This document shows positions 1-64,000 of a stretch of 64,000 bases of DNA, piece by piece (position 1 is the stretch's first letter; the number at the start of each line of letters is the position of its first letter). The notes beneath the pieces were generated by a model that saw only the letters and a list, made by a program, of their open reading frames with translations, searched no databases and had not been told where the DNA came from. The position numbers were made by a program, and so were the translations under genes. Source of the stretch: Acetofilamentum sp. (GTDB lineage Bacteria; Bacteroidota; Bacteroidia; Bacteroidales; DYOH01); assembly GCA_020720625.1 (NCBI GenBank), contig DYOH01000001.1, positions 44,654-108,653 on the forward strand, read 5' to 3'.

Positions 1-8
1 AAACAACC

Positions 9-1298
9 GTGGAAATCAGCATGAAAAATGCCAATAATATGATTATTCCAGCATTGGTTACCATTACACCAATTCTTATTAAACGCGAAGTAAATCTTGT
101 TCTTACAATAAAAGACCTAAGCACCGAAATTAAAGCCATGGAGGAAAAAAAGAAACTCGAAGAACAATTACGCCATGCCCAAAAAATGGAAACTATTGGA
201 ACTTTGGCCGGTGGAATTGCGCACGATTTTAATAATATACTTACTCCTATACTCGGATATACACAAATGGCCATGTCTGATTTGCCAGACCAAAGTCCAT
301 TGCTCGAAGATTTGCAGCATGTTTATAAAGCTGCCGGCAGAGCACGCGATTTGGTAAAACAAATCCTCACTTTTAGCCGTAGATTAGAAACAGAAAAGCT
401 CGTAATTTTTGCACATTTAATTATTAATGAGGTTGTGGGATTAATTACCGCTACAATACCAACCAATATAAGAATTAATAAAAAGATACACGCCAAAAAC
501 GACCAGGTTTTTATTGCCCCTACACAGCTGCATCAGGTAATTATGAATATTTGTACCAATGCCTACCAGGCAATGAAAGAGGATGGAGGCGTGCTTACCA
601 TTGAACTCGATGTATTAGACCAACTCTCCATCGAAGAAACAAGTTCAACCGGTTTGGCAAGTGGCCAATACGTTAGAATGAAAATTGGAGATACCGGAAA
701 GGGAATAGACCCATCCATTATGAGCAGAATATTTGAACCATTTTTTACAACCAAATCAGTAGGAGAGGGCACAGGGCTTGGATTGTCTGTTGCTCACGGA
801 ATAATAAAAGACTCAAATGGTTCTATTCAAGTAAAAAGCACAATCAATTTTGGAACAGAATTTACTGTCTATTTGCCCAAAAGCAAAGAGGAAACAACCG
901 AGATTAAGACTTCGAAATCTGGATTTGATGCAAAAAAATACAAGGCTATTTTAGTCGACGATGATAATGATGTATTATCGCTACTTAAGAAGGTGATGCT
1001 CTCCATGGGATTTTATGTGAGCGATTTCATCAAGTCCGAAAATGCACGTCAATTTATTCAGAAGGATATACACTCGTTTGATTTGCTTATAACCGATCAG
1101 ATAATGCCCGATGTACAAGGAATTGACCTTGTAAAATTGGCTAAGGAGCTTAAACCCGGAATAAAAACAATACTTATCACCGGATACAGCGCCGGTTTAA
1201 CCGACGAAAATGCAAAGAAAAGCGGAGTTGACAAATTTTTATTAAAACCAATAATTATTGATAATTTTGCTGAAACCTTAGCGCAAATATTTAGTTAA
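9..1298 (+). CDS. Hybrid histidine kinase (HisKA-HATPase-REC), 5' end probably truncated by window edge
   Basis: GGIAHDFNNILTPILGY H-box, GDTGKGID and GEGTGLGLSVAHGI HATPase motifs, C-terminal receiver (ILVDDDND...LLITDQIMP...LLKP). N-terminus looks like a PAS tail and the frame stays open to the window edge. Confidence 0.9.
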   Translation: MEISMKNANNMIIPALVTITPILIKREVNLVLTIKDLSTEIKAMEEKKKLEEQLRHAQKMETIGTLAGGIAHDFNNILTPILGYTQMAMSDLPDQSPLLEDLQHVYKAAGRARDLVKQILTFSRRLETEKLVIFAHLIINEVVGLITATIPTNIRINKKIHAKNDQVFIAPTQLHQVIMNICTNAYQAMKEDGGVLTIELDVLDQLSIEETSSTGLASGQYVRMKIGDTGKGIDPSIMSRIFEPFFTTKSVGEGTGLGLSVAHGIIKDSNGSIQVKSTINFGTEFTVYLPKSKEETTEIKTSKSGFDAKKYKAILVDDDNDVLSLLKKVMLSMGFYVSDFIKSENARQFIQKDIHSFDLLITDQIMPDVQGIDLVKLAKELKPGIKTILITGYSAGLTDENAKKSGVDKFLLKPIIIDNFAETLAQIFS

Positions 1299-1303
1299 AT
1301 ATT

Positions 1304-1669
1304 ATGAGTAAAATATTAATCGTCGACGACGACCTGGAGATTTCGGGCTTACTTTTGAAACTGCTTAGCAGGAAAAATTATGAGGTGTTTATTGCTTCAT
1401 CGGGAGCCGATGCCATACAAATTTTTAACTCCAATCAAATTGATTTAATTGTAACAGACATTGTAATGCCCGAAATCGGTGGCCTGGAAGTAATTCGCAT
1501 TGTAAGAGGAATAAATGAGTCGCTGCCCATAATTGCAATGTCGGGGGGCGCACTAATAAATTCGGGAACTTATTTAACTATGGCAAAGCAATTAGGGGCA
1601 AAATATGCTTTTCAGAAACCCTTTGATTTGAACGAGTTTTCGCTTGCAGTGCAAAGTTTGATAGGATAA
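1304..1669 (+). CDS. Response regulator, single receiver domain
   Basis: ILIVDDDLEI...DLIVTDIVMPE...AFQKPFD, 121 aa; 5 bp after the upstream kinase. Confidence 0.92.
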   Translation: MSKILIVDDDLEISGLLLKLLSRKNYEVFIASSGADAIQIFNSNQIDLIVTDIVMPEIGGLEVIRIVRGINESLPIIAMSGGALINSGTYLTMAKQLGAKYAFQKPFDLNEFSLAVQSLIG

Positions 1670-1685
1670 GCTAAGTGGGCAAATA

Positions 1686-3974
1686 TTAACTAAGTAGCTC
1701 AATTTTATTTTCTAATTCTATAATTCCGGTATTTACGGCAGCAATCAAATTACTCAGATATTCCGGATAGCTATCGGGTTCTTCTGATTCCTTTGCTTTT
1801 AACTCAAGGGTTTTCATTTCTGTGGCCATTTCGTTCATACCCACAATGGTAAGCGATGATTTTGTTTTATGTGCTATTTCGCTAAGCTGCTTATAATCTT
1901 TGTTTTGCAATGCAGTTTCCAATTCTTTTATGTAGATAGGAATTTGCTCTTTAAAAAGAATTACCATTTCTTTTATAATTTTTATATTACCCCCCGACAT
2001 GGTTTGCAGGTAGCTAAGATTGGTTATAGAGACTTGGTTTTTTGTGCTATTTATCATATTACTATTATCATCACTTTTATAGTTTGAAAGGATTGCCGAA
2101 ATAAGTTCCTCCTCGGAAAATGGTTTTGAAACAAATTTATTCATTCCCACGGCAAAAGATTTATCGATTTCCGCTTTTGTTGCAGCGGCGGTTAAGGCAA
2201 TAATTAATGTGTCTTTATTTTCCGGCGAATATTCTCTAATGTGTTTGGCAACTTCAAATCCATCCTTCACGGGCATGTGCAAATCCAGCAGAATAGCGTT
2301 AAATTTTAGCGAATCGGAGGCCACAATTGCTTCGCCGCCATCGTTGGCGACTGTAAGCTTAACTTTATATTTTTTTAATATCTCTTTGGCCACTAGTTGG
2401 TTTAGTTTGTTGTCTTCGGCCAATAATATATTCATTTGTTGCATTTGATTGAGCAAGCTTTCGGTTAATATAAATTCATTTTTTTCAATCACAGGTTCAT
2501 CAGATAGCTCAAAAGGTAATTCAATGGTAAAAACCGATCCGGCATCAACTTTGCTTTTCAGGTATATTTTGCCTTTCTGCAATTCTACCAGTTGTTTCGA
2601 TATAGATAAGCCTAGTCCGGTTCCACCATATTTTCGGGTGGTTTCGGTACTTTCTTGCTGAAAACTTTCAAATATGGTTTGCTGTTTTTCGGGTTTAATA
2701 CCTATACCGGTATCACTAATAATGAACTGAAGCAAGGTATAATCTGTTTCGGCATAGCTAGAAATTACATCTAAACTTACGCTTCCTTTTTCAGTAAATT
2801 TAATTCCATTTCCAATAATATTTAACAAAATCTGATTCAAACGAATAGGATCTCCCAGCAAATGATTATTCACATTGTCATGTATCAGGTATTTTAGTTT
2901 AAGGCCTTTTTTATCGGCGCTGTATTTTAAAGTATTAAAAACCTGTTTCACAATTTTGTTTAGTTGGAAAGGAATATGCTCAATTTGAATATTCCCGCTT
3001 TGAATCTTCGAAAAATCGAGAATATCGTTTATGATAACCAATAGATTTTCGGCAGATACTTTGATATTTTTCAAGTATTTTAATTGCTCAACTGTTAAGT
3101 TGCTATCCATTAGTATATTGGTCATTCCTAAAATCGCATTCATCGGAGTTCTTATTTCATGACTCATGTTGGCCACAAACTGTTCTTTAATTTTAACCAG
3201 CTCTAAGGCTTCTTCTTTGGCAGAAACCAATTCGTTATTTTGTATTTCGATATGCTCGAGCAAATTATTTACATCTGTGGCTAATTTACCCACTTCGTCG
3301 TTAGTCTCAATTAATGCTCTTAATTTAAAATTGTTGTCGTTTTTTACTTTACTAACAAGTGTTTGAAGGTTTAGCAATGGACTTGTTATAAATCCCTGAA
3401 GCTTAAGAGTTAATAAGAATGCAATTAACGAACTGCTAAATATTACAATGAGAATAATTTTGATGTATTGCCAGAGTCTTATTTTTATTGGCAAATGCGA
3501 TTGTATATAAATTGCTCCAATAATATCTTCAGAGAAATGATTAATATCGCGAAATTTAATCGATTGAAATACGTTTATTGTATTTCCGTCTACCCAACTG
3601 GTATCAATGTTTCTTACTGTGAAATCAAAATTTTTGATATTGTTTTCTTCTATTGCATAATCGGCAAAGAACTTAAATTTATTGTATTCAGCGTTAATAC
3701 TAAAAATGGTAACATTTTTTATTACAGGGCTATTTTTTATAGAAGAGAGATAGGCTTGTGCATTAAAAATGTCTTCAAAAAATATGACCGCCGAGTTACT
3801 TTCTCCAAACACTTTTGCAAAAACGCTCAATTCCGAAATCTGATTTTTTATAAAATTACGATAATCTATGGTGAGAAAAGCAAATGTGGCAGTGATAAGT
3901 GTGAAACCGCCAATAAAAGTAATTAGCAGAATTATTTTTAGTCTGATGGATAAATCTTTAAAAAGCTTTTTCAT
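1686..3974 (-). CDS. Hybrid sensor kinase: CHASE8-like periplasmic region, HAMP, HisKA, HATPase, REC, Hpt
   Basis: FVANMSHEIRTPMNAILGMTN, GGTGLGLSISKQLV, receiver ILLAEDNKLNQ...AILLDLHMPVKDG, C-terminal Hpt (IAHKTKSSLTIVGM). N-terminal region resembles the YfiN-type CHASE8 domain. Confidence 0.92.
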   Translation of the reverse strand: MKKLFKDLSIRLKIILLITFIGGFTLITATFAFLTIDYRNFIKNQISELSVFAKVFGESNSAVIFFEDIFNAQAYLSSIKNSPVIKNVTIFSINAEYNKFKFFADYAIEENNIKNFDFTVRNIDTSWVDGNTINVFQSIKFRDINHFSEDIIGAIYIQSHLPIKIRLWQYIKIILIVIFSSSLIAFLLTLKLQGFITSPLLNLQTLVSKVKNDNNFKLRALIETNDEVGKLATDVNNLLEHIEIQNNELVSAKEEALELVKIKEQFVANMSHEIRTPMNAILGMTNILMDSNLTVEQLKYLKNIKVSAENLLVIINDILDFSKIQSGNIQIEHIPFQLNKIVKQVFNTLKYSADKKGLKLKYLIHDNVNNHLLGDPIRLNQILLNIIGNGIKFTEKGSVSLDVISSYAETDYTLLQFIISDTGIGIKPEKQQTIFESFQQESTETTRKYGGTGLGLSISKQLVELQKGKIYLKSKVDAGSVFTIELPFELSDEPVIEKNEFILTESLLNQMQQMNILLAEDNKLNQLVAKEILKKYKVKLTVANDGGEAIVASDSLKFNAILLDLHMPVKDGFEVAKHIREYSPENKDTLIIALTAAATKAEIDKSFAVGMNKFVSKPFSEEELISAILSNYKSDDNSNMINSTKNQVSITNLSYLQTMSGGNIKIIKEMVILFKEQIPIYIKELETALQNKDYKQLSEIAHKTKSSLTIVGMNEMATEMKTLELKAKESEEPDSYPEYLSNLIAAVNTGIIELENKIELLS

Positions 3975-4095
3975 CCGTATATCATTTTTTGTTGAAGCAA
4001 ATTTGAAATGCCATGCAATTATTTTTTTATAGTTATTCCCTTTTATTCAGGCACATATTTCTACTTTCTGAAATCATTTAATTTTCATCCTTTTC

Positions 4096-4638
4096 TTATT
4101 TATTTGTTGAAATAACTTTTGCTACCGATAGTAGTCTGCTATCAATGATTAAGCCATTTTCGCGAGCCTGCACATAGTTTATTTCAAATTTTTTATCTGT
4201 CGCATTCTCGTTAAAGTTAATAATTCCTCCATTCTCGCAAAAATTTTTGATATTATTACCAATAGTAAGTATGGGGTGATTTTGGCTAATTTTTAAGACT
4301 TGAGCAATTATTTCAGCATCTAAGGTATTAATAAAAACGATGTTGCAACTTAGAATTTCCTCAGGTTTTTTTATATTTGTGATTATCCAATTATTGGGAA
4401 CTTTGCTTCGGGCTTCAAGCATTTGTTTTAGTACATCTCCAAAAATATCTTCTCCTATAATTCCCATCACAACATTTTGATTTTGTACTTGATTTGGCCA
4501 TACTATAAATTTGGTGAAATTTATGATGTAACCAGCTTTAACCTGCTCATTGGTAAAAGTTTGCGCTCTGGCATTTTCTGCCAAGGCGCAAAAAATGAAG
4601 ATAAGAAATACCAAATATATTTTATTCAATTTTTTCAC
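4096..4638 (-). CDS. YfiR family (DUF4154) periplasmic protein
   Basis: Signal peptide, then QVKAGYIINFTKFIVWPN and the spaced motifs GIIGED...VFINTLD...ILTIGNN, characteristic of YfiR/DUF4154. Confidence 0.88.
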   Translation of the reverse strand: MKKLNKIYLVFLIFIFCALAENARAQTFTNEQVKAGYIINFTKFIVWPNQVQNQNVVMGIIGEDIFGDVLKQMLEARSKVPNNWIITNIKKPEEILSCNIVFINTLDAEIIAQVLKISQNHPILTIGNNIKNFCENGGIINFNENATDKKFEINYVQARENGLIIDSRLLSVAKVISTNK

Positions 4639-7091
4639 TTTCTGATATCAAAAATCTTGATGATTATAAAATAATATTTATTGTTGTTTTCCGCTGTGAG
4701 CAAATCCGGCTTAAATGTGGTTTGCAGTATAGAATTTTGGCAATCGCAGCCGTTTTTTTGCAGAAATTCATGTACCATCATCGATTTTGATTTTAGGGCA
4801 TTAATTTCCTTTATTCTATCTACTTCGGCATTAAACGAAATTGCCTCAATGCTTATGTATAAATATGGGTTTTCGTTAATTAGCTGTATTACATCAAACA
4901 ATAAATTAAAATATTCCGGTGAAACGCTTGTTTGATTTACATCAATTTTCATTTCGTATTGAAAAACAAGGGTATTTGTCGATTTAGTAGAATCTGCATC
5001 AATAAGCGATTGAATTTGATTTGCACCTGTAATATCTGTAATTCTTTGTGCACTGATGTTTTTAAATGCTTTTAAAGGTGGTGCCGTGAAAATGGTGTCT
5101 CCTTCAATTACTATGAAATGTTTTTTTGTGGCAAGGGAAGAATGATAGCTGTGCGAGTAAATTTCGGTTTTCTCGCTTTTCTCAAATAATTGATTAATGG
5201 TAGCTGTATCTGTATTAATGATGCTGTTTTCGATTAATAATAATAAATCGTTCAATTGCGATTCTGCTCCAATAGTACCATTGCTCTCTTCTGTTTCTTG
5301 ATTTAATGATTGTTTTACATAGCTGTTTATGGAATCTATTTTGCCACTTACGTCATAAAACAGATTTTGCATTTCGCTTAAGTATCCTGTGATGGAATCG
5401 TTGGCCAATTTTCCTAAATCGTAGAAATTGTTTTTTACCGTAATTTCGGCTGCTTCTAATTGAGTACTGTCTGTAAATGGTTGTAAGCTTATGCTTTGAA
5501 ATATTTGATAGAAATATTCCTGTTTAGGAACTTCAATGGTAATTTTTTGCGGTTTATATCCTTCGGCTTCAAAGAGTAAATCATATACCTTTCCGGGCTC
5601 AAATATGATAAAATATTTTCCAAGTGCTTTTTGCGATGTAAAACTGTATTTTATTTTCTCCTTTGTAGATGTTTCAATTACAGATAGCTTTAGGTTTACA
5701 GGTTTTGGCGGATTGCCTGCCTGAAAAGTGCCGTTGAGTAGCGTTAGTGGAATGCTCTCATTTAGTTTTACGCTATATAAATCGTGCAGACGAATATTTC
5801 TTTTCTGATTACTTGAGTAGAATGCCAGGTTATTGGTGGTTGATGTTGTAAATGAGCGGTTGTTACCAACAGTATTTATTGCGAATCCTATGTTTTGTGC
5901 ATTTCCGGTTTTGTTTTTTACCATCGGGCTCATAAAAATATCGAATCCGCCCATACTTTGGTACGACGATGAGCTAAAATAAAGCATCATGTTTTTGCGG
6001 TTAAAAAATGGATCAATTTCGTCGAGGGCTGTATTTATTACTTCCAGATTTACAATAGAATCCCATGTTCCGTTATGTTTTTGGTCTATTTTATATATAT
6101 CATACCCTCCTTTGCCGCCGGCTCTGGAGCTGCTGAAATATATTTCTTTATTGTTTTTTCCAAAAGAAATTCTTCCGTCGCCTTTTTGTAAAAAACTATA
6201 ATTAAGTGGTTGTAGCTCAATTACTTTGTCTCCACTAATTTTGCATAGATATACAGAACTTTCATTGGGTGTGTCTTTATAAATGAGCAAATTTTCCTGC
6301 TCAAAATCCATTCCTGCAATTCTAATATTTTGTACATTTTGCATAAAACTATTCGGAAACTCCAGAATTTTAGATTTTGTCCAGATTCCAAATTCATTCC
6401 TGCTCAGCATTATTTGGTTTCGGTTTTTCTTTAGGGAATCTTTTTCGAAATATAGAATAGTGCCATCAAAATTTACTACAACATTAATTTCGTCGTGGGC
6501 TTCGTTATTTATATTGCCTCTTAGACCACTTATTTCCGAGTATATTGTATCTTTTATTATTGACTGAGCATTTAAGGATGCATTTATCATCATTTTTGTA
6601 TAGCCATAGAACTCGTCTTTGTTGCTAACCTTTTCAAGGTATTTATTAAAGTAATATATTGCTTTAGCAAATTGATAATCTAAATAATATAGCCTGCCTA
6701 AATCTTTATATATAATGGTAGGAGTATTGGAATATCCCGACTCCAGAACGTATTCAATATAGGGTAGGGCGGTTTGCGGATCGCCATTTTTTTCGAGATG
6801 ACATACAGCAATCAGATACTTTACATAAACTTGCTCTATATTAATAAATTGAGAATCAATAAAGAACTGAAAGTTTTCGGAATTTTTCAAAAATTGAGGG
6901 GCTTTTAAAGAATCGAGTTCATATAAAATAGCCAAAGCTTTATCATAGTTTTCTTCGTAAATATAGTCAAGGCTTCTGTAAAAGTTTTTTTCATAAAGCT
7001 TTTTGTCAACCTGTTGAGCGTTTAAAAGCGTTTGGGTAAACAAAAATAGTAATAAAGTAAGCAGCTGAAAAAGATTTTTATTTGGTCCCAT
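4635..7091 (-). CDS. PD40/TolB-like beta-propeller envelope protein with TPR-like N-terminus and degenerate OmpA-like C-terminus
   Basis: GDGRISFGKNNKEIYFSSSRAGGKGGYDIYKI and LYFSSSSYQSMGGFDIFMSP PD40 motifs; signal peptide; 4-bp overlap with the YfiR gene. Confidence 0.8.
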   Translation of the reverse strand: MGPNKNLFQLLTLLLFLFTQTLLNAQQVDKKLYEKNFYRSLDYIYEENYDKALAILYELDSLKAPQFLKNSENFQFFIDSQFINIEQVYVKYLIAVCHLEKNGDPQTALPYIEYVLESGYSNTPTIIYKDLGRLYYLDYQFAKAIYYFNKYLEKVSNKDEFYGYTKMMINASLNAQSIIKDTIYSEISGLRGNINNEAHDEINVVVNFDGTILYFEKDSLKKNRNQIMLSRNEFGIWTKSKILEFPNSFMQNVQNIRIAGMDFEQENLLIYKDTPNESSVYLCKISGDKVIELQPLNYSFLQKGDGRISFGKNNKEIYFSSSRAGGKGGYDIYKIDQKHNGTWDSIVNLEVINTALDEIDPFFNRKNMMLYFSSSSYQSMGGFDIFMSPMVKNKTGNAQNIGFAINTVGNNRSFTTSTTNNLAFYSSNQKRNIRLHDLYSVKLNESIPLTLLNGTFQAGNPPKPVNLKLSVIETSTKEKIKYSFTSQKALGKYFIIFEPGKVYDLLFEAEGYKPQKITIEVPKQEYFYQIFQSISLQPFTDSTQLEAAEITVKNNFYDLGKLANDSITGYLSEMQNLFYDVSGKIDSINSYVKQSLNQETEESNGTIGAESQLNDLLLLIENSIINTDTATINQLFEKSEKTEIYSHSYHSSLATKKHFIVIEGDTIFTAPPLKAFKNISAQRITDITGANQIQSLIDADSTKSTNTLVFQYEMKIDVNQTSVSPEYFNLLFDVIQLINENPYLYISIEAISFNAEVDRIKEINALKSKSMMVHEFLQKNGCDCQNSILQTTFKPDLLTAENNNKYYFIIIKIFDIRK

Positions 7092-7093
7092 TT

Positions 7094-8176
7094 TTATTTT
7101 TTAGAATCTTCTTGTTTTAAGTTGGTTTTTAGAATTGTACTAATGATATTGTCGAAAAGTTTAAAAATAAACTCTACACTGTAACCTGCTAGAAATGCCA
7201 CTGCCAGAGGCGATAAATTGGCGATAAAACTTTGGCTTAATTCAGAGCGATCACCCCAGAATAATCCTACCATTAATCCCAGTAGTGCTCCCAAATTAAT
7301 TCGTAAAGTATAATTTATGCGTGATTCATGTGAGAATAGCATTTTTTCGATTTCGGTTGTAAGATTTCTGAGCACAAAAGCAAATCCGCCCAATAACCCA
7401 TATAGCAAAGGTAGAATATAAATATTGAGAATAAGGTTTGTATTGTTGGCCGATTGAAGCACATCCACCCGTTCCATATATGCTGGGTTTTGCCCAGGCA
7501 TCATCATCATGTCGCCGGAGGCAATACCTCCTTGTTCTATTTGTGTTTCTGGAGTGTCTTTTCTAAATCTGAGAAATTCAAGATTATGCAAGGATTCCAA
7601 TAATTTGATGCTACTATTTTTTTCGTTTTCGAGTTCTTCAAATTCGCTTTGCAGGATTCCAATTTGCAAACTTGTTCTTTTATTGGTCGATTTATCTATC
7701 AGGTTAAGATCGGAAACCTGAACCTCTATTTCCTTCATTCGAATGCTGGCTTTTTCAATGCTTTTGAGCAAAGTGGTGCCAATTACACTATAAATTTGCA
7801 AAATAAGCATTACAGCCATTGATAACAAGGCAAATGTTGTATAGAGTTTTACTGCGGAATGGGCAAGTGCAGGTTTAATTTTTTGTTTTATGAGTTTTTG
7901 CCATAGCGTAGGTGAGTTTATTGGTTGTTCGATGGTTGCTAAAAGGCTGTTGATGGTAACTGGATGAATCAATTTTACCATTTTTTGATAAGTATGCCAG
8001 AATTTAGCTTCCTCTTCGGGAGTCCATTTGTTTTCGCTGTTCAATTGTTTGGCTTTGGTCAGGATATTAATCTGATCTTCACTAATATCAATACCATGTT
8101 CTGCAATGTAGGAGAGTAAAAGCTGGGAATGTTGCACTGCTTCGCTTAAAAGCTGATTATTCACTGTGTTTGCCAT
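7094..8176 (-). CDS. Membrane protein of unknown function, multiple TM segments and coiled coil
   Basis: Start chosen at MANTVNN within ORF 7094..8203; TM segments such as LLSMAVMLILQIYSVIG and LYGLLGGFAFVLRNL; directly upstream of the PD40 gene on the same strand. Confidence 0.6.
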   Translation of the reverse strand: MANTVNNQLLSEAVQHSQLLLSYIAEHGIDISEDQINILTKAKQLNSENKWTPEEEAKFWHTYQKMVKLIHPVTINSLLATIEQPINSPTLWQKLIKQKIKPALAHSAVKLYTTFALLSMAVMLILQIYSVIGTTLLKSIEKASIRMKEIEVQVSDLNLIDKSTNKRTSLQIGILQSEFEELENEKNSSIKLLESLHNLEFLRFRKDTPETQIEQGGIASGDMMMMPGQNPAYMERVDVLQSANNTNLILNIYILPLLYGLLGGFAFVLRNLTTEIEKMLFSHESRINYTLRINLGALLGLMVGLFWGDRSELSQSFIANLSPLAVAFLAGYSVEFIFKLFDNIISTILKTNLKQEDSKK

Positions 8177-8260
8177 CGGCCTTTGATTAAATAAAACAAT
8201 CACTACCCAGATGCACTAAGTAGCGTTGATAAGATATAATTTTTTTTGCGAATTTAAGCA

Positions 8261-8713
8261 TTATTTTATGAGAATTTGAAATTTTTTCAGCTCATTAAAT
8301 TCTACCAAGCCATTATCTTCGTATGATATTACTTGTACTTCCCACCATCCGGGTTTTAAATCGCTAATTTTGGATTCTATAGAAACATAATATTTTCCAT
8401 CCCTAATAGTTGATTTTGCAATCCCTTTTATGCTTTGAACAAAAAATCTTTTGGTGCTGGCATACCTGTACCATTGAAACTCAAATTCGGGCAATTTATT
8501 TTGATTAAATTGACTAAAATCGTTTTTTTCAAAGAAAAGCACTAAGGCAAGGGTATCTGGTTTTGCAATACCATTTCTGAAGGCTGTTGGTAAAAATATG
8601 TTTTGATCGTCGGCTTTCCATACTACGTGCGCGGGTTTTAACAAACTGGATGGTTGCGCTGCCGTTACCAGATAGCATACTAAAATACTGAATACTAATA
8701 TAATCTTTTTCAT
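8261..8713 (-). CDS. Hypothetical secreted protein
   Basis: Signal peptide MKKIILVFSILVCYLVTAAQ; ORF of 150 aa. Confidence 0.6.
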   Translation of the reverse strand: MKKIILVFSILVCYLVTAAQPSSLLKPAHVVWKADDQNIFLPTAFRNGIAKPDTLALVLFFEKNDFSQFNQNKLPEFEFQWYRYASTKRFFVQSIKGIAKSTIRDGKYYVSIESKISDLKPGWWEVQVISYEDNGLVEFNELKKFQILIK

Positions 8714-8880
8714 GTGGCAATTTTTTTTCGTTTAATGCAATAGTATCTTATAAATTAAGCCGTTTACAAAAAAATATTTTTTTTATAGAATACGCTGACC
8801 CGTTTTGTAAAAAGTACTCTTGCGGATAATTTTTTGGTTTATCTTTATATTTAAATTTGCAAAATTCGTACCATATCACA

Positions 8881-10407
8881 TTATTCCCATTCAATTGTAG
8901 CCGGAGGCTTTGAACTGATGTCGTAAACTACTCTGTTTACACCTTTTACCCTATTTATAATTTGGTTCGAAATCCGGGCTAAAAACTCGTATGGTAAATG
9001 CGACCAATCTGCAGTCATTCCATCAGTAGAGTCCACGGCCCTGAGTGCCACAACTTTTTCGTAGGTTCTTTCATCGCCCATTACGCCAACAGATTGTATG
9101 GGGAGCAGAATAGCCCCAGCCTGCCATACTTTGTCGTACAAATTTTCGTCTTTTAGTCCTTGAATGTATATTGCATCAACTTCTTGTAGTAGTTGCACTT
9201 TTTCTGGGGTAATATCACCCAGTATTCTTATGGCCAATCCGGGTCCCGGAAACGGATGTCTATTTATCAGATTTAGTGGTATTCCAAGTTTTGCCCCAAC
9301 GCGGCGCACTTCGTCTTTAAACAAAAGGCGTAAAGGTTCAACAATTTTTAGTTTCATATACTCAGGTAATCCTCCCACATTGTGGTGCGATTTTATGGTT
9401 GCCGATGGCCCTTTTACCGAAACAGATTCAATTACATCGGGGTAAATAGTACCCTGTGCGAGCCATTTGGCATTTTCAATTTTATGCGATTCGGTATCAA
9501 AAACATCTATGAATGTTTTGCCAATGGCTTTTCTTTTTTCTTCCGGATTGGTAATATTGGCAAGCGCATTGTAAAATAAATCCTTTGCATCAACTCCAAT
9601 CACATTTAGCCCCATGCCTTTGTATGATTCCAAAACTTCGGGATATTCATTTTTTCGGAGCAATCCGTTGTCAACAAAAATACAGGTAAGATTTTCACCA
9701 ATGGCTTTTTGCAGCAAAACTGCGGCCACCGAACTGTCTACACCGCCCGAAAGGCCAAGTATCACTTTTTCGTTTCCAATTTTGTTTTGAAGCTCGGCAA
9801 TTGTAGATTCTATGAAAGAAGCAGGTGTCCAGTCGGGTTTGCATTGGCAAATATTGAGCACATAGTTCTCTAGCATTTTTTTTCCTTCGTTTGTATGATA
9901 TACCTCAGGATGAAACTGAATGCCATAGGTAGATTCGCCTTTTATTTTGTAAGCACCAATTTTTACATCTTTTGTGCTTGCAATTATCTCATAGTTATCT
10001 GGTATTTTAGCTATTGTATCTCCATGCGACATCCAAACCTGTGTGTTTAACTGAACCGAGTGAAACAATTCGTTCGACTGATCTACAAATTCAAGGTTTG
10101 CCCTTCCGTATTCGCGATGCGCCGAAGGTAGCACTTCGCCACCAAAATGATGCGCCAAATGTTGTGCACCATAACAAATACCCAAAAGTGGTTTCACTTT
10201 TTTGATATTTGATAAATCGGGCATTGGGGCTTCTTTATCGCGCACCGAGAAAGGACTCCCCGATAATATTACGCCTTTTGTAAATTCATCAACCTGAAAA
10301 TGATTATAGGGTTGTATTTCACAGTAAACATTTAGTTCTCTGATTTTTCGAGCAATAAGTTGCGTATATTGCGAACCAAAGTCGAGAATTAGAATTTTAT
10401 CGTGCAT
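8881..10407 (-). CDS. guaA: GMP synthase (glutamine-hydrolysing)
   Basis: [40 protein letters not shown]-terminal PPATIEWE. Confidence 0.98.
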
Positions 10408-10408
10408 T

Positions 10409-11020
10409 TTATTTTATATCAATTTTTAAACATTCCATTCCTTCTATCTTAGCAAGCAGGCCATCTCCAATGGCAATGGGACCAACACCGGCAGGTGTTC
10501 CTGTAAAGATTAAATCACCAATTTTTAGAGTGTAAAATTTTGATAAATAGCTGATTAAATAGTCAATATCAAAAATCATATCGCCTGTGTTTCCTTTCTG
10601 AACATTTTTGCCATTAATATCAAGACTAAAATGAATATTTTTTATATCAGGAAATTTATTTTTTGGAAAAAAATCGCCGATAGGTGCCGAATAATCAAAA
10701 GCTTTGGCTATTTCCCAAGGCAAACCTTTCTTTTTTGCTTCGTTTTGCAAATCTCTGGCGGTAAAATCTATACCAATACCTATTTCGTTGTAATATCTGT
10801 GGGCAAACTGCGGTTCAATATTTTTTCCAATCCGATTAATTTTTATTACAATCTCGGTTTCGTAATGTATATCTTTCGAAAAATCGGGGTAAAAGAAAGT
10901 TGCACCATTTCTCAAAATTGCATTTTCGGCTTTAGCAAAAAACACGGGAGCTTCCGGAACGGGATTATTTAATTCTTTGGCATGATCTATATAATTTCGG
11001 CCAATACATAAAATTTTCAT
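10409..11020 (-). CDS. Fumarylacetoacetate hydrolase family protein
   Basis: [50 protein letters not shown]. Confidence 0.93.
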
Positions 11021-11027
11021 ATAATTA

Positions 11028-11804
11028 TTATTTTACATTTCCAAAACCTGATCTTAATTTAATGGCGGTAAGCACTTTTTTTGTGTAAAGTGGAAAATCG
11101 CTATTCATCATCCATGCATAATAGCCTGGTTCCTGATTAAATACGTCTGTAACTTTTTTACCCTTGTGTTTTCCAAAATTAAATAATTCTTCGTCGTCGT
11201 TGCCATAAATAATTCGTCCGGCAAAATCAACATATTTCGATTGTGTGGTAAAAGTGGCCAATTTATCTACTTTTGTGGGTAAATCCTCGTACATATCTAA
11301 TTGAGATTGAAGAATTTCCCAGGTAGCACGTATATCGGCTTCTGCTGAGTGCGCATTTTCAAGTGGTTTTTTGCAATAAAACTCATAAGCAGCTGCAAGT
11401 GTTCTCTGTTCTTTCTTAAAAAAGATTACCTGCACATCTATGAATTTGCTTTTTTTAATATCATAATCTGTTTCTGCTCTAAGTAACTCTTCTGCGAGTA
11501 GCGGTATATCAAACTTATTCGAATTGTATCCGCCAATATCTGATGCTTTAAAAATATCTACAATTTCGGTGGCAATTTCCTTAAATGTGGGTTTATTGGC
11601 CACATCTTTATCTGTAAAGCCGTGTATTTTGGAAGCTTGCGGGTTAATTGGCATTTCCGGATTTATTACCCATGTTTTGGTAAATTCTTTTCCATCGGGA
11701 AAAATTTTTAAAATCGAAATTTCAACTATTCTGTCTTTGGCAACATCTAATCCTGTGGTTTCTAAATCGAAGAAGACAATTGGTTTTGTAAGTTCAAGCT
11801 TCAT
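11028..11804 (-). CDS. 3'-5' exonuclease, DnaQ-like
   Basis: VFFDLETTGLD ExoI, GYNSNKFDIPLL ExoII, HSAEADIRAT ExoIII. Confidence 0.92.
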   Translation of the reverse strand: MKLELTKPIVFFDLETTGLDVAKDRIVEISILKIFPDGKEFTKTWVINPEMPINPQASKIHGFTDKDVANKPTFKEIATEIVDIFKASDIGGYNSNKFDIPLLAEELLRAETDYDIKKSKFIDVQVIFFKKEQRTLAAAYEFYCKKPLENAHSAEADIRATWEILQSQLDMYEDLPTKVDKLATFTTQSKYVDFAGRIIYGNDDEELFNFGKHKGKKVTDVFNQEPGYYAWMMNSDFPLYTKKVLTAIKLRSGFGNVK

Positions 11805-11887
11805 TTATGTTTATTTTTTGATATTGATATGGATGCAAAGTTATCTTTTTTTTTAGAATTTTTTAGCTTGAGATGGATTTGGCAAAA

Positions 11888-11919
11888 AAAAAGAGAAACA
11901 AATTCTTGTTTCTCTTTTT
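11888..11919 (-). terminator. Rho-independent terminator for the head-GIN gene
   Basis: Perfect 14-bp arms AAAAAGAGAAACAA/TTGTTTCTCTTTTT with a 4-nt loop; minus-strand read continues into a T tract. Confidence 0.8.
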
Positions 11920-11948
11920 GTAAACTGTTTCCTTTTCTGATGTTTGTT

Positions 11949-12638
11949 CTATTCTCCGTTTTCTAAAACACCCAATAAGGATATATCAGAATGAATATTT
12001 GTAGGATTTCCGTAGTAGGTTACAATTCCAATGCCGCTAATATTGGCCGACAAACTCTCGTTAGCGTATACTTTTGCATTTCCGGCACCTGATAAATCGA
12101 TTTCAAACTTTTTGGTAATAAAGTCTTTCGCATCTAATGCACCAGCTCCTGAGATTGATACACTTGCTTTTTGTGCATTTCCGCTCAAATCTACTTTGCT
12201 GGCTCCGCTTAAATCCATTGTAAAATCCTGACAGTTTACATCCCACTCCATACTCGATGCTCCATTTACTTCTATGTTTATTGCTGATAGATTCCAGGTG
12301 TTTTCGCACTCCAAATCCACGGCTCCGTTTATTTCTATTTCTTCTAATACTGGACTTGAAATCCAGATTTCAATTTCGTTGTTGATGCTAATATGTTCAT
12401 TTTCTTTGAATTTGATAATAAGCTTATTCCCATTTTTGCTTACCTCTATAAATTCAAAATCTTCTTCATCTGCTTCAATTTTAAGAGCATAGTTGGCTCC
12501 CTGGGTGAGCTTTACCGAGTAAGCACCATTTATCTCAAGGTTTGTAAACGCTGAAACAGTGTAATTTTTCGTCTTTTGTGCAAATAATATTGGCGCTCCG
12601 GCAAACATTATTACTAATAGAATAAAATATTTTCTCAT
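11949..12638 (-). CDS. Head-GIN domain (DUF2807) secreted protein
   Basis: Signal peptide; repeated LEINGAYSVKL...ISGAGALDAKDF...DLSGAGNAKVY beta-helix motifs. Confidence 0.88.
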   Translation of the reverse strand: MRKYFILLVIMFAGAPILFAQKTKNYTVSAFTNLEINGAYSVKLTQGANYALKIEADEEDFEFIEVSKNGNKLIIKFKENEHISINNEIEIWISSPVLEEIEINGAVDLECENTWNLSAINIEVNGASSMEWDVNCQDFTMDLSGASKVDLSGNAQKASVSISGAGALDAKDFITKKFEIDLSGAGNAKVYANESLSANISGIGIVTYYGNPTNIHSDISLLGVLENGE

Positions 12639-12826
12639 GGCTTTGTAATTTTATCTTAATATATCATTTTTTGTGCCAATACATTTAAGTAATTGTTTTA
12701 TAATTATTTAAATAATTATTTAAACGAGGTTTTTTGACCAAAAAATGAACAAAAGTGTTCAAAAGTGGACATAATAGGATGAAAAGTCAGAAAAGTTTAC
12801 TATTTTTAAAACAAAATTATTACACT

Positions 12827-14206
12827 ATGCCTAAGAAGAAAATTGGTAAAATTTTGGCTGTCGATGATAATACCGATATTTTGTTTGCATTAAAATTGTT
12901 GCTCAAAACAGAAGTCGAACTTATAGATACACTCGACGATCCTAATCGATTGGTTTCTAAACTTCAGGAAGATGAATATGACGTAATACTCCTGGATATG
13001 AATTTTACAAAGGATGCTTCGAGTGGACAAGAAGGCTTTTATTGGTTAAATAAAATATTAGAGTTTGATCCGGCGGCAATTGTAATTTTTATTACTGCAT
13101 ATTCTGATGTAAATAATGCAGTTAAGGCTATAAAAGATGGTGCATCCGATTTTATTATCAAACCGTGGCAAAACGAAAAACTTATTGCTACTATTATGTC
13201 GGGTATTAAACTTCGACGTTCGCGCATCGAAATAAATTCGCTAAAGCAAAAGCAGTCGAGTTTAAATACAATAATAAATCAGCCATTTGAAGATTTTTTG
13301 GGTGTATCTCCTTCAATGCAAAAAGTTTTTGAAACAATTAAAAAAGTAGCAAAAACAGATGCCTCAGTTCTAATTCTTGGAGAAAATGGTACAGGTAAGG
13401 AGCTTGTTGCTAGGGCATTGCATACAGAATCTATTCGTTACAACGAAATTTTTGTGAATGTGGATTTAGGTGCCATTACCGAAACTTTGTTCGAAAGCGA
13501 ACTATTCGGACATATTAAGGGCGCATTTACCGATGCCCGTAATGAGCGCATCGGACGTTTTGAATTGGCATCCGGCGGTACAATTTTTTTAGATGAGATC
13601 GCCAATATTAGTTTACCTGCTCAGGCTAAGTTACTTACAGTATTAGAGCGTAGAGAAATTGTTCGAGTTGGCTCAAACAAACCGGTTCCTATTGATATTA
13701 GGCTAATTAGTGCTACTAACGGAAATTTGCCTGAAATGATTTCTTCGCAGGCTTTTAGAGAAGATTTATTGTATAGATTAAACACTGTAGAAATTCATTT
13801 GCCTCCGCTTAGAGAGCGAATGGACGATATTGCATTGTTGGCAAACCATTATTTATCCAAATTTGCCAAAAAATATAATAAGCGCATAAGAGAACTTAGT
13901 GCTCCAACAATCAAACATTTGCAATCTTATAGCTGGCCAGGAAATGTGCGCGAATTGAGACACACCATTGAGAGGGCAGTTATTTTGGCTGAATCGTCGG
14001 TGTTGCAACCATCAGATTTTCAGTTAAACTATGAGAAAAAGGCGGTAGACGAACTTGAATTGGAAAACTACGATTTAGATCATGTGGAAAAAACCATCAT
14101 CGAAAAAGTGCTCAAAAAGCATGGCGGAAATATTTCCTTGGCAGCTAAAGAATTAGGTCTTACACGTACATCTCTTTACCGTAGACTAGAAAAGCATGGC
14201 CTTTAA
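12827..14206 (+). CDS. Sigma-54-dependent response regulator, NtrC family (REC-AAA-Fis HTH)
   Basis: ILAVDDNTDI, GENGTGKELVARALH, GAFTDA, GGTIFLDEI, YSWPGNVRELRH and a C-terminal Fis-type HTH; start chosen at MPKKKIGK inside ORF 12755..14206. Confidence 0.93.
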   Translation: MPKKKIGKILAVDDNTDILFALKLLLKTEVELIDTLDDPNRLVSKLQEDEYDVILLDMNFTKDASSGQEGFYWLNKILEFDPAAIVIFITAYSDVNNAVKAIKDGASDFIIKPWQNEKLIATIMSGIKLRRSRIEINSLKQKQSSLNTIINQPFEDFLGVSPSMQKVFETIKKVAKTDASVLILGENGTGKELVARALHTESIRYNEIFVNVDLGAITETLFESELFGHIKGAFTDARNERIGRFELASGGTIFLDEIANISLPAQAKLLTVLERREIVRVGSNKPVPIDIRLISATNGNLPEMISSQAFREDLLYRLNTVEIHLPPLRERMDDIALLANHYLSKFAKKYNKRIRELSAPTIKHLQSYSWPGNVRELRHTIERAVILAESSVLQPSDFQLNYEKKAVDELELENYDLDHVEKTIIEKVLKKHGGNISLAAKELGLTRTSLYRRLEKHGL

Positions 14207-15551
14207 AAATTATCAGTGGGAAACCATTCTGCTTAGTCTGTTTATTGGATTACTTGCCATTTTGGGAGCTTATGCTCTCATTGCAAAATGGTGGATTAGT
14301 ACCATCTTTTTTTACACTTTGGTGATTATTTTGATATTTAGATTAGTCAGCATTTCTCAAAAACTCGTAACCAAATTGGAGCATTTCTTTAATAGTCTCA
14401 AATTTGAAGACTATACAGTAAGTGTAAGCGAAGATTTTCAGACAAAGGAATTTATGCAATTGAACAAATCGCTCTCGCAAATTGCAGATAATTTTAGAGA
14501 AATGAATTTTCAAAAGGAACGAAACTTGTTCTATTTACAACATATTATCGAGCATATAGATATAGGTATACTCGCCTTTAATCTCGAAGGAAAAATTGTT
14601 TTAATTAATAAAGCATTAAAAACCAGTTTAGGAATAAAGTCTATCGACGATGTATTTGCTTTTCAGGTAATTAATGCCGATTTGTTTCAAGCAATCGAAA
14701 AAATTACTCCTTTCGAACGTTTGCTAATTCACTTTGTATATAACGAAAATACCTACAAATTGGCTCTTTATGCTACTAGTTTTAGCTTTGATAATGAGAT
14801 AGTTAAATTGGTATCGTTTAAAAATATTCGTTCTGAACTCGAAAGGCAGGAATTAGATTCCTGGCAGAAATTAATTAGTGTGCTTACACACGAAATAATG
14901 AATTCAATTGCACCCATATCATCTTTATCGCAAACACTCGATATGATGCTTTCTCAAGTTGACATTAGGACAGATAATGACGAAATTTCGATGGATAAAG
15001 AAATATATCTGGACACAAAAGAGGCTCTTAAAACGATACATAAACGCAGCGACGGATTAATTCATTTTGTTCAAACGTATAGAAATATTACCAAAATTCC
15101 GATGCCTGTTTATAAACTTTTCGCTATAGAAGAGCTTTTTCAAAATGTTACTGGCATATTTAAAACTCAAACTGAAAAACAAAGCATAAATATTGAGTCA
15201 TCTATTCAACCTCTTGATTTAGAGATATCAGCAGATATCAGTCTGATTGAACAGGTATTGATAAACTTACTTAAAAATGCCATTCAGGCAACTAGAAGTA
15301 TTGAAAATCCGCAGATTAAACTTAGTGCTTTAATAAATACAACTGGCAATATAGAGATACAAGTAGAAGACAACGGGCCCGGAATTTTGCCCGAAGTTCT
15401 GGATAAAATATTTATTCCATTTTTTACAACAAAAACAGATGGTTCTGGTATTGGTTTAAGTTTGTCGCGTCAGATTGTAAATTATCATGGTGGTTCGCTT
15501 ACCGTTTTTTCAGAGCCTAATGTAAAAACTATATTTAAAATAATCATTTAA
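14196..15551 (+). CDS. Membrane sensor histidine kinase, NtrY-like
   Basis: Two N-terminal TMs, VLTHEIMNSIAPISSLS H-box, VEDNGPGI and GSGIGLSLSRQIV; overlaps the regulator by 11 bp. Confidence 0.92.
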   Translation: MAFKNYQWETILLSLFIGLLAILGAYALIAKWWISTIFFYTLVIILIFRLVSISQKLVTKLEHFFNSLKFEDYTVSVSEDFQTKEFMQLNKSLSQIADNFREMNFQKERNLFYLQHIIEHIDIGILAFNLEGKIVLINKALKTSLGIKSIDDVFAFQVINADLFQAIEKITPFERLLIHFVYNENTYKLALYATSFSFDNEIVKLVSFKNIRSELERQELDSWQKLISVLTHEIMNSIAPISSLSQTLDMMLSQVDIRTDNDEISMDKEIYLDTKEALKTIHKRSDGLIHFVQTYRNITKIPMPVYKLFAIEELFQNVTGIFKTQTEKQSINIESSIQPLDLEISADISLIEQVLINLLKNAIQATRSIENPQIKLSALINTTGNIEIQVEDNGPGILPEVLDKIFIPFFTTKTDGSGIGLSLSRQIVNYHGGSLTVFSEPNVKTIFKIII

Positions 15552-15563
15552 TCAAATACTATT

Positions 15564-15941
15564 ATGAAGAATATTATTCACACAGAATTGGCTCCCAAAG
15601 CATTAGGGCCATATAGCCAAGGAGTAGAAATCAATGGAATGCTTTTTGTTTCCGGTCAAGTAGCAATAAACCCCGAAACAGGTAAACTAGTGGAAGGCGG
15701 CATACAAGAACAAACAAAGCAAGTACTCCAAAATATTGCAGCAATTCTTGATGCAGCAGGTTATCAATTTTCTGATGTTGTAAAATCAACTGTTTTATTA
15801 AACGATATGTCGGATTTTGCAGCCATGAACGAAATTTATGCGCAGTTTTATACCGAAAATCAGCCTGCCAGAGCGGCATACTCCGTAAAAGGGTTACCAA
15901 TTAATGCCTTGGTAGAAATTGAGACCATTGCAGTTAAATGA
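15564..15941 (+). CDS. ridA: RidA family enamine/imine deaminase
   Basis: APKALGPYSQGVEINGMLFVSGQVAINPETG, NQPARAAYSVKGLPINALVEIE. Confidence 0.96.
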   Translation: MKNIIHTELAPKALGPYSQGVEINGMLFVSGQVAINPETGKLVEGGIQEQTKQVLQNIAAILDAAGYQFSDVVKSTVLLNDMSDFAAMNEIYAQFYTENQPARAAYSVKGLPINALVEIETIAVK

Positions 15942-16200
15942 TAAAAAATCTATAAATCGGACAATTTGGCTTTTTAAAATCAACTTTTATTCTTAAATTT
16001 ACAGAATGAATAAAAATATATCATCGTAAGGTATTTTTTTGAATATCATCAAGAATAAAAAAATAGATAGCGTATACTTGTATTTTTTCTGATTCTTATT
16101 GAAATATTTTACTGATGAAATGAGCATGAATCGATTAAGTAATTGAAATTTGATTTTTTTTTGGCCAGTTTCATGCAACTTTAATATAAATTATGTACGG

Positions 16201-16740
16201 ATGAAAATAGAGTTTATTTTAGATGCCAAATTGTCTAACGACTTAAAAACAAAACTGTATAATCACCTGAAATCTAAAAAACTAAATGGTGTTGAAAGTA
16301 TTGATTGGGTTACTAGCCCTGCAAAACCTGGCGAAATGGGAAATGGAGCCGGTATACAGGCTATTGGCTCATTAATTAGTAATTCGCAAACCGGTATAGT
16401 TGAGCTTTTTAAAACCTTACAGACCTGGATAAACCTATATAAGCAAGAAATTACCATCAAGAGCGATAGTGGATTAACTTTCGCAATTACCACTAGGCAG
16501 TTAGATGATAGTACTTTAAAGGATTTGGTGGAGAAGTTTTTAGCCACAACTCAGGTTGTTGACAAAAAAAAGCCAAAATCCTTGCCAGCTAAAACTGAGA
16601 AGCCCAAGAAGGAACTTCCTCCTGAAAGCAATGCAAAAGAAGTAAAAGAAGAAAAAGACAAAAAATCTAATGTCGAAATAACTCCACTACCAAATACGGA
16701 AATAGTTGAAGATAAAAAGAATAAAACACGCAAAAACTAA
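16201..16740 (+). CDS. EACC1-like (effector-associated constant component) protein with charged disordered tail
   Basis: MKIEFILDA...PAKPGEMGNGAGIQAIGSLISNS...LFKTLQTWI...TIKSDSGLTFAIT resembles EACC1; Lys/Glu-rich C-terminus. Start placed at MKIEF within ORF 16150..16740. Confidence 0.6.
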   Translation: MKIEFILDAKLSNDLKTKLYNHLKSKKLNGVESIDWVTSPAKPGEMGNGAGIQAIGSLISNSQTGIVELFKTLQTWINLYKQEITIKSDSGLTFAITTRQLDDSTLKDLVEKFLATTQVVDKKKPKSLPAKTEKPKKELPPESNAKEVKEEKDKKSNVEITPLPNTEIVEDKKNKTRKN

Positions 16741-18008
16741 ACATATTTTTTCCACCACATTTTTAAGCGCTCCAAAATTTTAGCTTCATGGGCATTTTTC
16801 CCCGGATTATAAAAGATTTTGTCTTTTAACTTATCTGGTAAATAGTTTTGCATTACAAAGTTACTATCATAGTTGTGCGGATAGAGATATTCCACCCCAT
16901 AATTCAAACTTTTCATCAGTGGGGTAGGCGCATTGCGCAATTGCAAGGGCACACTCAAATTCTCTGATGTTTTTATAAAATTTATTGCTTCGTCGATAGC
17001 TAGATAGGCCGAATTGCTTTTGGGCGATGTAGCTAAATAGATGCATATTTCGGATAGTATAATTCTGGCTTCCGGATATCCGATTACATGTACTGCATCG
17101 AATGCACTCTGAGCAAGCATTAAAGCGTTTGGGTTTGCTAGTCCGATATCTTCGGCCGCAAGTATTAGCAATCTTCGGGCTATAAATTTTAAGTCTTCTC
17201 CTGCTTCAAGCATTCTTGCCAACCAATATATTGCGGCATTTGGGTCGCTTCCCCTAATGGATTTAATAAAGGCAGAAATAATATCGTAATGCATTTCACC
17301 ATCTTTGTCGTAAGCAGCCATATTTTGCTGTAAACTGTTCTTTACTAATTCATTTGTAATTACTAATTTATTCCCATCCGAAAGATTTTTAAGTAAATCT
17401 AAAATATTCAATGCTTTACGGGCATCACCGCCGGAATAATTTAAAAGTGCATCGGTCTCCAGAAAATCAACTTCGAGCATTTTTAATTCACTGTCTTTGG
17501 CAATCGCCGATTTTAATAAATCCAAAATCTCGCTATTTGATAAATACTCAAGCACATAAACCTGGCATCGTGAGAGCAAGGGCTTTATTACTTCGAAAGA
17601 TGGATTCTCGGTTGTAGCCCCAATAAGTGTTACAATACCTTGTTCTACTGCTCCCAATAAACTATCTTGCTGTGATTTACTGAACCGGTGAATCTCATCA
17701 ATGAACAATATAGCACCTTTCTGAAAATATTGTTGCTTTTTTGCCAGTTCTATTGTTTCTCTTACATCTTTTACTCCACTGTTTATGGCGCTTAAAGTAT
17801 AAAAAGGCAAATCGGTAAGATTAGAAATAATTTTGGCCAGAGTGGTTTTTCCTGTTCCTGGAGGCCCCCAAAGTATCATGGAAGGCACTTTCCCATTTTC
17901 TACAGCTTTTCTTATGGGCCCATTTTCTCCAATTAAATGTTTTTGACCAAAGTAGTTGTTAAAGTCTTTGGGTCTCAGGCGTTCAGCTAGCGGAATATTT
18001 GTGCTCAT
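16737..18008 (-). CDS. rarA: Replication-associated recombination protein A (MgsA/RarA AAA ATPase)
   Basis: PLAERLRPKDFNNYFGQKHLIG, WGPPGTGKTTLA, FIDEIHRFSKSQQD, AAEDIGLANP; start chosen at MSTNIP. Confidence 0.96.
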   Translation of the reverse strand: MSTNIPLAERLRPKDFNNYFGQKHLIGENGPIRKAVENGKVPSMILWGPPGTGKTTLAKIISNLTDLPFYTLSAINSGVKDVRETIELAKKQQYFQKGAILFIDEIHRFSKSQQDSLLGAVEQGIVTLIGATTENPSFEVIKPLLSRCQVYVLEYLSNSEILDLLKSAIAKDSELKMLEVDFLETDALLNYSGGDARKALNILDLLKNLSDGNKLVITNELVKNSLQQNMAAYDKDGEMHYDIISAFIKSIRGSDPNAAIYWLARMLEAGEDLKFIARRLLILAAEDIGLANPNALMLAQSAFDAVHVIGYPEARIILSEICIYLATSPKSNSAYLAIDEAINFIKTSENLSVPLQLRNAPTPLMKSLNYGVEYLYPHNYDSNFVMQNYLPDKLKDKIFYNPGKNAHEAKILERLKMWWKKYV

Positions 18009-18089
18009 GGCAGAAAAAAATTTATTATGGTATAACAATTGTACTTTCAAAAGTAAAAATTTTATAGCAATTTTATAGAAAATTCTAAG

Positions 18090-19430
18090 ATGAACCACTT
18101 ATTCCTATACAACTTAATTTTCTTAAGTTTTTTAGTTCCAACATTGCATGCACAACATTCGAATTTAATCCCGAATTATAGTTTTGAAACTTTTTCGGTT
18201 TGTCCGCAGGATTACACTCATTGGAACTCCACTTACCGCACCTTAACCGACGATTGGGTATATCCGACCAAAGGAACTCCAGATTATTTTAATCGTTGTA
18301 GTCATGGAATTGCTGGAGTACCAACTAATTTTGCCGGAATAACAGAACCTTTCGAAGGGAATGCTTATGCCGGAGTAATTGCGAGAGGGAGCAGAGCAAA
18401 TTATCGCGAATACATTGCCACTAAATTAAACGAACCATTGGTTAAGGGGGTAAAATATTGCCTCAAGTTTAAATTTAAACTTTCGAATTATTCGCGCTAT
18501 GCTGTGCAGGATATGGGGGCATATATTTCTAAAACCACCTTGCGAACCGAAGATGACGGTAGCTTTGGCATTAAGCCACAAATAACTAATCCGGAGAATA
18601 ATTGGCTCGACAATAAAATTGACTGGGGAACATTTTGTGGTACATTTGTAGCCGAAGGTGGTGAAATACAGCTTATTCTTGGTAATTTTAATTTAGATGA
18701 TTCTACACAAGTGGTTGAAACAGATATCTCTGATGTTCATCCCAAAAGAGTAAAGGATTATGCATATTATTATATTGATAATGTGGAATTAGTTGCCATT
18801 CGCGATTGCTATGTTTGTAGTTGCAGTTTTGATAATTTTGTAGACGCAACAATAGATGCCAAACCTGTGTCTGTTTTTGGTACAAACGATGGCGCCGCTG
18901 ATTTAAATGTTCAAGTTGGAACGCCTCCTTTTAAATATTCCTGGTCGAATGGGGAAAATTCGGAGGATATTTCGGAGCTATATGCAGGCTACTATTTTGT
19001 GGAAGTGGCCGATGCTAATAATTGTAAATACTCTTTTGATATTACAATAGAGCAGCCAGATACGGTATTTGCAGATATAGAAATGGGAATACCCAAAATT
19101 CTTAAGAGTATTTTTTTTGAATTTGACCAGGATGTTTTTATTACATCGTCGTATAAGCAGCTCAACGATTTGGTAAATTATATGAAATACAACTCCAGTA
19201 TTGAGATACAGATTTCGGGACATACCGATGAAAAAGGTAAAACAGGATATAATCAGGAACTTTCTGAAAAAAGAGCATTGGCGGTAGTCGATTATTTGGT
19301 ACACAAGGGAATAGATGAAGAACGATTAAAATATAAAGGTTACGGCGAAAACCGACCAATTGCAGAAAATACCACAGAAACTGGTCGACAGCTAAATAGG
19401 AGAGTCGAATTTGAAATTATTAAAAAATAA
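18090..19430 (+). CDS. OmpA family protein with SprB repeat
   Basis: SprB-like GTPPFKYSWSNGENSEDISELYAGYYFVEVADANNC; C-terminal OmpA IQISGHTDEKGKTGYNQELSEKRALAVVDYL. Confidence 0.9.
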   Translation: MNHLFLYNLIFLSFLVPTLHAQHSNLIPNYSFETFSVCPQDYTHWNSTYRTLTDDWVYPTKGTPDYFNRCSHGIAGVPTNFAGITEPFEGNAYAGVIARGSRANYREYIATKLNEPLVKGVKYCLKFKFKLSNYSRYAVQDMGAYISKTTLRTEDDGSFGIKPQITNPENNWLDNKIDWGTFCGTFVAEGGEIQLILGNFNLDDSTQVVETDISDVHPKRVKDYAYYYIDNVELVAIRDCYVCSCSFDNFVDATIDAKPVSVFGTNDGAADLNVQVGTPPFKYSWSNGENSEDISELYAGYYFVEVADANNCKYSFDITIEQPDTVFADIEMGIPKILKSIFFEFDQDVFITSSYKQLNDLVNYMKYNSSIEIQISGHTDEKGKTGYNQELSEKRALAVVDYLVHKGIDEERLKYKGYGENRPIAENTTETGRQLNRRVEFEIIKK

Positions 19431-20661
19431 GTTCGGTATTTGGAAAATCTGATTTAATTTTACCTCTTTTTATCGAGGGGATATTTGTATTTCTTAGATC
19501 TATCGAATATAATTGTTTGCACTTCATTAAAACTCCAAGTGCTTGCTCGTAATTAAGGTTTGGATTAGAATTTAAATTTACAATGAGTAAATTATCGCAA
19601 TTCGCCATTTCGGATGGTAAGGTTTTTATATTGTTTCCATGTAAATCGATTTCCTCTAGTTGTTTCAGATTTCCAATTGCTGCGCTTATTTCGGATATCT
19701 GACAGGCATAAAAGTTTAGCTTTTTTAAGTTTTCTAATTGCCCTATTTCAGAAGAGATTTTGGTTAATTTGGAATTAAAACTTAAATCTAGTTCGCTAAG
19801 TTTTTTGCATTCGTATACTGCCATCGGTATTTCTGCGAAAGAGTTAATGCCTAGTTTTAATACTTTCAGAAACTGTAAATCTTTAATCTCCGGTGGCAGT
19901 GTTGTTAGAGCATTGGAGCGTAAATTTAGATTCTGTAGTAATTCTAATTCCTTGATTAATGGTAATATATGCGATATTTTGTTTTCGCTTAAGTCTAATG
20001 CCTGAATATTTTTTAAGGTGAAAACTGTTTCCGGAACCGAAATCAATTTTTTTCTGGATAGCCTGAGTATAAATACATCATGTGGCATCAGAACTGCCTT
20101 TTCGAGTTCGGTAAACACAGGAGCCAGAATTAATTCTTCATCTGTTAGTAATGGATGTGATGGTTCAATTAAATCATTCTCACTAAAACTTATTCTACAA
20201 TCGGGCAAACTAAATCTTAGCATATCTTGCTGGCTTTTACTTAGTTTATTGCTTCGCAGATTAAGTTTCCGCAGCGATTCCATCTGTACAATATTTTCGG
20301 GGAGCGTATCTAGTTCGTTGTATGGAATATTGAGCACTTGAAGGTTTTTTAAATGTGCAAATTCGTTTGGCAAACGAGTGATAAAATTATCTTCTAAGTG
20401 CAGTTCGCGAAGTTTTGCCAATTCTCCTATTTCTTTTGGAAGTGTACTTAATTCGTTACCTGCCAAATAGATGACTTCCAAATTTGTCAGATTTTTTATT
20501 TCTGAAGGCAATTCGGAGATACCGGAATATCTTAAATTCAATACTTTAACGTCTTTTGGATTAAGCAAAGCACTGTCTAAACTATAATAAACGCCATTTT
20601 GCCCAAATAAGGAATTAGTAGCCAACAAAAAAATCAGCAACGCCAAATTTTTCTTAATCAT
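19420..20661 (-). CDS. Leucine-rich repeat secreted protein
   Basis: Repeated LxxLxxLxLxxNxL motifs; signal peptide at MIKKNLALLIFLLATNSLFG. Confidence 0.9.
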   Translation of the reverse strand: MIKKNLALLIFLLATNSLFGQNGVYYSLDSALLNPKDVKVLNLRYSGISELPSEIKNLTNLEVIYLAGNELSTLPKEIGELAKLRELHLEDNFITRLPNEFAHLKNLQVLNIPYNELDTLPENIVQMESLRKLNLRSNKLSKSQQDMLRFSLPDCRISFSENDLIEPSHPLLTDEELILAPVFTELEKAVLMPHDVFILRLSRKKLISVPETVFTLKNIQALDLSENKISHILPLIKELELLQNLNLRSNALTTLPPEIKDLQFLKVLKLGINSFAEIPMAVYECKKLSELDLSFNSKLTKISSEIGQLENLKKLNFYACQISEISAAIGNLKQLEEIDLHGNNIKTLPSEMANCDNLLIVNLNSNPNLNYEQALGVLMKCKQLYSIDLRNTNIPSIKRGKIKSDFPNTELIF

Positions 20662-21463
20662 AAATAGTACCGTTTTAGATAAGCTAATATACAAAATATT
20701 CCAGCAAAAATTGTGCAAATAGCAAAATAGATTTTTTTGCTTGGTGAGCACATTTCAATTCGAATTTTTGCAAAAGGGGAGACTAAATAATCGCAATTAT
20801 TTTTTGTATTCAAGGTAAAAATAGCCATGAGTTATGGTTTGCAGGCTACTGAAAAGCGGCTATAACCAAAAGTTATCAGAGCAAAAATAGCTTGATATAC
20901 GTATTTATCTGATAAAAATGATACTTAAATAACAGATAAAGCTTGCAAATAAGGTGAATTTTGTATATCAATTTTACGTCGATTTGTTAATTATGCCAGA
21001 AGCGCCTGTACTTAACCGATGCCAATGTAGTATAAAGCGCGTGCGTTCTACAAGTGTATATTATGTTAAGTGGAATGAGTAGTAGTATATGTAAAGTCCT
21101 GTATTCTAGTTATTTATATTGCTGTTTATACTCTCTAATTGCATAAGGAATTTTCACAAAAAAAATGATGTTGTAACGTGGATGCAATGGGGAAGTATAT
21201 GGTGTTTTGGATAAATATTATCTTTATATTACTGATTAACAGATATTTAGGCATATTGCTGTTATTCCAAATAAAAAAAGTAACAAAAAAATTTTATAAG
21301 GTTTGTTTACATTGGCTGTATTTCATTTTTTTTTAATAGAAAATTTATCTGTTTCACAAGCTTTACTTTTTTAGTAAAGTTACATATTGTATTTTATAAA
21401 AACAGACGAAATTTCTTTTGCGATACAATCTAATTGAAAAAAAATGCACAAAAAAATCACAGT

Positions 21464-21541
21464 TTACAATTGTTATTTACAATATTATATACAATTGTAT
21501 ACAAAAAACAGGTCGAAATTATACTGATGTATACAATTTTG
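21464..21541. promoter_or_regulatory. Distal operator-like cluster
   Basis: TTACAATTGT (21464), perfect 14-bp palindrome TATACAATTGTATA (21488-21501), AACAGGTCGAAATT (21507-21520), TGTATACAAT (21528-21537). Confidence 0.55.
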
Positions 21542-22115
21542 ACTAAAAACTTTTTTGTATCGTGATGTATATTTGTAAAATTAGCGGATAGCGTATTTCT
21601 CATATAATGAGCGTATTATATTACTTTAAGTTTATCTTTACATTAGATAATGCAAAATACAACAATACTTGTGTAATGCTAATCTGAAAATCGAGGACGG
21701 AATATATAAATAATAGTTTTTAAGTGTATTAAATAGCATAATGCATATTTTATACCAAAGTAGTAGATATTCTAACGTAATTAGCTTTATAAATCTAGTA
21801 ATATCAAGCTTAATTATTCTATTATGTTGAATTATAGTTAAATAAATGTGAAAGAATATGCGGCTTTTTAATTAGTTTTCATAAGATTGATGGCAACTAT
21901 ATAGAAATAGATGGAATAAACTGCTCCATTATTCTAAAAATTCAGTCAATATTTACTACAATTATTAAATGGGATAGGATTGTACAAATTTTTGCCTTAA
22001 AATCGCTCTATAGACGTGCTGCAAACAGTATATCGCTATATAATTATACCCTACTTAGGAAATAACAGTTCGAAATTTTTTATAGCCATTTTAGAATTTA
22101 TCAGAAAATTACTTA

Positions 22116-22220
22116 TGTATACAAAATTAAACTCCGACCTGTTACAATTGTATACAAATGTAAACACCTAGGTTAAACAAAATTTGTAAAAAAAAATTAC
22201 ATTCGGATACAATTGTAAAC
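22116..22220. promoter_or_regulatory. Proximal operator-like cluster upstream of the XRE regulator
   Basis: TGTATACAAA (22116), TTACAATTGTATACAAA (22142-22158), ATACAATTGTAAAC (22207-22220). Confidence 0.6.
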
Positions 22221-22238
22221 AAAATATTCATTACATTT

Positions 22239-22769
22239 GTGAATATGATTCAGGATGTAAACAAGCGGGTTGTCGAAATTCAGGACAGATATCAGCTTAC
22301 CAGTGCGCAATTCGCTGCCAGGCTTGGTATTCAGCGTGCTCGACTTTCGCATTTATCTAACGCCCGTAACAATGTTAGTTTGGATTTCCTGCTCACTGTA
22401 CTTACTAAATTTCCTGATGTAAATGCCGAATGGCTCATGCGTGGAAAAGGGTCTATGATTAGAGATACCAACGAAGGTAAATTTGAAAAAACCGCACCAA
22501 AAATCCAGGAGCCTGATCGTAAACCTGAAAAATCGGAGCCTGTAGAAAAGACCCTAATTAATGAAGATAAAAACCCCCAAGTTAATAAACTTGATCAGAG
22601 TATAAACCAAAATAACCGCAATCAAAACCCTGAGCATAGCGAAGCATCCAATGTAATAAATTCGCAGATGGTTAATAATTTTTTTACTCCCCAAACTAAT
22701 GGAAAACGAATAATTAACGTTGTATTAGTATTTTCGGATAATACTTTTAGACCATTAAATCTCGAATAA
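22239..22769 (+). CDS. XRE family HTH transcriptional regulator
   Basis: LTSAQFAARLGIQRARLSHLSNARNNVSLDFLLTVLTKFPDVNAEWLMRGKG; GTG start at 22239 or ATG at 22245; TAnnTTTG box TACATTTG ends at 22239. Confidence 0.88.
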   Translation: MNMIQDVNKRVVEIQDRYQLTSAQFAARLGIQRARLSHLSNARNNVSLDFLLTVLTKFPDVNAEWLMRGKGSMIRDTNEGKFEKTAPKIQEPDRKPEKSEPVEKTLINEDKNPQVNKLDQSINQNNRNQNPEHSEASNVINSQMVNNFFTPQTNGKRIINVVLVFSDNTFRPLNLE

Positions 22770-22802
22770 TTTCTATATTTGCTGTTTCTCAAAAATAGCC
22801 TT

Positions 22803-23843
22803 ATGTATAGATATTTTATCAGACCTATTTTATTCAAATTTCATCCTGAGTTTATTCATGATGTTGTAATTTTCGGATTTCGGTATTTATCGAATTTTCG
22901 CTTTATACTTACCATTCTTCGTCGATTTAATAAATTTGATAATAGATTATCCAAAGACATTTGGAATATTCGCTTTCAACATCCGGTGGGATTGGCAGCC
23001 GGACTTGACAAGAATGCAGAAGCCTTTGAGATGTTTGGCGCATTAGGCTTTAGTTTTGTTGAGATAGGCACCATCACGCCTAAATCTCAACCCGGCAATC
23101 CTAAACCTCGTCTTTTTAGGCTTCCCAAGGATAAGGCCCTTATAAACAGGATGGGATTTAACAATCTGGGTGTTGATTTTGCAATAGCAAAACTTAAAAA
23201 GCGCTCGAAAAATGTAATTATTGGTGGAAATATCGGTAAAAACAAGCTCACTCCTAATTCCGATGCTGTAAACGATTACTTGCTTGCTTTTAGAAAGCTG
23301 GCACCTTATGTAGATTATGTGGCAATAAATATATCGTCGCCAAATACCCCCGGATTACGTGATTTACAGCATAAAGACGAGCTGTATGAACTTTTATCTG
23401 CAATTAGTAAAGAGAAGGAGCTTCAATCGCTAAGTGTTCCTCTACTGGTAAAATTGGCCCCCGATTTGTCAATCGTTCAACTCGATGATGCACTTGATAT
23501 AATCCAGAAATGTAAGATGGATGGAGTGATAATTAGCAACACTACAATTTCGCGCGAAAACATTCCGCATTATGATATGGAGACTGTTAACCAAATTGGT
23601 GCAGGCGGTTTAAGCGGTGAGCCAGTTCGCGAAAAATCGACCATTATGATACGACAGGTATATGAAAAAACCAATGGTAGATTGCCCATTATAGGTGTAG
23701 GCGGAATTATGAATCCCCACGATGCTGTAGAGAAATTAGAAGCAGGCGCTAGTCTTGTGCAACTATATACCGGTTTCATATACGAAGGCCCACAACTAAT
23801 TAAAGCTATTAATCGATTATTATTATCTCGCTTTTCAAAATGA
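22803..23843 (+). CDS. pyrD: Quinone-dependent dihydroorotate dehydrogenase
   Basis: NIRFQHPVGLAAGLDKNAEAFE, EIGTITPKSQPGNPKPRLFRLP, NISSPNTPGLRDLQ, GVGGIMNPHDAVEKLEAGASLVQLYTGF. Confidence 0.97.
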   Translation: MYRYFIRPILFKFHPEFIHDVVIFGFRYLSNFRFILTILRRFNKFDNRLSKDIWNIRFQHPVGLAAGLDKNAEAFEMFGALGFSFVEIGTITPKSQPGNPKPRLFRLPKDKALINRMGFNNLGVDFAIAKLKKRSKNVIIGGNIGKNKLTPNSDAVNDYLLAFRKLAPYVDYVAINISSPNTPGLRDLQHKDELYELLSAISKEKELQSLSVPLLVKLAPDLSIVQLDDALDIIQKCKMDGVIISNTTISRENIPHYDMETVNQIGAGGLSGEPVREKSTIMIRQVYEKTNGRLPIIGVGGIMNPHDAVEKLEAGASLVQLYTGFIYEGPQLIKAINRLLLSRFSK

Positions 23844-25111
23844 AAAAATCTTTTGTTATGCTTATGATTATTGTAGTAACCTTATTGGTATTGATTATAG
23901 ATATATCGTTGTATTTTAAATATTTGCAGTTGTTCGAGAAATTTAAAGCTTTAAATGCAGGATTTTTTCGTTACCTGTATTGGATTGTTCCTGCAGGCTT
24001 TCTTATTTTTATGTATATTATGTTAAGCAATCCGGATATTTTAAAACAAGCAAATAGTAAAATATATTGGATAAGTGGTAGTTTTATTATTTTGTATGTT
24101 CCAAAGATAATTGCATTGTTTATTGTTTTGCCCGAATACATTTTAAACCTGATAGGCTATTTTATGCGCGAAAATTCCACAAAGCCGGCAGTAGTAAGTG
24201 TAGGTAATACACTTAATCGTATGCAATTTTTATCACAGCTCGGATTTCTATCTGCAGGCATACTTTTTGGTTCCTTACTTTGGGGTGCTCTGGTGGGTAA
24301 AACCAGTTATACTATAAACAGGATAAAGCTAAAATACCGCAATTTGCCTAAAAAGTTTAATGGGTTTAAGATTGTTCAAATAAGTGATTTTCATCTGGGA
24401 AGTTGGTTGCATACCCAAAATTCGATCGATTTTTTTACCGGGGTTGTGGCCGAAATTAATGCTTTAAAGCCTGATATTATTGTATTTACAGGCGATTTAG
24501 TTAATAATAGAGCAGATGAAGCCACCGTTTGGGTAGATTATTTAAATAAGCTTGAAGCTAAGGATGGCAAATATTCGGTATTAGGCAATCACGATTATGG
24601 AAAGTATGCCCGATGGAATACCGAGGAAGAATACAATGCTAATATGCAATTAATGTATGATACCCACAAGAAATTGGGATTCAAGCTTTTAAATAACGCT
24701 AATGAAAGCATTACCAAAGATAATGAAACGATACACATCATAGGTGTGGAGAATTGGGGAAACCCGCCATTTCCGCAATATGGCGACTATTATAAAGCCA
24801 TTTCAGCCATTTCGGCCAACGAATTTCATATTTTGTTATCTCACGATCCATCGCACTGGGATTCCGAAATCAGGCATTTGAACAGTGCTGCCATGCTTAC
24901 GCTTAGCGGTCATACCCACGGAATGCAGTTTGCTCTAAATTTTAATGGAAAAAGCTGGAGCCCGGTTCAGTGGAAGTATAAATTTTGGAGAGGTTTATAT
25001 TCCGAATCTGAGAAAAATTTGTACGTTAATATTGGTTTAGGCAACATTGCTTACCCTGGTAGAGTGGGAGCGCCACCTGAAATTACTTATATTGAATTGG
25101 AAACTATGTAA
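23840..25111 (+). CDS. Membrane-anchored metallophosphoesterase
   Basis: QISDFHLGSW, FTGDLVNN, VLGNHDY, LSHDPSHW, LSGHTHGMQ; N-terminal TM segments. Confidence 0.93.
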   Translation: MKKSFVMLMIIVVTLLVLIIDISLYFKYLQLFEKFKALNAGFFRYLYWIVPAGFLIFMYIMLSNPDILKQANSKIYWISGSFIILYVPKIIALFIVLPEYILNLIGYFMRENSTKPAVVSVGNTLNRMQFLSQLGFLSAGILFGSLLWGALVGKTSYTINRIKLKYRNLPKKFNGFKIVQISDFHLGSWLHTQNSIDFFTGVVAEINALKPDIIVFTGDLVNNRADEATVWVDYLNKLEAKDGKYSVLGNHDYGKYARWNTEEEYNANMQLMYDTHKKLGFKLLNNANESITKDNETIHIIGVENWGNPPFPQYGDYYKAISAISANEFHILLSHDPSHWDSEIRHLNSAAMLTLSGHTHGMQFALNFNGKSWSPVQWKYKFWRGLYSESEKNLYVNIGLGNIAYPGRVGAPPEITYIELETM

Positions 25112-25118
25112 GAAAATT

Positions 25119-27257
25119 TTATTCAGACTTTGATTCGGGTTTTAGTGCAAGAAACAATATTTTGCTAATTTTATTTTCCTGATTGAAAACTGGCTGAACT
25201 GTAGCAATAAGGTAGTGTCGCTCTTTTTGATGTCTAAAATATCCTTCAAGCGAAAAACCAGTTTTTAATTTTAGGAGATTTCTCCATTTAATAGCCATCA
25301 TCTCTTCTAATTCCCTGCTTAAATATGAACTTAATTCCGAATCAGTTATATCTATAAAACTAATACTAAAAGTTTTCAGAAATAGAGGGTTGGCGTAAAT
25401 AATTCGTCCTCTGGTATCTATTTCCAAACGCATGGCTCCATTATTTATGGCCATATCAAGCATTTTCATTTGCGATTCTTTTCTCGAAATTTCTTCTTGC
25501 GTAGCACTAAGTTCCTCGAGGTTCTGTCGAAGCTCTTCTTCTTGGGTTGCAAGCGTTTCGTGCTGCATTTTGGATCTCTCAAGCAAATTCTTCATTTCGA
25601 GTTGATTTCGGTGTGTTGATAGCACCGAAGCCAAATTCTCTGCAATTCTTTTCAGATAGGTTTGATGGTGCTCCTCAAATGGATAAAAAGAAGCTAATTC
25701 AATGGCACCCTCAATTCTCGAACCTAATAGCAGCGGTTGTATATAGAGATATTTAGGCGTGGTTTCTCCAATACCTGAGGTAATAAGCAAATAATTTTCG
25801 GGGATATTGTTTATGTAAACCGGATTTTTTTCATGGATTACATTTCCTAATACCCCTGTTCCTGCTTTAATAATTTTTGCAGTTTGGCGTTCAATATTGT
25901 AGGCATAAGAAGCTCCTAATTCCAGATACTGGCCTTGGTGGTCTTCTTTTATCACAAACAAGCCGCCCTGATTGGCATTAAGCGAATGTATTAATTGTTT
26001 TAATACTTCCATGTACAGATTTTTTTCTCCACCAACGTCAGATTTTCGAAGTATTTCGTTGAATTCGGCTAGGCTTTCATTTACCCAATTAACTTTTTGT
26101 TCCTGCGTTTTTCGAATTTCTGTCTCCTTCAATAGGTTTTGTAAGTTATCTTGCATCAATAAAAGTGCTTGCGAAAATTTGTCGTTTTTTCCTTTATATT
26201 CAAAATTAAGCTTGCTTTGACCAATATTTTTTACAAATTCAAGTAAATCATTTTGTTGCGCGTTTATTTCTACGATATATTGCTGTATTGCGCTAATTTC
26301 TTTAACTACCGAATTTTCTTTAAAATTAAACTCTTTATTGTTTTTTAATGATTTAAGATAATTCAAAGTGATAGTTATTCCCTCGCGGATATGGCGGGTA
26401 CCAATAAACATAAACATCAGTATCCAAATGACTAATATGATAAAAAATGCGATGAACAAGAAGGTGTAAGTTTTAATTTTGCTTTCGAATTCTTCTGATT
26501 TGCTCAAATAATATGAATCTAATTTCAATTTAATTTCAAAAAGCTTGTCGTAGAGTTTAAATTTTTGTTCCTTAAGTTTTGGTTCGAATAACTCTGCCAA
26601 TGCGCCGCTTTCTAATGCATTAAAGAAATGATTCTGTATAATTGTTTGCTGAATATAAGTGGTATCGTAATAAACAGAGTCATTGAGCACCATAGTATCA
26701 ATTTTTAGAGAATCAATGCTAAACCGAAATGTAACGGCTTTGTCGACAATGCTATCTAAAATTGATTCCTGCTCAAATAAAATGATATTATTCTCAGCAT
26801 TAATTTGTTCTTTAAGCAGATAATAAGCATCAAAATAAAGAGATAACAAAGCAGAAGGAAGTTCTACCAACTCTATTTCGTCTTTCATTTTTTTTGGCAA
26901 TAACCGGGTATAGGGCATCTGATGCTCTATTAAAAAATAGTTTACATAGTAATTGTCCCAGTGAAAGGCATAATTTTTTTGAAATGAGCTTGTTAGTTCG
27001 TAATAATAGTTTAGTACCCTATCTTCTTTAAATAATAAATAATTGGCGCTTATATTGGTAAAATTATGCGACAAAATATTTAGGTCGTAAACTAACTCGT
27101 TGGCTTTAAGAATATTATTATTAAGTTTTGTGTAACTTTTATTGTATGAGTTAATTTTGATTACAGAAAAAATCAAAATAAGTACAAAGAGAAAAACACT
27201 AATGGCCGATGCATAAGATAGTTTTATGATTGATATTTTATAAGAAGGAAATTTCAT
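25119..27257 (-). CDS. Membrane GAF/PAS sensor protein without a recognisable output domain
   Basis: TM segments, GAF core (GGLFVIKEDHQGQYLELGASYAYN...GTGVLGNVIHE), coiled coil, C-terminal PAS; ends with no HATPase or phosphatase. Confidence 0.78.
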   Translation of the reverse strand: MKFPSYKISIIKLSYASAISVFLFVLILIFSVIKINSYNKSYTKLNNNILKANELVYDLNILSHNFTNISANYLLFKEDRVLNYYYELTSSFQKNYAFHWDNYYVNYFLIEHQMPYTRLLPKKMKDEIELVELPSALLSLYFDAYYLLKEQINAENNIILFEQESILDSIVDKAVTFRFSIDSLKIDTMVLNDSVYYDTTYIQQTIIQNHFFNALESGALAELFEPKLKEQKFKLYDKLFEIKLKLDSYYLSKSEEFESKIKTYTFLFIAFFIILVIWILMFMFIGTRHIREGITITLNYLKSLKNNKEFNFKENSVVKEISAIQQYIVEINAQQNDLLEFVKNIGQSKLNFEYKGKNDKFSQALLLMQDNLQNLLKETEIRKTQEQKVNWVNESLAEFNEILRKSDVGGEKNLYMEVLKQLIHSLNANQGGLFVIKEDHQGQYLELGASYAYNIERQTAKIIKAGTGVLGNVIHEKNPVYINNIPENYLLITSGIGETTPKYLYIQPLLLGSRIEGAIELASFYPFEEHHQTYLKRIAENLASVLSTHRNQLEMKNLLERSKMQHETLATQEEELRQNLEELSATQEEISRKESQMKMLDMAINNGAMRLEIDTRGRIIYANPLFLKTFSISFIDITDSELSSYLSRELEEMMAIKWRNLLKLKTGFSLEGYFRHQKERHYLIATVQPVFNQENKISKILFLALKPESKSE

Positions 27258-27267
27258 ACAATAGTAA

Positions 27268-29310
27268 TTATTTTAGTTCAAGATTTTCTAATCTTCTGTT
27301 CAAATTATCAATAGTCATCTGCTTTTTAACAATCTGCGTTTTGTATTGAAACTCAGCATCTGTATATTCGCGTATGAGTTTACTAAATTTATTTGTCAGG
27401 CTCAATAGTTCCTGTTCAAGTTTATTTTTTTCTTTTTCGAGATATTCAATTTTTTCCTGGCTTTCTTCGAGCATAATGCTTGTTTGGGTGTTTAATCTGG
27501 TAATTGTAATGGTAGATGCAATTGCTTCCGAAATTGACTCAATATAATTAATTTCGGGCAATGTAAACTCATGAAAAGAAGCTAATTCAACAACTCCAAG
27601 TATTCTGTTATCTGCTACAATAGGAGATAACAGAAGGTATTCGGGCGATTTTCCGCCTAAGCCGGATTCAATTCTGATATAATCATCGGGAACACCCTTA
27701 ATATGCATGGTATACTGCTCTTGGGCACAAGCACCTATTAATCCATCACCAATAAGAATTCTTTTTTCTATAAACTTTTTGCGGTCGTAAGCGTAGGCTG
27801 ATAGTAAATCGAGATACTTCTTTTTGTCTTTTCCTTCGTTTACTATAAAAATTCCGCCTAATGGTATTTTTAGAAAATTGATAATTTCCTTTATTAATTC
27901 GTCTCCCAAACCAATAATATTGCTTGAGTGTTCGCGCAGAATGTCAGATATTCTTGATTTTCCTTCGTTAAACCATTTTAACTTTTCATCCTGTTCTTTG
28001 TTTGTGTTTATGGCAATATTCGTTTTTTTGAGTTCCTGCTTTAGTTCAAGTAATTCATTACCAATGATATCTTCTTTGCTTAATACTTTGTAATCTACCA
28101 GAAGGTTTCCACTTTTTAGCTGATTAATAAACTCTGATTTTTCTTTATTTCCTTCATTTATAATGCCCAGATAATTATTCAATTTCTCAACTTCTTTATT
28201 CGATGATTTAGCGCTAATTTCCACAAATTTGCCCAGAGCAACGTCTTCTAATTGCTTTGTTAGGGTTTTAATATCTTTAATAAAGGCACTATTGGCCAGA
28301 TTTATACCAAGAAAAAGAAGTATAATGGCTAAAAAAGTGGCTAAAAACATAAGTAATCTGAAATTATTCAGATTTGCGTAAATTACTTTTAGGGGAATTT
28401 CCAGCGCAAGGTAATGTTCAATCGAAGGTATTTGTATGATGAAAATGTTGCTTTTGTCAAAACTTCCTTTTTGATTTCTAATGGTATTCATTTCGAATGA
28501 ATTAAGACCAAGTTTACTTGGGTTAACAGGAAATTCTGTTCTAAGTTCATTTGTGGAAAATACTAGTTTATCGTTTTTATTAATTAAATTGAGCGTTGCG
28601 CCCGGAGTAATCATAAAATTGTGAATAATTTGCTTAATTTCTGCAAGCTGAAATACTGGTAGTGCTGCAAGAGCAAATCCTTGAGCATTTCCTGAAATAA
28701 AATATGGGCGTGCAGCTGCAAAATGTGGTACTCCATCTAAGGTAATAATTCCTTGATATCTTTCGCCTTTATCTATAATTTTGGATAGCGCATGCGAGTT
28801 TGGGAAAAATACACCAATGGCTTTGTCGGCGCGGCGATTTAGAATTGTAGTGCTTATTTGCACATAGCCACCTTTGGTTTCCTGAAATATTCCAATTTCT
28901 GCTCCGGTGAATAGTTTAAGGTTATCTACTGCCGATGTATTGGTGTGTAATCTAACCCCTTCGTTCATCCATACTTTTACTTCAATGGAAAAACTTTCGC
29001 GGGTAATTTCGTTTTTTGCGTCAATTGTTATGGTTTCATTAATTTCTTTTACCAGTGAATTCTCCTGAAAAGTATAGGAGGTTAGAGCCATTGCCTTTTG
29101 TATATGCTCTTTTTTCTGTTGATTTAAGGTGGCAATATTATTATTTATTGCTTTCAACTGAAATTCGGCACTGCTTGCATAGTTTTCTTCGACTTTTGTT
29201 TTTTGCAGTTCGAGCACAACATATACAAATAGAATAAATACAACAAGTAGCAAAATTGCACTTATTATACTGTTTTTTGTTTGTATGTCGAAATTTCTAA
29301 GTAATCTCAT
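27268..29310 (-). CDS. Membrane sensor with dCache-like extracellular region and GAF domain, no recognisable output domain
   Basis: Two TMs flanking an extracellular region; GAF GGIFIVNEGKDKKKYLDLLSAYAYD...GDGLIGACAQE; C-terminal coiled coil. Confidence 0.76.
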   Translation of the reverse strand: MRLLRNFDIQTKNSIISAILLLVVFILFVYVVLELQKTKVEENYASSAEFQLKAINNNIATLNQQKKEHIQKAMALTSYTFQENSLVKEINETITIDAKNEITRESFSIEVKVWMNEGVRLHTNTSAVDNLKLFTGAEIGIFQETKGGYVQISTTILNRRADKAIGVFFPNSHALSKIIDKGERYQGIITLDGVPHFAAARPYFISGNAQGFALAALPVFQLAEIKQIIHNFMITPGATLNLINKNDKLVFSTNELRTEFPVNPSKLGLNSFEMNTIRNQKGSFDKSNIFIIQIPSIEHYLALEIPLKVIYANLNNFRLLMFLATFLAIILLFLGINLANSAFIKDIKTLTKQLEDVALGKFVEISAKSSNKEVEKLNNYLGIINEGNKEKSEFINQLKSGNLLVDYKVLSKEDIIGNELLELKQELKKTNIAINTNKEQDEKLKWFNEGKSRISDILREHSSNIIGLGDELIKEIINFLKIPLGGIFIVNEGKDKKKYLDLLSAYAYDRKKFIEKRILIGDGLIGACAQEQYTMHIKGVPDDYIRIESGLGGKSPEYLLLSPIVADNRILGVVELASFHEFTLPEINYIESISEAIASTITITRLNTQTSIMLEESQEKIEYLEKEKNKLEQELLSLTNKFSKLIREYTDAEFQYKTQIVKKQMTIDNLNRRLENLELK

Positions 29311-29539
29311 GAAAATTATTTTTTAGACCAAATATTGCTTGAAATTTACATTATTTATGCCATTTTGAAAAACCACACTAATTGCAAGCTAAAATATAAA
29401 AAAGTTTTGTTCTTTTCAGGTTTCGCAAATTCTTTTTTTCCTTGCTGAAATTTTTTTGCCTTAGACAAATACTAAATACTTGTAAAGAAGCTTATTTCGG
29501 TTAAAAAAAGTTAAAGACAATTATAAACTTTAAAATACA

Positions 29540-29570
29540 TTGCCAGGCAGAAAAACACATTATACATTTG
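29540..29570 (+). promoter_or_regulatory. Bacteroidota-type promoter for the moxR operon
   Basis: TTG (29540-29542) - N20 - TACATTTG (29563-29570), ahead of the 29588 ATG. Confidence 0.6.
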
Positions 29571-29587
29571 TGCTAAAATAAATAAAT

Positions 29588-30583
29588 ATGAATACAGCAA
29601 TTGACATTAAAGAAATCAACGAAAAAATTGAACGCGAAAGTGCTTTTATAGATTTATTAAGCTTTGAAATGGGCAAGGTGATTGTCGGGCAGAAACATTT
29701 AGTGGATAGTTTGATTGTTGGTCTTTTGGCCGATGGACACGTTCTGCTTGAAGGTGTGCCAGGCCTTGCAAAAACCTTGGCAATTAGTACATTGGCTAAA
29801 ATTGTAGATGCAAAATTCAATCGTATTCAGTTTACGCCCGATTTATTGCCTGCTGATTTGCTGGGCACACTGATTTATAGCCAAAAGAAAGAGGAGTTTG
29901 TGGTGAAACAAGGACCCATTTTTGCCAATTTTATTTTGGCCGATGAAATTAACCGCGCTCCGGCAAAAGTGCAGAGTGCATTGCTCGAGGCCATGCAAGA
30001 GCGACAGGTTACCTTAGGCGACGTAACCTACACCTTACCAAAGCCATTTCTTGTTTTGGCTACTCAAAACCCTATAGAACAGGAAGGTACTTATCCGCTA
30101 CCCGAGGCACAAGTAGACCGTTTTATGCTTAAAGTAGTTATTAATTATCCGAATAGAGCAGAGGAGCAGCTTATTCTTAAAGAAAATATTGCACAAGAGT
30201 TTCCAAAGCCAAATAAAGTACTCACCCCCGACGACATTATTCGCGCCCGCCAAGTTGTGAAGGATGTTTATATGGATGAAAAAATTGAAAAATATATTGT
30301 AGATTTGGTATTTGCCACTCGTTTTCCGGCAGAATTTGGTTTAGATAATTTAGTTCCGCTTATCAATTATGGAGCTTCGCCACGTGCAACAATCAGTTTG
30401 GCAATGGCTTCTAAAGCGCTTGCGTTTATTCGCAGAAGGGGATTTGTTACCCCCGAAGATGTGCGGGCTTTAGCCAAAGATATTCTGCGTCATAGAATTG
30501 GGCTTAGCTACGAAGCCGAAGCCGAAAATTTGAATACCGACCAAATTATTAATACTATTTTAAACGCTGTTCAAGTTCCTTAA
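29588..30583 (+). CDS. MoxR family AAA ATPase
   Basis: GHVLLEGVPGLAKT, RIQFTPDLLPADLLG, ILADEINRAPAKVQSALLEAMQE. Confidence 0.97.
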   Translation: MNTAIDIKEINEKIERESAFIDLLSFEMGKVIVGQKHLVDSLIVGLLADGHVLLEGVPGLAKTLAISTLAKIVDAKFNRIQFTPDLLPADLLGTLIYSQKKEEFVVKQGPIFANFILADEINRAPAKVQSALLEAMQERQVTLGDVTYTLPKPFLVLATQNPIEQEGTYPLPEAQVDRFMLKVVINYPNRAEEQLILKENIAQEFPKPNKVLTPDDIIRARQVVKDVYMDEKIEKYIVDLVFATRFPAEFGLDNLVPLINYGASPRATISLAMASKALAFIRRRGFVTPEDVRALAKDILRHRIGLSYEAEAENLNTDQIINTILNAVQVP

Positions 30584-30586
30584 ATT

Positions 30587-31450
30587 ATGGATACTTCCGA
30601 AATATTAAAAAAGGTTAGACGAATTGAAATAAAAACCAAAGGCTTATCTAAGAATATTTTTGCAGGTGAATATCATAGTGCTTTTAAAGGGCGTGGTATG
30701 GCTTTTAGCGAAGTGAGAGAATATCAGTATGGCGACGACGTGCGCTCAATAGATTGGAATGTAACTGCTAGGTTTAACCATCCTTATGTAAAAATATTCG
30801 AAGAAGAAAGGGAGCTTACCATCATGCTTTTAATTGATGTTAGTGCCTCCGGAAATTTTGGTACAATTAAGTCGCTGAAAAAGGAACTTGCCACTGAAAT
30901 TGCCGCTGTTCTCGCATTTAGTACTATACAAAATAATGATAAGGTGGGAGCTATTTTTTTTAGCGACAAAATAGAAATGTTTATTCCGCCCCAAAAAGGT
31001 AGAAAGCACACCTTGCGGATTATTCGCGAAACACTCGATTTTAAGCCCCAAAGTAAAGGTACGGATCTGAATCTGGCATTGAAATATCTAAATAATATAA
31101 TAAAGAAAAGGTGTACAGCTTTTATATTATCCGATTTTTTAGACAATGGATTTTCCGATGCTATTAAATTAGCAAATAAAAAGCACGATATCATTGCCTT
31201 ACAACTGTACGATCAACACGACGAGTTTTTACCTGCCGTTGGCGATTTGATGGTAAAAAATGCCGAAACAGGAAGCGAAATGTGGATAGATACTAGCTCC
31301 GCCAGATATCAGAAGGCCTATATAAAATGGTGGATTGAGCATAATAAATTCATCGATGATGTTTTTATGCGAAGCGGTGTGGATTTCGTTAAGCTTCGCA
31401 CTGATTTGGATTACGTTAAACCATTGCTACAGTTATTTAAACGAAGATAA
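30587..31450 (+). CDS. DUF58 domain protein
   Basis: GEYHSAFKGRGMAFSEVREYQYGDDVRSIDWNVTAR; VWA-like fold. Confidence 0.95.
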   Translation: MDTSEILKKVRRIEIKTKGLSKNIFAGEYHSAFKGRGMAFSEVREYQYGDDVRSIDWNVTARFNHPYVKIFEEERELTIMLLIDVSASGNFGTIKSLKKELATEIAAVLAFSTIQNNDKVGAIFFSDKIEMFIPPQKGRKHTLRIIRETLDFKPQSKGTDLNLALKYLNNIIKKRCTAFILSDFLDNGFSDAIKLANKKHDIIALQLYDQHDEFLPAVGDLMVKNAETGSEMWIDTSSARYQKAYIKWWIEHNKFIDDVFMRSGVDFVKLRTDLDYVKPLLQLFKRR

Positions 31451-31451
31451 A

Positions 31452-32453
31452 ATGCCCACAAAGAGAATAGCTTTTATTTCATTTTTTTTGCTCTTTTTTT
31501 ATTCACTTTCGGCGCAACAGCTAAATGCTGAGCTAAGCAAAAACCGCATTATTGTTGGTGATACGCTTACACTTTTACTTTCGGTAGAAGTTGCTGCAAA
31601 TAATCAGGTAATTTTTCCTGTTTTAGTTGATACCGTTGCAAGCGGTGTCGAAATTGTTAGAAGCCCATTGCTTGATTCTATAAAGCAAAATGGAAGAATT
31701 TTGTATACCCAAAGTTTGATTATTTCCGCCTACGATTCGGCGATGTTTCGAATTGGCCCATTAAAAGCAATTGTAGTAAATGGAATAAACATAGACACCA
31801 TTTATTCTAATATTCTTAATTTTTTTGCTGATTATCAGGTATTAAACCAAAATCTTGAAGCTAAGCTGGATACTTCGATTAACGAGCAAATTGTTCGAAA
31901 CAAAGCGAATGTAGAGGCTCCTTTTACTTTCAAGGAATTGTGGTATAGAATCAAAAGTTTTTTCAAGGATTATTGGTTTGTGGTTTTAGCTGCAATTATT
32001 CTTTTGGTTTTTGGATTATACTATTATTATAAAATCCGAAATAAAGCCAAGGTAATAATGGATGCTCCAGAAGTTAGGTTAAAACCCGAAATAGAAGCCC
32101 TGCAATTGCTCGATTCATTAGCAGATAAGAAACTTTGGCAACAAGGAAAACTGAAAGATTATTATTCAGAATTGTCCGTTATTTTAAGGCATTATGTTGA
32201 ACGACAATGGCATATTATTGCGTTAGAGGCAACAACTGATTTAATAAGAAAGCAAATTAAATTTCGAAATTTATTAGAAGCAGAGCAAGAGAAAGAGCTA
32301 AATGAAATGCTAACCCTTGCCGATTATGTAAAATTTGCTAAATATCAGACTTTGCCTGCTGAAAATGATAAAACACTTAAACGAGCTTACGCATTTGTAG
32401 AAGCTACAAAACCAAAAATTGTTTCTCAACCAGAAAATGAAATAGAAAAATGA
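31452..32453 (+). CDS. Bat-operon membrane protein, BatD/DUF4381-like
   Basis: Signal peptide MPTKRIAFISFFLLFFYSLSAQ, one TM, RHYVERQWHIIALEATTDLI; between DUF58 and BatA genes. Confidence 0.75.
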   Translation: MPTKRIAFISFFLLFFYSLSAQQLNAELSKNRIIVGDTLTLLLSVEVAANNQVIFPVLVDTVASGVEIVRSPLLDSIKQNGRILYTQSLIISAYDSAMFRIGPLKAIVVNGINIDTIYSNILNFFADYQVLNQNLEAKLDTSINEQIVRNKANVEAPFTFKELWYRIKSFFKDYWFVVLAAIILLVFGLYYYYKIRNKAKVIMDAPEVRLKPEIEALQLLDSLADKKLWQQGKLKDYYSELSVILRHYVERQWHIIALEATTDLIRKQIKFRNLLEAEQEKELNEMLTLADYVKFAKYQTLPAENDKTLKRAYAFVEATKPKIVSQPENEIEK

Positions 32454-33442
32454 TGGGAATAAAATTTGCTCATCCGGAGTTTTTATATTTGCTGATATTA
32501 CTGTTTCCGCTAATATTTTGGTATATTTTTAAATATAGCAAGAGTTATCCCACTATCAGCCTAAGTACAACAAAGGCTTTTTTGAAGCTAAAACCCGGAC
32601 TAAGATGGTATTTACGCCACCTCATGTTTGTTTTTAGAATTTTGGCATTGGCTCTAATTATTTTGGTTTTGGCGCGTCCGCAGGCGCATTATGCAAAGCG
32701 CGATGTAATTACCGAAGGAATTGATATTGTTTTGGCCATAGACGTTTCCAGAAGCATGCTTGCTCGTGATTTTAAGCCAGATAGGATGGAAGCTGCTAAA
32801 GAAGTGGCTATAAAATTTGTGAGCGGACGAATGAACGACAGGATTGGTTTGATTGTTTTTAGTGGAGAAAGTTTTACTCAATGTCCGCTAACAACAGATA
32901 AGGCAGTGTTGGTAAATCTTATAAATGAGCTTGAATGCGGTATGATTGAAGATGGAACAGCCATTGGATTAGGTTTAGCCAATTCTATTACCCGACTCAA
33001 AGAAAGTACAGCCAAAAGCAAGGTTATTATTTTAATTACCGATGGCATGAACAACGCCGGCGAAATTGCACCATTAACGGCTGCTGAGTTGGCTAAGGAT
33101 TTGGGTGTTAGGGTATATACTATTGGCATTGGCACAGTTGGTACTGCTCCATATCCGGTACAAACCATGTTCGGAATCGAATATCAGCAGATGGAAGTAG
33201 AAATTGATGAAAAAATGCTTACCGAAATTGCTGAAGCTACAGAAGGAAAGTACTTTAGAGCTAAATCGAAAATGGAACTTGAGAATGTTTATGAACAAAT
33301 TGACCAACTTGAAAAAACCAAAATTCAGGTGCATCAGTATAGCCAAAAAGAAGAAAAATTTTTCTGGTTTGGCATTGTGGCAATGATATTGGTTGCAATT
33401 GAGATATTGCTTAGGTATACCATTTTACGAAATTTACCTTAA
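32450..33442 (+). CDS. batA: BatA-like VWA domain protein
   Basis: DIVLAIDVSRSMLARDFKPDRMEAAKEVA MIDAS motif; N- and C-terminal TMs. Confidence 0.9.
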   Translation: MMGIKFAHPEFLYLLILLFPLIFWYIFKYSKSYPTISLSTTKAFLKLKPGLRWYLRHLMFVFRILALALIILVLARPQAHYAKRDVITEGIDIVLAIDVSRSMLARDFKPDRMEAAKEVAIKFVSGRMNDRIGLIVFSGESFTQCPLTTDKAVLVNLINELECGMIEDGTAIGLGLANSITRLKESTAKSKVIILITDGMNNAGEIAPLTAAELAKDLGVRVYTIGIGTVGTAPYPVQTMFGIEYQQMEVEIDEKMLTEIAEATEGKYFRAKSKMELENVYEQIDQLEKTKIQVHQYSQKEEKFFWFGIVAMILVAIEILLRYTILRNLP

Positions 33443-33452
33443 TAGGAATAGT

Positions 33453-34526
33453 ATGGAAGCAGATAGATTTATTTTTGCAGAAAAAAATATATTGATTTAC
33501 GGTTCTATTGTATTGATATTCTTTATATTGTTGTTTTGGTTCTCGGTGATTATTCAAAGAAGAAAGCGCAAGAAATTAGGCGATTCGGCTATTATTGCCA
33601 AAATTATTTCTGGGAAATCTAATTTTCGTCTAATGAGCTCTTTTGTATTTGTTATTTTAGGTTTTGCTTTTATTGTATTGGGTCAATCAAGACCACAATT
33701 CGGAGCAAAATTAACGGAGAGCAAACTCGAGGGGTCTGACATTATGATTGCCCTTGATGTTTCCAATAGTATGAATGCCGAAGATATTAAACCCAACAGG
33801 ATAGAAAGAGCTAAAATGGCGCTTTTGAAACTGGCCGATAAGCTAAACGGTGATCGTATCGGAATTATTATTTTTGCCGGCGATGCTTTTGTGCAATTGC
33901 CTCTTACAAACGATTACGGTGCTGCACGCATGTTTATTTCAAATGTTTCTACAAATATGATTGAAAAACAAGGAACTGCTGTTTCGGCTGCCCTCGATTT
34001 GGCCATGAAATCTTTTCAATCAGAATCCAAAGCCGGTAAATCGATTTTAATTATTAGCGATGGTGAGAATCACGAGGAAGGTGCCTTAGAACTTGCATCA
34101 GAAGCTGCAAAACAAGGTTTTGTAATCCATTCCATTGGTATGGGGCAGCCACAAGGAGCGCCAATTCCTGTGTATAATCAATTTGGACAAAGAGATTACT
34201 GGAAGGATAAAGATGGAAATACCGTTATAAGCAAGTTGAATGAAAACATGCTCATGCAATTGGCTAAGGCGGGAAACGGAATCTATGTGCGGGCCAGCAC
34301 AAGTTCGGCAGGGCTAAATGCACTTTACGACGAGATTCAGAAAATGGAGAAGCAAAAGCATGAATCTAAGCAGTATGCGGAATACAACGAGCAGTTTCAG
34401 TATTTTTTTGGAATAGCTCTTTTGTTTTTATTTTTGGAGTTGTTTATCCTGCAACGCAAACCTAAGAGATTCGAAAATTTTAGTTTATTTAAGTCTGATA
34501 TTATTTCAGCAGTTAAATCGAAATAA
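33453..34526 (+). CDS. batB: BatB-like VWA domain protein
   Basis: DIMIALDVSNSMNAEDIKPNRIERAKMAL; start chosen at MEADRF. Confidence 0.9.
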   Translation: MEADRFIFAEKNILIYGSIVLIFFILLFWFSVIIQRRKRKKLGDSAIIAKIISGKSNFRLMSSFVFVILGFAFIVLGQSRPQFGAKLTESKLEGSDIMIALDVSNSMNAEDIKPNRIERAKMALLKLADKLNGDRIGIIIFAGDAFVQLPLTNDYGAARMFISNVSTNMIEKQGTAVSAALDLAMKSFQSESKAGKSILIISDGENHEEGALELASEAAKQGFVIHSIGMGQPQGAPIPVYNQFGQRDYWKDKDGNTVISKLNENMLMQLAKAGNGIYVRASTSSAGLNALYDEIQKMEKQKHESKQYAEYNEQFQYFFGIALLFLFLELFILQRKPKRFENFSLFKSDIISAVKSK

Positions 34527-34538
34527 ATCTTATTATCC

Positions 34539-35258
34539 ATGAGTAGATTAGTGTTATTTATTATTCTGATGAATCTTGGTATTGTAAAAGTTCTGGCACA
34601 AGCAGAGAATGCCCAGATTAGAAAAGGAAACAAAGAATTTAAGAAAGCAAATTTTAGCAATGCACAAGTGAAGTATACCGGTGCGTTGGAAAAAAATCCG
34701 CTAAGTTTTGGTGCAAATTATAATTTGGGAAATACAGCATTTGTACAAAAAAATTACGAAGAAGCCACCAAGCATTTTGCAGAGATAAGCCAATTGAACG
34801 AAAACGCTTCTAACTTAGCGCTTGCCAATTTTAACTTAGGAAATAGCTACATGGCACAGCAAAAATATCAGGAAGCAGTGCAGGCCTATAAAACCGCACT
34901 AAAACATAATCCTGACGATTATGAGGCAAAATACAATTTATCTTATGCTCAAAAAAAATTGAAAGAGAGTCAGCAAAATCAGCAGAATCAGAATAAAGAA
35001 AATCAGCAAGACGAAAATAAGAACGAAAATCAGCAGAATAAGGAGAATAATGAGGAGCAGAATCAGGAGAAACAAGAAAACCAAAATCAGCAAAATAACG
35101 AAAATCAGAATCAAAATCAGCCACAAAAGCAAAAAATTAGTCCGCAGGATGCCCAGCGATTATTAAAAGCAATTGATGAAGCTGATAAAAAAGTGCAACA
35201 AAAATTAGCCAAAGAAAAAGCCAAGGCTAGTAAAACCAAGTTGGAAAAAGATTGGTAG
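34539..35258 (+). CDS. batC: BatC-like TPR protein with Gln/Asn/Glu-rich tract
   Basis: TPR repeats (ALKHNPDDYEAKYNLSYAQ), then a low-complexity QNQQNQNKEN tract. Confidence 0.88.
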   Translation: MSRLVLFIILMNLGIVKVLAQAENAQIRKGNKEFKKANFSNAQVKYTGALEKNPLSFGANYNLGNTAFVQKNYEEATKHFAEISQLNENASNLALANFNLGNSYMAQQKYQEAVQAYKTALKHNPDDYEAKYNLSYAQKKLKESQQNQQNQNKENQQDENKNENQQNKENNEEQNQEKQENQNQQNNENQNQNQPQKQKISPQDAQRLLKAIDEADKKVQQKLAKEKAKASKTKLEKDW

Positions 35259-35287
35259 TTTGACGCATGTAGGCTGAAAAACGAAAA

Positions 35288-35329
35288 AAGGGTGAAACGG
35301 ACTTAGACTTTTATACCGTATTCACCCTT
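35288..35329 (-). terminator. Terminator hairpin between convergent genes
   Basis: AAGGGTGAA-ACGG / CCGTATTCACCCTT (one bulge); minus strand continues TTTTTTCGTTTTT. Confidence 0.75.
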
Positions 35330-35343
35330 AAATATTTTAAGGA

Positions 35344-36798
35344 TTACTGTTTTCTTCCGAAGCAATATAAATAACCATCACGGGAGGCAAGGTATAAGAA
35401 TCCGTCTACCGCAATAGGAGTGGCATCAATTTCCATATTATCGAGCCTAGCAATAAGTTCCACGCTTGCATTCTTATTTATCCTATACAAAAGCAATCCA
35501 TTGTCTAAGGCCACAATAAGCTTATTTTTTATAAAAATAGGCGTTGAAATAGTGCCTCCAATATACGATTTATACAATAGCTCAGGCATTGGAATCAGTG
35601 TTTTTCCATCTGTTCCGATGCCAAACATTCCTGAAATTTGATCGTGTTGCACAATATGCAAAAAACCGTCTACTCCAACAAAGGCTGCCAAGTGCAAAGA
35701 ATCTGTTGTTGCATCGTTTACTGCTACAGAGCCAATGATGCCACCACGCCAATGAAACCATTTGCGGTTAGCCGTTGGATAGTACCAAACAACTGAATTT
35801 TCGGGTTTTTCTGAAGGATTCAACTTGTATACTCCACCGTTTCCGGGAATATAATCCTTTTCTACCGGAATGAGTAGATTGTTGTCGTAAGTAACCGTTG
35901 GAGTGCCATTTAAATCTGAACCTATATTGAAAACCCATGTAGTATCGCGGGCATGTGTATTATATCCATAAACCCTGCCGCTGCCGGCAGTTGTGTATAC
36001 AAAATTATTTAGGAATACCGGCGCCGATTCTGTTTCGAGATTAGTGCCATGTGTTAAAGTATCACTTAAATTAAAGTATAATATCTCTTTGTAAATAAGC
36101 GGTTCTTTATATTTACCCACTTTGTGTGCTTTGGCCGGATCCGGGGAAAAAATAGTAAAAATTCCATTCTCAAGTGGAATGTAAGCTGTATCGTTTATTA
36201 CTAAAACTGTTGCATCAACATCGCGACTATAGCTAATGGTTTGTTCCACGTTCATGCGCCATAGTTCTTTGCCGCTAAAATAGCTAATTGCCCTGAAACT
36301 ATAGGCTTTATCGGCATCTAACGGATTGTCGGCACCACGGCGGCTTCCTTGCATAATCACATATTTTTCGTTACTATTTTTGGCATTTTGGTTTTCCCAT
36401 ATTGCGGGCGAACCTTTTAATATATCGTCGAATTTGTATTCCCAAACGATTTTTTGAGTTTCGATATCAATCTTTTTTAAGCCATAGTCAAAAGAAGGTT
36501 GAATGAGATAGTTTTTGTCGTTTTCTCTAATAAAAAGAGCTTGTCCTGTCCAACCAGCCCCTTTCCACATTCGGTTTGGGTCTCCATAAGCCGGACTTCG
36601 ACCTTCGCCAAGCCACAATTTCCAAACGAGTGCTAAAGTGTCCGGAGCTTCATTTCCATAATAATTTCTCTTTTCGGAACCCAGATAGCTGCTTACAATA
36701 GGTTCAATATTTTGAGAATAAGTGCGGTGAGATAGAAGAAAAACAAGAATTGAGCTAATAATACTATATTTTATCATAATTTTTTGTTTTGGCTGCAA
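35344..36798 (-). CDS. PQQ-binding-like beta-propeller repeat protein
   Basis: Repeated blades (LYLASRDGYLYCFGRKQ, VYTTAGSGRVYGYNTHARDTTWVFNIGSDLNGTPTV). Confidence 0.85.
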   Translation of the reverse strand: MQPKQKIMIKYSIISSILVFLLSHRTYSQNIEPIVSSYLGSEKRNYYGNEAPDTLALVWKLWLGEGRSPAYGDPNRMWKGAGWTGQALFIRENDKNYLIQPSFDYGLKKIDIETQKIVWEYKFDDILKGSPAIWENQNAKNSNEKYVIMQGSRRGADNPLDADKAYSFRAISYFSGKELWRMNVEQTISYSRDVDATVLVINDTAYIPLENGIFTIFSPDPAKAHKVGKYKEPLIYKEILYFNLSDTLTHGTNLETESAPVFLNNFVYTTAGSGRVYGYNTHARDTTWVFNIGSDLNGTPTVTYDNNLLIPVEKDYIPGNGGVYKLNPSEKPENSVVWYYPTANRKWFHWRGGIIGSVAVNDATTDSLHLAAFVGVDGFLHIVQHDQISGMFGIGTDGKTLIPMPELLYKSYIGGTISTPIFIKNKLIVALDNGLLLYRINKNASVELIARLDNMEIDATPIAVDGFLYLASRDGYLYCFGRKQ

Positions 36799-36965
36799 AA
36801 TAGCATTAATTTAAATTTTTTGCATTGTAGCAACAAATTAATTATTGAATTATCACCAAAGGATGTTGTGCCATCTTATATTTCTGTGCGTAATACTCAA
36901 ATTGAAAATAATATTTGCACATGAACCGATAAAATAAGAATTTTGCACTCTAAAATTATCATATA

Positions 36966-38126
36966 ATGAAACGTGTTGTTGTAGGCCTGTCGGGAGGTGT
37001 TGATTCAAGTGTAGCTGCTTATTTGCTTAAAGAACAGGGATATGAAGTAATTGGCATATATATGCAAAATTGGCACGATACCACCGGCCTGCTATATGGC
37101 GATTGTGCCTGGACAGATGATGTGAACTTTGCCACTTTGGTTGCCAAAAGGCTAGAAATACCATTCTATAAGGTAGATTTAAGCCTTGAATATAAAAAAC
37201 GAGTGGTTGACTATATGTTTGCTGAATATGAAAAAGGCAGAACACCAAATCCGGATGTTTTATGCAACAGAGAAGTTAAGTTTGATTTGTTTGTAGAAGT
37301 TGCTCAAAAATATGCGGCCGATTATGTGGCAACGGGGCATTATGCCAGAATTGAAGCATGCGAAGGAAGTGGAATTTTTCGTTTGCTTGCAGGAGTAGAC
37401 AGAAACAAAGACCAGAGTTACTTTTTATGTCAGCTCAATCAGAAACAATTATCTGGTGCGCTCTTCCCGATTGGTCATTTGCAAAAGTACGAAGTTCGTG
37501 AAATTGCCACCAAATTGGGTTTGGCGACAGCACAACGAAAAGATTCTCAAGGTATTTGTTTTGTAGGTCAAGTAGATTTGCCATCTTTTCTGATGCAGCA
37601 GCTAAAACCTCGCGAAGGCGAAATAATAGAGATACCTTTAGATTTTCCACCTTATAGTATTGCATCCAATGGATTAGACGAATTATCGAAAGCCATTGTT
37701 TACAAGAAATCAGATGGCAAACTGGTTGGAAAGCACAGAGGAGCGCATTATTTTACCATTGGACAACGAAAAGGCCTTAATGTTGGTGGAAAAGCCGAAC
37801 CCTTATTTGTGATTGCAACGGATGTGAATGAAAATATTATCTATACCGGTCAAGGTCAAAACCATCCGGGATTGTTTCGAAAGGCTTTATTTATTGAAAA
37901 AAAGGATGAACATTGGGTACGACCCGATTTAAAACTTCGGCCAGAGCAAAGTATGATGGTATTATGCCGCATCAGATACCGACAGCCTTTGCAAAAGGCT
38001 CAAATTCTTTCAGGCGAAAATGGACTATATATTTTATTTGATGAGCCGCAGCGCGGAATAACATCCGGTCAATTCGCCGCCTGGTATATTGACGACGAAT
38101 TAATCGGTTCGGGCGTTATTCAGTGA
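36966..38126 (+). CDS. mnmA: tRNA-specific 2-thiouridylase
   Basis: [73 protein letters not shown]. Confidence 0.98.
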
Positions 38127-38526
38127 AATAGGGTTGGAGCGCATCAATTAGTTCATGCGGTGGACGAATAGGGCGACGGCTTTTACCATCGATAAAAATT
38201 AAGGTAGCGTGCCCTTGGTTTATAAGTTCTCCCTCCTGATTAAACAAATTATAGTGAAACATCATTCTAACGCCGGGTAATTCTCTTACAGTTGTTTTTA
38301 TAGTTATTTCGTCGTCGTAATAAGCAGGCTTAATGTACCTTGAATGAATTTCGAGTACCGGCATAAATATGCCCTGTTTTTCTAATTCGCCATAAGGTAA
38401 GCCTAATCTGCGAATAAGTTCAGTGCGTCCAATTTCGTAGAATTCGGCATATTTTCCGTGATAAACATAGCCCATTTGATCGGTTTCGCTATATCTTATT
38501 CTTACTTTGGTTTCTCCAGAAATCAT
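38116..38526 (-). CDS. Acyl-CoA thioesterase, YbgC/4HBT hotdog family
   Basis: [32 protein letters not shown]. Confidence 0.94.
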
Positions 38527-38528
38527 AA

Positions 38529-39485
38529 TTAAAATGGTATTTTTGTTAAATCAATATTTCCACCCGAAAGAATTAAACCAATCTTTCGATTTTCAAATAT
38601 ACGTTTATTTTTTAAAACTACGGCAAAAACTACAGCGCTTGATGGCTCAATAATAATTTTCATTCTTTCCCAAATAAGTTTCATGGCATGAATAATTTCG
38701 GCATCGCTTACAGTAAATATATCTGTAACATATTGCATAATAATGGGATATGTTTTGTCGCCCAGAGAAGTAAGTAAACCATCGGCAATTGTATAAGGAT
38801 TTTCGGAAGCTATAAATTTATGTTCTTTAAAACTATTGAATGCATCATTTGCTCCTTCGGGCTCAGCTGCAAATACCAATGTTTTTGGCGAAAAATAGTG
38901 TGCTGCAAGCAAGGTTCCGCTTAATAAACCGCCGCCCCCAACTGGGCATACGATGGCATCCAGATTCGGAAAATCATCTATAAGTTCTTTGGCGGCTGTA
39001 GCTTGTGCTTCAATAATATCGTACATATTGTACGGGTGAATAACATGAGCACCGGTAAGTTTTACCACCTCATTTAGTTTTTCTTCTCTGGCAGCAAGCG
39101 TAGGTTTGCATAGGTATATTTTTCCGCCATAGTCTTTTACGGCATTTTGCTTTACCAGAGGAGCATTTTCGGGCATTACTATATGAGCATCAAAACCATG
39201 TACTTTGGCTGCCAGTGCAAGAGCCTGTGCATGATTTCCGGAACTATGGGTTGCCACAGCTTTTATGCCAGCATTTTTTTCAAGCAATTTTAAAATTGCA
39301 TTGCTCGCTCCACGATATTTAAAAGCACCTACTTTTTGGAAATTTTCGCACTTAAAAAAGAGCTCGGCATGGGCCAATTTATTTAGTAATTGCGAGCTTA
39401 ATACTGGAGTTCGATGTATAAATGGTCTAATTCTTTCGTGAGCTTGAAAAATATTTTCTTGAGAAGGAATTAATATTTCTTTCAT
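38529..39485 (-). CDS. PLP-dependent threonine/serine dehydratase family
   Basis: FFKCENFQKVGAFKYRGASNA, THSSGNHAQALALAAK, CPVGGGGLLSG. Confidence 0.94.
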   Translation of the reverse strand: MKEILIPSQENIFQAHERIRPFIHRTPVLSSQLLNKLAHAELFFKCENFQKVGAFKYRGASNAILKLLEKNAGIKAVATHSSGNHAQALALAAKVHGFDAHIVMPENAPLVKQNAVKDYGGKIYLCKPTLAAREEKLNEVVKLTGAHVIHPYNMYDIIEAQATAAKELIDDFPNLDAIVCPVGGGGLLSGTLLAAHYFSPKTLVFAAEPEGANDAFNSFKEHKFIASENPYTIADGLLTSLGDKTYPIIMQYVTDIFTVSDAEIIHAMKLIWERMKIIIEPSSAVVFAVVLKNKRIFENRKIGLILSGGNIDLTKIPF

Positions 39486-39562
39486 TTTTAGATAATTAAA
39501 TTGATAAATAAATGAATCAGTAAAATTAATCGGAATTTTCTTAAAAAAAAATGCAACTCAGG

Positions 39563-39593
39563 TTTGGAGATTAAAATAAAGAATCTATCTTTG
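39563..39593 (+). promoter_or_regulatory. Bacteroidota-type promoter for the tRNA-Lys pair
   Basis: TTTG (39563-39566) - N19 - TATCTTTG (39586-39593). Confidence 0.7.
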
Positions 39594-39620
39594 CAACGCT
39601 TTTCGAAAAAAATACGAAAT

Positions 39621-39693
39621 GACTCGCTAGCTCAGTAGGTAGAGCACATGCCTTTTAAGCATGGGGTCCTGGGTTCGAATCCCAGGCGGGTCA
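39621..39693 (+). tRNA. tRNA-Lys (anticodon UUU)
   Basis: Full cloverleaf: GACTCGC acceptor, D-stem GCTC/GAGC, anticodon arm CATGC-CTTTTAA-GCATG, T-arm CTGGG-TTCGAAT-CCCAG. Confidence 0.97.
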
Positions 39694-39711
39694 CATTTGT
39701 CGAAAAGCATC

Positions 39712-39784
39712 GACTCGCTAGCTCAGTAGGTAGAGCACATGCCTTTTAAGCATGGGGTCCTGGGTTCGAATCCCAGGCGGGTCA
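39712..39784 (+). tRNA. tRNA-Lys (anticodon UUU), identical second copy
   Basis: Same 73-nt sequence as 39621..39693. Confidence 0.97.
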
Positions 39785-39785
39785 C

Positions 39786-39816
39786 AAGTCGATAAGTTTC
39801 TTATCGGCTTTTTTTT
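39786..39816 (+). terminator. Rho-independent terminator after the tRNA-Lys pair
   Basis: CGATAAG-TTT-CTTATCG stem extended by AAG/CTT, followed by a T tract. Confidence 0.88.
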
Positions 39817-39887
39817 ATTTCTATTTGAAAAAGCAACTTCTTTTCTTACTTTTACATCATCAAAGCAACACTTAATAATTACCAAAA

Positions 39888-42275
39888 ATGATGAAAAGAT
39901 TTCTTATCCTCGTTTTCGCGACATTTTTGTCGGGCTACGCTGTATCACAAAATTATACGATTAGTGGTTTTATTTCGGATGCCGGAACCGGCGAACGATT
40001 GGTGAGTGCCACAGTTTACGACGCGAATACTCTAAAGGGCAGTATATCAAATAACTACGGCTTTTTTAGTCTTACCCTTCCTGCCGGAAAAGTGAAATTT
40101 GTAGTTTCATACGTGGGATATTCTGCTTATTCTCAGGAAATTGAATTAAAAGCCAATGTGCAATTAAATGTAGCCATCGAAATGTCTACAGAGCTCGAAG
40201 AAGTGGTGGTTACCGAAAACAAGATTGAAAAACATGTAGAAAGCACCGAAATGAGCGTAGTAGAGCTGCAAATAAAATCAATTAATACACTTCCTGTGTT
40301 GCTAGGCGAAGTTGATGTGATGAAAACAATACAGCTATTGCCGGGTGTGCAGTCGGGAAACGAGGGAACAAGCGGAATTTATGTGCGTGGGGGTGGGCCC
40401 GACCAAAATCTTATTTTACTCGATGGAGTTCCTGTTTATAATGCAAATCATTTGTTTGGTTTTTTTAGTGTTTTTAATGCTGATGCCATTTCAAATATTA
40501 AGTTGATAAAGGGTGGATTTCCTGCTCGCTATGGCGGTAGGCTGTCGTCGGTAATTGATATTAAGATGAAGGAAGGAAATCAGAAAGAAATTGCCGGGGA
40601 TGCCACAGTGGGATTAATTGCCACTAAGTTGACTCTCGAAGGTCCAATCATTAAAGATAAAACATCTTTTATTATCTCTGCAAGAAGAACTTATATCGAT
40701 TTGCTAATTCAGCCATTTATTGCTGCGGCAGCGCTCACAGAGGGGGTTATTGTTAATGCCGGATACTTTTTTCAGGATTTTAATTTTAAAGTAAATCATA
40801 AGTTTTCTGAACGTAATCGTTTATACTTGAGTGCTTATACCGGAAAAGACCGCTTATATGCCAAGACCACAGAGTTGTGGGATGGCTCTGTTTATAAATA
40901 CAATTTTGGTATTCAATGGGGAAATATTACATCTACCTTACGCTGGAATTATGTATTTAGCAATAAATTATTTTCTAATACTACCTTGACTTACAGTAAT
41001 TATACCTTCGAAACCCCACTGGAATATTATTTCAAAGAAAAAATTAACGATGTATTTCAAACGGAGTCTTTTATTTTGAATTTTGCATCAGGCATACGGG
41101 ATTACGCAATAAATGTTGATTTTGATTATATTCCATCCCCAAACCACTATATCAGGTTTGGTGCAAGCAATATCTACCATATTTTTAAGCCAGGGGTAAA
41201 TATTATTAAACAAACTTCGGCATATACCGAAGCCGACTTGGATACAACATTCGGAAATGCCGATATATTTGCTAACGAATATGGATTTTATTTTGAAGAC
41301 GAATTTTCTTTGTTCTCGAATGCCTTAAAAGTTAATGCAGGATTAAGAATGAATGGTTTTTATGTGAAAGGCAAAGATTATCAGTCGTTTGAACCAAGAA
41401 TTTCGGCTCGTCAAAGAATCACCAGAAATTTATCTGTAAAAGCTGCCTATAGCCGGATGAGCCAATATTTACATTTGCTAACATCCAGTACCATTGGCCT
41501 GCCAACGGATTTGTGGGTTCCGGTTACAGATTCTATTCCTCCACAATTTTCGCAGCAATATGCATTAGGAATTTTTTATAATTTTCTCGACAAATACGCT
41601 GTGAGTGTAGAAGGATTTTACAAAAGCATGCACAATTTGATTGAATATAAGGACGGTGCCGATTATTTTAGTCAGAATACAAATTGGGAAAAGAAAATTG
41701 AAATTGGAGACGGGGAAGCCTATGGAATGGAATTTTTTGTAGAGAAAAAACTAGGTAAAACTACCGGATGGATTGGCTATACACTATCATGGAGCACCCG
41801 ACAATTCGAAAATGTGAATTTTGGAAAAGAATTTCCATACAAGTACGACCGCAGACATGATGTAAGTTTTGTACTTACCCATAAATTTAGCGAGCGAATA
41901 GATTTTGGTCTTACATGGATTTATGGTTCAGGTAATACAACCACACTTTCGCTGGAAAAATATATGGCCGGCGGATATTCCAATTACGATTACTATATCA
42001 ACCAAAGCTACTTTGAACCCATTGTGGTCGACTATTACGAGTCGCGAAACAGTTATCGGATGCCGGCATACCACCGTTTGGATTTGAACGTAAATTTCTC
42101 TAAAAAAGTAAAATATGGTACACAGATTATCAGTATAGGTGCCTATAATGTGTATAACCGTAAAAATCCTATGTTTTTAAATCTGGAGTACAGTAATGCG
42201 AGCAAGCAATTCAATTTGGTTCAGTATAGTTTTTTCCCCATAATTCCGTCTATTAGTTATAGAATAACTTTTTAA
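39888..42275 (+). CDS. TonB-dependent receptor with carboxypeptidase-like regulatory domain
   Basis: YTISGFISDAGTGERLVSATVYD N-terminal domain; plug LPGVQSGNEGTSGIYVRGGGPDQNLILLDGVPVYN; C-terminal beta-barrel. Confidence 0.95.
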   Translation: MMKRFLILVFATFLSGYAVSQNYTISGFISDAGTGERLVSATVYDANTLKGSISNNYGFFSLTLPAGKVKFVVSYVGYSAYSQEIELKANVQLNVAIEMSTELEEVVVTENKIEKHVESTEMSVVELQIKSINTLPVLLGEVDVMKTIQLLPGVQSGNEGTSGIYVRGGGPDQNLILLDGVPVYNANHLFGFFSVFNADAISNIKLIKGGFPARYGGRLSSVIDIKMKEGNQKEIAGDATVGLIATKLTLEGPIIKDKTSFIISARRTYIDLLIQPFIAAAALTEGVIVNAGYFFQDFNFKVNHKFSERNRLYLSAYTGKDRLYAKTTELWDGSVYKYNFGIQWGNITSTLRWNYVFSNKLFSNTTLTYSNYTFETPLEYYFKEKINDVFQTESFILNFASGIRDYAINVDFDYIPSPNHYIRFGASNIYHIFKPGVNIIKQTSAYTEADLDTTFGNADIFANEYGFYFEDEFSLFSNALKVNAGLRMNGFYVKGKDYQSFEPRISARQRITRNLSVKAAYSRMSQYLHLLTSSTIGLPTDLWVPVTDSIPPQFSQQYALGIFYNFLDKYAVSVEGFYKSMHNLIEYKDGADYFSQNTNWEKKIEIGDGEAYGMEFFVEKKLGKTTGWIGYTLSWSTRQFENVNFGKEFPYKYDRRHDVSFVLTHKFSERIDFGLTWIYGSGNTTTLSLEKYMAGGYSNYDYYINQSYFEPIVVDYYESRNSYRMPAYHRLDLNVNFSKKVKYGTQIISIGAYNVYNRKNPMFLNLEYSNASKQFNLVQYSFFPIIPSISYRITF

Positions 42276-42285
42276 AAATCAGGCA

Positions 42286-43263
42286 ATGAAAACAACATTA
42301 AGAATTATATATCTGGCTATTTTACTCTCTGCAATGACAAATCAGGCATGTAGAAAAATAATTCCCACAGACATAGAGACAAAAGATAAAAAAATTGTAA
42401 TGAACGGACTTATTTCACCTTCGGGAATAGAAGTGCGTGCAAGTCTTAGTTTAGGATTAAATGATATAAGCAACGCAATAGAATATATCAACGATGCCGA
42501 AATGGTACTTTATAAAAATGATGAAGCTTTGGCGGTAATGGTGCGAAATAAATTCGATGATAAAGGTTTATATTATGTGCCTTATTTTACGCCGGAAATA
42601 GGCGTAGAGTACACTGTAAAAATTGAAAAATCGCCATATCAGAGTATTTCTGCCTCCAGCTATATTCCCGAAACAGTAAAGATAGATACAATTACTTATT
42701 TTAAAGAAACTGTTGCAGAAATTGGCTATACTTTTCTGGTATATTCGTTTTACCTTACCATAGACGATCCCAAAGAAACCGAGAATTATTATTTTATTGC
42801 TGACACTTCTGTGGTATATGATTATTATTATGATACATACTTGGAGAAAGACACCATGGTTCAAACTCAACAGGCAATTTACTTGCAATCTACAGATCCG
42901 GTTTTTGAAGGTGAAACAGAATATGCAGAATATTTATTATTTTCGGATGAAACCTTTAATGGCCAGAAACGCTCCTTGAAGGTGAGTATTGATGAGTGGG
43001 CATTCTCTGGAGATACTATTGATATGAAGTTTTATCTCTATTCCATTACCAAGGAGTATTATTTATTTCTAAAAAGCAGAGCCTTACAGTTGCAGCAAGA
43101 CGAAATTTCCAGATTACTGGGGGCTACTCCAGTACAAATTTTTTCGAATGTTGAAAATGGCTTCGGGTATTTTGGTGGACAAAATTATAGTACGAAATCT
43201 ATTGAGTTAGATGGAATGGAGAATAACTCTAAATATAAAAATATAGCAAAAAGGAAAGAATAA
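42286..43263 (+). CDS. DUF4249 family lipoprotein
   Basis: Lipobox-like MTNQACRKI; DUF4249-type organisation following a TonB receptor. Confidence 0.8.
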   Translation: MKTTLRIIYLAILLSAMTNQACRKIIPTDIETKDKKIVMNGLISPSGIEVRASLSLGLNDISNAIEYINDAEMVLYKNDEALAVMVRNKFDDKGLYYVPYFTPEIGVEYTVKIEKSPYQSISASSYIPETVKIDTITYFKETVAEIGYTFLVYSFYLTIDDPKETENYYFIADTSVVYDYYYDTYLEKDTMVQTQQAIYLQSTDPVFEGETEYAEYLLFSDETFNGQKRSLKVSIDEWAFSGDTIDMKFYLYSITKEYYLFLKSRALQLQQDEISRLLGATPVQIFSNVENGFGYFGGQNYSTKSIELDGMENNSKYKNIAKRKE

Positions 43264-43294
43264 ACACGCCTCTTGTGCGTTATGAAGATAATCT

Positions 43295-43339
43295 ATAAGA
43301 ACTTAATATTTTACATTATATTCTATATTAAGTTTTTAT
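43295..43339 (+). terminator. AT-rich terminator-like hairpin
   Basis: ATAAGAACTTAATAT / ATATTAAGTTTTTAT, 14 of 15 paired, 15-nt loop, after the DUF4249 gene. Confidence 0.5.
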
Positions 43340-43456
43340 GAATTATTGCTTACAGCACCTAATGTAAGGGATAATGCAAAATAAGATATTTTAATTACAT
43401 TAGCCTCTGCAAAAAATAGAGCAGAATATAGTTTAGAACATAAAACAGCAAAAAAT

Positions 43457-44569
43457 ATGAAAAATGGCTTGAGAAAAACAGGTGTACTTATCTTTACAAT
43501 GATACTTGCATCGATATACGTGTTTGCGCAGAAGGAAAATGTAAAAATAGAGGCATATTTTAAGAATAATATCAGCAACGAAATTTCCCAGTATACTTTA
43601 GAAGATATAATCAGTCAGCAGGCATTATCAGCCGGAAATATTGCCAATAACTCAATGACTATTGCTTTAGAACTGGATGAGCCGGGTTTTTACAGATTGG
43701 CATTTTCGCAAAATCTGTATTTGTTATTAGCTATTCATCCCGGGTTAGAAATGAAAATTGTGGTTGATATGGAAAATTTTCTTGAGCCTGTGATTACCGG
43801 AAGTAAAGAAAATGCCGATTTTTACAAGGAAATAGCTGCCATTAGCGTGGTTTCTGTCATTGAGGATAGTATCGAATTTGTTTTTAACTCAAATTATGGA
43901 GTAAACGATACTTTAGCAGCTCAGGCAGTAATGCAATACCAATTACTGGAGATGCAGAAAAGATTAAGTATGCAGAATTTTATTAAGAATAATCCCGGAT
44001 ATTTGGTTTCATTGTATTTTATTGAGCAGTTGTCGATTGAAGAAGATTACGATATTTTTAAACTTTTGGCAGATTCATTGACACAAAAATATCCAAACAA
44101 TGAATTTGTTATCAATCTAAAAACCAGAGTCGAGAAAGAGTCGCGATTGGCAGTAGGAAGTATTGCCCCCGATATTAAACTGCTAAACCCCGATGGAAAA
44201 GAAGTGGCACTATCTTCGTTGCGTGGAAAATATGTATTAATAGACTTCTGGGCAGCTTGGTGCGGGCCTTGTCGCCGCGAAAGCCCTAATTTGGTAAGTC
44301 TTTATGAAAAATATAATCAAAGAGGCTTCGAAATATTTAGTGTTTCGCTTGATCAGAGTCGCGAAGCCTGGCTTAAGGCCATAGAAGACGATAACCTGAG
44401 TAAATGGACACATGTTAGTGATTTAAAATACTGGCAATCGGAAGCGGCCAAAGATTATGGCGTTGAAGGTATTCCTTTTACAGTTTTGCTCGACAAAGAA
44501 GGACGCATTATTGCCAAAAGACTTAGAGGGCAGGATTTATTGGATAAAATGTCGGAACTACTTGATTAG
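43457..44569 (+). CDS. TlpA-like thiol-disulfide oxidoreductase
   Basis: VLIDFWAAWCGPCRRESPNLVSLYEKY thioredoxin active site. Confidence 0.93.
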   Translation: MKNGLRKTGVLIFTMILASIYVFAQKENVKIEAYFKNNISNEISQYTLEDIISQQALSAGNIANNSMTIALELDEPGFYRLAFSQNLYLLLAIHPGLEMKIVVDMENFLEPVITGSKENADFYKEIAAISVVSVIEDSIEFVFNSNYGVNDTLAAQAVMQYQLLEMQKRLSMQNFIKNNPGYLVSLYFIEQLSIEEDYDIFKLLADSLTQKYPNNEFVINLKTRVEKESRLAVGSIAPDIKLLNPDGKEVALSSLRGKYVLIDFWAAWCGPCRRESPNLVSLYEKYNQRGFEIFSVSLDQSREAWLKAIEDDNLSKWTHVSDLKYWQSEAAKDYGVEGIPFTVLLDKEGRIIAKRLRGQDLLDKMSELLD

Positions 44570-44574
44570 TTAAA

Positions 44575-46995
44575 ATGAAGAGCCTAGTGCTGATTATCAG
44601 TTTTTTTCTTGCTTTTTCTTCCATATCAGCTCAGAATATAATTGTTAAAGGGATTGTTACTGACCAAGGTAAGCAATCCCTTCCGTTTGTGAATGTTTAC
44701 ATCAGAAACACAGCCATTGGTACAATCACGGACCAAAAAGGACGCTTTGCAATATCCGTCCCCGCAGAAAAATTTCCGCTGACGCTTCAATTTTCGCGTA
44801 TTTCGTATCAATCAGAAACAATTCAAATATCATCTATTACTGAAAATTCTGATTTAGAAGTATCATTATTGCTTATTTCGAGCGAATTAGAAGAAGTAAA
44901 TGTTTCAAGTTTACATTTTAGAGCAAGAACTATACAGAGCATTACCCCAAAACTTGGCACAGTTCAAACATCAGCATCATCCGGAGAGATTGAGAATTTG
45001 ATTAAAACTTTGCCTGGTGTGTTTAGCGGAAACAGCATGAGCTATCAGTATTCCGTTAGAGGCGGTAATTACGACGAAAATCTTGTGTATATAAATGGAA
45101 TTGAAATGATGCGCCCACAATTGGTGCAAAACAGTCAGAACGAAGGAATTAGCTTTATAAACGCTAATCTGGTTGGGGCTATTTTTTTTTCTGCCGGTGG
45201 CTTCGATGCCGAATATGGAGATAAACTATCATCGGTGCTTGATATTCGCTATGAAAAGCCACGAGCCCTAAACTACTCATTTCAGGCCGGACTTTTGGGG
45301 GGTACATATTGGTATAAGCAACGTGTTTCCGATAGATTGGCTTTAATGAGCGCATTAAGATACAGAAATACAAAATATTTAAGTAAATTTTTGCCTGAAA
45401 AAGGCGATTACTTTCCCCAATCTTTTGATTTTCAGAATTTAATATATTGGAATTTTTCCAGGAATTGGCTTTTAGAGTTTTTCAATTACACTTCATCGAA
45501 CAGTTATCTGTTTCAGCCAAAAGAAAGAAAATCCGATTTTGGAACTATACAAGAAGCTTACAATATCAATATATATTTTGACGGAAGCGAGCAGAATAAA
45601 TATCTAAATCTGATGAATGCCATTACATTTCGCCACCAAAAGAACGCACTAAAGCTTGATTTTGCTTTTATTTCCAATAACCTTAAGGAATCATTAAATC
45701 AAGACATTATGGCGCAATATTGGCTCAACGAATTAGATAAGGAACTTGGGAGCGAAACATTGGGCGATAGTTTGTTGAATTTGGGAGTTGGAACAAGTCT
45801 TAATCATTTGCGAAATAGTTTATTTGCCAATTTATATACTTTTCAGTCTAATACAGCCTTTATTAAAGACAATTTGATTTTAAAAGCCGGCGTTACGTTC
45901 CGAAAAGAATATTTTATTTCCGATTATAATACTTGGGAAATGATAGACTCAGCGGGCTACAGCTTGCCCGATATGTCAGACCAATTGGCGCTATCCTACA
46001 GTAATAGCTATAGTGTTGATATTGAGCAATTTCGTGTGCAAGGATATTTGCATAGTGAATATGCTGAAAATATTTCGTGGGGTAGATTAATTTTGGCAGC
46101 CGGCCTGCGTTACCACCAGTTAAAATGGCATTCAAAGCCCATTATAAGCCCACGCCTGCGATTGGCCATAAATCCTGAAGCTTGGCCGCAAGCAGTTTTC
46201 CGTGTGTCGGCAGGCTTATATTATCAACCGGCATTTTATAGAGAAATAATAAATCTCAATGGAGAGTTGAATAATAAGCTCCGCGCACAACAATCAATAC
46301 ACCTTGTTTTTGGAAGCGATATAAAACTTAATATTTGGAGTAGGCCATTTTTACTTACAAGCGAATTGTATTATAAAATAATGCCTTATGTGTATATTTA
46401 TGAAGTAAATAATTTAAAAATAGACTATTATCCCAATCAAGAGGCCGGCGCTTATGCTTACGGAGCAGATATAAAATTAAGTGGAGAATTTGTTCCGGGC
46501 ATGGAGTCGTGGTTTAGTATCTCGTATTTAAAAACTGCCGAAAACATACTGAATGATGGTCATGGGAATATTTATAGGCCAATGGATCAACGTATTACGG
46601 CGCATATTTTTTTTCAGGATTATTTACCTGGAAATGAGAGTTATAAAGTAAATCTGAATTTTAATTTTGGAAGCGGCTTACCTTATGGACCACCACATTT
46701 TCCGAGATTTATGTCAACCGGACGTATGCCATTTTACGAACAACTTGATTTGGGAATCAGTAAAAAAATAGAGCGAAACAAATATTCGAAAACCCGTTCA
46801 CATTTTTTGTATAAAAATATTTGGTTAAGTGCAGAAGTATATAATTTATTCGATGCCAATAACGTAATTGGTTATTATTGGGTAAATGTGGCGCCTAACC
46901 AAGCCTTGCTATATAATTCTATCAGCCAGTTGTATCCGGTACCAAATTATGCTGTGGGAAGAATGTTTAATGTAAAAATGCAAATTGAATTTTAA
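44575..46995 (+). CDS. TonB-dependent receptor with carboxypeptidase-like regulatory domain
   Basis: IVKGIVTDQGKQSLPFVNVYIRNTAIGTITDQKGRF; plug LPGVFSGNSMSYQYSVRGGNYDENLVYINGIEM. Confidence 0.93.
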   Translation: MKSLVLIISFFLAFSSISAQNIIVKGIVTDQGKQSLPFVNVYIRNTAIGTITDQKGRFAISVPAEKFPLTLQFSRISYQSETIQISSITENSDLEVSLLLISSELEEVNVSSLHFRARTIQSITPKLGTVQTSASSGEIENLIKTLPGVFSGNSMSYQYSVRGGNYDENLVYINGIEMMRPQLVQNSQNEGISFINANLVGAIFFSAGGFDAEYGDKLSSVLDIRYEKPRALNYSFQAGLLGGTYWYKQRVSDRLALMSALRYRNTKYLSKFLPEKGDYFPQSFDFQNLIYWNFSRNWLLEFFNYTSSNSYLFQPKERKSDFGTIQEAYNINIYFDGSEQNKYLNLMNAITFRHQKNALKLDFAFISNNLKESLNQDIMAQYWLNELDKELGSETLGDSLLNLGVGTSLNHLRNSLFANLYTFQSNTAFIKDNLILKAGVTFRKEYFISDYNTWEMIDSAGYSLPDMSDQLALSYSNSYSVDIEQFRVQGYLHSEYAENISWGRLILAAGLRYHQLKWHSKPIISPRLRLAINPEAWPQAVFRVSAGLYYQPAFYREIINLNGELNNKLRAQQSIHLVFGSDIKLNIWSRPFLLTSELYYKIMPYVYIYEVNNLKIDYYPNQEAGAYAYGADIKLSGEFVPGMESWFSISYLKTAENILNDGHGNIYRPMDQRITAHIFFQDYLPGNESYKVNLNFNFGSGLPYGPPHFPRFMSTGRMPFYEQLDLGISKKIERNKYSKTRSHFLYKNIWLSAEVYNLFDANNVIGYYWVNVAPNQALLYNSISQLYPVPNYAVGRMFNVKMQIEF

Positions 46996-47037
46996 ATAAA
47001 AGCCAAATTTTTATTATATTTGACAAAAACCAGATAC

Positions 47038-47622
47038 ATGAAATACTTAGGTGTAAAGAAAGAGAGTAATAAACAGATTTTTAAACTGATAAAGCCATAT
47101 TTTAACCAAAAACTAGGTGAATATACTCATCAGAGAATCACCCAGGATTGGCATTTTCACGGTTTAGGTTTTGTAAGAGGCGATATGACTTATGTATTTG
47201 GTATCAATATTGGTTTCTTCCGTCTTGAACCCGGTGAGCATTTTAGTCATTTGGGAATGAATATTCTTGTTAGAACCAACGGAGTAAATCAGGAATTACG
47301 GAGCAAGTACCGTGCTTTTTTTGCTCAACACCTACAAGGATGGAGCCAACAATCGGAAACAAGCTATTCCAGCGACAGGGGTGGAGTAGGTTCGCAGTTT
47401 CCAAAATACGAAGCAATTAATAGTTTTAGTAGTCAGGAAGATATATTAACGTTTCTTCAAAGCTCCATAGACTTTGTATACAATAATGTTTACCCTGCGA
47501 TTTGGGAGAATGAAGGCAATTTGTTCGATGGAGTTGATGTGGCTAGTCCACCATGGGAGACTTCCTTCCTTGAGCTTACAGATTTGCAATTAGGTCGTTC
47601 CAAGTATTCTGCGCGTCAATAA
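47038..47622 (+). CDS. Hypothetical protein
   Basis: ORF abutting the next gene; start chosen at MKYLGVKKES. Confidence 0.6.
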   Translation: MKYLGVKKESNKQIFKLIKPYFNQKLGEYTHQRITQDWHFHGLGFVRGDMTYVFGINIGFFRLEPGEHFSHLGMNILVRTNGVNQELRSKYRAFFAQHLQGWSQQSETSYSSDRGGVGSQFPKYEAINSFSSQEDILTFLQSSIDFVYNNVYPAIWENEGNLFDGVDVASPPWETSFLELTDLQLGRSKYSARQ

Positions 47623-49679
47623 TGAGTTTTTTATATCCGGGTTTTTTGTGGGCACTTTTTGCACTTGCAGTGCCGATTATTATTCATATAATCAATTTAC
47701 GCTCATACGTAACTGTATATTTCAGTAATGTAGATTTTCTTACGGATATAGAAAAAGAAGCAAAATCCAAAGTTCTGCTAAAAAAATGGCTTTTATTGCT
47801 TATCCGATTATTGGCCTTAGCAGCCATGATAATTGCATTTGCTGTTCCCGTTAAACGAGTGGGTGGGCTTGTTTCATCAACAATAAATCAGAAATATATT
47901 TTTTGTTTGGATAATTCTATGAGCCTTACGGCAAATAGAAATGCCGTTAGATTACTGGATTTTGCCAAAAACAATGCCAATCAGCTGGCAAGTTCATTAA
48001 ACAGGAGTTCTCAATTCTACTTTATCACACACCAAAATACATCTTTTAGTCCGGAACTTACCAAAGACCAATTGCTAAGCGAAATTAAAAAATTGGAGAC
48101 AGCGCCAAAATCGGGTATGATAAGTGATTTACTTAATCGAGCGCAATTAATTGTTCAGCAAGATACAACATCACAATACCAAATATTTTTATTTTCCGAT
48201 TATCAGCAATCAAATACAGATTTTCAGGAGTTTAAAATGGCACGGAATGCTTTTGTAAATATTGTAAATCTTGAACCGGATAAGATTAATAATGTTGCCA
48301 TTGATTGCGTTTGGACAGACAATCCGAACCATTTGTTTATGCAAAGCGAAATTCTGCATATCCAATTACGCAATTACAGTCAGCAACTAATGGAAAATCT
48401 GCAAATAAATCTTTTTATTAATGATAGCAGCAGAGCCTATACCGTTGTTTCAGTAAATGCGAATTCATCAAAAAAAGTGAGTTTTCCGTATAAAAATACC
48501 GATAAAGGCATTGTAAAAGGCCATATTTCTATAAAAGACGATGGTTTTCAGTTCGATAATAAGGCCTATTTCTCTTATTTGGTTAAACCAAAAATCAGTG
48601 TAAAAGTGCTTGCCGAAAAAGAGCAAGACTGGCTTTTGCGTTTTTATGGAGATACCACTTATTTCAGATCATCATTTTACACGACTTTTAGCGAAATGAA
48701 AGCAAAATCGGAAATTAGCGATTTGTTGGTGATAAATGAGTTGCAGTATTTTGGCTTCGAGGAGCAGGAGTATCTTCTTGAGCATTTGCGTACTGGTAAT
48801 TCGGTTATTTTTATTCCTTCGATGCAAAATCACCTTACAACCCGATATAATTCCATATTAAACGAATTAGGTGCATCGTCTATAACTGCTTTCGACACCA
48901 GTACAAAAAATATTGCCTATATCGACTTTGAAAACCCTTTGTTTAATAGCGCTTTAGAAAAGCAACACAACTATATACAATTGCCTTTTGCCAAAAAGAA
49001 GTTTGGATTTAGCGCCCCGCAAGTTAACGAAAGGTATTTGCTCAGGTTTACTGATAAAACGGTTGCGCTATCAGAGATTAAGTACAAAGGTGGAATTTTT
49101 TATTTCTTTAGTTTTTCCTTATCTTCCGAAAATTCCGATTTTATAAATCATCCGATAATTGTTCCAATTTTATTTAATGCCGGTTTTTTAAGTAATTCGG
49201 CACATGCTATTAGCTACAGAATAGATGATGGAATAAATATAAAAACACCTGTTTTGTATGAATCAAGCTATCAAGAAAATATAATATTACGACACGCAGA
49301 AAGCGGTGAGTTTTTTATTCCGGGCATTTCATCATCTTTCGATAACAGGCTAGCGATATCTTTTTACAATCAGCTAAAAGATGTTGGAAATTATTACGTG
49401 ACAAGTAAAAATCAGGATATTTTTTGTTTATCGTTTAATTATCATCCGCGCGAATCAGATAATATATTTCTAAGTAACCAGAAGATTGAAGAGCAATTGG
49501 CCTTAAACAGCTTAGACAATTATGGAATTTTTGCATCTGAGCTAGAGAAGCTTGGAGAAAATGGTGCCAATGAATTAATAGAAAAGAATTTCTGGCATTA
49601 TTTTGTTATTCTGACCATTTTATTATTGATGTTGGAAATGGTATTGGCCAGATATTGGACAAGAAATCAGAAGCTTTAA
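47622..49679 (+). CDS. BatA-domain (PF07584-like) membrane protein
   Basis: N-terminal MSFLYPGFLWALFALAVPIIIHIINLRSYVTVYFSNVDFL; VWA-like region; C-terminal TM. Confidence 0.88.
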   Translation: MSFLYPGFLWALFALAVPIIIHIINLRSYVTVYFSNVDFLTDIEKEAKSKVLLKKWLLLLIRLLALAAMIIAFAVPVKRVGGLVSSTINQKYIFCLDNSMSLTANRNAVRLLDFAKNNANQLASSLNRSSQFYFITHQNTSFSPELTKDQLLSEIKKLETAPKSGMISDLLNRAQLIVQQDTTSQYQIFLFSDYQQSNTDFQEFKMARNAFVNIVNLEPDKINNVAIDCVWTDNPNHLFMQSEILHIQLRNYSQQLMENLQINLFINDSSRAYTVVSVNANSSKKVSFPYKNTDKGIVKGHISIKDDGFQFDNKAYFSYLVKPKISVKVLAEKEQDWLLRFYGDTTYFRSSFYTTFSEMKAKSEISDLLVINELQYFGFEEQEYLLEHLRTGNSVIFIPSMQNHLTTRYNSILNELGASSITAFDTSTKNIAYIDFENPLFNSALEKQHNYIQLPFAKKKFGFSAPQVNERYLLRFTDKTVALSEIKYKGGIFYFFSFSLSSENSDFINHPIIVPILFNAGFLSNSAHAISYRIDDGINIKTPVLYESSYQENIILRHAESGEFFIPGISSSFDNRLAISFYNQLKDVGNYYVTSKNQDIFCLSFNYHPRESDNIFLSNQKIEEQLALNSLDNYGIFASELEKLGENGANELIEKNFWHYFVILTILLLMLEMVLARYWTRNQKL

Positions 49680-49701
49680 AATAAAAAACGATTTTCATAT
49701 T

Positions 49702-49756
49702 TATCGGTTAAATTCCTTTAGAAAATTCAGAAAGAATTCAACCGATATTTTTTTTT
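49702..49756 (+). terminator. Rho-independent terminator
   Basis: TATCGGTTAAATTC / GAATTCAACCGATA (13 of 14 plus G-U) followed by nine T. Confidence 0.85.
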
Positions 49757-49761
49757 AACGT

Positions 49762-50565
49762 TTACATTTCGGATACTTTCATCATTTTGTCTTCAATATC
49801 GTGCACTAAATCAACAAAATGGGGATTACGTTTTATATCACGGCCTCTATGGAATGGCAAATCCACACTTGTATGGTGCACAATATTACTCGGAGCCGTA
49901 GACATAATGTAAATATCATCACCCAAATAAACGGCTTCGGAAATATCGTGCGTAACAAGAATAATGGTAGGCTGAACTTTTTCCCAAACATCAATAAGAA
50001 AATCCTGCATGTGTAATCTGGTTTTAGTATCCAGCGCACCAAAAGGTTCATCCATAAGCAAAATCTGATTGTTTACGAGCAAACTTCTGGCTATGGCCAC
50101 CCTTTGTAATTGCCCGCCTGAGAGTTTCGGATATTGAGCATATTTTTTTTCGTGCCCTTCTAAACCCACAATCTTAATCATTTCCATAGACTTTTCAGTT
50201 CTTTCGGCTTTGCTCATATTCTGAAACTTTAAACCAAGTGCTACATTATCGAGCACTGTCATCCAAGGAAAAGAAGAATACTGCTGAAAAACCATTCCAA
50301 TACGGTCGTTGTCGTTTCTTGGAACACCATTAATCAAAACAGACCCTGATGTAGGGGTTTGTAATCCAGCAACATATCGTAGTATGGTTGATTTTCCGCA
50401 ACCCGAGGGCCCAAGCAAAATAACAAATTGACCCTGATTGGGTTTATTTTCAATTAATAGATTAAAATCTTGAATAATAAAAGATTTTCCAACATCGTAA
50501 GATTGTGCGGCGGATTTTATATCGATAATATCTGGTAATTCGGTATTTAAAAACTGTACAGCCAT
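49762..50565 (-). CDS. ABC transporter ATP-binding protein, TauB/SsuB-like
   Basis: LLGPSGCGKSTILRYVAGL, LSGGQLQRVAIARSL, LLMDEPFGALD, LVTHDISEAVYLGD. Confidence 0.96.
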   Translation of the reverse strand: MAVQFLNTELPDIIDIKSAAQSYDVGKSFIIQDFNLLIENKPNQGQFVILLGPSGCGKSTILRYVAGLQTPTSGSVLINGVPRNDNDRIGMVFQQYSSFPWMTVLDNVALGLKFQNMSKAERTEKSMEMIKIVGLEGHEKKYAQYPKLSGGQLQRVAIARSLLVNNQILLMDEPFGALDTKTRLHMQDFLIDVWEKVQPTIILVTHDISEAVYLGDDIYIMSTAPSNIVHHTSVDLPFHRGRDIKRNPHFVDLVHDIEDKMMKVSEM

Positions 50566-50569
50566 AGTT

Positions 50570-51865
50570 TTAATATTTATGTGGATTGAGTTTTCTGTCT
50601 AATTTGGCGAATAATAAGTCTTGAACAAAGCCAATAATGATAATAAGTAGCAAGAGGGCAAACACATGGTCGAGCCTGCTGTGTCTGCGGGCTGTAAAAA
50701 TGAGTGCACCAATACCGCTTTCCTTATTAACTGTTTCAGCAACAATAATGTAAGTCCACGAAATAGCTGTCAATACCCTAATATCGTCGAGCAGGCGCGA
50801 AAGCACATGTGGCCAGTATACATATCTAATGGTTTGCCAGCTAGTAGCTCCAAGGGTAAATGCTGTTTGCTTGTATACTTCTTCAACTTCGTAAATCCTT
50901 TGAACTACCACTGGTAAAAGAAAAACAAAAATACCAAAAGCCAAAAATTGAACTTTCATATTTAGGTCGATACCAAACCAGGCAATAAATAATCCGGTAA
51001 CAGCCGCAAGTGGAACAAATCGAATGGCATCAATATATCTGCTTAAAAGGCCGCGAAAGAAGGGGATAAGCGCAATGATAAAACCTACGATAATAGAAAC
51101 TGCAATAGCCTCCAGATAGCCGAGTATATTTAGCAAAACAGAGTATAAAGTGTTGAATAATAGGCTGCTAACGCTAAGTATGCTACTTATCTGAGCATTT
51201 TTCACTACATCAAACTCGTATTTAGCTAAATCAACCGGACTTAATATTTTGCTTAATTCTGCGCTAAAAGCATCCTTATTTCCAAAAGTTTTATCGAGCA
51301 AAGGTGCAAGATTATTTAATATAGTAAGCGGAACACTATCATTTTTGAGCACTTCGATTGAGCTATTGGAAAGCAAATATTTTTGGGAAACCGTAAGATT
51401 AATTTTATCAGCAGCTAATTCTTTAAAAGAAATTAAAACGGCTCCCGGAGCAGGTAAAATACCTTTTTGAACCCACGGCTTTTGATGATAATAATCGAGC
51501 TGTATGCCTGGCAAATCTGATGTTCCGTTTTGAATAAAGTTTTGATTATCTGCAGATTTAGCAGCGTTAAATTCAATTGAGTTTGTTTTTCCGGCTCCAT
51601 CAGTGAGCTTTAGCGTATACTTACCATCTTCAGGTATCTTAAATGTGCTAAGGTTTTGTGCTTCAATAATGCTTTTTTTATCAGCGTTGAGCAGTTCAAA
51701 AGTGTAGGGTGGGTTTCCGCCAACAGCATTAAATTCTATTCGTCGATTTACAAATGGGTAAGTAAATAACCACCAGACAAAAAGAAAGAAGATAAATCCA
51801 GCAAGTTCGATGAGCAGTCTTTTTTTCTTAGAGATACCTGCACCGATTTTAAATAATTCTTTCAT
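50570..51865 (-). CDS. ABC transporter permease with periplasmic SprB-like insertion
   Basis: C-terminal BPD_transp-type region (YWPHVLSRLLDDIRVLTAISWTYIIVAE); N-terminal GGNPPYTFELLNADKKSII...GKYTLKLTDGAGK. Confidence 0.88.
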   Translation of the reverse strand: MKELFKIGAGISKKKRLLIELAGFIFFLFVWWLFTYPFVNRRIEFNAVGGNPPYTFELLNADKKSIIEAQNLSTFKIPEDGKYTLKLTDGAGKTNSIEFNAAKSADNQNFIQNGTSDLPGIQLDYYHQKPWVQKGILPAPGAVLISFKELAADKINLTVSQKYLLSNSSIEVLKNDSVPLTILNNLAPLLDKTFGNKDAFSAELSKILSPVDLAKYEFDVVKNAQISSILSVSSLLFNTLYSVLLNILGYLEAIAVSIIVGFIIALIPFFRGLLSRYIDAIRFVPLAAVTGLFIAWFGIDLNMKVQFLAFGIFVFLLPVVVQRIYEVEEVYKQTAFTLGATSWQTIRYVYWPHVLSRLLDDIRVLTAISWTYIIVAETVNKESGIGALIFTARRHSRLDHVFALLLLIIIIGFVQDLLFAKLDRKLNPHKY

Positions 51866-51973
51866 AGATAAAAATGTTTTCGATTATTGATGAGCACTAA
51901 ATTACAATAAAATACTGAAACAAAAAACCCCATTGAAATATCAACGGGGTAATAAGAAAATAAAGCGTTTTTA

Positions 51974-53518
51974 TTACTTTGCAAGTAGTTCAAAATCTGT
52001 TCTTCGGTTTTTTGAACGACCATCTGCTGAATTATTGTCTGCAATTGGCTTATCAGGTCCATTACCAACGACAATAAAGCGTTTAGCATCAAATTTGTGC
52101 TCACGTACAAGATAATCTACAACCGCTTGTGCACGTTGCATCGATAATTTTTTGTTTACATCGTAATTTCCTGTGTTATCTGTATTACCTTCGATTCTAA
52201 TTCGGGCATTTCCAAAACCTTTGGCAATATCCAAAAATTCGTTGTCGATAATATACTTAGCATTTTCATCGAGCATATATTCTCCTGAACGGAACGAAAT
52301 AGAAACACGTTTGGTAGAAATAGCTTCGGCTTTTTTTACTTCTTCGCTTGCTTCGGTAAAAGTGGCCACACCTTCGGCACTATGTTCATTTCCGTTTAAG
52401 GATAAGCCTTGAATAAAAGATGGATCGGCAACCAAACGCCAGCTTGGAATACGGTCTTTGATATAACTTATTTGTTGGTATTTTAAATCCATTTTGTTGT
52501 ATAAAGCTTCACCGGTAACACCTGTGTAAGATGGATTTAATCCAAAGAAGTTGATATTATCGCCATAAGTACATAAACGAGTGTTGTTAATTGCATCGTA
52601 GCAGAAATCTTCGGGCTGACCTAAACCAGCGGCAAGTATTTTTGCAGCCTCTTTTTTTGCTTCGTCCGAATTGTTTAATTCTGCGGCACCTCTCATCCAT
52701 CCTTCTACGAAATTGCGCACATCTTGTCTGTTGGCATCAAGATATGATTGTTTGGCAACAAAAACGTCGGCAATAATATGCGATGCGTTTTTGGTGTTTT
52801 GCAAAATTTTTGAACCCGACACTTTGGCAACACAGTCTACGTCGTCGGGGCTCCAAACAACCGCAGCATCTACTTGTCCTTTTTTAAACAAGTCGGCGGC
52901 ATCAATAGCCGATGGCACAATTTTGGTCTGGATATCTGTAGGTTTTAGATTTCCGGCTTCGAGCAGCCATAGTAAAAATGTGTGGCTTGGAGTCATTTCG
53001 GCAAAGGCTATGCTTTTACCTTTCAAATCGGCCACAGAATTAATACCACGGCGAACCACAACTGCATCGCCACCTCTTGACCAGTCGGCCTGAAATACCA
53101 CTTTGGGATTGTATTCTTGTAGGCCGCTAACTTCGGTTGTAAAAGCATCAATAGTTGCCCATAAAAGGTCAACTTTATCCGATTTCCATGCATCTCTGGA
53201 AGCGTTAAAATCGTCGAGCACCAAGAATTCTACATTAAAACCATATTCTTTAAGGAAGCGTGAATTGGCATTTGGTTTAAACCCACGGTTGAAATATTGT
53301 CCGCCGGCGTATCCTCCCCAGGTAACAACGCCAATTCTAATAACCTTTTCTTTTCCGTTATAATCTGTTGCAACATACTCGTTTTCGGTGTTGTTGTTGC
53401 TACCGGTAGAAACATTGCTAAAATCAATCAGTTTAAAATGTTTTACTGCAAATGCTGCGGCAGCAAGCACAACAGCTACTATAAGAAGTTTGGCTAAAGG
53501 TGTCAGTTTTGTTTTCAT
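51974..53518 (-). CDS. ABC substrate-binding (NMT1/SsuA-like) protein fused to OmpA peptidoglycan-binding domain
   Basis: N-terminal TM; SBP core RIGVVTWGGYAGGQYFNRGF...VVVRRGINSVADLKGKSIAF; C-terminal IRIEGNTDNTGNYDVNKKLSMQRAQAVVDYL. Confidence 0.9.
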   Translation of the reverse strand: MKTKLTPLAKLLIVAVVLAAAAFAVKHFKLIDFSNVSTGSNNNTENEYVATDYNGKEKVIRIGVVTWGGYAGGQYFNRGFKPNANSRFLKEYGFNVEFLVLDDFNASRDAWKSDKVDLLWATIDAFTTEVSGLQEYNPKVVFQADWSRGGDAVVVRRGINSVADLKGKSIAFAEMTPSHTFLLWLLEAGNLKPTDIQTKIVPSAIDAADLFKKGQVDAAVVWSPDDVDCVAKVSGSKILQNTKNASHIIADVFVAKQSYLDANRQDVRNFVEGWMRGAAELNNSDEAKKEAAKILAAGLGQPEDFCYDAINNTRLCTYGDNINFFGLNPSYTGVTGEALYNKMDLKYQQISYIKDRIPSWRLVADPSFIQGLSLNGNEHSAEGVATFTEASEEVKKAEAISTKRVSISFRSGEYMLDENAKYIIDNEFLDIAKGFGNARIRIEGNTDNTGNYDVNKKLSMQRAQAVVDYLVREHKFDAKRFIVVGNGPDKPIADNNSADGRSKNRRTDFELLAK

Positions 53519-53538
53519 AATTTATTTTTGTTTTATTA

Positions 53539-54540
53539 TTAATCAAAAAGATTAGAGTAATTGCTTATGTTTCCTATATCTTTATCTTTTTCTTTATCAA
53601 GTGGTTGAACATCAGATTCGGGCATTTTTGCATCGCCTAAAAGGAATGAAACGCCTTCTTTCTCCATTTTTTCAAGTAGGTCAAGTCCTTCTTGTTCGTA
53701 AATTCCATTCTGAAGGTCAATGCTATCAATAAAGCTACCCGAAATTTCAATAAAGCGTTCCATTTCACCAATTTTGTTGTGAACGTCTTCTGCCAGGGCT
53801 TCTGTAGCCATATCAAAAATCATTTTCTTATCGGTATCACCCTTAATAATATTCATGGCACGTTTCATTGCGTTATGACCGGCTCTGATGGCAATAGCCT
53901 CCTGCTTACGCATTCTTACTTCGTTTTCGGTATCTTTTATCAGATATTCGGAGTTTTTATGAATTTTGCTCAATACTTTGTAGAGTAATTCCATTTTGTT
54001 TAGCAAAACCTGATATTTTTCGTTGGAGTCGCGTAAACGTCCATATTGACGGGTATTGATGGCCACAAGTTCCATATTGCCTTTTTTCTTAGCAGCTTCG
54101 GCTACCTTAAGGCTTTGCTCCATTTCGCTTTGGTTGGTAAGAATAATTCTTTTCAATTTACTCATCTGACCTTTGAGCTTGGCCACATGGGCATCCATTT
54201 CTTTCAAATTTTTATACAAATACTCGATATAAGATTCCAGCACTTTTATTGGGTCTAGTTGCACAAAAAGTCCGGTAATCCAACGCATAAAACTTCTGTA
54301 CATAAACCATATCAGATTTCTGAATTTTGGGTCGAGTATTACATAAAGCATTAGGCCAAGTACAACCAATAGGGCAACAAATGTGATTGTGTTTTGGGTT
54401 AATGCAATTAAAAAAGTAAGAATCGGATTAGCATAAGCAAAAATTAATACAGCTGCTGCTATAAGAAATATCGTTCCGGTAATGCCTTCGGGCCTTTTCC
54501 AAAAGCTTTTAATCTTTTGTGAAGTTTGATCGTCAACCAT
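53539..54540 (-). CDS. Membrane-anchored coiled-coil protein of unknown function
   Basis: Two N-terminal TMs (GTIFLIAAAVLIFAYANPILTFLIALT, TFVALLVVLGLMLYVI), then long helical region. Confidence 0.7.
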   Translation of the reverse strand: MVDDQTSQKIKSFWKRPEGITGTIFLIAAAVLIFAYANPILTFLIALTQNTITFVALLVVLGLMLYVILDPKFRNLIWFMYRSFMRWITGLFVQLDPIKVLESYIEYLYKNLKEMDAHVAKLKGQMSKLKRIILTNQSEMEQSLKVAEAAKKKGNMELVAINTRQYGRLRDSNEKYQVLLNKMELLYKVLSKIHKNSEYLIKDTENEVRMRKQEAIAIRAGHNAMKRAMNIIKGDTDKKMIFDMATEALAEDVHNKIGEMERFIEISGSFIDSIDLQNGIYEQEGLDLLEKMEKEGVSFLLGDAKMPESDVQPLDKEKDKDIGNISNYSNLFD

Positions 54541-54552
54541 GTTTTAGATAAT

Positions 54553-55260
54553 TTAGATTTGAATAAATTGTTTAACTTTACTGATATTTGATTTAATTTT
54601 TTCCACCATATATTGGTATGTGGCCACAAATTCCTGTTCTGTTGTTTTTAGTTTAGTTTCTGCTTCAACGATACTTGTTTCCAAAGAAGCAATTTTATCC
54701 TGAGTTTCAGAAATTTCTGCGCTTAATTTTTCAATCATTTTAGCTCTATTCATATTTTCAGCTTTGAGCTTTTCAATATCGCCTCTGTTTTGGGTTAAAA
54801 CGGAGTTCGAACGCTGATTTAGCGCTTCGTAGAATTTTTTATGCTCATTTTCGAGTACTTTTACATAATAATCGGCACTTTCGAATATTTTGTTATAGGT
54901 TAATCCTTTGGTCGAAAGGGTGCTGTAGGCAGTTCTATATTTTAGTTCGTCTGTTAACGGTAAATCTTTTAAAGACTGCACTGCTCCAATAAACTCCAGA
55001 TAATCTTCGCCTGGTAAATCGGAATTTTGAATGGCAATTGAAAGACTTTCTAATATTTTATCATTAAGTTGTGCTTTGGGCGTTACTTCCGTTTCGGATT
55101 TGGTTTGGGGCATCTCAATATTTTTGCCCGAGCGCTTGGTTGCATCAACTACCTGAATGTTTTCATTGCCTGTTTTCTCTTTTTGCTTCTGTGGCTCAGG
55201 TTTTTTCGATTCTTCTTCCTGTTCTACAATAAATAGTTTTTTAATTCTGCTAAAATCCAT
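54553..55260 (-). CDS. Coiled-coil protein of unknown function
   Basis: No TM; charged N-terminus and heptad-rich C-terminus (MIEKLSAEISETQDKIASLETSIVEAETKLKTTEQEF). Confidence 0.68.
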   Translation of the reverse strand: MDFSRIKKLFIVEQEEESKKPEPQKQKEKTGNENIQVVDATKRSGKNIEMPQTKSETEVTPKAQLNDKILESLSIAIQNSDLPGEDYLEFIGAVQSLKDLPLTDELKYRTAYSTLSTKGLTYNKIFESADYYVKVLENEHKKFYEALNQRSNSVLTQNRGDIEKLKAENMNRAKMIEKLSAEISETQDKIASLETSIVEAETKLKTTEQEFVATYQYMVEKIKSNISKVKQFIQI

Positions 55261-55326
55261 AATGCATAGTTTATTACATACAAATATAATTAATTGATAG
55301 CAATTAGCTGTAATAATGTATAAAAT

Positions 55327-57039
55327 TTATTTATTAACCAAATTGTTTTCACGCAAAATTGCTTTTGATACCCATGGCTCAGGTATCATTCTCCAGTTAT
55401 TATTTACTTGTAAATCAATATTTTGTATTTCCTTTAGATATTCCATCATATAATAACGTAAATCTTTTTCAGTCGAAAAAACTATGCGCGATGATAAATC
55501 CTGGCGGTTTATTCCGGCACCTTCAGTAAGATGTCCTCCGCCGCCGTTACCTCTGTATGAATTTATGGCCACTTTGTATTTAGTATTCAATTCGAATTTT
55601 GTTCCATCGCTTAGTTTCTCAATTTTGATTCTTTCTCCTGCTTTTTTAGTTAAATCTACAGTGTAATCAATGCCTTCGGCGGAATCGAAATTATAACCCG
55701 GATTTTTTAAATTTTGGCCATTTTCGGCGAATTGCAAAAGTGTATCTTTTTCCGATTGCATTGTATTTACCCATAGAGAATAAGAATATTCAAGATAATT
55801 TTTTATTTCCAGGCCTGATAACTCCATGGTATAGAGCAGATTTTCGTATCTGTACAGATTAAATAGTTCTGACATCAGAATTTTTCCCGGATTTATGTTC
55901 ATTTTGGTTTGCAAGGGCGCTGCAAAAGAGATTTGTGCGTTTCCAATTTTTAGTTGCAAGTTGTGAATCAAATCCATAAATTCATTATCCTTATAAAATA
56001 TGTTTTTTGTAGATAATGTATCATTTAATGTAGCAATTTCCTCGTTCACATAGGCATCAATGCGGGCAATATCTTTAGCAAAATGATTTATAAATCCCGA
56101 ATCGGGCACGAAATCCGAAACATTTATCAAATCGCCGAATGAAAAAAGTTCGTATTCGTGTTTTTTTTCGTTCCACTGCAGGTTAATGCTTAAATGAGCT
56201 AGATTTTGCGCTCGTGATCCGGGGTTGAGCAACCACACAGTATCGCCCGATTGAGACACAATTTTTTCGGCAAGCGGACGGTGGTCATGTCCACAAATTA
56301 CGGCATTAAATCCATCAACCGTTTCTGCAATATGCCGCGCAGCATCTTCGGCCATTTTGGGAGCATTACTTTCTCCGGCACCGGTATGAAAAAGGCCAAT
56401 AATGATATCCGGATCGTGTTTTTCTTTGGCCACTTTTATCCAAAATTCGGCCGACTCCTTTAAATCCATAAATTCAATACCCGAATAAATATTTTGCGGC
56501 AACCAATACGGAATATGGGGTGTAATTAAGCCGATCACAACAATTTTAATTTTACTACGGATTAAAAAAGCATAAGGTTGGAAATAAGGCTGTTTTGTAC
56601 TATCTATCATGGCATTGCCGGCCAGCCATGGGAAATCCGAATGGTCAACAAGTTTATCGTAAACCTGATGTCCGGCTTCAATATCATGATTACCAAGGCT
56701 TGCAGCATCATAGCTTAAATAATTCATTACCCTGGCTACCAAATGAGTATTTAAAGTATCGATAAAATTTGCGAAATATACACTTGGTTGACCCTGAATA
56801 ATGTCGCCATTATCAAGCAATAGCGTAATGGTATCTTTTCTGCTTCTCTGATGATTTAGAAATGTACTTACATGTGCTAATGAAGCATTTAGGCTGTCCT
56901 TTTTTAAATAATCATAGGGAAAAAGCACGCCATGAACATCGGATGTAAAATAAAAATCCAACACATGATTCTTATTTTCCTGTTGACAGCTACTAAAAAG
57001 TAATACTAAACTAAGTAAGAAAAAAAATGTTTTTTTCAT
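55327..57039 (-). CDS. 5'-nucleotidase / 2',3'-cyclic phosphodiesterase family lipoprotein
   Basis: Lipobox LLFSSC; FTSDVHGVLFPYDY, LLDNGDIIQGQP, SLGNHDIEAG, ICGHDHRPLAEK, NSYRGNGGGGHLTEGAG. Confidence 0.95.
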   Translation of the reverse strand: MKKTFFFLLSLVLLFSSCQQENKNHVLDFYFTSDVHGVLFPYDYLKKDSLNASLAHVSTFLNHQRSRKDTITLLLDNGDIIQGQPSVYFANFIDTLNTHLVARVMNYLSYDAASLGNHDIEAGHQVYDKLVDHSDFPWLAGNAMIDSTKQPYFQPYAFLIRSKIKIVVIGLITPHIPYWLPQNIYSGIEFMDLKESAEFWIKVAKEKHDPDIIIGLFHTGAGESNAPKMAEDAARHIAETVDGFNAVICGHDHRPLAEKIVSQSGDTVWLLNPGSRAQNLAHLSINLQWNEKKHEYELFSFGDLINVSDFVPDSGFINHFAKDIARIDAYVNEEIATLNDTLSTKNIFYKDNEFMDLIHNLQLKIGNAQISFAAPLQTKMNINPGKILMSELFNLYRYENLLYTMELSGLEIKNYLEYSYSLWVNTMQSEKDTLLQFAENGQNLKNPGYNFDSAEGIDYTVDLTKKAGERIKIEKLSDGTKFELNTKYKVAINSYRGNGGGGHLTEGAGINRQDLSSRIVFSTEKDLRYYMMEYLKEIQNIDLQVNNNWRMIPEPWVSKAILRENNLVNK

Positions 57040-57179
57040 TTAATAATGTAATTAATTGGTATATATCTTATTTTTGAGTAAAAGCACCCGCAGACCATAG
57101 TTGCACAAATTTTTATACATTTTATGGCATAATCAAAAAGCTGATTGTTTTTTTATACATTCGCAATAATTATTTATTT

Positions 57180-58589
57180 ATGGCCTGTAAAGATATAATT
57201 TTAGAATTAGCTTCGAAAATATTAAATTCAACACAAATAACTTGTTTTGAGTTAAACCCATCTGCGTCAGGTAGAAAATACTACAGGTGCAGCAATTCTG
57301 TTGAATCAATACTTATTGTATATAATCTAGATGTTGATGAGAATAAAGCCTATATCAATTGGACCGGATTTTTAGAGAATAACGGCATAAATGTACCCAA
57401 GGCTTCATTTTTTGAGAATCCTAATTTCTATGTTGTTCAGGATTTGGGAAAAAATACATTATTCGACGAAATAATCGATTCTTTTTCTGGCAAAAATCAA
57501 TTAAATGTTGAACATCTATTACAATTAAGCCTTAGTCAGTTGGCACGACTACAATTTTTACAGGCCGAAGCTCTAAATATTTTTTATCCTATTAAATATG
57601 TAAGCGAGAGAGAATTATATTGGGATTTGAATTATTTTAAGTATAATTTTTTAAAAATTGCTGATGTAGGTTTTCATGAAGCGCATTTACAGGACGACTT
57701 TGATAACTATATTCTACGGATGAAAGAATTTGGGCTTAAGGGCTTGCAATTTCGTGATTTTCAATCAAGAAACATCATTTTGTATGTAAATGATGTATAT
57801 TTTATTGATTTTCAAGGAATAAGAATTGGTGATGTAGTTTATGATGCCGTTTCATTACTGTATCAATCTAGGTTAAAATTGTCCGATAAGCTTATCGAAA
57901 AATTAAAGGAATATTATAAATCAGAATTAGCAAAATATATTTCTTTCGACAAGCAGGTGTTTGAAAAGGATTGGCACCTGCAGGCGCTTTTCAGAAATTT
58001 ACAAACCTTGGGAGCCTACGGTTTACTTGGCATGGTTAGAAACAAGCACATGTTTCAACAACCTTTGCAAAATGCTATTCAGCGGCTTCATTCCTTGTTG
58101 CAAAAGTCCGATTTTGATGATTTTCGCGAAATAAAAAAAATTTCTTTACAACTATTTAATAATAAGCAAATTAAGCAATACATGAACACAGCAAATCTTC
58201 AAGTTAAAATACAGAGTTTTTCTTTCAAAAAAGGGGTTCCATTAGACGAAACCGAGCATGGCGGTGGATACATATTCGATTGCAGGGCGGTTAATAATCC
58301 CGGCAGGGTAGAAGGCCTAAAACAAAAAAATGGCAAAGACCTTGAAGTTATCGAATTTTTGGAAAATGAACCAGAAATGATTGATTTTTTGGGCGATGTT
58401 TATGCTATCGTTTCAAAACATGTGGATAAATATTTGCTTAATCACTACGAGTATTTAAGCGTATCTTTCGGATGTACAGGTGGGCAACACCGCTCCGTAT
58501 ATTCATCAGAAAAATTAGCCCTTTATTTGCAAAAGAAATACGCATCAAAAATATCTATATCATTATCTCATAGAGAATTATCTAAATGA
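57180..58589 (+). CDS. APH-family sugar kinase (AmgK-like) fused to RapZ C-terminal domain
   Basis: APH-type GLQFRDFQSRNIILYVNDVYFIDFQGIRIGDVVYDAVSLLYQ; C-terminal FDCRAVNNPGR...FGCTGGQHRSVYSSEKLALYL matches RapZ-C. Confidence 0.88.
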   Translation: MACKDIILELASKILNSTQITCFELNPSASGRKYYRCSNSVESILIVYNLDVDENKAYINWTGFLENNGINVPKASFFENPNFYVVQDLGKNTLFDEIIDSFSGKNQLNVEHLLQLSLSQLARLQFLQAEALNIFYPIKYVSERELYWDLNYFKYNFLKIADVGFHEAHLQDDFDNYILRMKEFGLKGLQFRDFQSRNIILYVNDVYFIDFQGIRIGDVVYDAVSLLYQSRLKLSDKLIEKLKEYYKSELAKYISFDKQVFEKDWHLQALFRNLQTLGAYGLLGMVRNKHMFQQPLQNAIQRLHSLLQKSDFDDFREIKKISLQLFNNKQIKQYMNTANLQVKIQSFSFKKGVPLDETEHGGGYIFDCRAVNNPGRVEGLKQKNGKDLEVIEFLENEPEMIDFLGDVYAIVSKHVDKYLLNHYEYLSVSFGCTGGQHRSVYSSEKLALYLQKKYASKISISLSHRELSK

Positions 58590-59281
58590 AAGCCTTTGTT
58601 TTAGCTGCCGGTTTGGGCACAAGATTAGGATATCTTACCAATAATAAACCAAAGGCCTTGGTAGAGTACCGGGAAAAAACACTCTTACAGTGGGTTATAG
58701 AAAAGTTGAAAAATGAAGGATTTACGCAAATCATTATCAATATTCATCACTTTGGAGAGCAAATAATTCAGTTTATTGAAGCCAATAATTCATTTGGGCT
58801 AAATATTTATTTTTCAGACGAGCGGGCTATGTTGCTCGATACCGGAGGGGCTATTCTGCATGCAAGTCATTTGCTAAGTGATACTTCAGATATACTAATT
58901 TATAATGTTGATATACTGAGTAATATTTCTTTGGAAAAACTTGTAAATTATCATCTTAGGAATAATGCTTTGGCCACATTATCTTTAAGTAAGCGAAATA
59001 GCAGCCGACAATTGCTTTTTAATACAAACTTTGAGCTAAAAGCATGGAAAAACATACAAACAAATCAAATTAAAGGAAAATATTCCGAGGGTTTAGATGC
59101 ATTTTCATTTAACGGAATCCATATCATTTCGAATCAGATTTTTCGTCAGATTACCGAAAGCGGAAAATTTTCTATCATTGATTTATATTTGCGTCTGGCC
59201 GAAAATCAGTCTATTTTAGGGTATTATACACCTGAATACTATTTTCGTGATATGGGAAAATTAGCTGATTTAATGGAATAA
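58586..59281 (+). CDS. Sugar-1-phosphate nucleotidyltransferase, MurU-like
   Basis: KAFVLAAGLGTRLGYLTNNKPKALVEYREKTLLQWVIEKL; 4-bp overlap with the kinase gene. Confidence 0.9.
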   Translation: MKAFVLAAGLGTRLGYLTNNKPKALVEYREKTLLQWVIEKLKNEGFTQIIINIHHFGEQIIQFIEANNSFGLNIYFSDERAMLLDTGGAILHASHLLSDTSDILIYNVDILSNISLEKLVNYHLRNNALATLSLSKRNSSRQLLFNTNFELKAWKNIQTNQIKGKYSEGLDAFSFNGIHIISNQIFRQITESGKFSIIDLYLRLAENQSILGYYTPEYYFRDMGKLADLME

Positions 59282-59331
59282 TGCACCTAATTGAGCACAA
59301 GTTAGGTTAATAAGCAAAAAAAAGCAATAGA

Positions 59332-60354
59332 ATGAAGAAAATAATAATAACAGGTTCAGCGGGATTTATTGGCTATCATTTAACCAATCTTCTTGCAAAG
59401 TGCAATAATTATGAGATTATTGCCATAGATAATATAAATTCATACTATGATATACAGTTGAAATTAGACCGCTTGGAACAGCTCGGTATTTCTAAAGATT
59501 TACTAGCCGAAAATCAACCAATAAAAAGCTTAAAATATAAGAATTTAGTTTTTTATAAAACAGATTTAAATAATTTTCATCAGTTGGAGAAAATATTTAA
59601 ATATATTTATCCGGAAGTTGTTTGTCATTTGGCAGCACAAGCAGGTGTTCGCTATAGTATTTCGCATCCCGAAGAATACATTTCGAATAATATTAATGCA
59701 TTTTTTAATATTCTGAAATTGAGCACCGATTTTTCTGTTCATCATTTAGTATATGCTAGTAGTTCAAGTGTTTATGGTTTAACAGGAGAACAAATCTATT
59801 CAGAGCATCAAAGCACCGAAAAGCCAATAAGTTTATATGCAGCAACCAAAAAGAGCAACGAATTATTGGCTCACGTTTATAGTCATATTTACCAGATATA
59901 TACTACCGGATTGCGATTTTTTACTGTTTACGGCCCATGGGGCAGACCGGATATGGCGCCAATCTTGTTTTCAAAAGCAATCTTGTCAGGCGAAGCCATA
60001 CAAGTTTTCAATAATGGTCATTTAGAAAGGGATTTTACTTATATTGATGATATAGTTAAGGGGGTAGAATCAGTTATAAATAAAGATATTAACCTACGAG
60101 ATGAATATTTCAAAATATATAATATCGGACGAGGAAAACCCGAAAAACTGATGCATTTTATTTCGGAGCTAGAGAAAAGTTTTGGAATTACAGCACAAAA
60201 AGAATATTTAGAGATGCAAAAAGGTGATGTTTTGAAAACTTTTGCCGATATTTCGGAATTAAAGAACGATTTTGGGTATTCGCCTCAAACCAATATAGAA
60301 AAGGGAATACCCGAATTTGTAAAATGGTTTAAAATTTACTATGATTACAATTAA
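59332..60354 (+). CDS. NAD-dependent epimerase, UDP-glucuronate epimerase-like
   Basis: IITGSAGFIGYHL, HLAAQAGVRYSISHPEEYI, YASSSSVYG, SLYAATKKSNELL, LRFFTVYGPWGRPDMA. Confidence 0.93.
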   Translation: MKKIIITGSAGFIGYHLTNLLAKCNNYEIIAIDNINSYYDIQLKLDRLEQLGISKDLLAENQPIKSLKYKNLVFYKTDLNNFHQLEKIFKYIYPEVVCHLAAQAGVRYSISHPEEYISNNINAFFNILKLSTDFSVHHLVYASSSSVYGLTGEQIYSEHQSTEKPISLYAATKKSNELLAHVYSHIYQIYTTGLRFFTVYGPWGRPDMAPILFSKAILSGEAIQVFNNGHLERDFTYIDDIVKGVESVINKDINLRDEYFKIYNIGRGKPEKLMHFISELEKSFGITAQKEYLEMQKGDVLKTFADISELKNDFGYSPQTNIEKGIPEFVKWFKIYYDYN

Positions 60355-61678
60355 AATTCCTTCAAATTACCGGGCAGAACGAGCCTATTTGCTGCATATT
60401 ATTTTTGAGGACAGGTTGGGTATAAGCTATGAGGTAGAGCCTGGCTCCGAAAATCATACAATCATTGTTTTGCCAAATGGCAATACCATTATTTTCGAAG
60501 ATCATTTTTTTTCATTGTACAATGAAAATAAGTCCTATTTAAGCGAAGAAAATTTACCTGCACAGGTTGATTTTTTGGTCAATCGGGATTATTTTCAAGA
60601 TGGCCTTGCTGTTTTTTTTGGATTGGCCGAGATGGAGATACAGGAAAACCAAATTTTACTAAAAGCCGATTTACCTGCACAGATATTTTTTCTGCTAAGT
60701 CGCTGGGAAGAAAAAGTAATACAAGAAAGAGATGAATTAGGCCGTCCGAAAGAAAAAAGCCTTTTTGTTGTAAAATTGCATTTAAACGAGCGCCCTTTGG
60801 TCGACGAGTATATCACAGCCATTGCATCGTTAATACAAAAATCTGGTTATGAGAAGTTTAATGTCAAGAAGCATTATCAGGTAATTCCTTCACATGATGT
60901 TGATTTTGTAAAAAAGTGGAGAAATACTTTTCATGCCTGGAAAGAAATTGGGGGTGATACGTTTAAACGAAGAAATATTACGCGGGCTCTCTATAACTTC
61001 ACACTTTGGAGTGCCTCAAAATTGAAACTTTTAGATGAACCCAATAATACCATCGATGAATTGATTCAAAAATCACTGATAAATAATCGAAAAGCAGTTT
61101 TCTTCTTTATGTCCGGTGGAGAAACTCAATGGGATAATTATTTACCAGAGGATGCAGAAATAATTAAACGCTGGGCAGATAAAATAGTGGCATCGAAATT
61201 TAGTCTGGGAATACATCCAAGCATCGAAGCCGCAAAAAATGCCGATTTATTGAAAGAAGAGCTTACAAATTATAAGCAATTGGTTCAGTATCAGATATGC
61301 TGTAGCAGACAGCATTATCTCAAAATGTTAATACCTGAAACATGGAATATGCTCGATGATAATAACTTAGGCTGGGATAGCAGTTGCGGATTTTCACATC
61401 ATGTTGGCTTTAGGTGCGGAACATCTTATCCTTTTAGAGTGTTTGATATAGATTCGCGTAAAATATTAAAATTGAGAGAAAAACCTTTAATCTTAATGGA
61501 TACGGCAATTGTTGAACACATGAAATTGACAGAGAAAGACGCTATTGACAGGGTTAGGGTACTAAAGAGAACCATAAAAACTTATGGTGGGGAATTTGTT
61601 TTTTTATTGCATAATTCATCCTTACGCGCATTTGAGTATCGAAATCACAAAAACTTTTTTGAAGAATTATACAAATAA
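60341..61678 (+). CDS. Polysaccharide deacetylase family protein
   Basis: VIPSHDVDFVKKWRN, FSLGIHPSIEAA, RQHYLKM, LGWDSSCGFSHHVGFRCGTSYPF. Confidence 0.85.
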   Translation: MITIKIPSNYRAERAYLLHIIFEDRLGISYEVEPGSENHTIIVLPNGNTIIFEDHFFSLYNENKSYLSEENLPAQVDFLVNRDYFQDGLAVFFGLAEMEIQENQILLKADLPAQIFFLLSRWEEKVIQERDELGRPKEKSLFVVKLHLNERPLVDEYITAIASLIQKSGYEKFNVKKHYQVIPSHDVDFVKKWRNTFHAWKEIGGDTFKRRNITRALYNFTLWSASKLKLLDEPNNTIDELIQKSLINNRKAVFFFMSGGETQWDNYLPEDAEIIKRWADKIVASKFSLGIHPSIEAAKNADLLKEELTNYKQLVQYQICCSRQHYLKMLIPETWNMLDDNNLGWDSSCGFSHHVGFRCGTSYPFRVFDIDSRKILKLREKPLILMDTAIVEHMKLTEKDAIDRVRVLKRTIKTYGGEFVFLLHNSSLRAFEYRNHKNFFEELYK

Positions 61679-61679
61679 T

Positions 61680-62477
61680 TTACCTTTTTTCAGCAACAAA
61701 CCACGGATTCAATAATTCCGGTTTATTGTAGGTCATCTCAATCCCCGATTCATACTGCCAAACATTGCCACCAGCATATTTTAAAACAGCATGTGCCGCC
61801 GCAGTATCCCATTCCATTGTAGGTGCCATGCGTGGGTAAATGTGCGCGTTACCTTCGGCAATGATGCATAATTTTAGTGAGCTGCCAATTGTTTTGTATG
61901 AAATATTTTTATGCGTTTTTTTCAGATTGTTGATAAATGATTCGGTTTCTTTATTTAAATGGCTTCTGCTGGCAACAACAAAATATTGTCCATTTAGCTC
62001 ATTTATTGGTAATCTATTAGATTTTTGAATTAAATCTATAAAATTATCCGAAGGAATTTTTCCTTCAAACATATAAGAGCCATAGCCACGAGCGGCAAAA
62101 TATGTCTTTTTAAGAATTGGAGCATAAACAACGCCAAGCAAGGGCAAACCATTTTTTATTAATGCAATATTTACAGTAAATTCTCCATTTTTTTTGATAA
62201 ATTCTTTGGTACCATCCAATGGGTCAACCATCCAAAAAAAACTCCAATTCCGCCTTATTTCATATTCAATATTATTACCTTCTTCGCTCAAAATAGGATA
62301 AGGAGTATTACTAAGGAATTCAGTAATTATTTGATGCGCAGATTTGTCTGCTTCGGTTAAAGGTGATTTATCTTCTTTGTATTCTATACTGAATTCTTTA
62401 TGATATATTTCTTCTATTGCTTCACCTGCTTTAAATGCAGCGCTTATGGATAGCATAAGCAGTTCAATAACTTCCAT
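61680..62477 (-). CDS. cysQ: 3'(2'),5'-bisphosphate nucleotidase
   Basis: EYKEDKSPLTEADKSAH, ILSEEG, WMVDPLDGTKEFIKKNGEFTVNIALI, MEWDTAAAHAVLKYAGG. Confidence 0.95.
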   Translation of the reverse strand: MEVIELLMLSISAAFKAGEAIEEIYHKEFSIEYKEDKSPLTEADKSAHQIITEFLSNTPYPILSEEGNNIEYEIRRNWSFFWMVDPLDGTKEFIKKNGEFTVNIALIKNGLPLLGVVYAPILKKTYFAARGYGSYMFEGKIPSDNFIDLIQKSNRLPINELNGQYFVVASRSHLNKETESFINNLKKTHKNISYKTIGSSLKLCIIAEGNAHIYPRMAPTMEWDTAAAHAVLKYAGGNVWQYESGIEMTYNKPELLNPWFVAEKR

Positions 62478-62491
62478 GCAAATGAATAAGA

Positions 62492-62522
62492 TTTGATTAA
62501 AAACAACTAATTATTACTTTTG
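62492..62522 (+). promoter_or_regulatory. Bacteroidota-type promoter for cysD
   Basis: TTTG (62492-62495) - N19 - TACTTTTG (62515-62522). Confidence 0.65.
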
Positions 62523-62603
62523 CAGCAAAGATAAACTATTATAAATATCTTGAAAATATATTTTTTTATAAAAATTTACTTTTAGCAATACATTTAAATA
62601 TAT

Positions 62604-63509
62604 ATGGAAAATTACACGCTAAACCATTTGCGCGAGCTAGAAGCCGAGAGCATCTACGTAATGCGCGAAGTGGCAGCCCAATTTGAAAATCCGGCACTTT
62701 TGTTTTCTGGCGGAAAAGATTCTATCGTGATGGTGCATTTGGCAAAAAAAGCCTTCTGGCCTGCTCGCATGCCCTTTGTGCTTTTGCATATAGATACGGG
62801 GCACAATTTTCAAGAAACCCTTGATTTTCGCGACGAATTGGTAGCAGAATTATCTGTTCGTTTGGTTGTAGGCTCGGTAGAGGAGAGTATTAAAAAAGGC
62901 CGTGTGCAAGACGAAACCGGCTACAATGCCAGCAGAAATGTGGCACAAACCACTACTTTGCTTGATGCTATCGAAGCCGAAAAATTTGATGCAGCCATAG
63001 GCGGCGGACGCCGCGACGAGGAGAAGGCGCGCGCCAAAGAACGTTTTTTCAGTCACAGAGACGAATTTGGGCAATGGGATCCAAAGAATCAGCGCCCCGA
63101 GCTTTGGAATATTTTTAACGGACGCAAAAACATGGGCGAGCATTTTCGCGTTTTCCCTTTAAGTAATTGGACTGAAATGGATGTGTGGCAATACATTTAC
63201 ATGGAAAATATTGCTATTCCAAGTTTATATTACACCCATTCCCGCGAAGTATTTAACCGCGATGGCGTTTGGTTGGCCGTAGCTCCCTTTATGAAGTTGA
63301 AGCCCAACGAAAAAATTGAAGTGAAAGATGTACGTTGCCGCACTATTGGCGATATTACCAATACAGGATTATACCTTTCAACCGCAAATAGCATCGAAGA
63401 TATAATTCAGGAAGTTGCCGCTACACGCATCACCGAGCGAGGTATGCGCGCCGACGATAAGCGCTCCGAATCGGCTATGGAAGACCGTAAAAAAGAAGGA
63501 TATTTTTAA
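62604..63509 (+). CDS. cysD: Sulfate adenylyltransferase subunit 2
   Basis: LLFSGGKDSIVMVHLAKKAFWPARMPFVLLHIDTGHNF, GGGRRDEEKARAKERFFSHRDEFGQWDPKNQRPELW. Confidence 0.98.
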   Translation: MENYTLNHLRELEAESIYVMREVAAQFENPALLFSGGKDSIVMVHLAKKAFWPARMPFVLLHIDTGHNFQETLDFRDELVAELSVRLVVGSVEESIKKGRVQDETGYNASRNVAQTTTLLDAIEAEKFDAAIGGGRRDEEKARAKERFFSHRDEFGQWDPKNQRPELWNIFNGRKNMGEHFRVFPLSNWTEMDVWQYIYMENIAIPSLYYTHSREVFNRDGVWLAVAPFMKLKPNEKIEVKDVRCRTIGDITNTGLYLSTANSIEDIIQEVAATRITERGMRADDKRSESAMEDRKKEGYF

Positions 63510-63573
63510 TAAATTAGTTTATAGTTAAGGGTTTATAGTTGAATGTTGGTAATAAAAAGTTTAAAGAATTGAT

Positions 63574-63924
63574 ATGCAAAATTACAGAAATTTAGAGGTT
63601 TGGAAAAGAGCCATTGAGTTTTGTATAGAGCAATATAAGGTACTTGAGAAATTTCCCGCTTCAGAAATGTATGGATTAGTATCCCAAATGAAAAGAAGTG
63701 TTGTTAGTATTCCCTCAAATATTGCAGAAGGTGCCGGCAGAAATTCAATCGCAGCAGAGTTTAAAAGATTCTTATTTATATCAATAGGATCTGCCGCAGA
63801 GTTAGAAACACAAATAATCATAGCTAATAAACTGAATTTCACGGATAAATCAGTTTTTGATGCCTTGACTGAAGAACTCATTGTGATGCAAAAAATGCTA
63901 TATTCCTTAGTAAAAAAGCTTTAG
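63574..63924 (+). CDS. Four-helix-bundle protein, 23S rRNA intervening-sequence (IVP/S23) family
   Basis: NYRNLEVWKRAIEF...LVSQMKRSVVSIPSNIAEGAGRNSIAAEFKRFLFISIGSAAELETQI is the family signature. Confidence 0.94.
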   Translation: MQNYRNLEVWKRAIEFCIEQYKVLEKFPASEMYGLVSQMKRSVVSIPSNIAEGAGRNSIAAEFKRFLFISIGSAAELETQIIIANKLNFTDKSVFDALTEELIVMQKMLYSLVKKL

Positions 63925-63948
63925 CTTTTTTACTAAGGAATATAGCAT
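63895..63948. repeat. 26-bp perfect inverted repeat with 2-nt loop spanning the IVP stop codon
   Basis: ATGCTATATTCCTTAGTAAAAAAGCT - TT - AGCTTTTTTACTAAGGAATATAGCAT. Confidence 0.95.
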
Positions 63949-64000
63949 AAACCATAAACCATAAACCATAAACCATAAACCATAAACCATAAACCATAAA
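63946..64000. repeat. Tandem heptamer array, unit CATAAAC, running into the window end
   Basis: CATAAAC repeated about 7.9 times over 55 bp. Confidence 0.97.

Follow-up and report, generated by a model that had tools for sequence, protein, structure and literature searches.

The YfiBNR system is a main model for how stress in the outer envelope reaches an output at the inner membrane, and it has been studied as a c-di-GMP switch. The locus described here, found in a 64,000 nucleotide stretch of Acetofilamentum sp. contig DYOH01000001.1 (hereafter the window), raises the question of whether an input of this type may instead feed a phosphorelay. The first-pass annotation of this DNA had noted a YfiR-family gene beside a CHASE8-like hybrid kinase and an overlapping gene for an OmpA-type protein, an observation that is borne out by our analyses, and its central idea was that a kinase output stands in place of GGDEF. 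This idea had already been published for other lineages: distant yfi operons have GGDEF-EAL, Hpt, histidine kinase or MCP outputs in place of the GGDEF domain, Thauera has a YfiN with a hybrid sensor kinase output, and YfiR together with PAS/HAMP has been proposed to be an ancient module (Malone et al., 2012; PMC3375315). The divergent operons, with Rhodothermus marinus among the distant homologues compared, resemble the window in coupling a YfiR and PAS/HAMP core to outputs of the histidine kinase or Hpt type; almost all of them were reported to be without a YfiB homologue, whereas the lineage of the window keeps an OmpA-fold protein in the operon (PMC3375315). On the basis of sequence comparisons, the novel aspect of the present locus would thus be the conservation of the operon, which includes an OmpA-type outer-membrane partner of its own, and our literature search found no paper on a YfiR locus of this kind in Bacteroidetes.

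The genes of interest lie on the minus strand and encode, in the order of transcription, a membrane protein of 369 aa (7094-8203), an envelope protein of 818 aa with TPR, beta-propeller and OmpA-fold regions (4635..7091), a YfiR/DUF4154 periplasmic protein of 180 aa with a signal peptide (4096..4638), and a hybrid histidine kinase of 762 aa (1686..3974). The gene positions given in the first-pass annotation are all correct; the 818 aa gene and yfiR overlap by 4 bp, and as a small correction yfiR is separated from the kinase gene by a gap of 121 bp. The 369 aa membrane protein, which had also been pointed out, was rejected as a conserved operon member, because of the loci examined only that of a congeneric genome has an orthologue. 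Upstream of the operon, positions 8261-8713 of the window encode a secreted protein of 150 aa without a significant Pfam family. Matches to a Bacteroidetes promoter pattern were not clearly more frequent than expected by chance, and none was on the strand of the operon.

The assignment of the product of 4096..4638 to the YfiR/DUF4154 family is firm at the level of sequence. This protein matches PF13689 (DUF4154) with an E-value of 4.2e-33 and a score of 114.9 bits, far above the gathering cut-off of 24.9 bits, and the P. aeruginosa YfiR structures in the PDB are matched in a phmmer search (E=3e-4), which upholds its earlier identification as a member of the YfiR family. Its score against the narrower NCBIfam model NF053591 (TOL_0243 YfiR-like) is 91.5 bits, under the curated cut-off of 125. 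The residues F162/E163 of P. aeruginosa YfiR align with F151/E152 of the window protein, F151 being invariant in the seven closest copies, and most copies of the clade retain cysteines at the two positions that correspond to C110 and C145 of P. aeruginosa YfiR.

The periplasmic sensor region of the kinase (residues ~33-165; 3480..3878, minus strand) had been described as CHASE8-like, and this description holds for the family but less clearly for the individual protein. The window kinase on its own matches CHASE8 over residues 47-94 with only 18.7 bits (E=0.0022; cut-off 27 bits), but 28 of the 31 homologous kinases that adjoin YfiR match this domain (best E-value 5.9e-16), and all 31 match both HAMP and the NCBIfam model NF053592 (HK_near_YfiR_like). 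The latter model, which together with NF053591 describes the same pairing of genes, is matched by the window kinase over its full length with 124.6 bits, under the curated cut-off of 194. The similarity to CHASE8 on which the earlier proposal had been made to depend is therefore present at the family level. An AlphaFold model of residues 1-190, built from 33 sequences (pLDDT 88.9, pTM 0.80), predicts a PAS-like sheet of five strands between two transmembrane helices, the first of them long. A Foldseek search with this model gave no match with E<0.001; the weak matches were to the output domain of LapD (the best, E=1.5e-3) and to the sensor domains of WalK and CitA, and searching the sequences of solved structures with an alignment of the sensors likewise gave weak matches only (best E=0.12). 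Because these structural matches are weak, the predicted fold is called PAS/Cache-like on the basis of its secondary structure and its family, with CHASE8 assigned at the family level. The AAVVF motif of E. coli YfiN, a proposed YfiR-binding site (PMC3375315), aligns with the residues AVIFF (A62 to F66; 3777..3791, minus strand) of the window kinase, and F66 is one of two positions that are at least 90% conserved across the 33 sensors.

The remainder of the kinase contains all of the parts of a complete phosphorelay, as had been claimed. A HAMP domain (residues 195-243; 3246..3392) is followed by HisKA (263-327) and HATPase_c (374-489), which together occupy 2508..3188, a receiver domain (516-628; 2091..2429), and an Hpt domain (669-747; 1734..1970), all identified by Pfam. 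The catalytic motifs of these domains are intact (viz. H272, the N385 box, DTGIGI421, D564, and H702). In most of the loci from a scan with the YfiR alignment alone (described below) the Hpt domain is part of the kinase or is encoded by a separate neighboring gene, as expected for a phosphorelay. No match to GGDEF was found in 31 genomes (the source genome and 30 relatives), hence the output cannot be canonical c-di-GMP synthesis. Convergent with the operon, on the plus strand, are a gene for a single-domain receiver (1304..1669), whose orthologue matches PF00072, and the 3' part of a gene for an 896 aa kinase-REC protein (1..1298), which starts before the window at a coordinate of about -1392 and whose orthologues in the genomes G297 and G298 are multi-PAS kinases. 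Both genes adjoin the hybrid kinase in the source genome, G297 and G298 alike, and the single-domain receiver is a candidate acceptor for the Hpt domain.

The 818 aa protein, which had been suggested to take the role of YfiB, has a signal peptide, TPR helices (residues 24-180), a beta-propeller/PD40 region (~187-442), a TTR/CarboxypepD-like domain (~450-540) and, after a linker of low confidence, an OmpA fold at the C-terminus (~705-815; 4647..4979, minus strand). This OmpA fold is seen in an AlphaFold model with an overall pLDDT of 71.6, where it has a beta-alpha-beta-alpha-beta-beta topology (strands 707-717, 744-752, 787-793, and 806-815; helices 725-740 and 759-779). By itself the window protein matches no Pfam family significantly, and among eight aligned family members OmpA is matched by six and PD40 by five. 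An alignment that includes E. coli YfiB and relatives indicates that the peptidoglycan-binding Asp and Arg of the OmpA domain are kept in most copies, but this pair is absent in the window protein and in its family members from G297 and G298, and no lipobox is seen at the N-terminus of the window protein. The part of the earlier suggestion that stands is thus the conserved presence of an OmpA-type partner in the operon; since the Asp/Arg pair is lost and no lipobox is seen, the 818 aa protein is not a YfiB orthologue and is at most a candidate functional analogue of YfiB, as judged from its modeled fold and its sequence.

The linkage of YfiR to kinases of this type, which the first-pass annotation had made a further test of its reading, is conserved across Bacteroidota and beyond. 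In a survey of 297 genomes of the phylum, DUF4154 was found in 34, CHASE8 in 42, and both in 24 (Fisher p=1.7e-16 for their co-occurrence); 23 of the 55 CHASE8 loci have a DUF4154 gene nearby in the same orientation (in 22 of these the DUF4154 domain is within 300 bp), and the other 32 CHASE8 matches have no YfiR nearby. In most of the gene neighborhoods inspected, yfiR immediately precedes the gene for a kinase whose sensor is homologous. A scan of contigs with the YfiR alignment alone identified 32 loci, mostly in Bacteroidota MAGs (Salinivirgaceae, Marinilabiliales, and others). A propeller/OmpA gene is directly upstream of yfiR in 22 of these 32 loci, and in 29 of the 31 loci with a called YfiR ORF a CHASE8-like kinase, recognized by the sensor profile, is encoded downstream; after the removal of repeats, 21 of 24 YfiR-kinase pairs are part of complete three-gene operons. 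Two loci titled as MAGs of Thalassobius and Thalassovita (L159 and L162) combine YfiR with the propeller gene and with a kinase in which the sensor profile is matched partially at two separate places. In other Bacteroidota the YfiR-kinase core is the same and the gene that adjoins YfiR encodes a TonB-dependent receptor, Plug being matched by 24 of the 29 neighboring genes examined. The distances between YfiR proteins are correlated with those between the sensors (r=0.76; partial correlation 0.61 given the kinase core), whereas the partial correlation with the kinase core given the sensor is 0.31 (47 pairs, with species relatedness only partly corrected).

The window system shares with YfiBNR, TpbB and AwsXRO of Pseudomonas and with DgcN-YfiR-YfiB of E. 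coli a periplasmic YfiR-family protein encoded beside a membrane signaling protein with CHASE8 (here at the family level) and HAMP, an OmpA-fold envelope protein, and interface motifs that align. It differs from YfiBNR in its output (HisKA-REC-Hpt vs. GGDEF), from E. coli in gene order (OmpA-YfiR-sensor vs. YfiR-YfiN-YfiB), and from YfiB in that its OmpA-type protein is large, with TPR and propeller regions, and has a degenerate peptidoglycan pocket. Because it has neither a GGDEF output nor a Pal-like, peptidoglycan-binding OmpA lipoprotein, we regard it as YfiBNR-like in its predicted working and not as a member of YfiBNR.

These results are best accounted for by an envelope sensor of the Yfi type whose output is a phosphorelay, a mechanism to which, taken as a whole, we assign a probability of about 0.68, and they support the earlier proposal that a YfiBNR-like input is directed into a phosphorelay. 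Periplasmic YfiR would bind to the AVIFF surface of the CHASE8/PAS-like sensor domain and would hold the kinase in one signaling state. A change in the envelope would then remove YfiR, either through its sequestration by the propeller/OmpA-fold protein or through a change in YfiR itself, and the HAMP domain and kinase core would switch as a consequence. Phosphate would pass from H272 to D564 and H702, and from there to a separate receiver, possibly the one at 1304-1669.

An alternative that we consider unlikely is that YfiR itself is the sensor, responding to redox state or to a small ligand and acting on the kinase, with the propeller/OmpA protein having a structural role and no part in sequestration. 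In P. aeruginosa, YfiR is a redox-responsive protein that also binds small molecules (PMC4887326; PMC3375315), and the retention of the cysteines aligned with C110 and C145, the loss of the peptidoglycan-binding residues in the window OmpA domain, and the lack of the upstream gene beside some YfiR-kinase pairs (L119/L145 and L144) are all in accord with this explanation. However, the tight and often overlapping operon with the propeller/OmpA gene is conserved, and in other Bacteroidota this gene is replaced by TonB-dependent receptors, both of which suggest that an outer-membrane partner matters. It is much less probable that the genes are chance neighbors, with YfiR serving another kinase or receptor and the window kinase sensing its own ligand by means of its PAS/Cache-like domain; the source genome does encode nine DUF4154 proteins, and the weak structural matches of the sensor (LapD output, CitA and WalK) would fit an independent sensor, but the adjacency of YfiR and kinase is conserved over many families and YfiR covaries specifically with the sensor. 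Least probable of all, and in our view very remote, is that the operon serves mainly in envelope integrity or type IX secretion, with a kinase that reports on a PorE/CHU_0125-like function: the 818 aa protein does match the NCBIfam PorE and CHU_0125 families, but these matches are limited to residues 276-561 and reach ~76 bits, where the cut-offs are 600 or higher.

YfiR also occurs in other architectures. At one locus of the source genome (L039:5847-9674) a second OmpA-type gene, which encodes a protein of 390 aa with a match to the propeller/OmpA profile, is followed by YfiR and then by a chemotaxis receptor (an MCP with HAMP), and at another (L041:6393-9022) a second stand-alone YfiR gene overlaps the gene for a CHASE8-HAMP-PAS kinase, after which comes a REC-kinase gene. 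Five further genes of the source genome (L042:6107-8926, L043:6144-8063, L044:3987-6662, L045:5143-6939, and L046:5961-8339) encode fusions of an N-terminal YfiR, a periplasmic coiled coil of ~110-170 aa, one transmembrane helix, and a cytoplasmic SpoIIE-type phosphatase, with PAS domains in three of the five; no paper naming YfiR with SpoIIE was found in our literature search. Fusions of YfiR, coiled coil, transmembrane helix, and histidine kinase (L068-L072) are located directly 3' of a set of genes that mostly encode TonB-dependent receptors. The identification of the region between YfiR and the transmembrane helix of YfiR fusions as CHASE8 was dropped, as this region reads as a coiled coil.

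With roughly even odds, YfiR in this lineage, where no GGDEF was found, may be a general periplasmic adaptor that connects interchangeable outer-membrane inputs (viz. propeller/OmpA-fold proteins and TonB-dependent receptors) to interchangeable cytoplasmic outputs (viz. phosphorelay kinases, an MCP, and those SpoIIE-type phosphatases that a periplasmic coiled coil joins to YfiR in one protein). A conserved form of Yfi that has its own OmpA-type partner and occurs without GGDEF proteins would allow the ancestral parts of the mechanism to be separated from those that were added on, and the action of YfiR on CHASE8 would be a part of the mechanism whose ancestry becomes testable.
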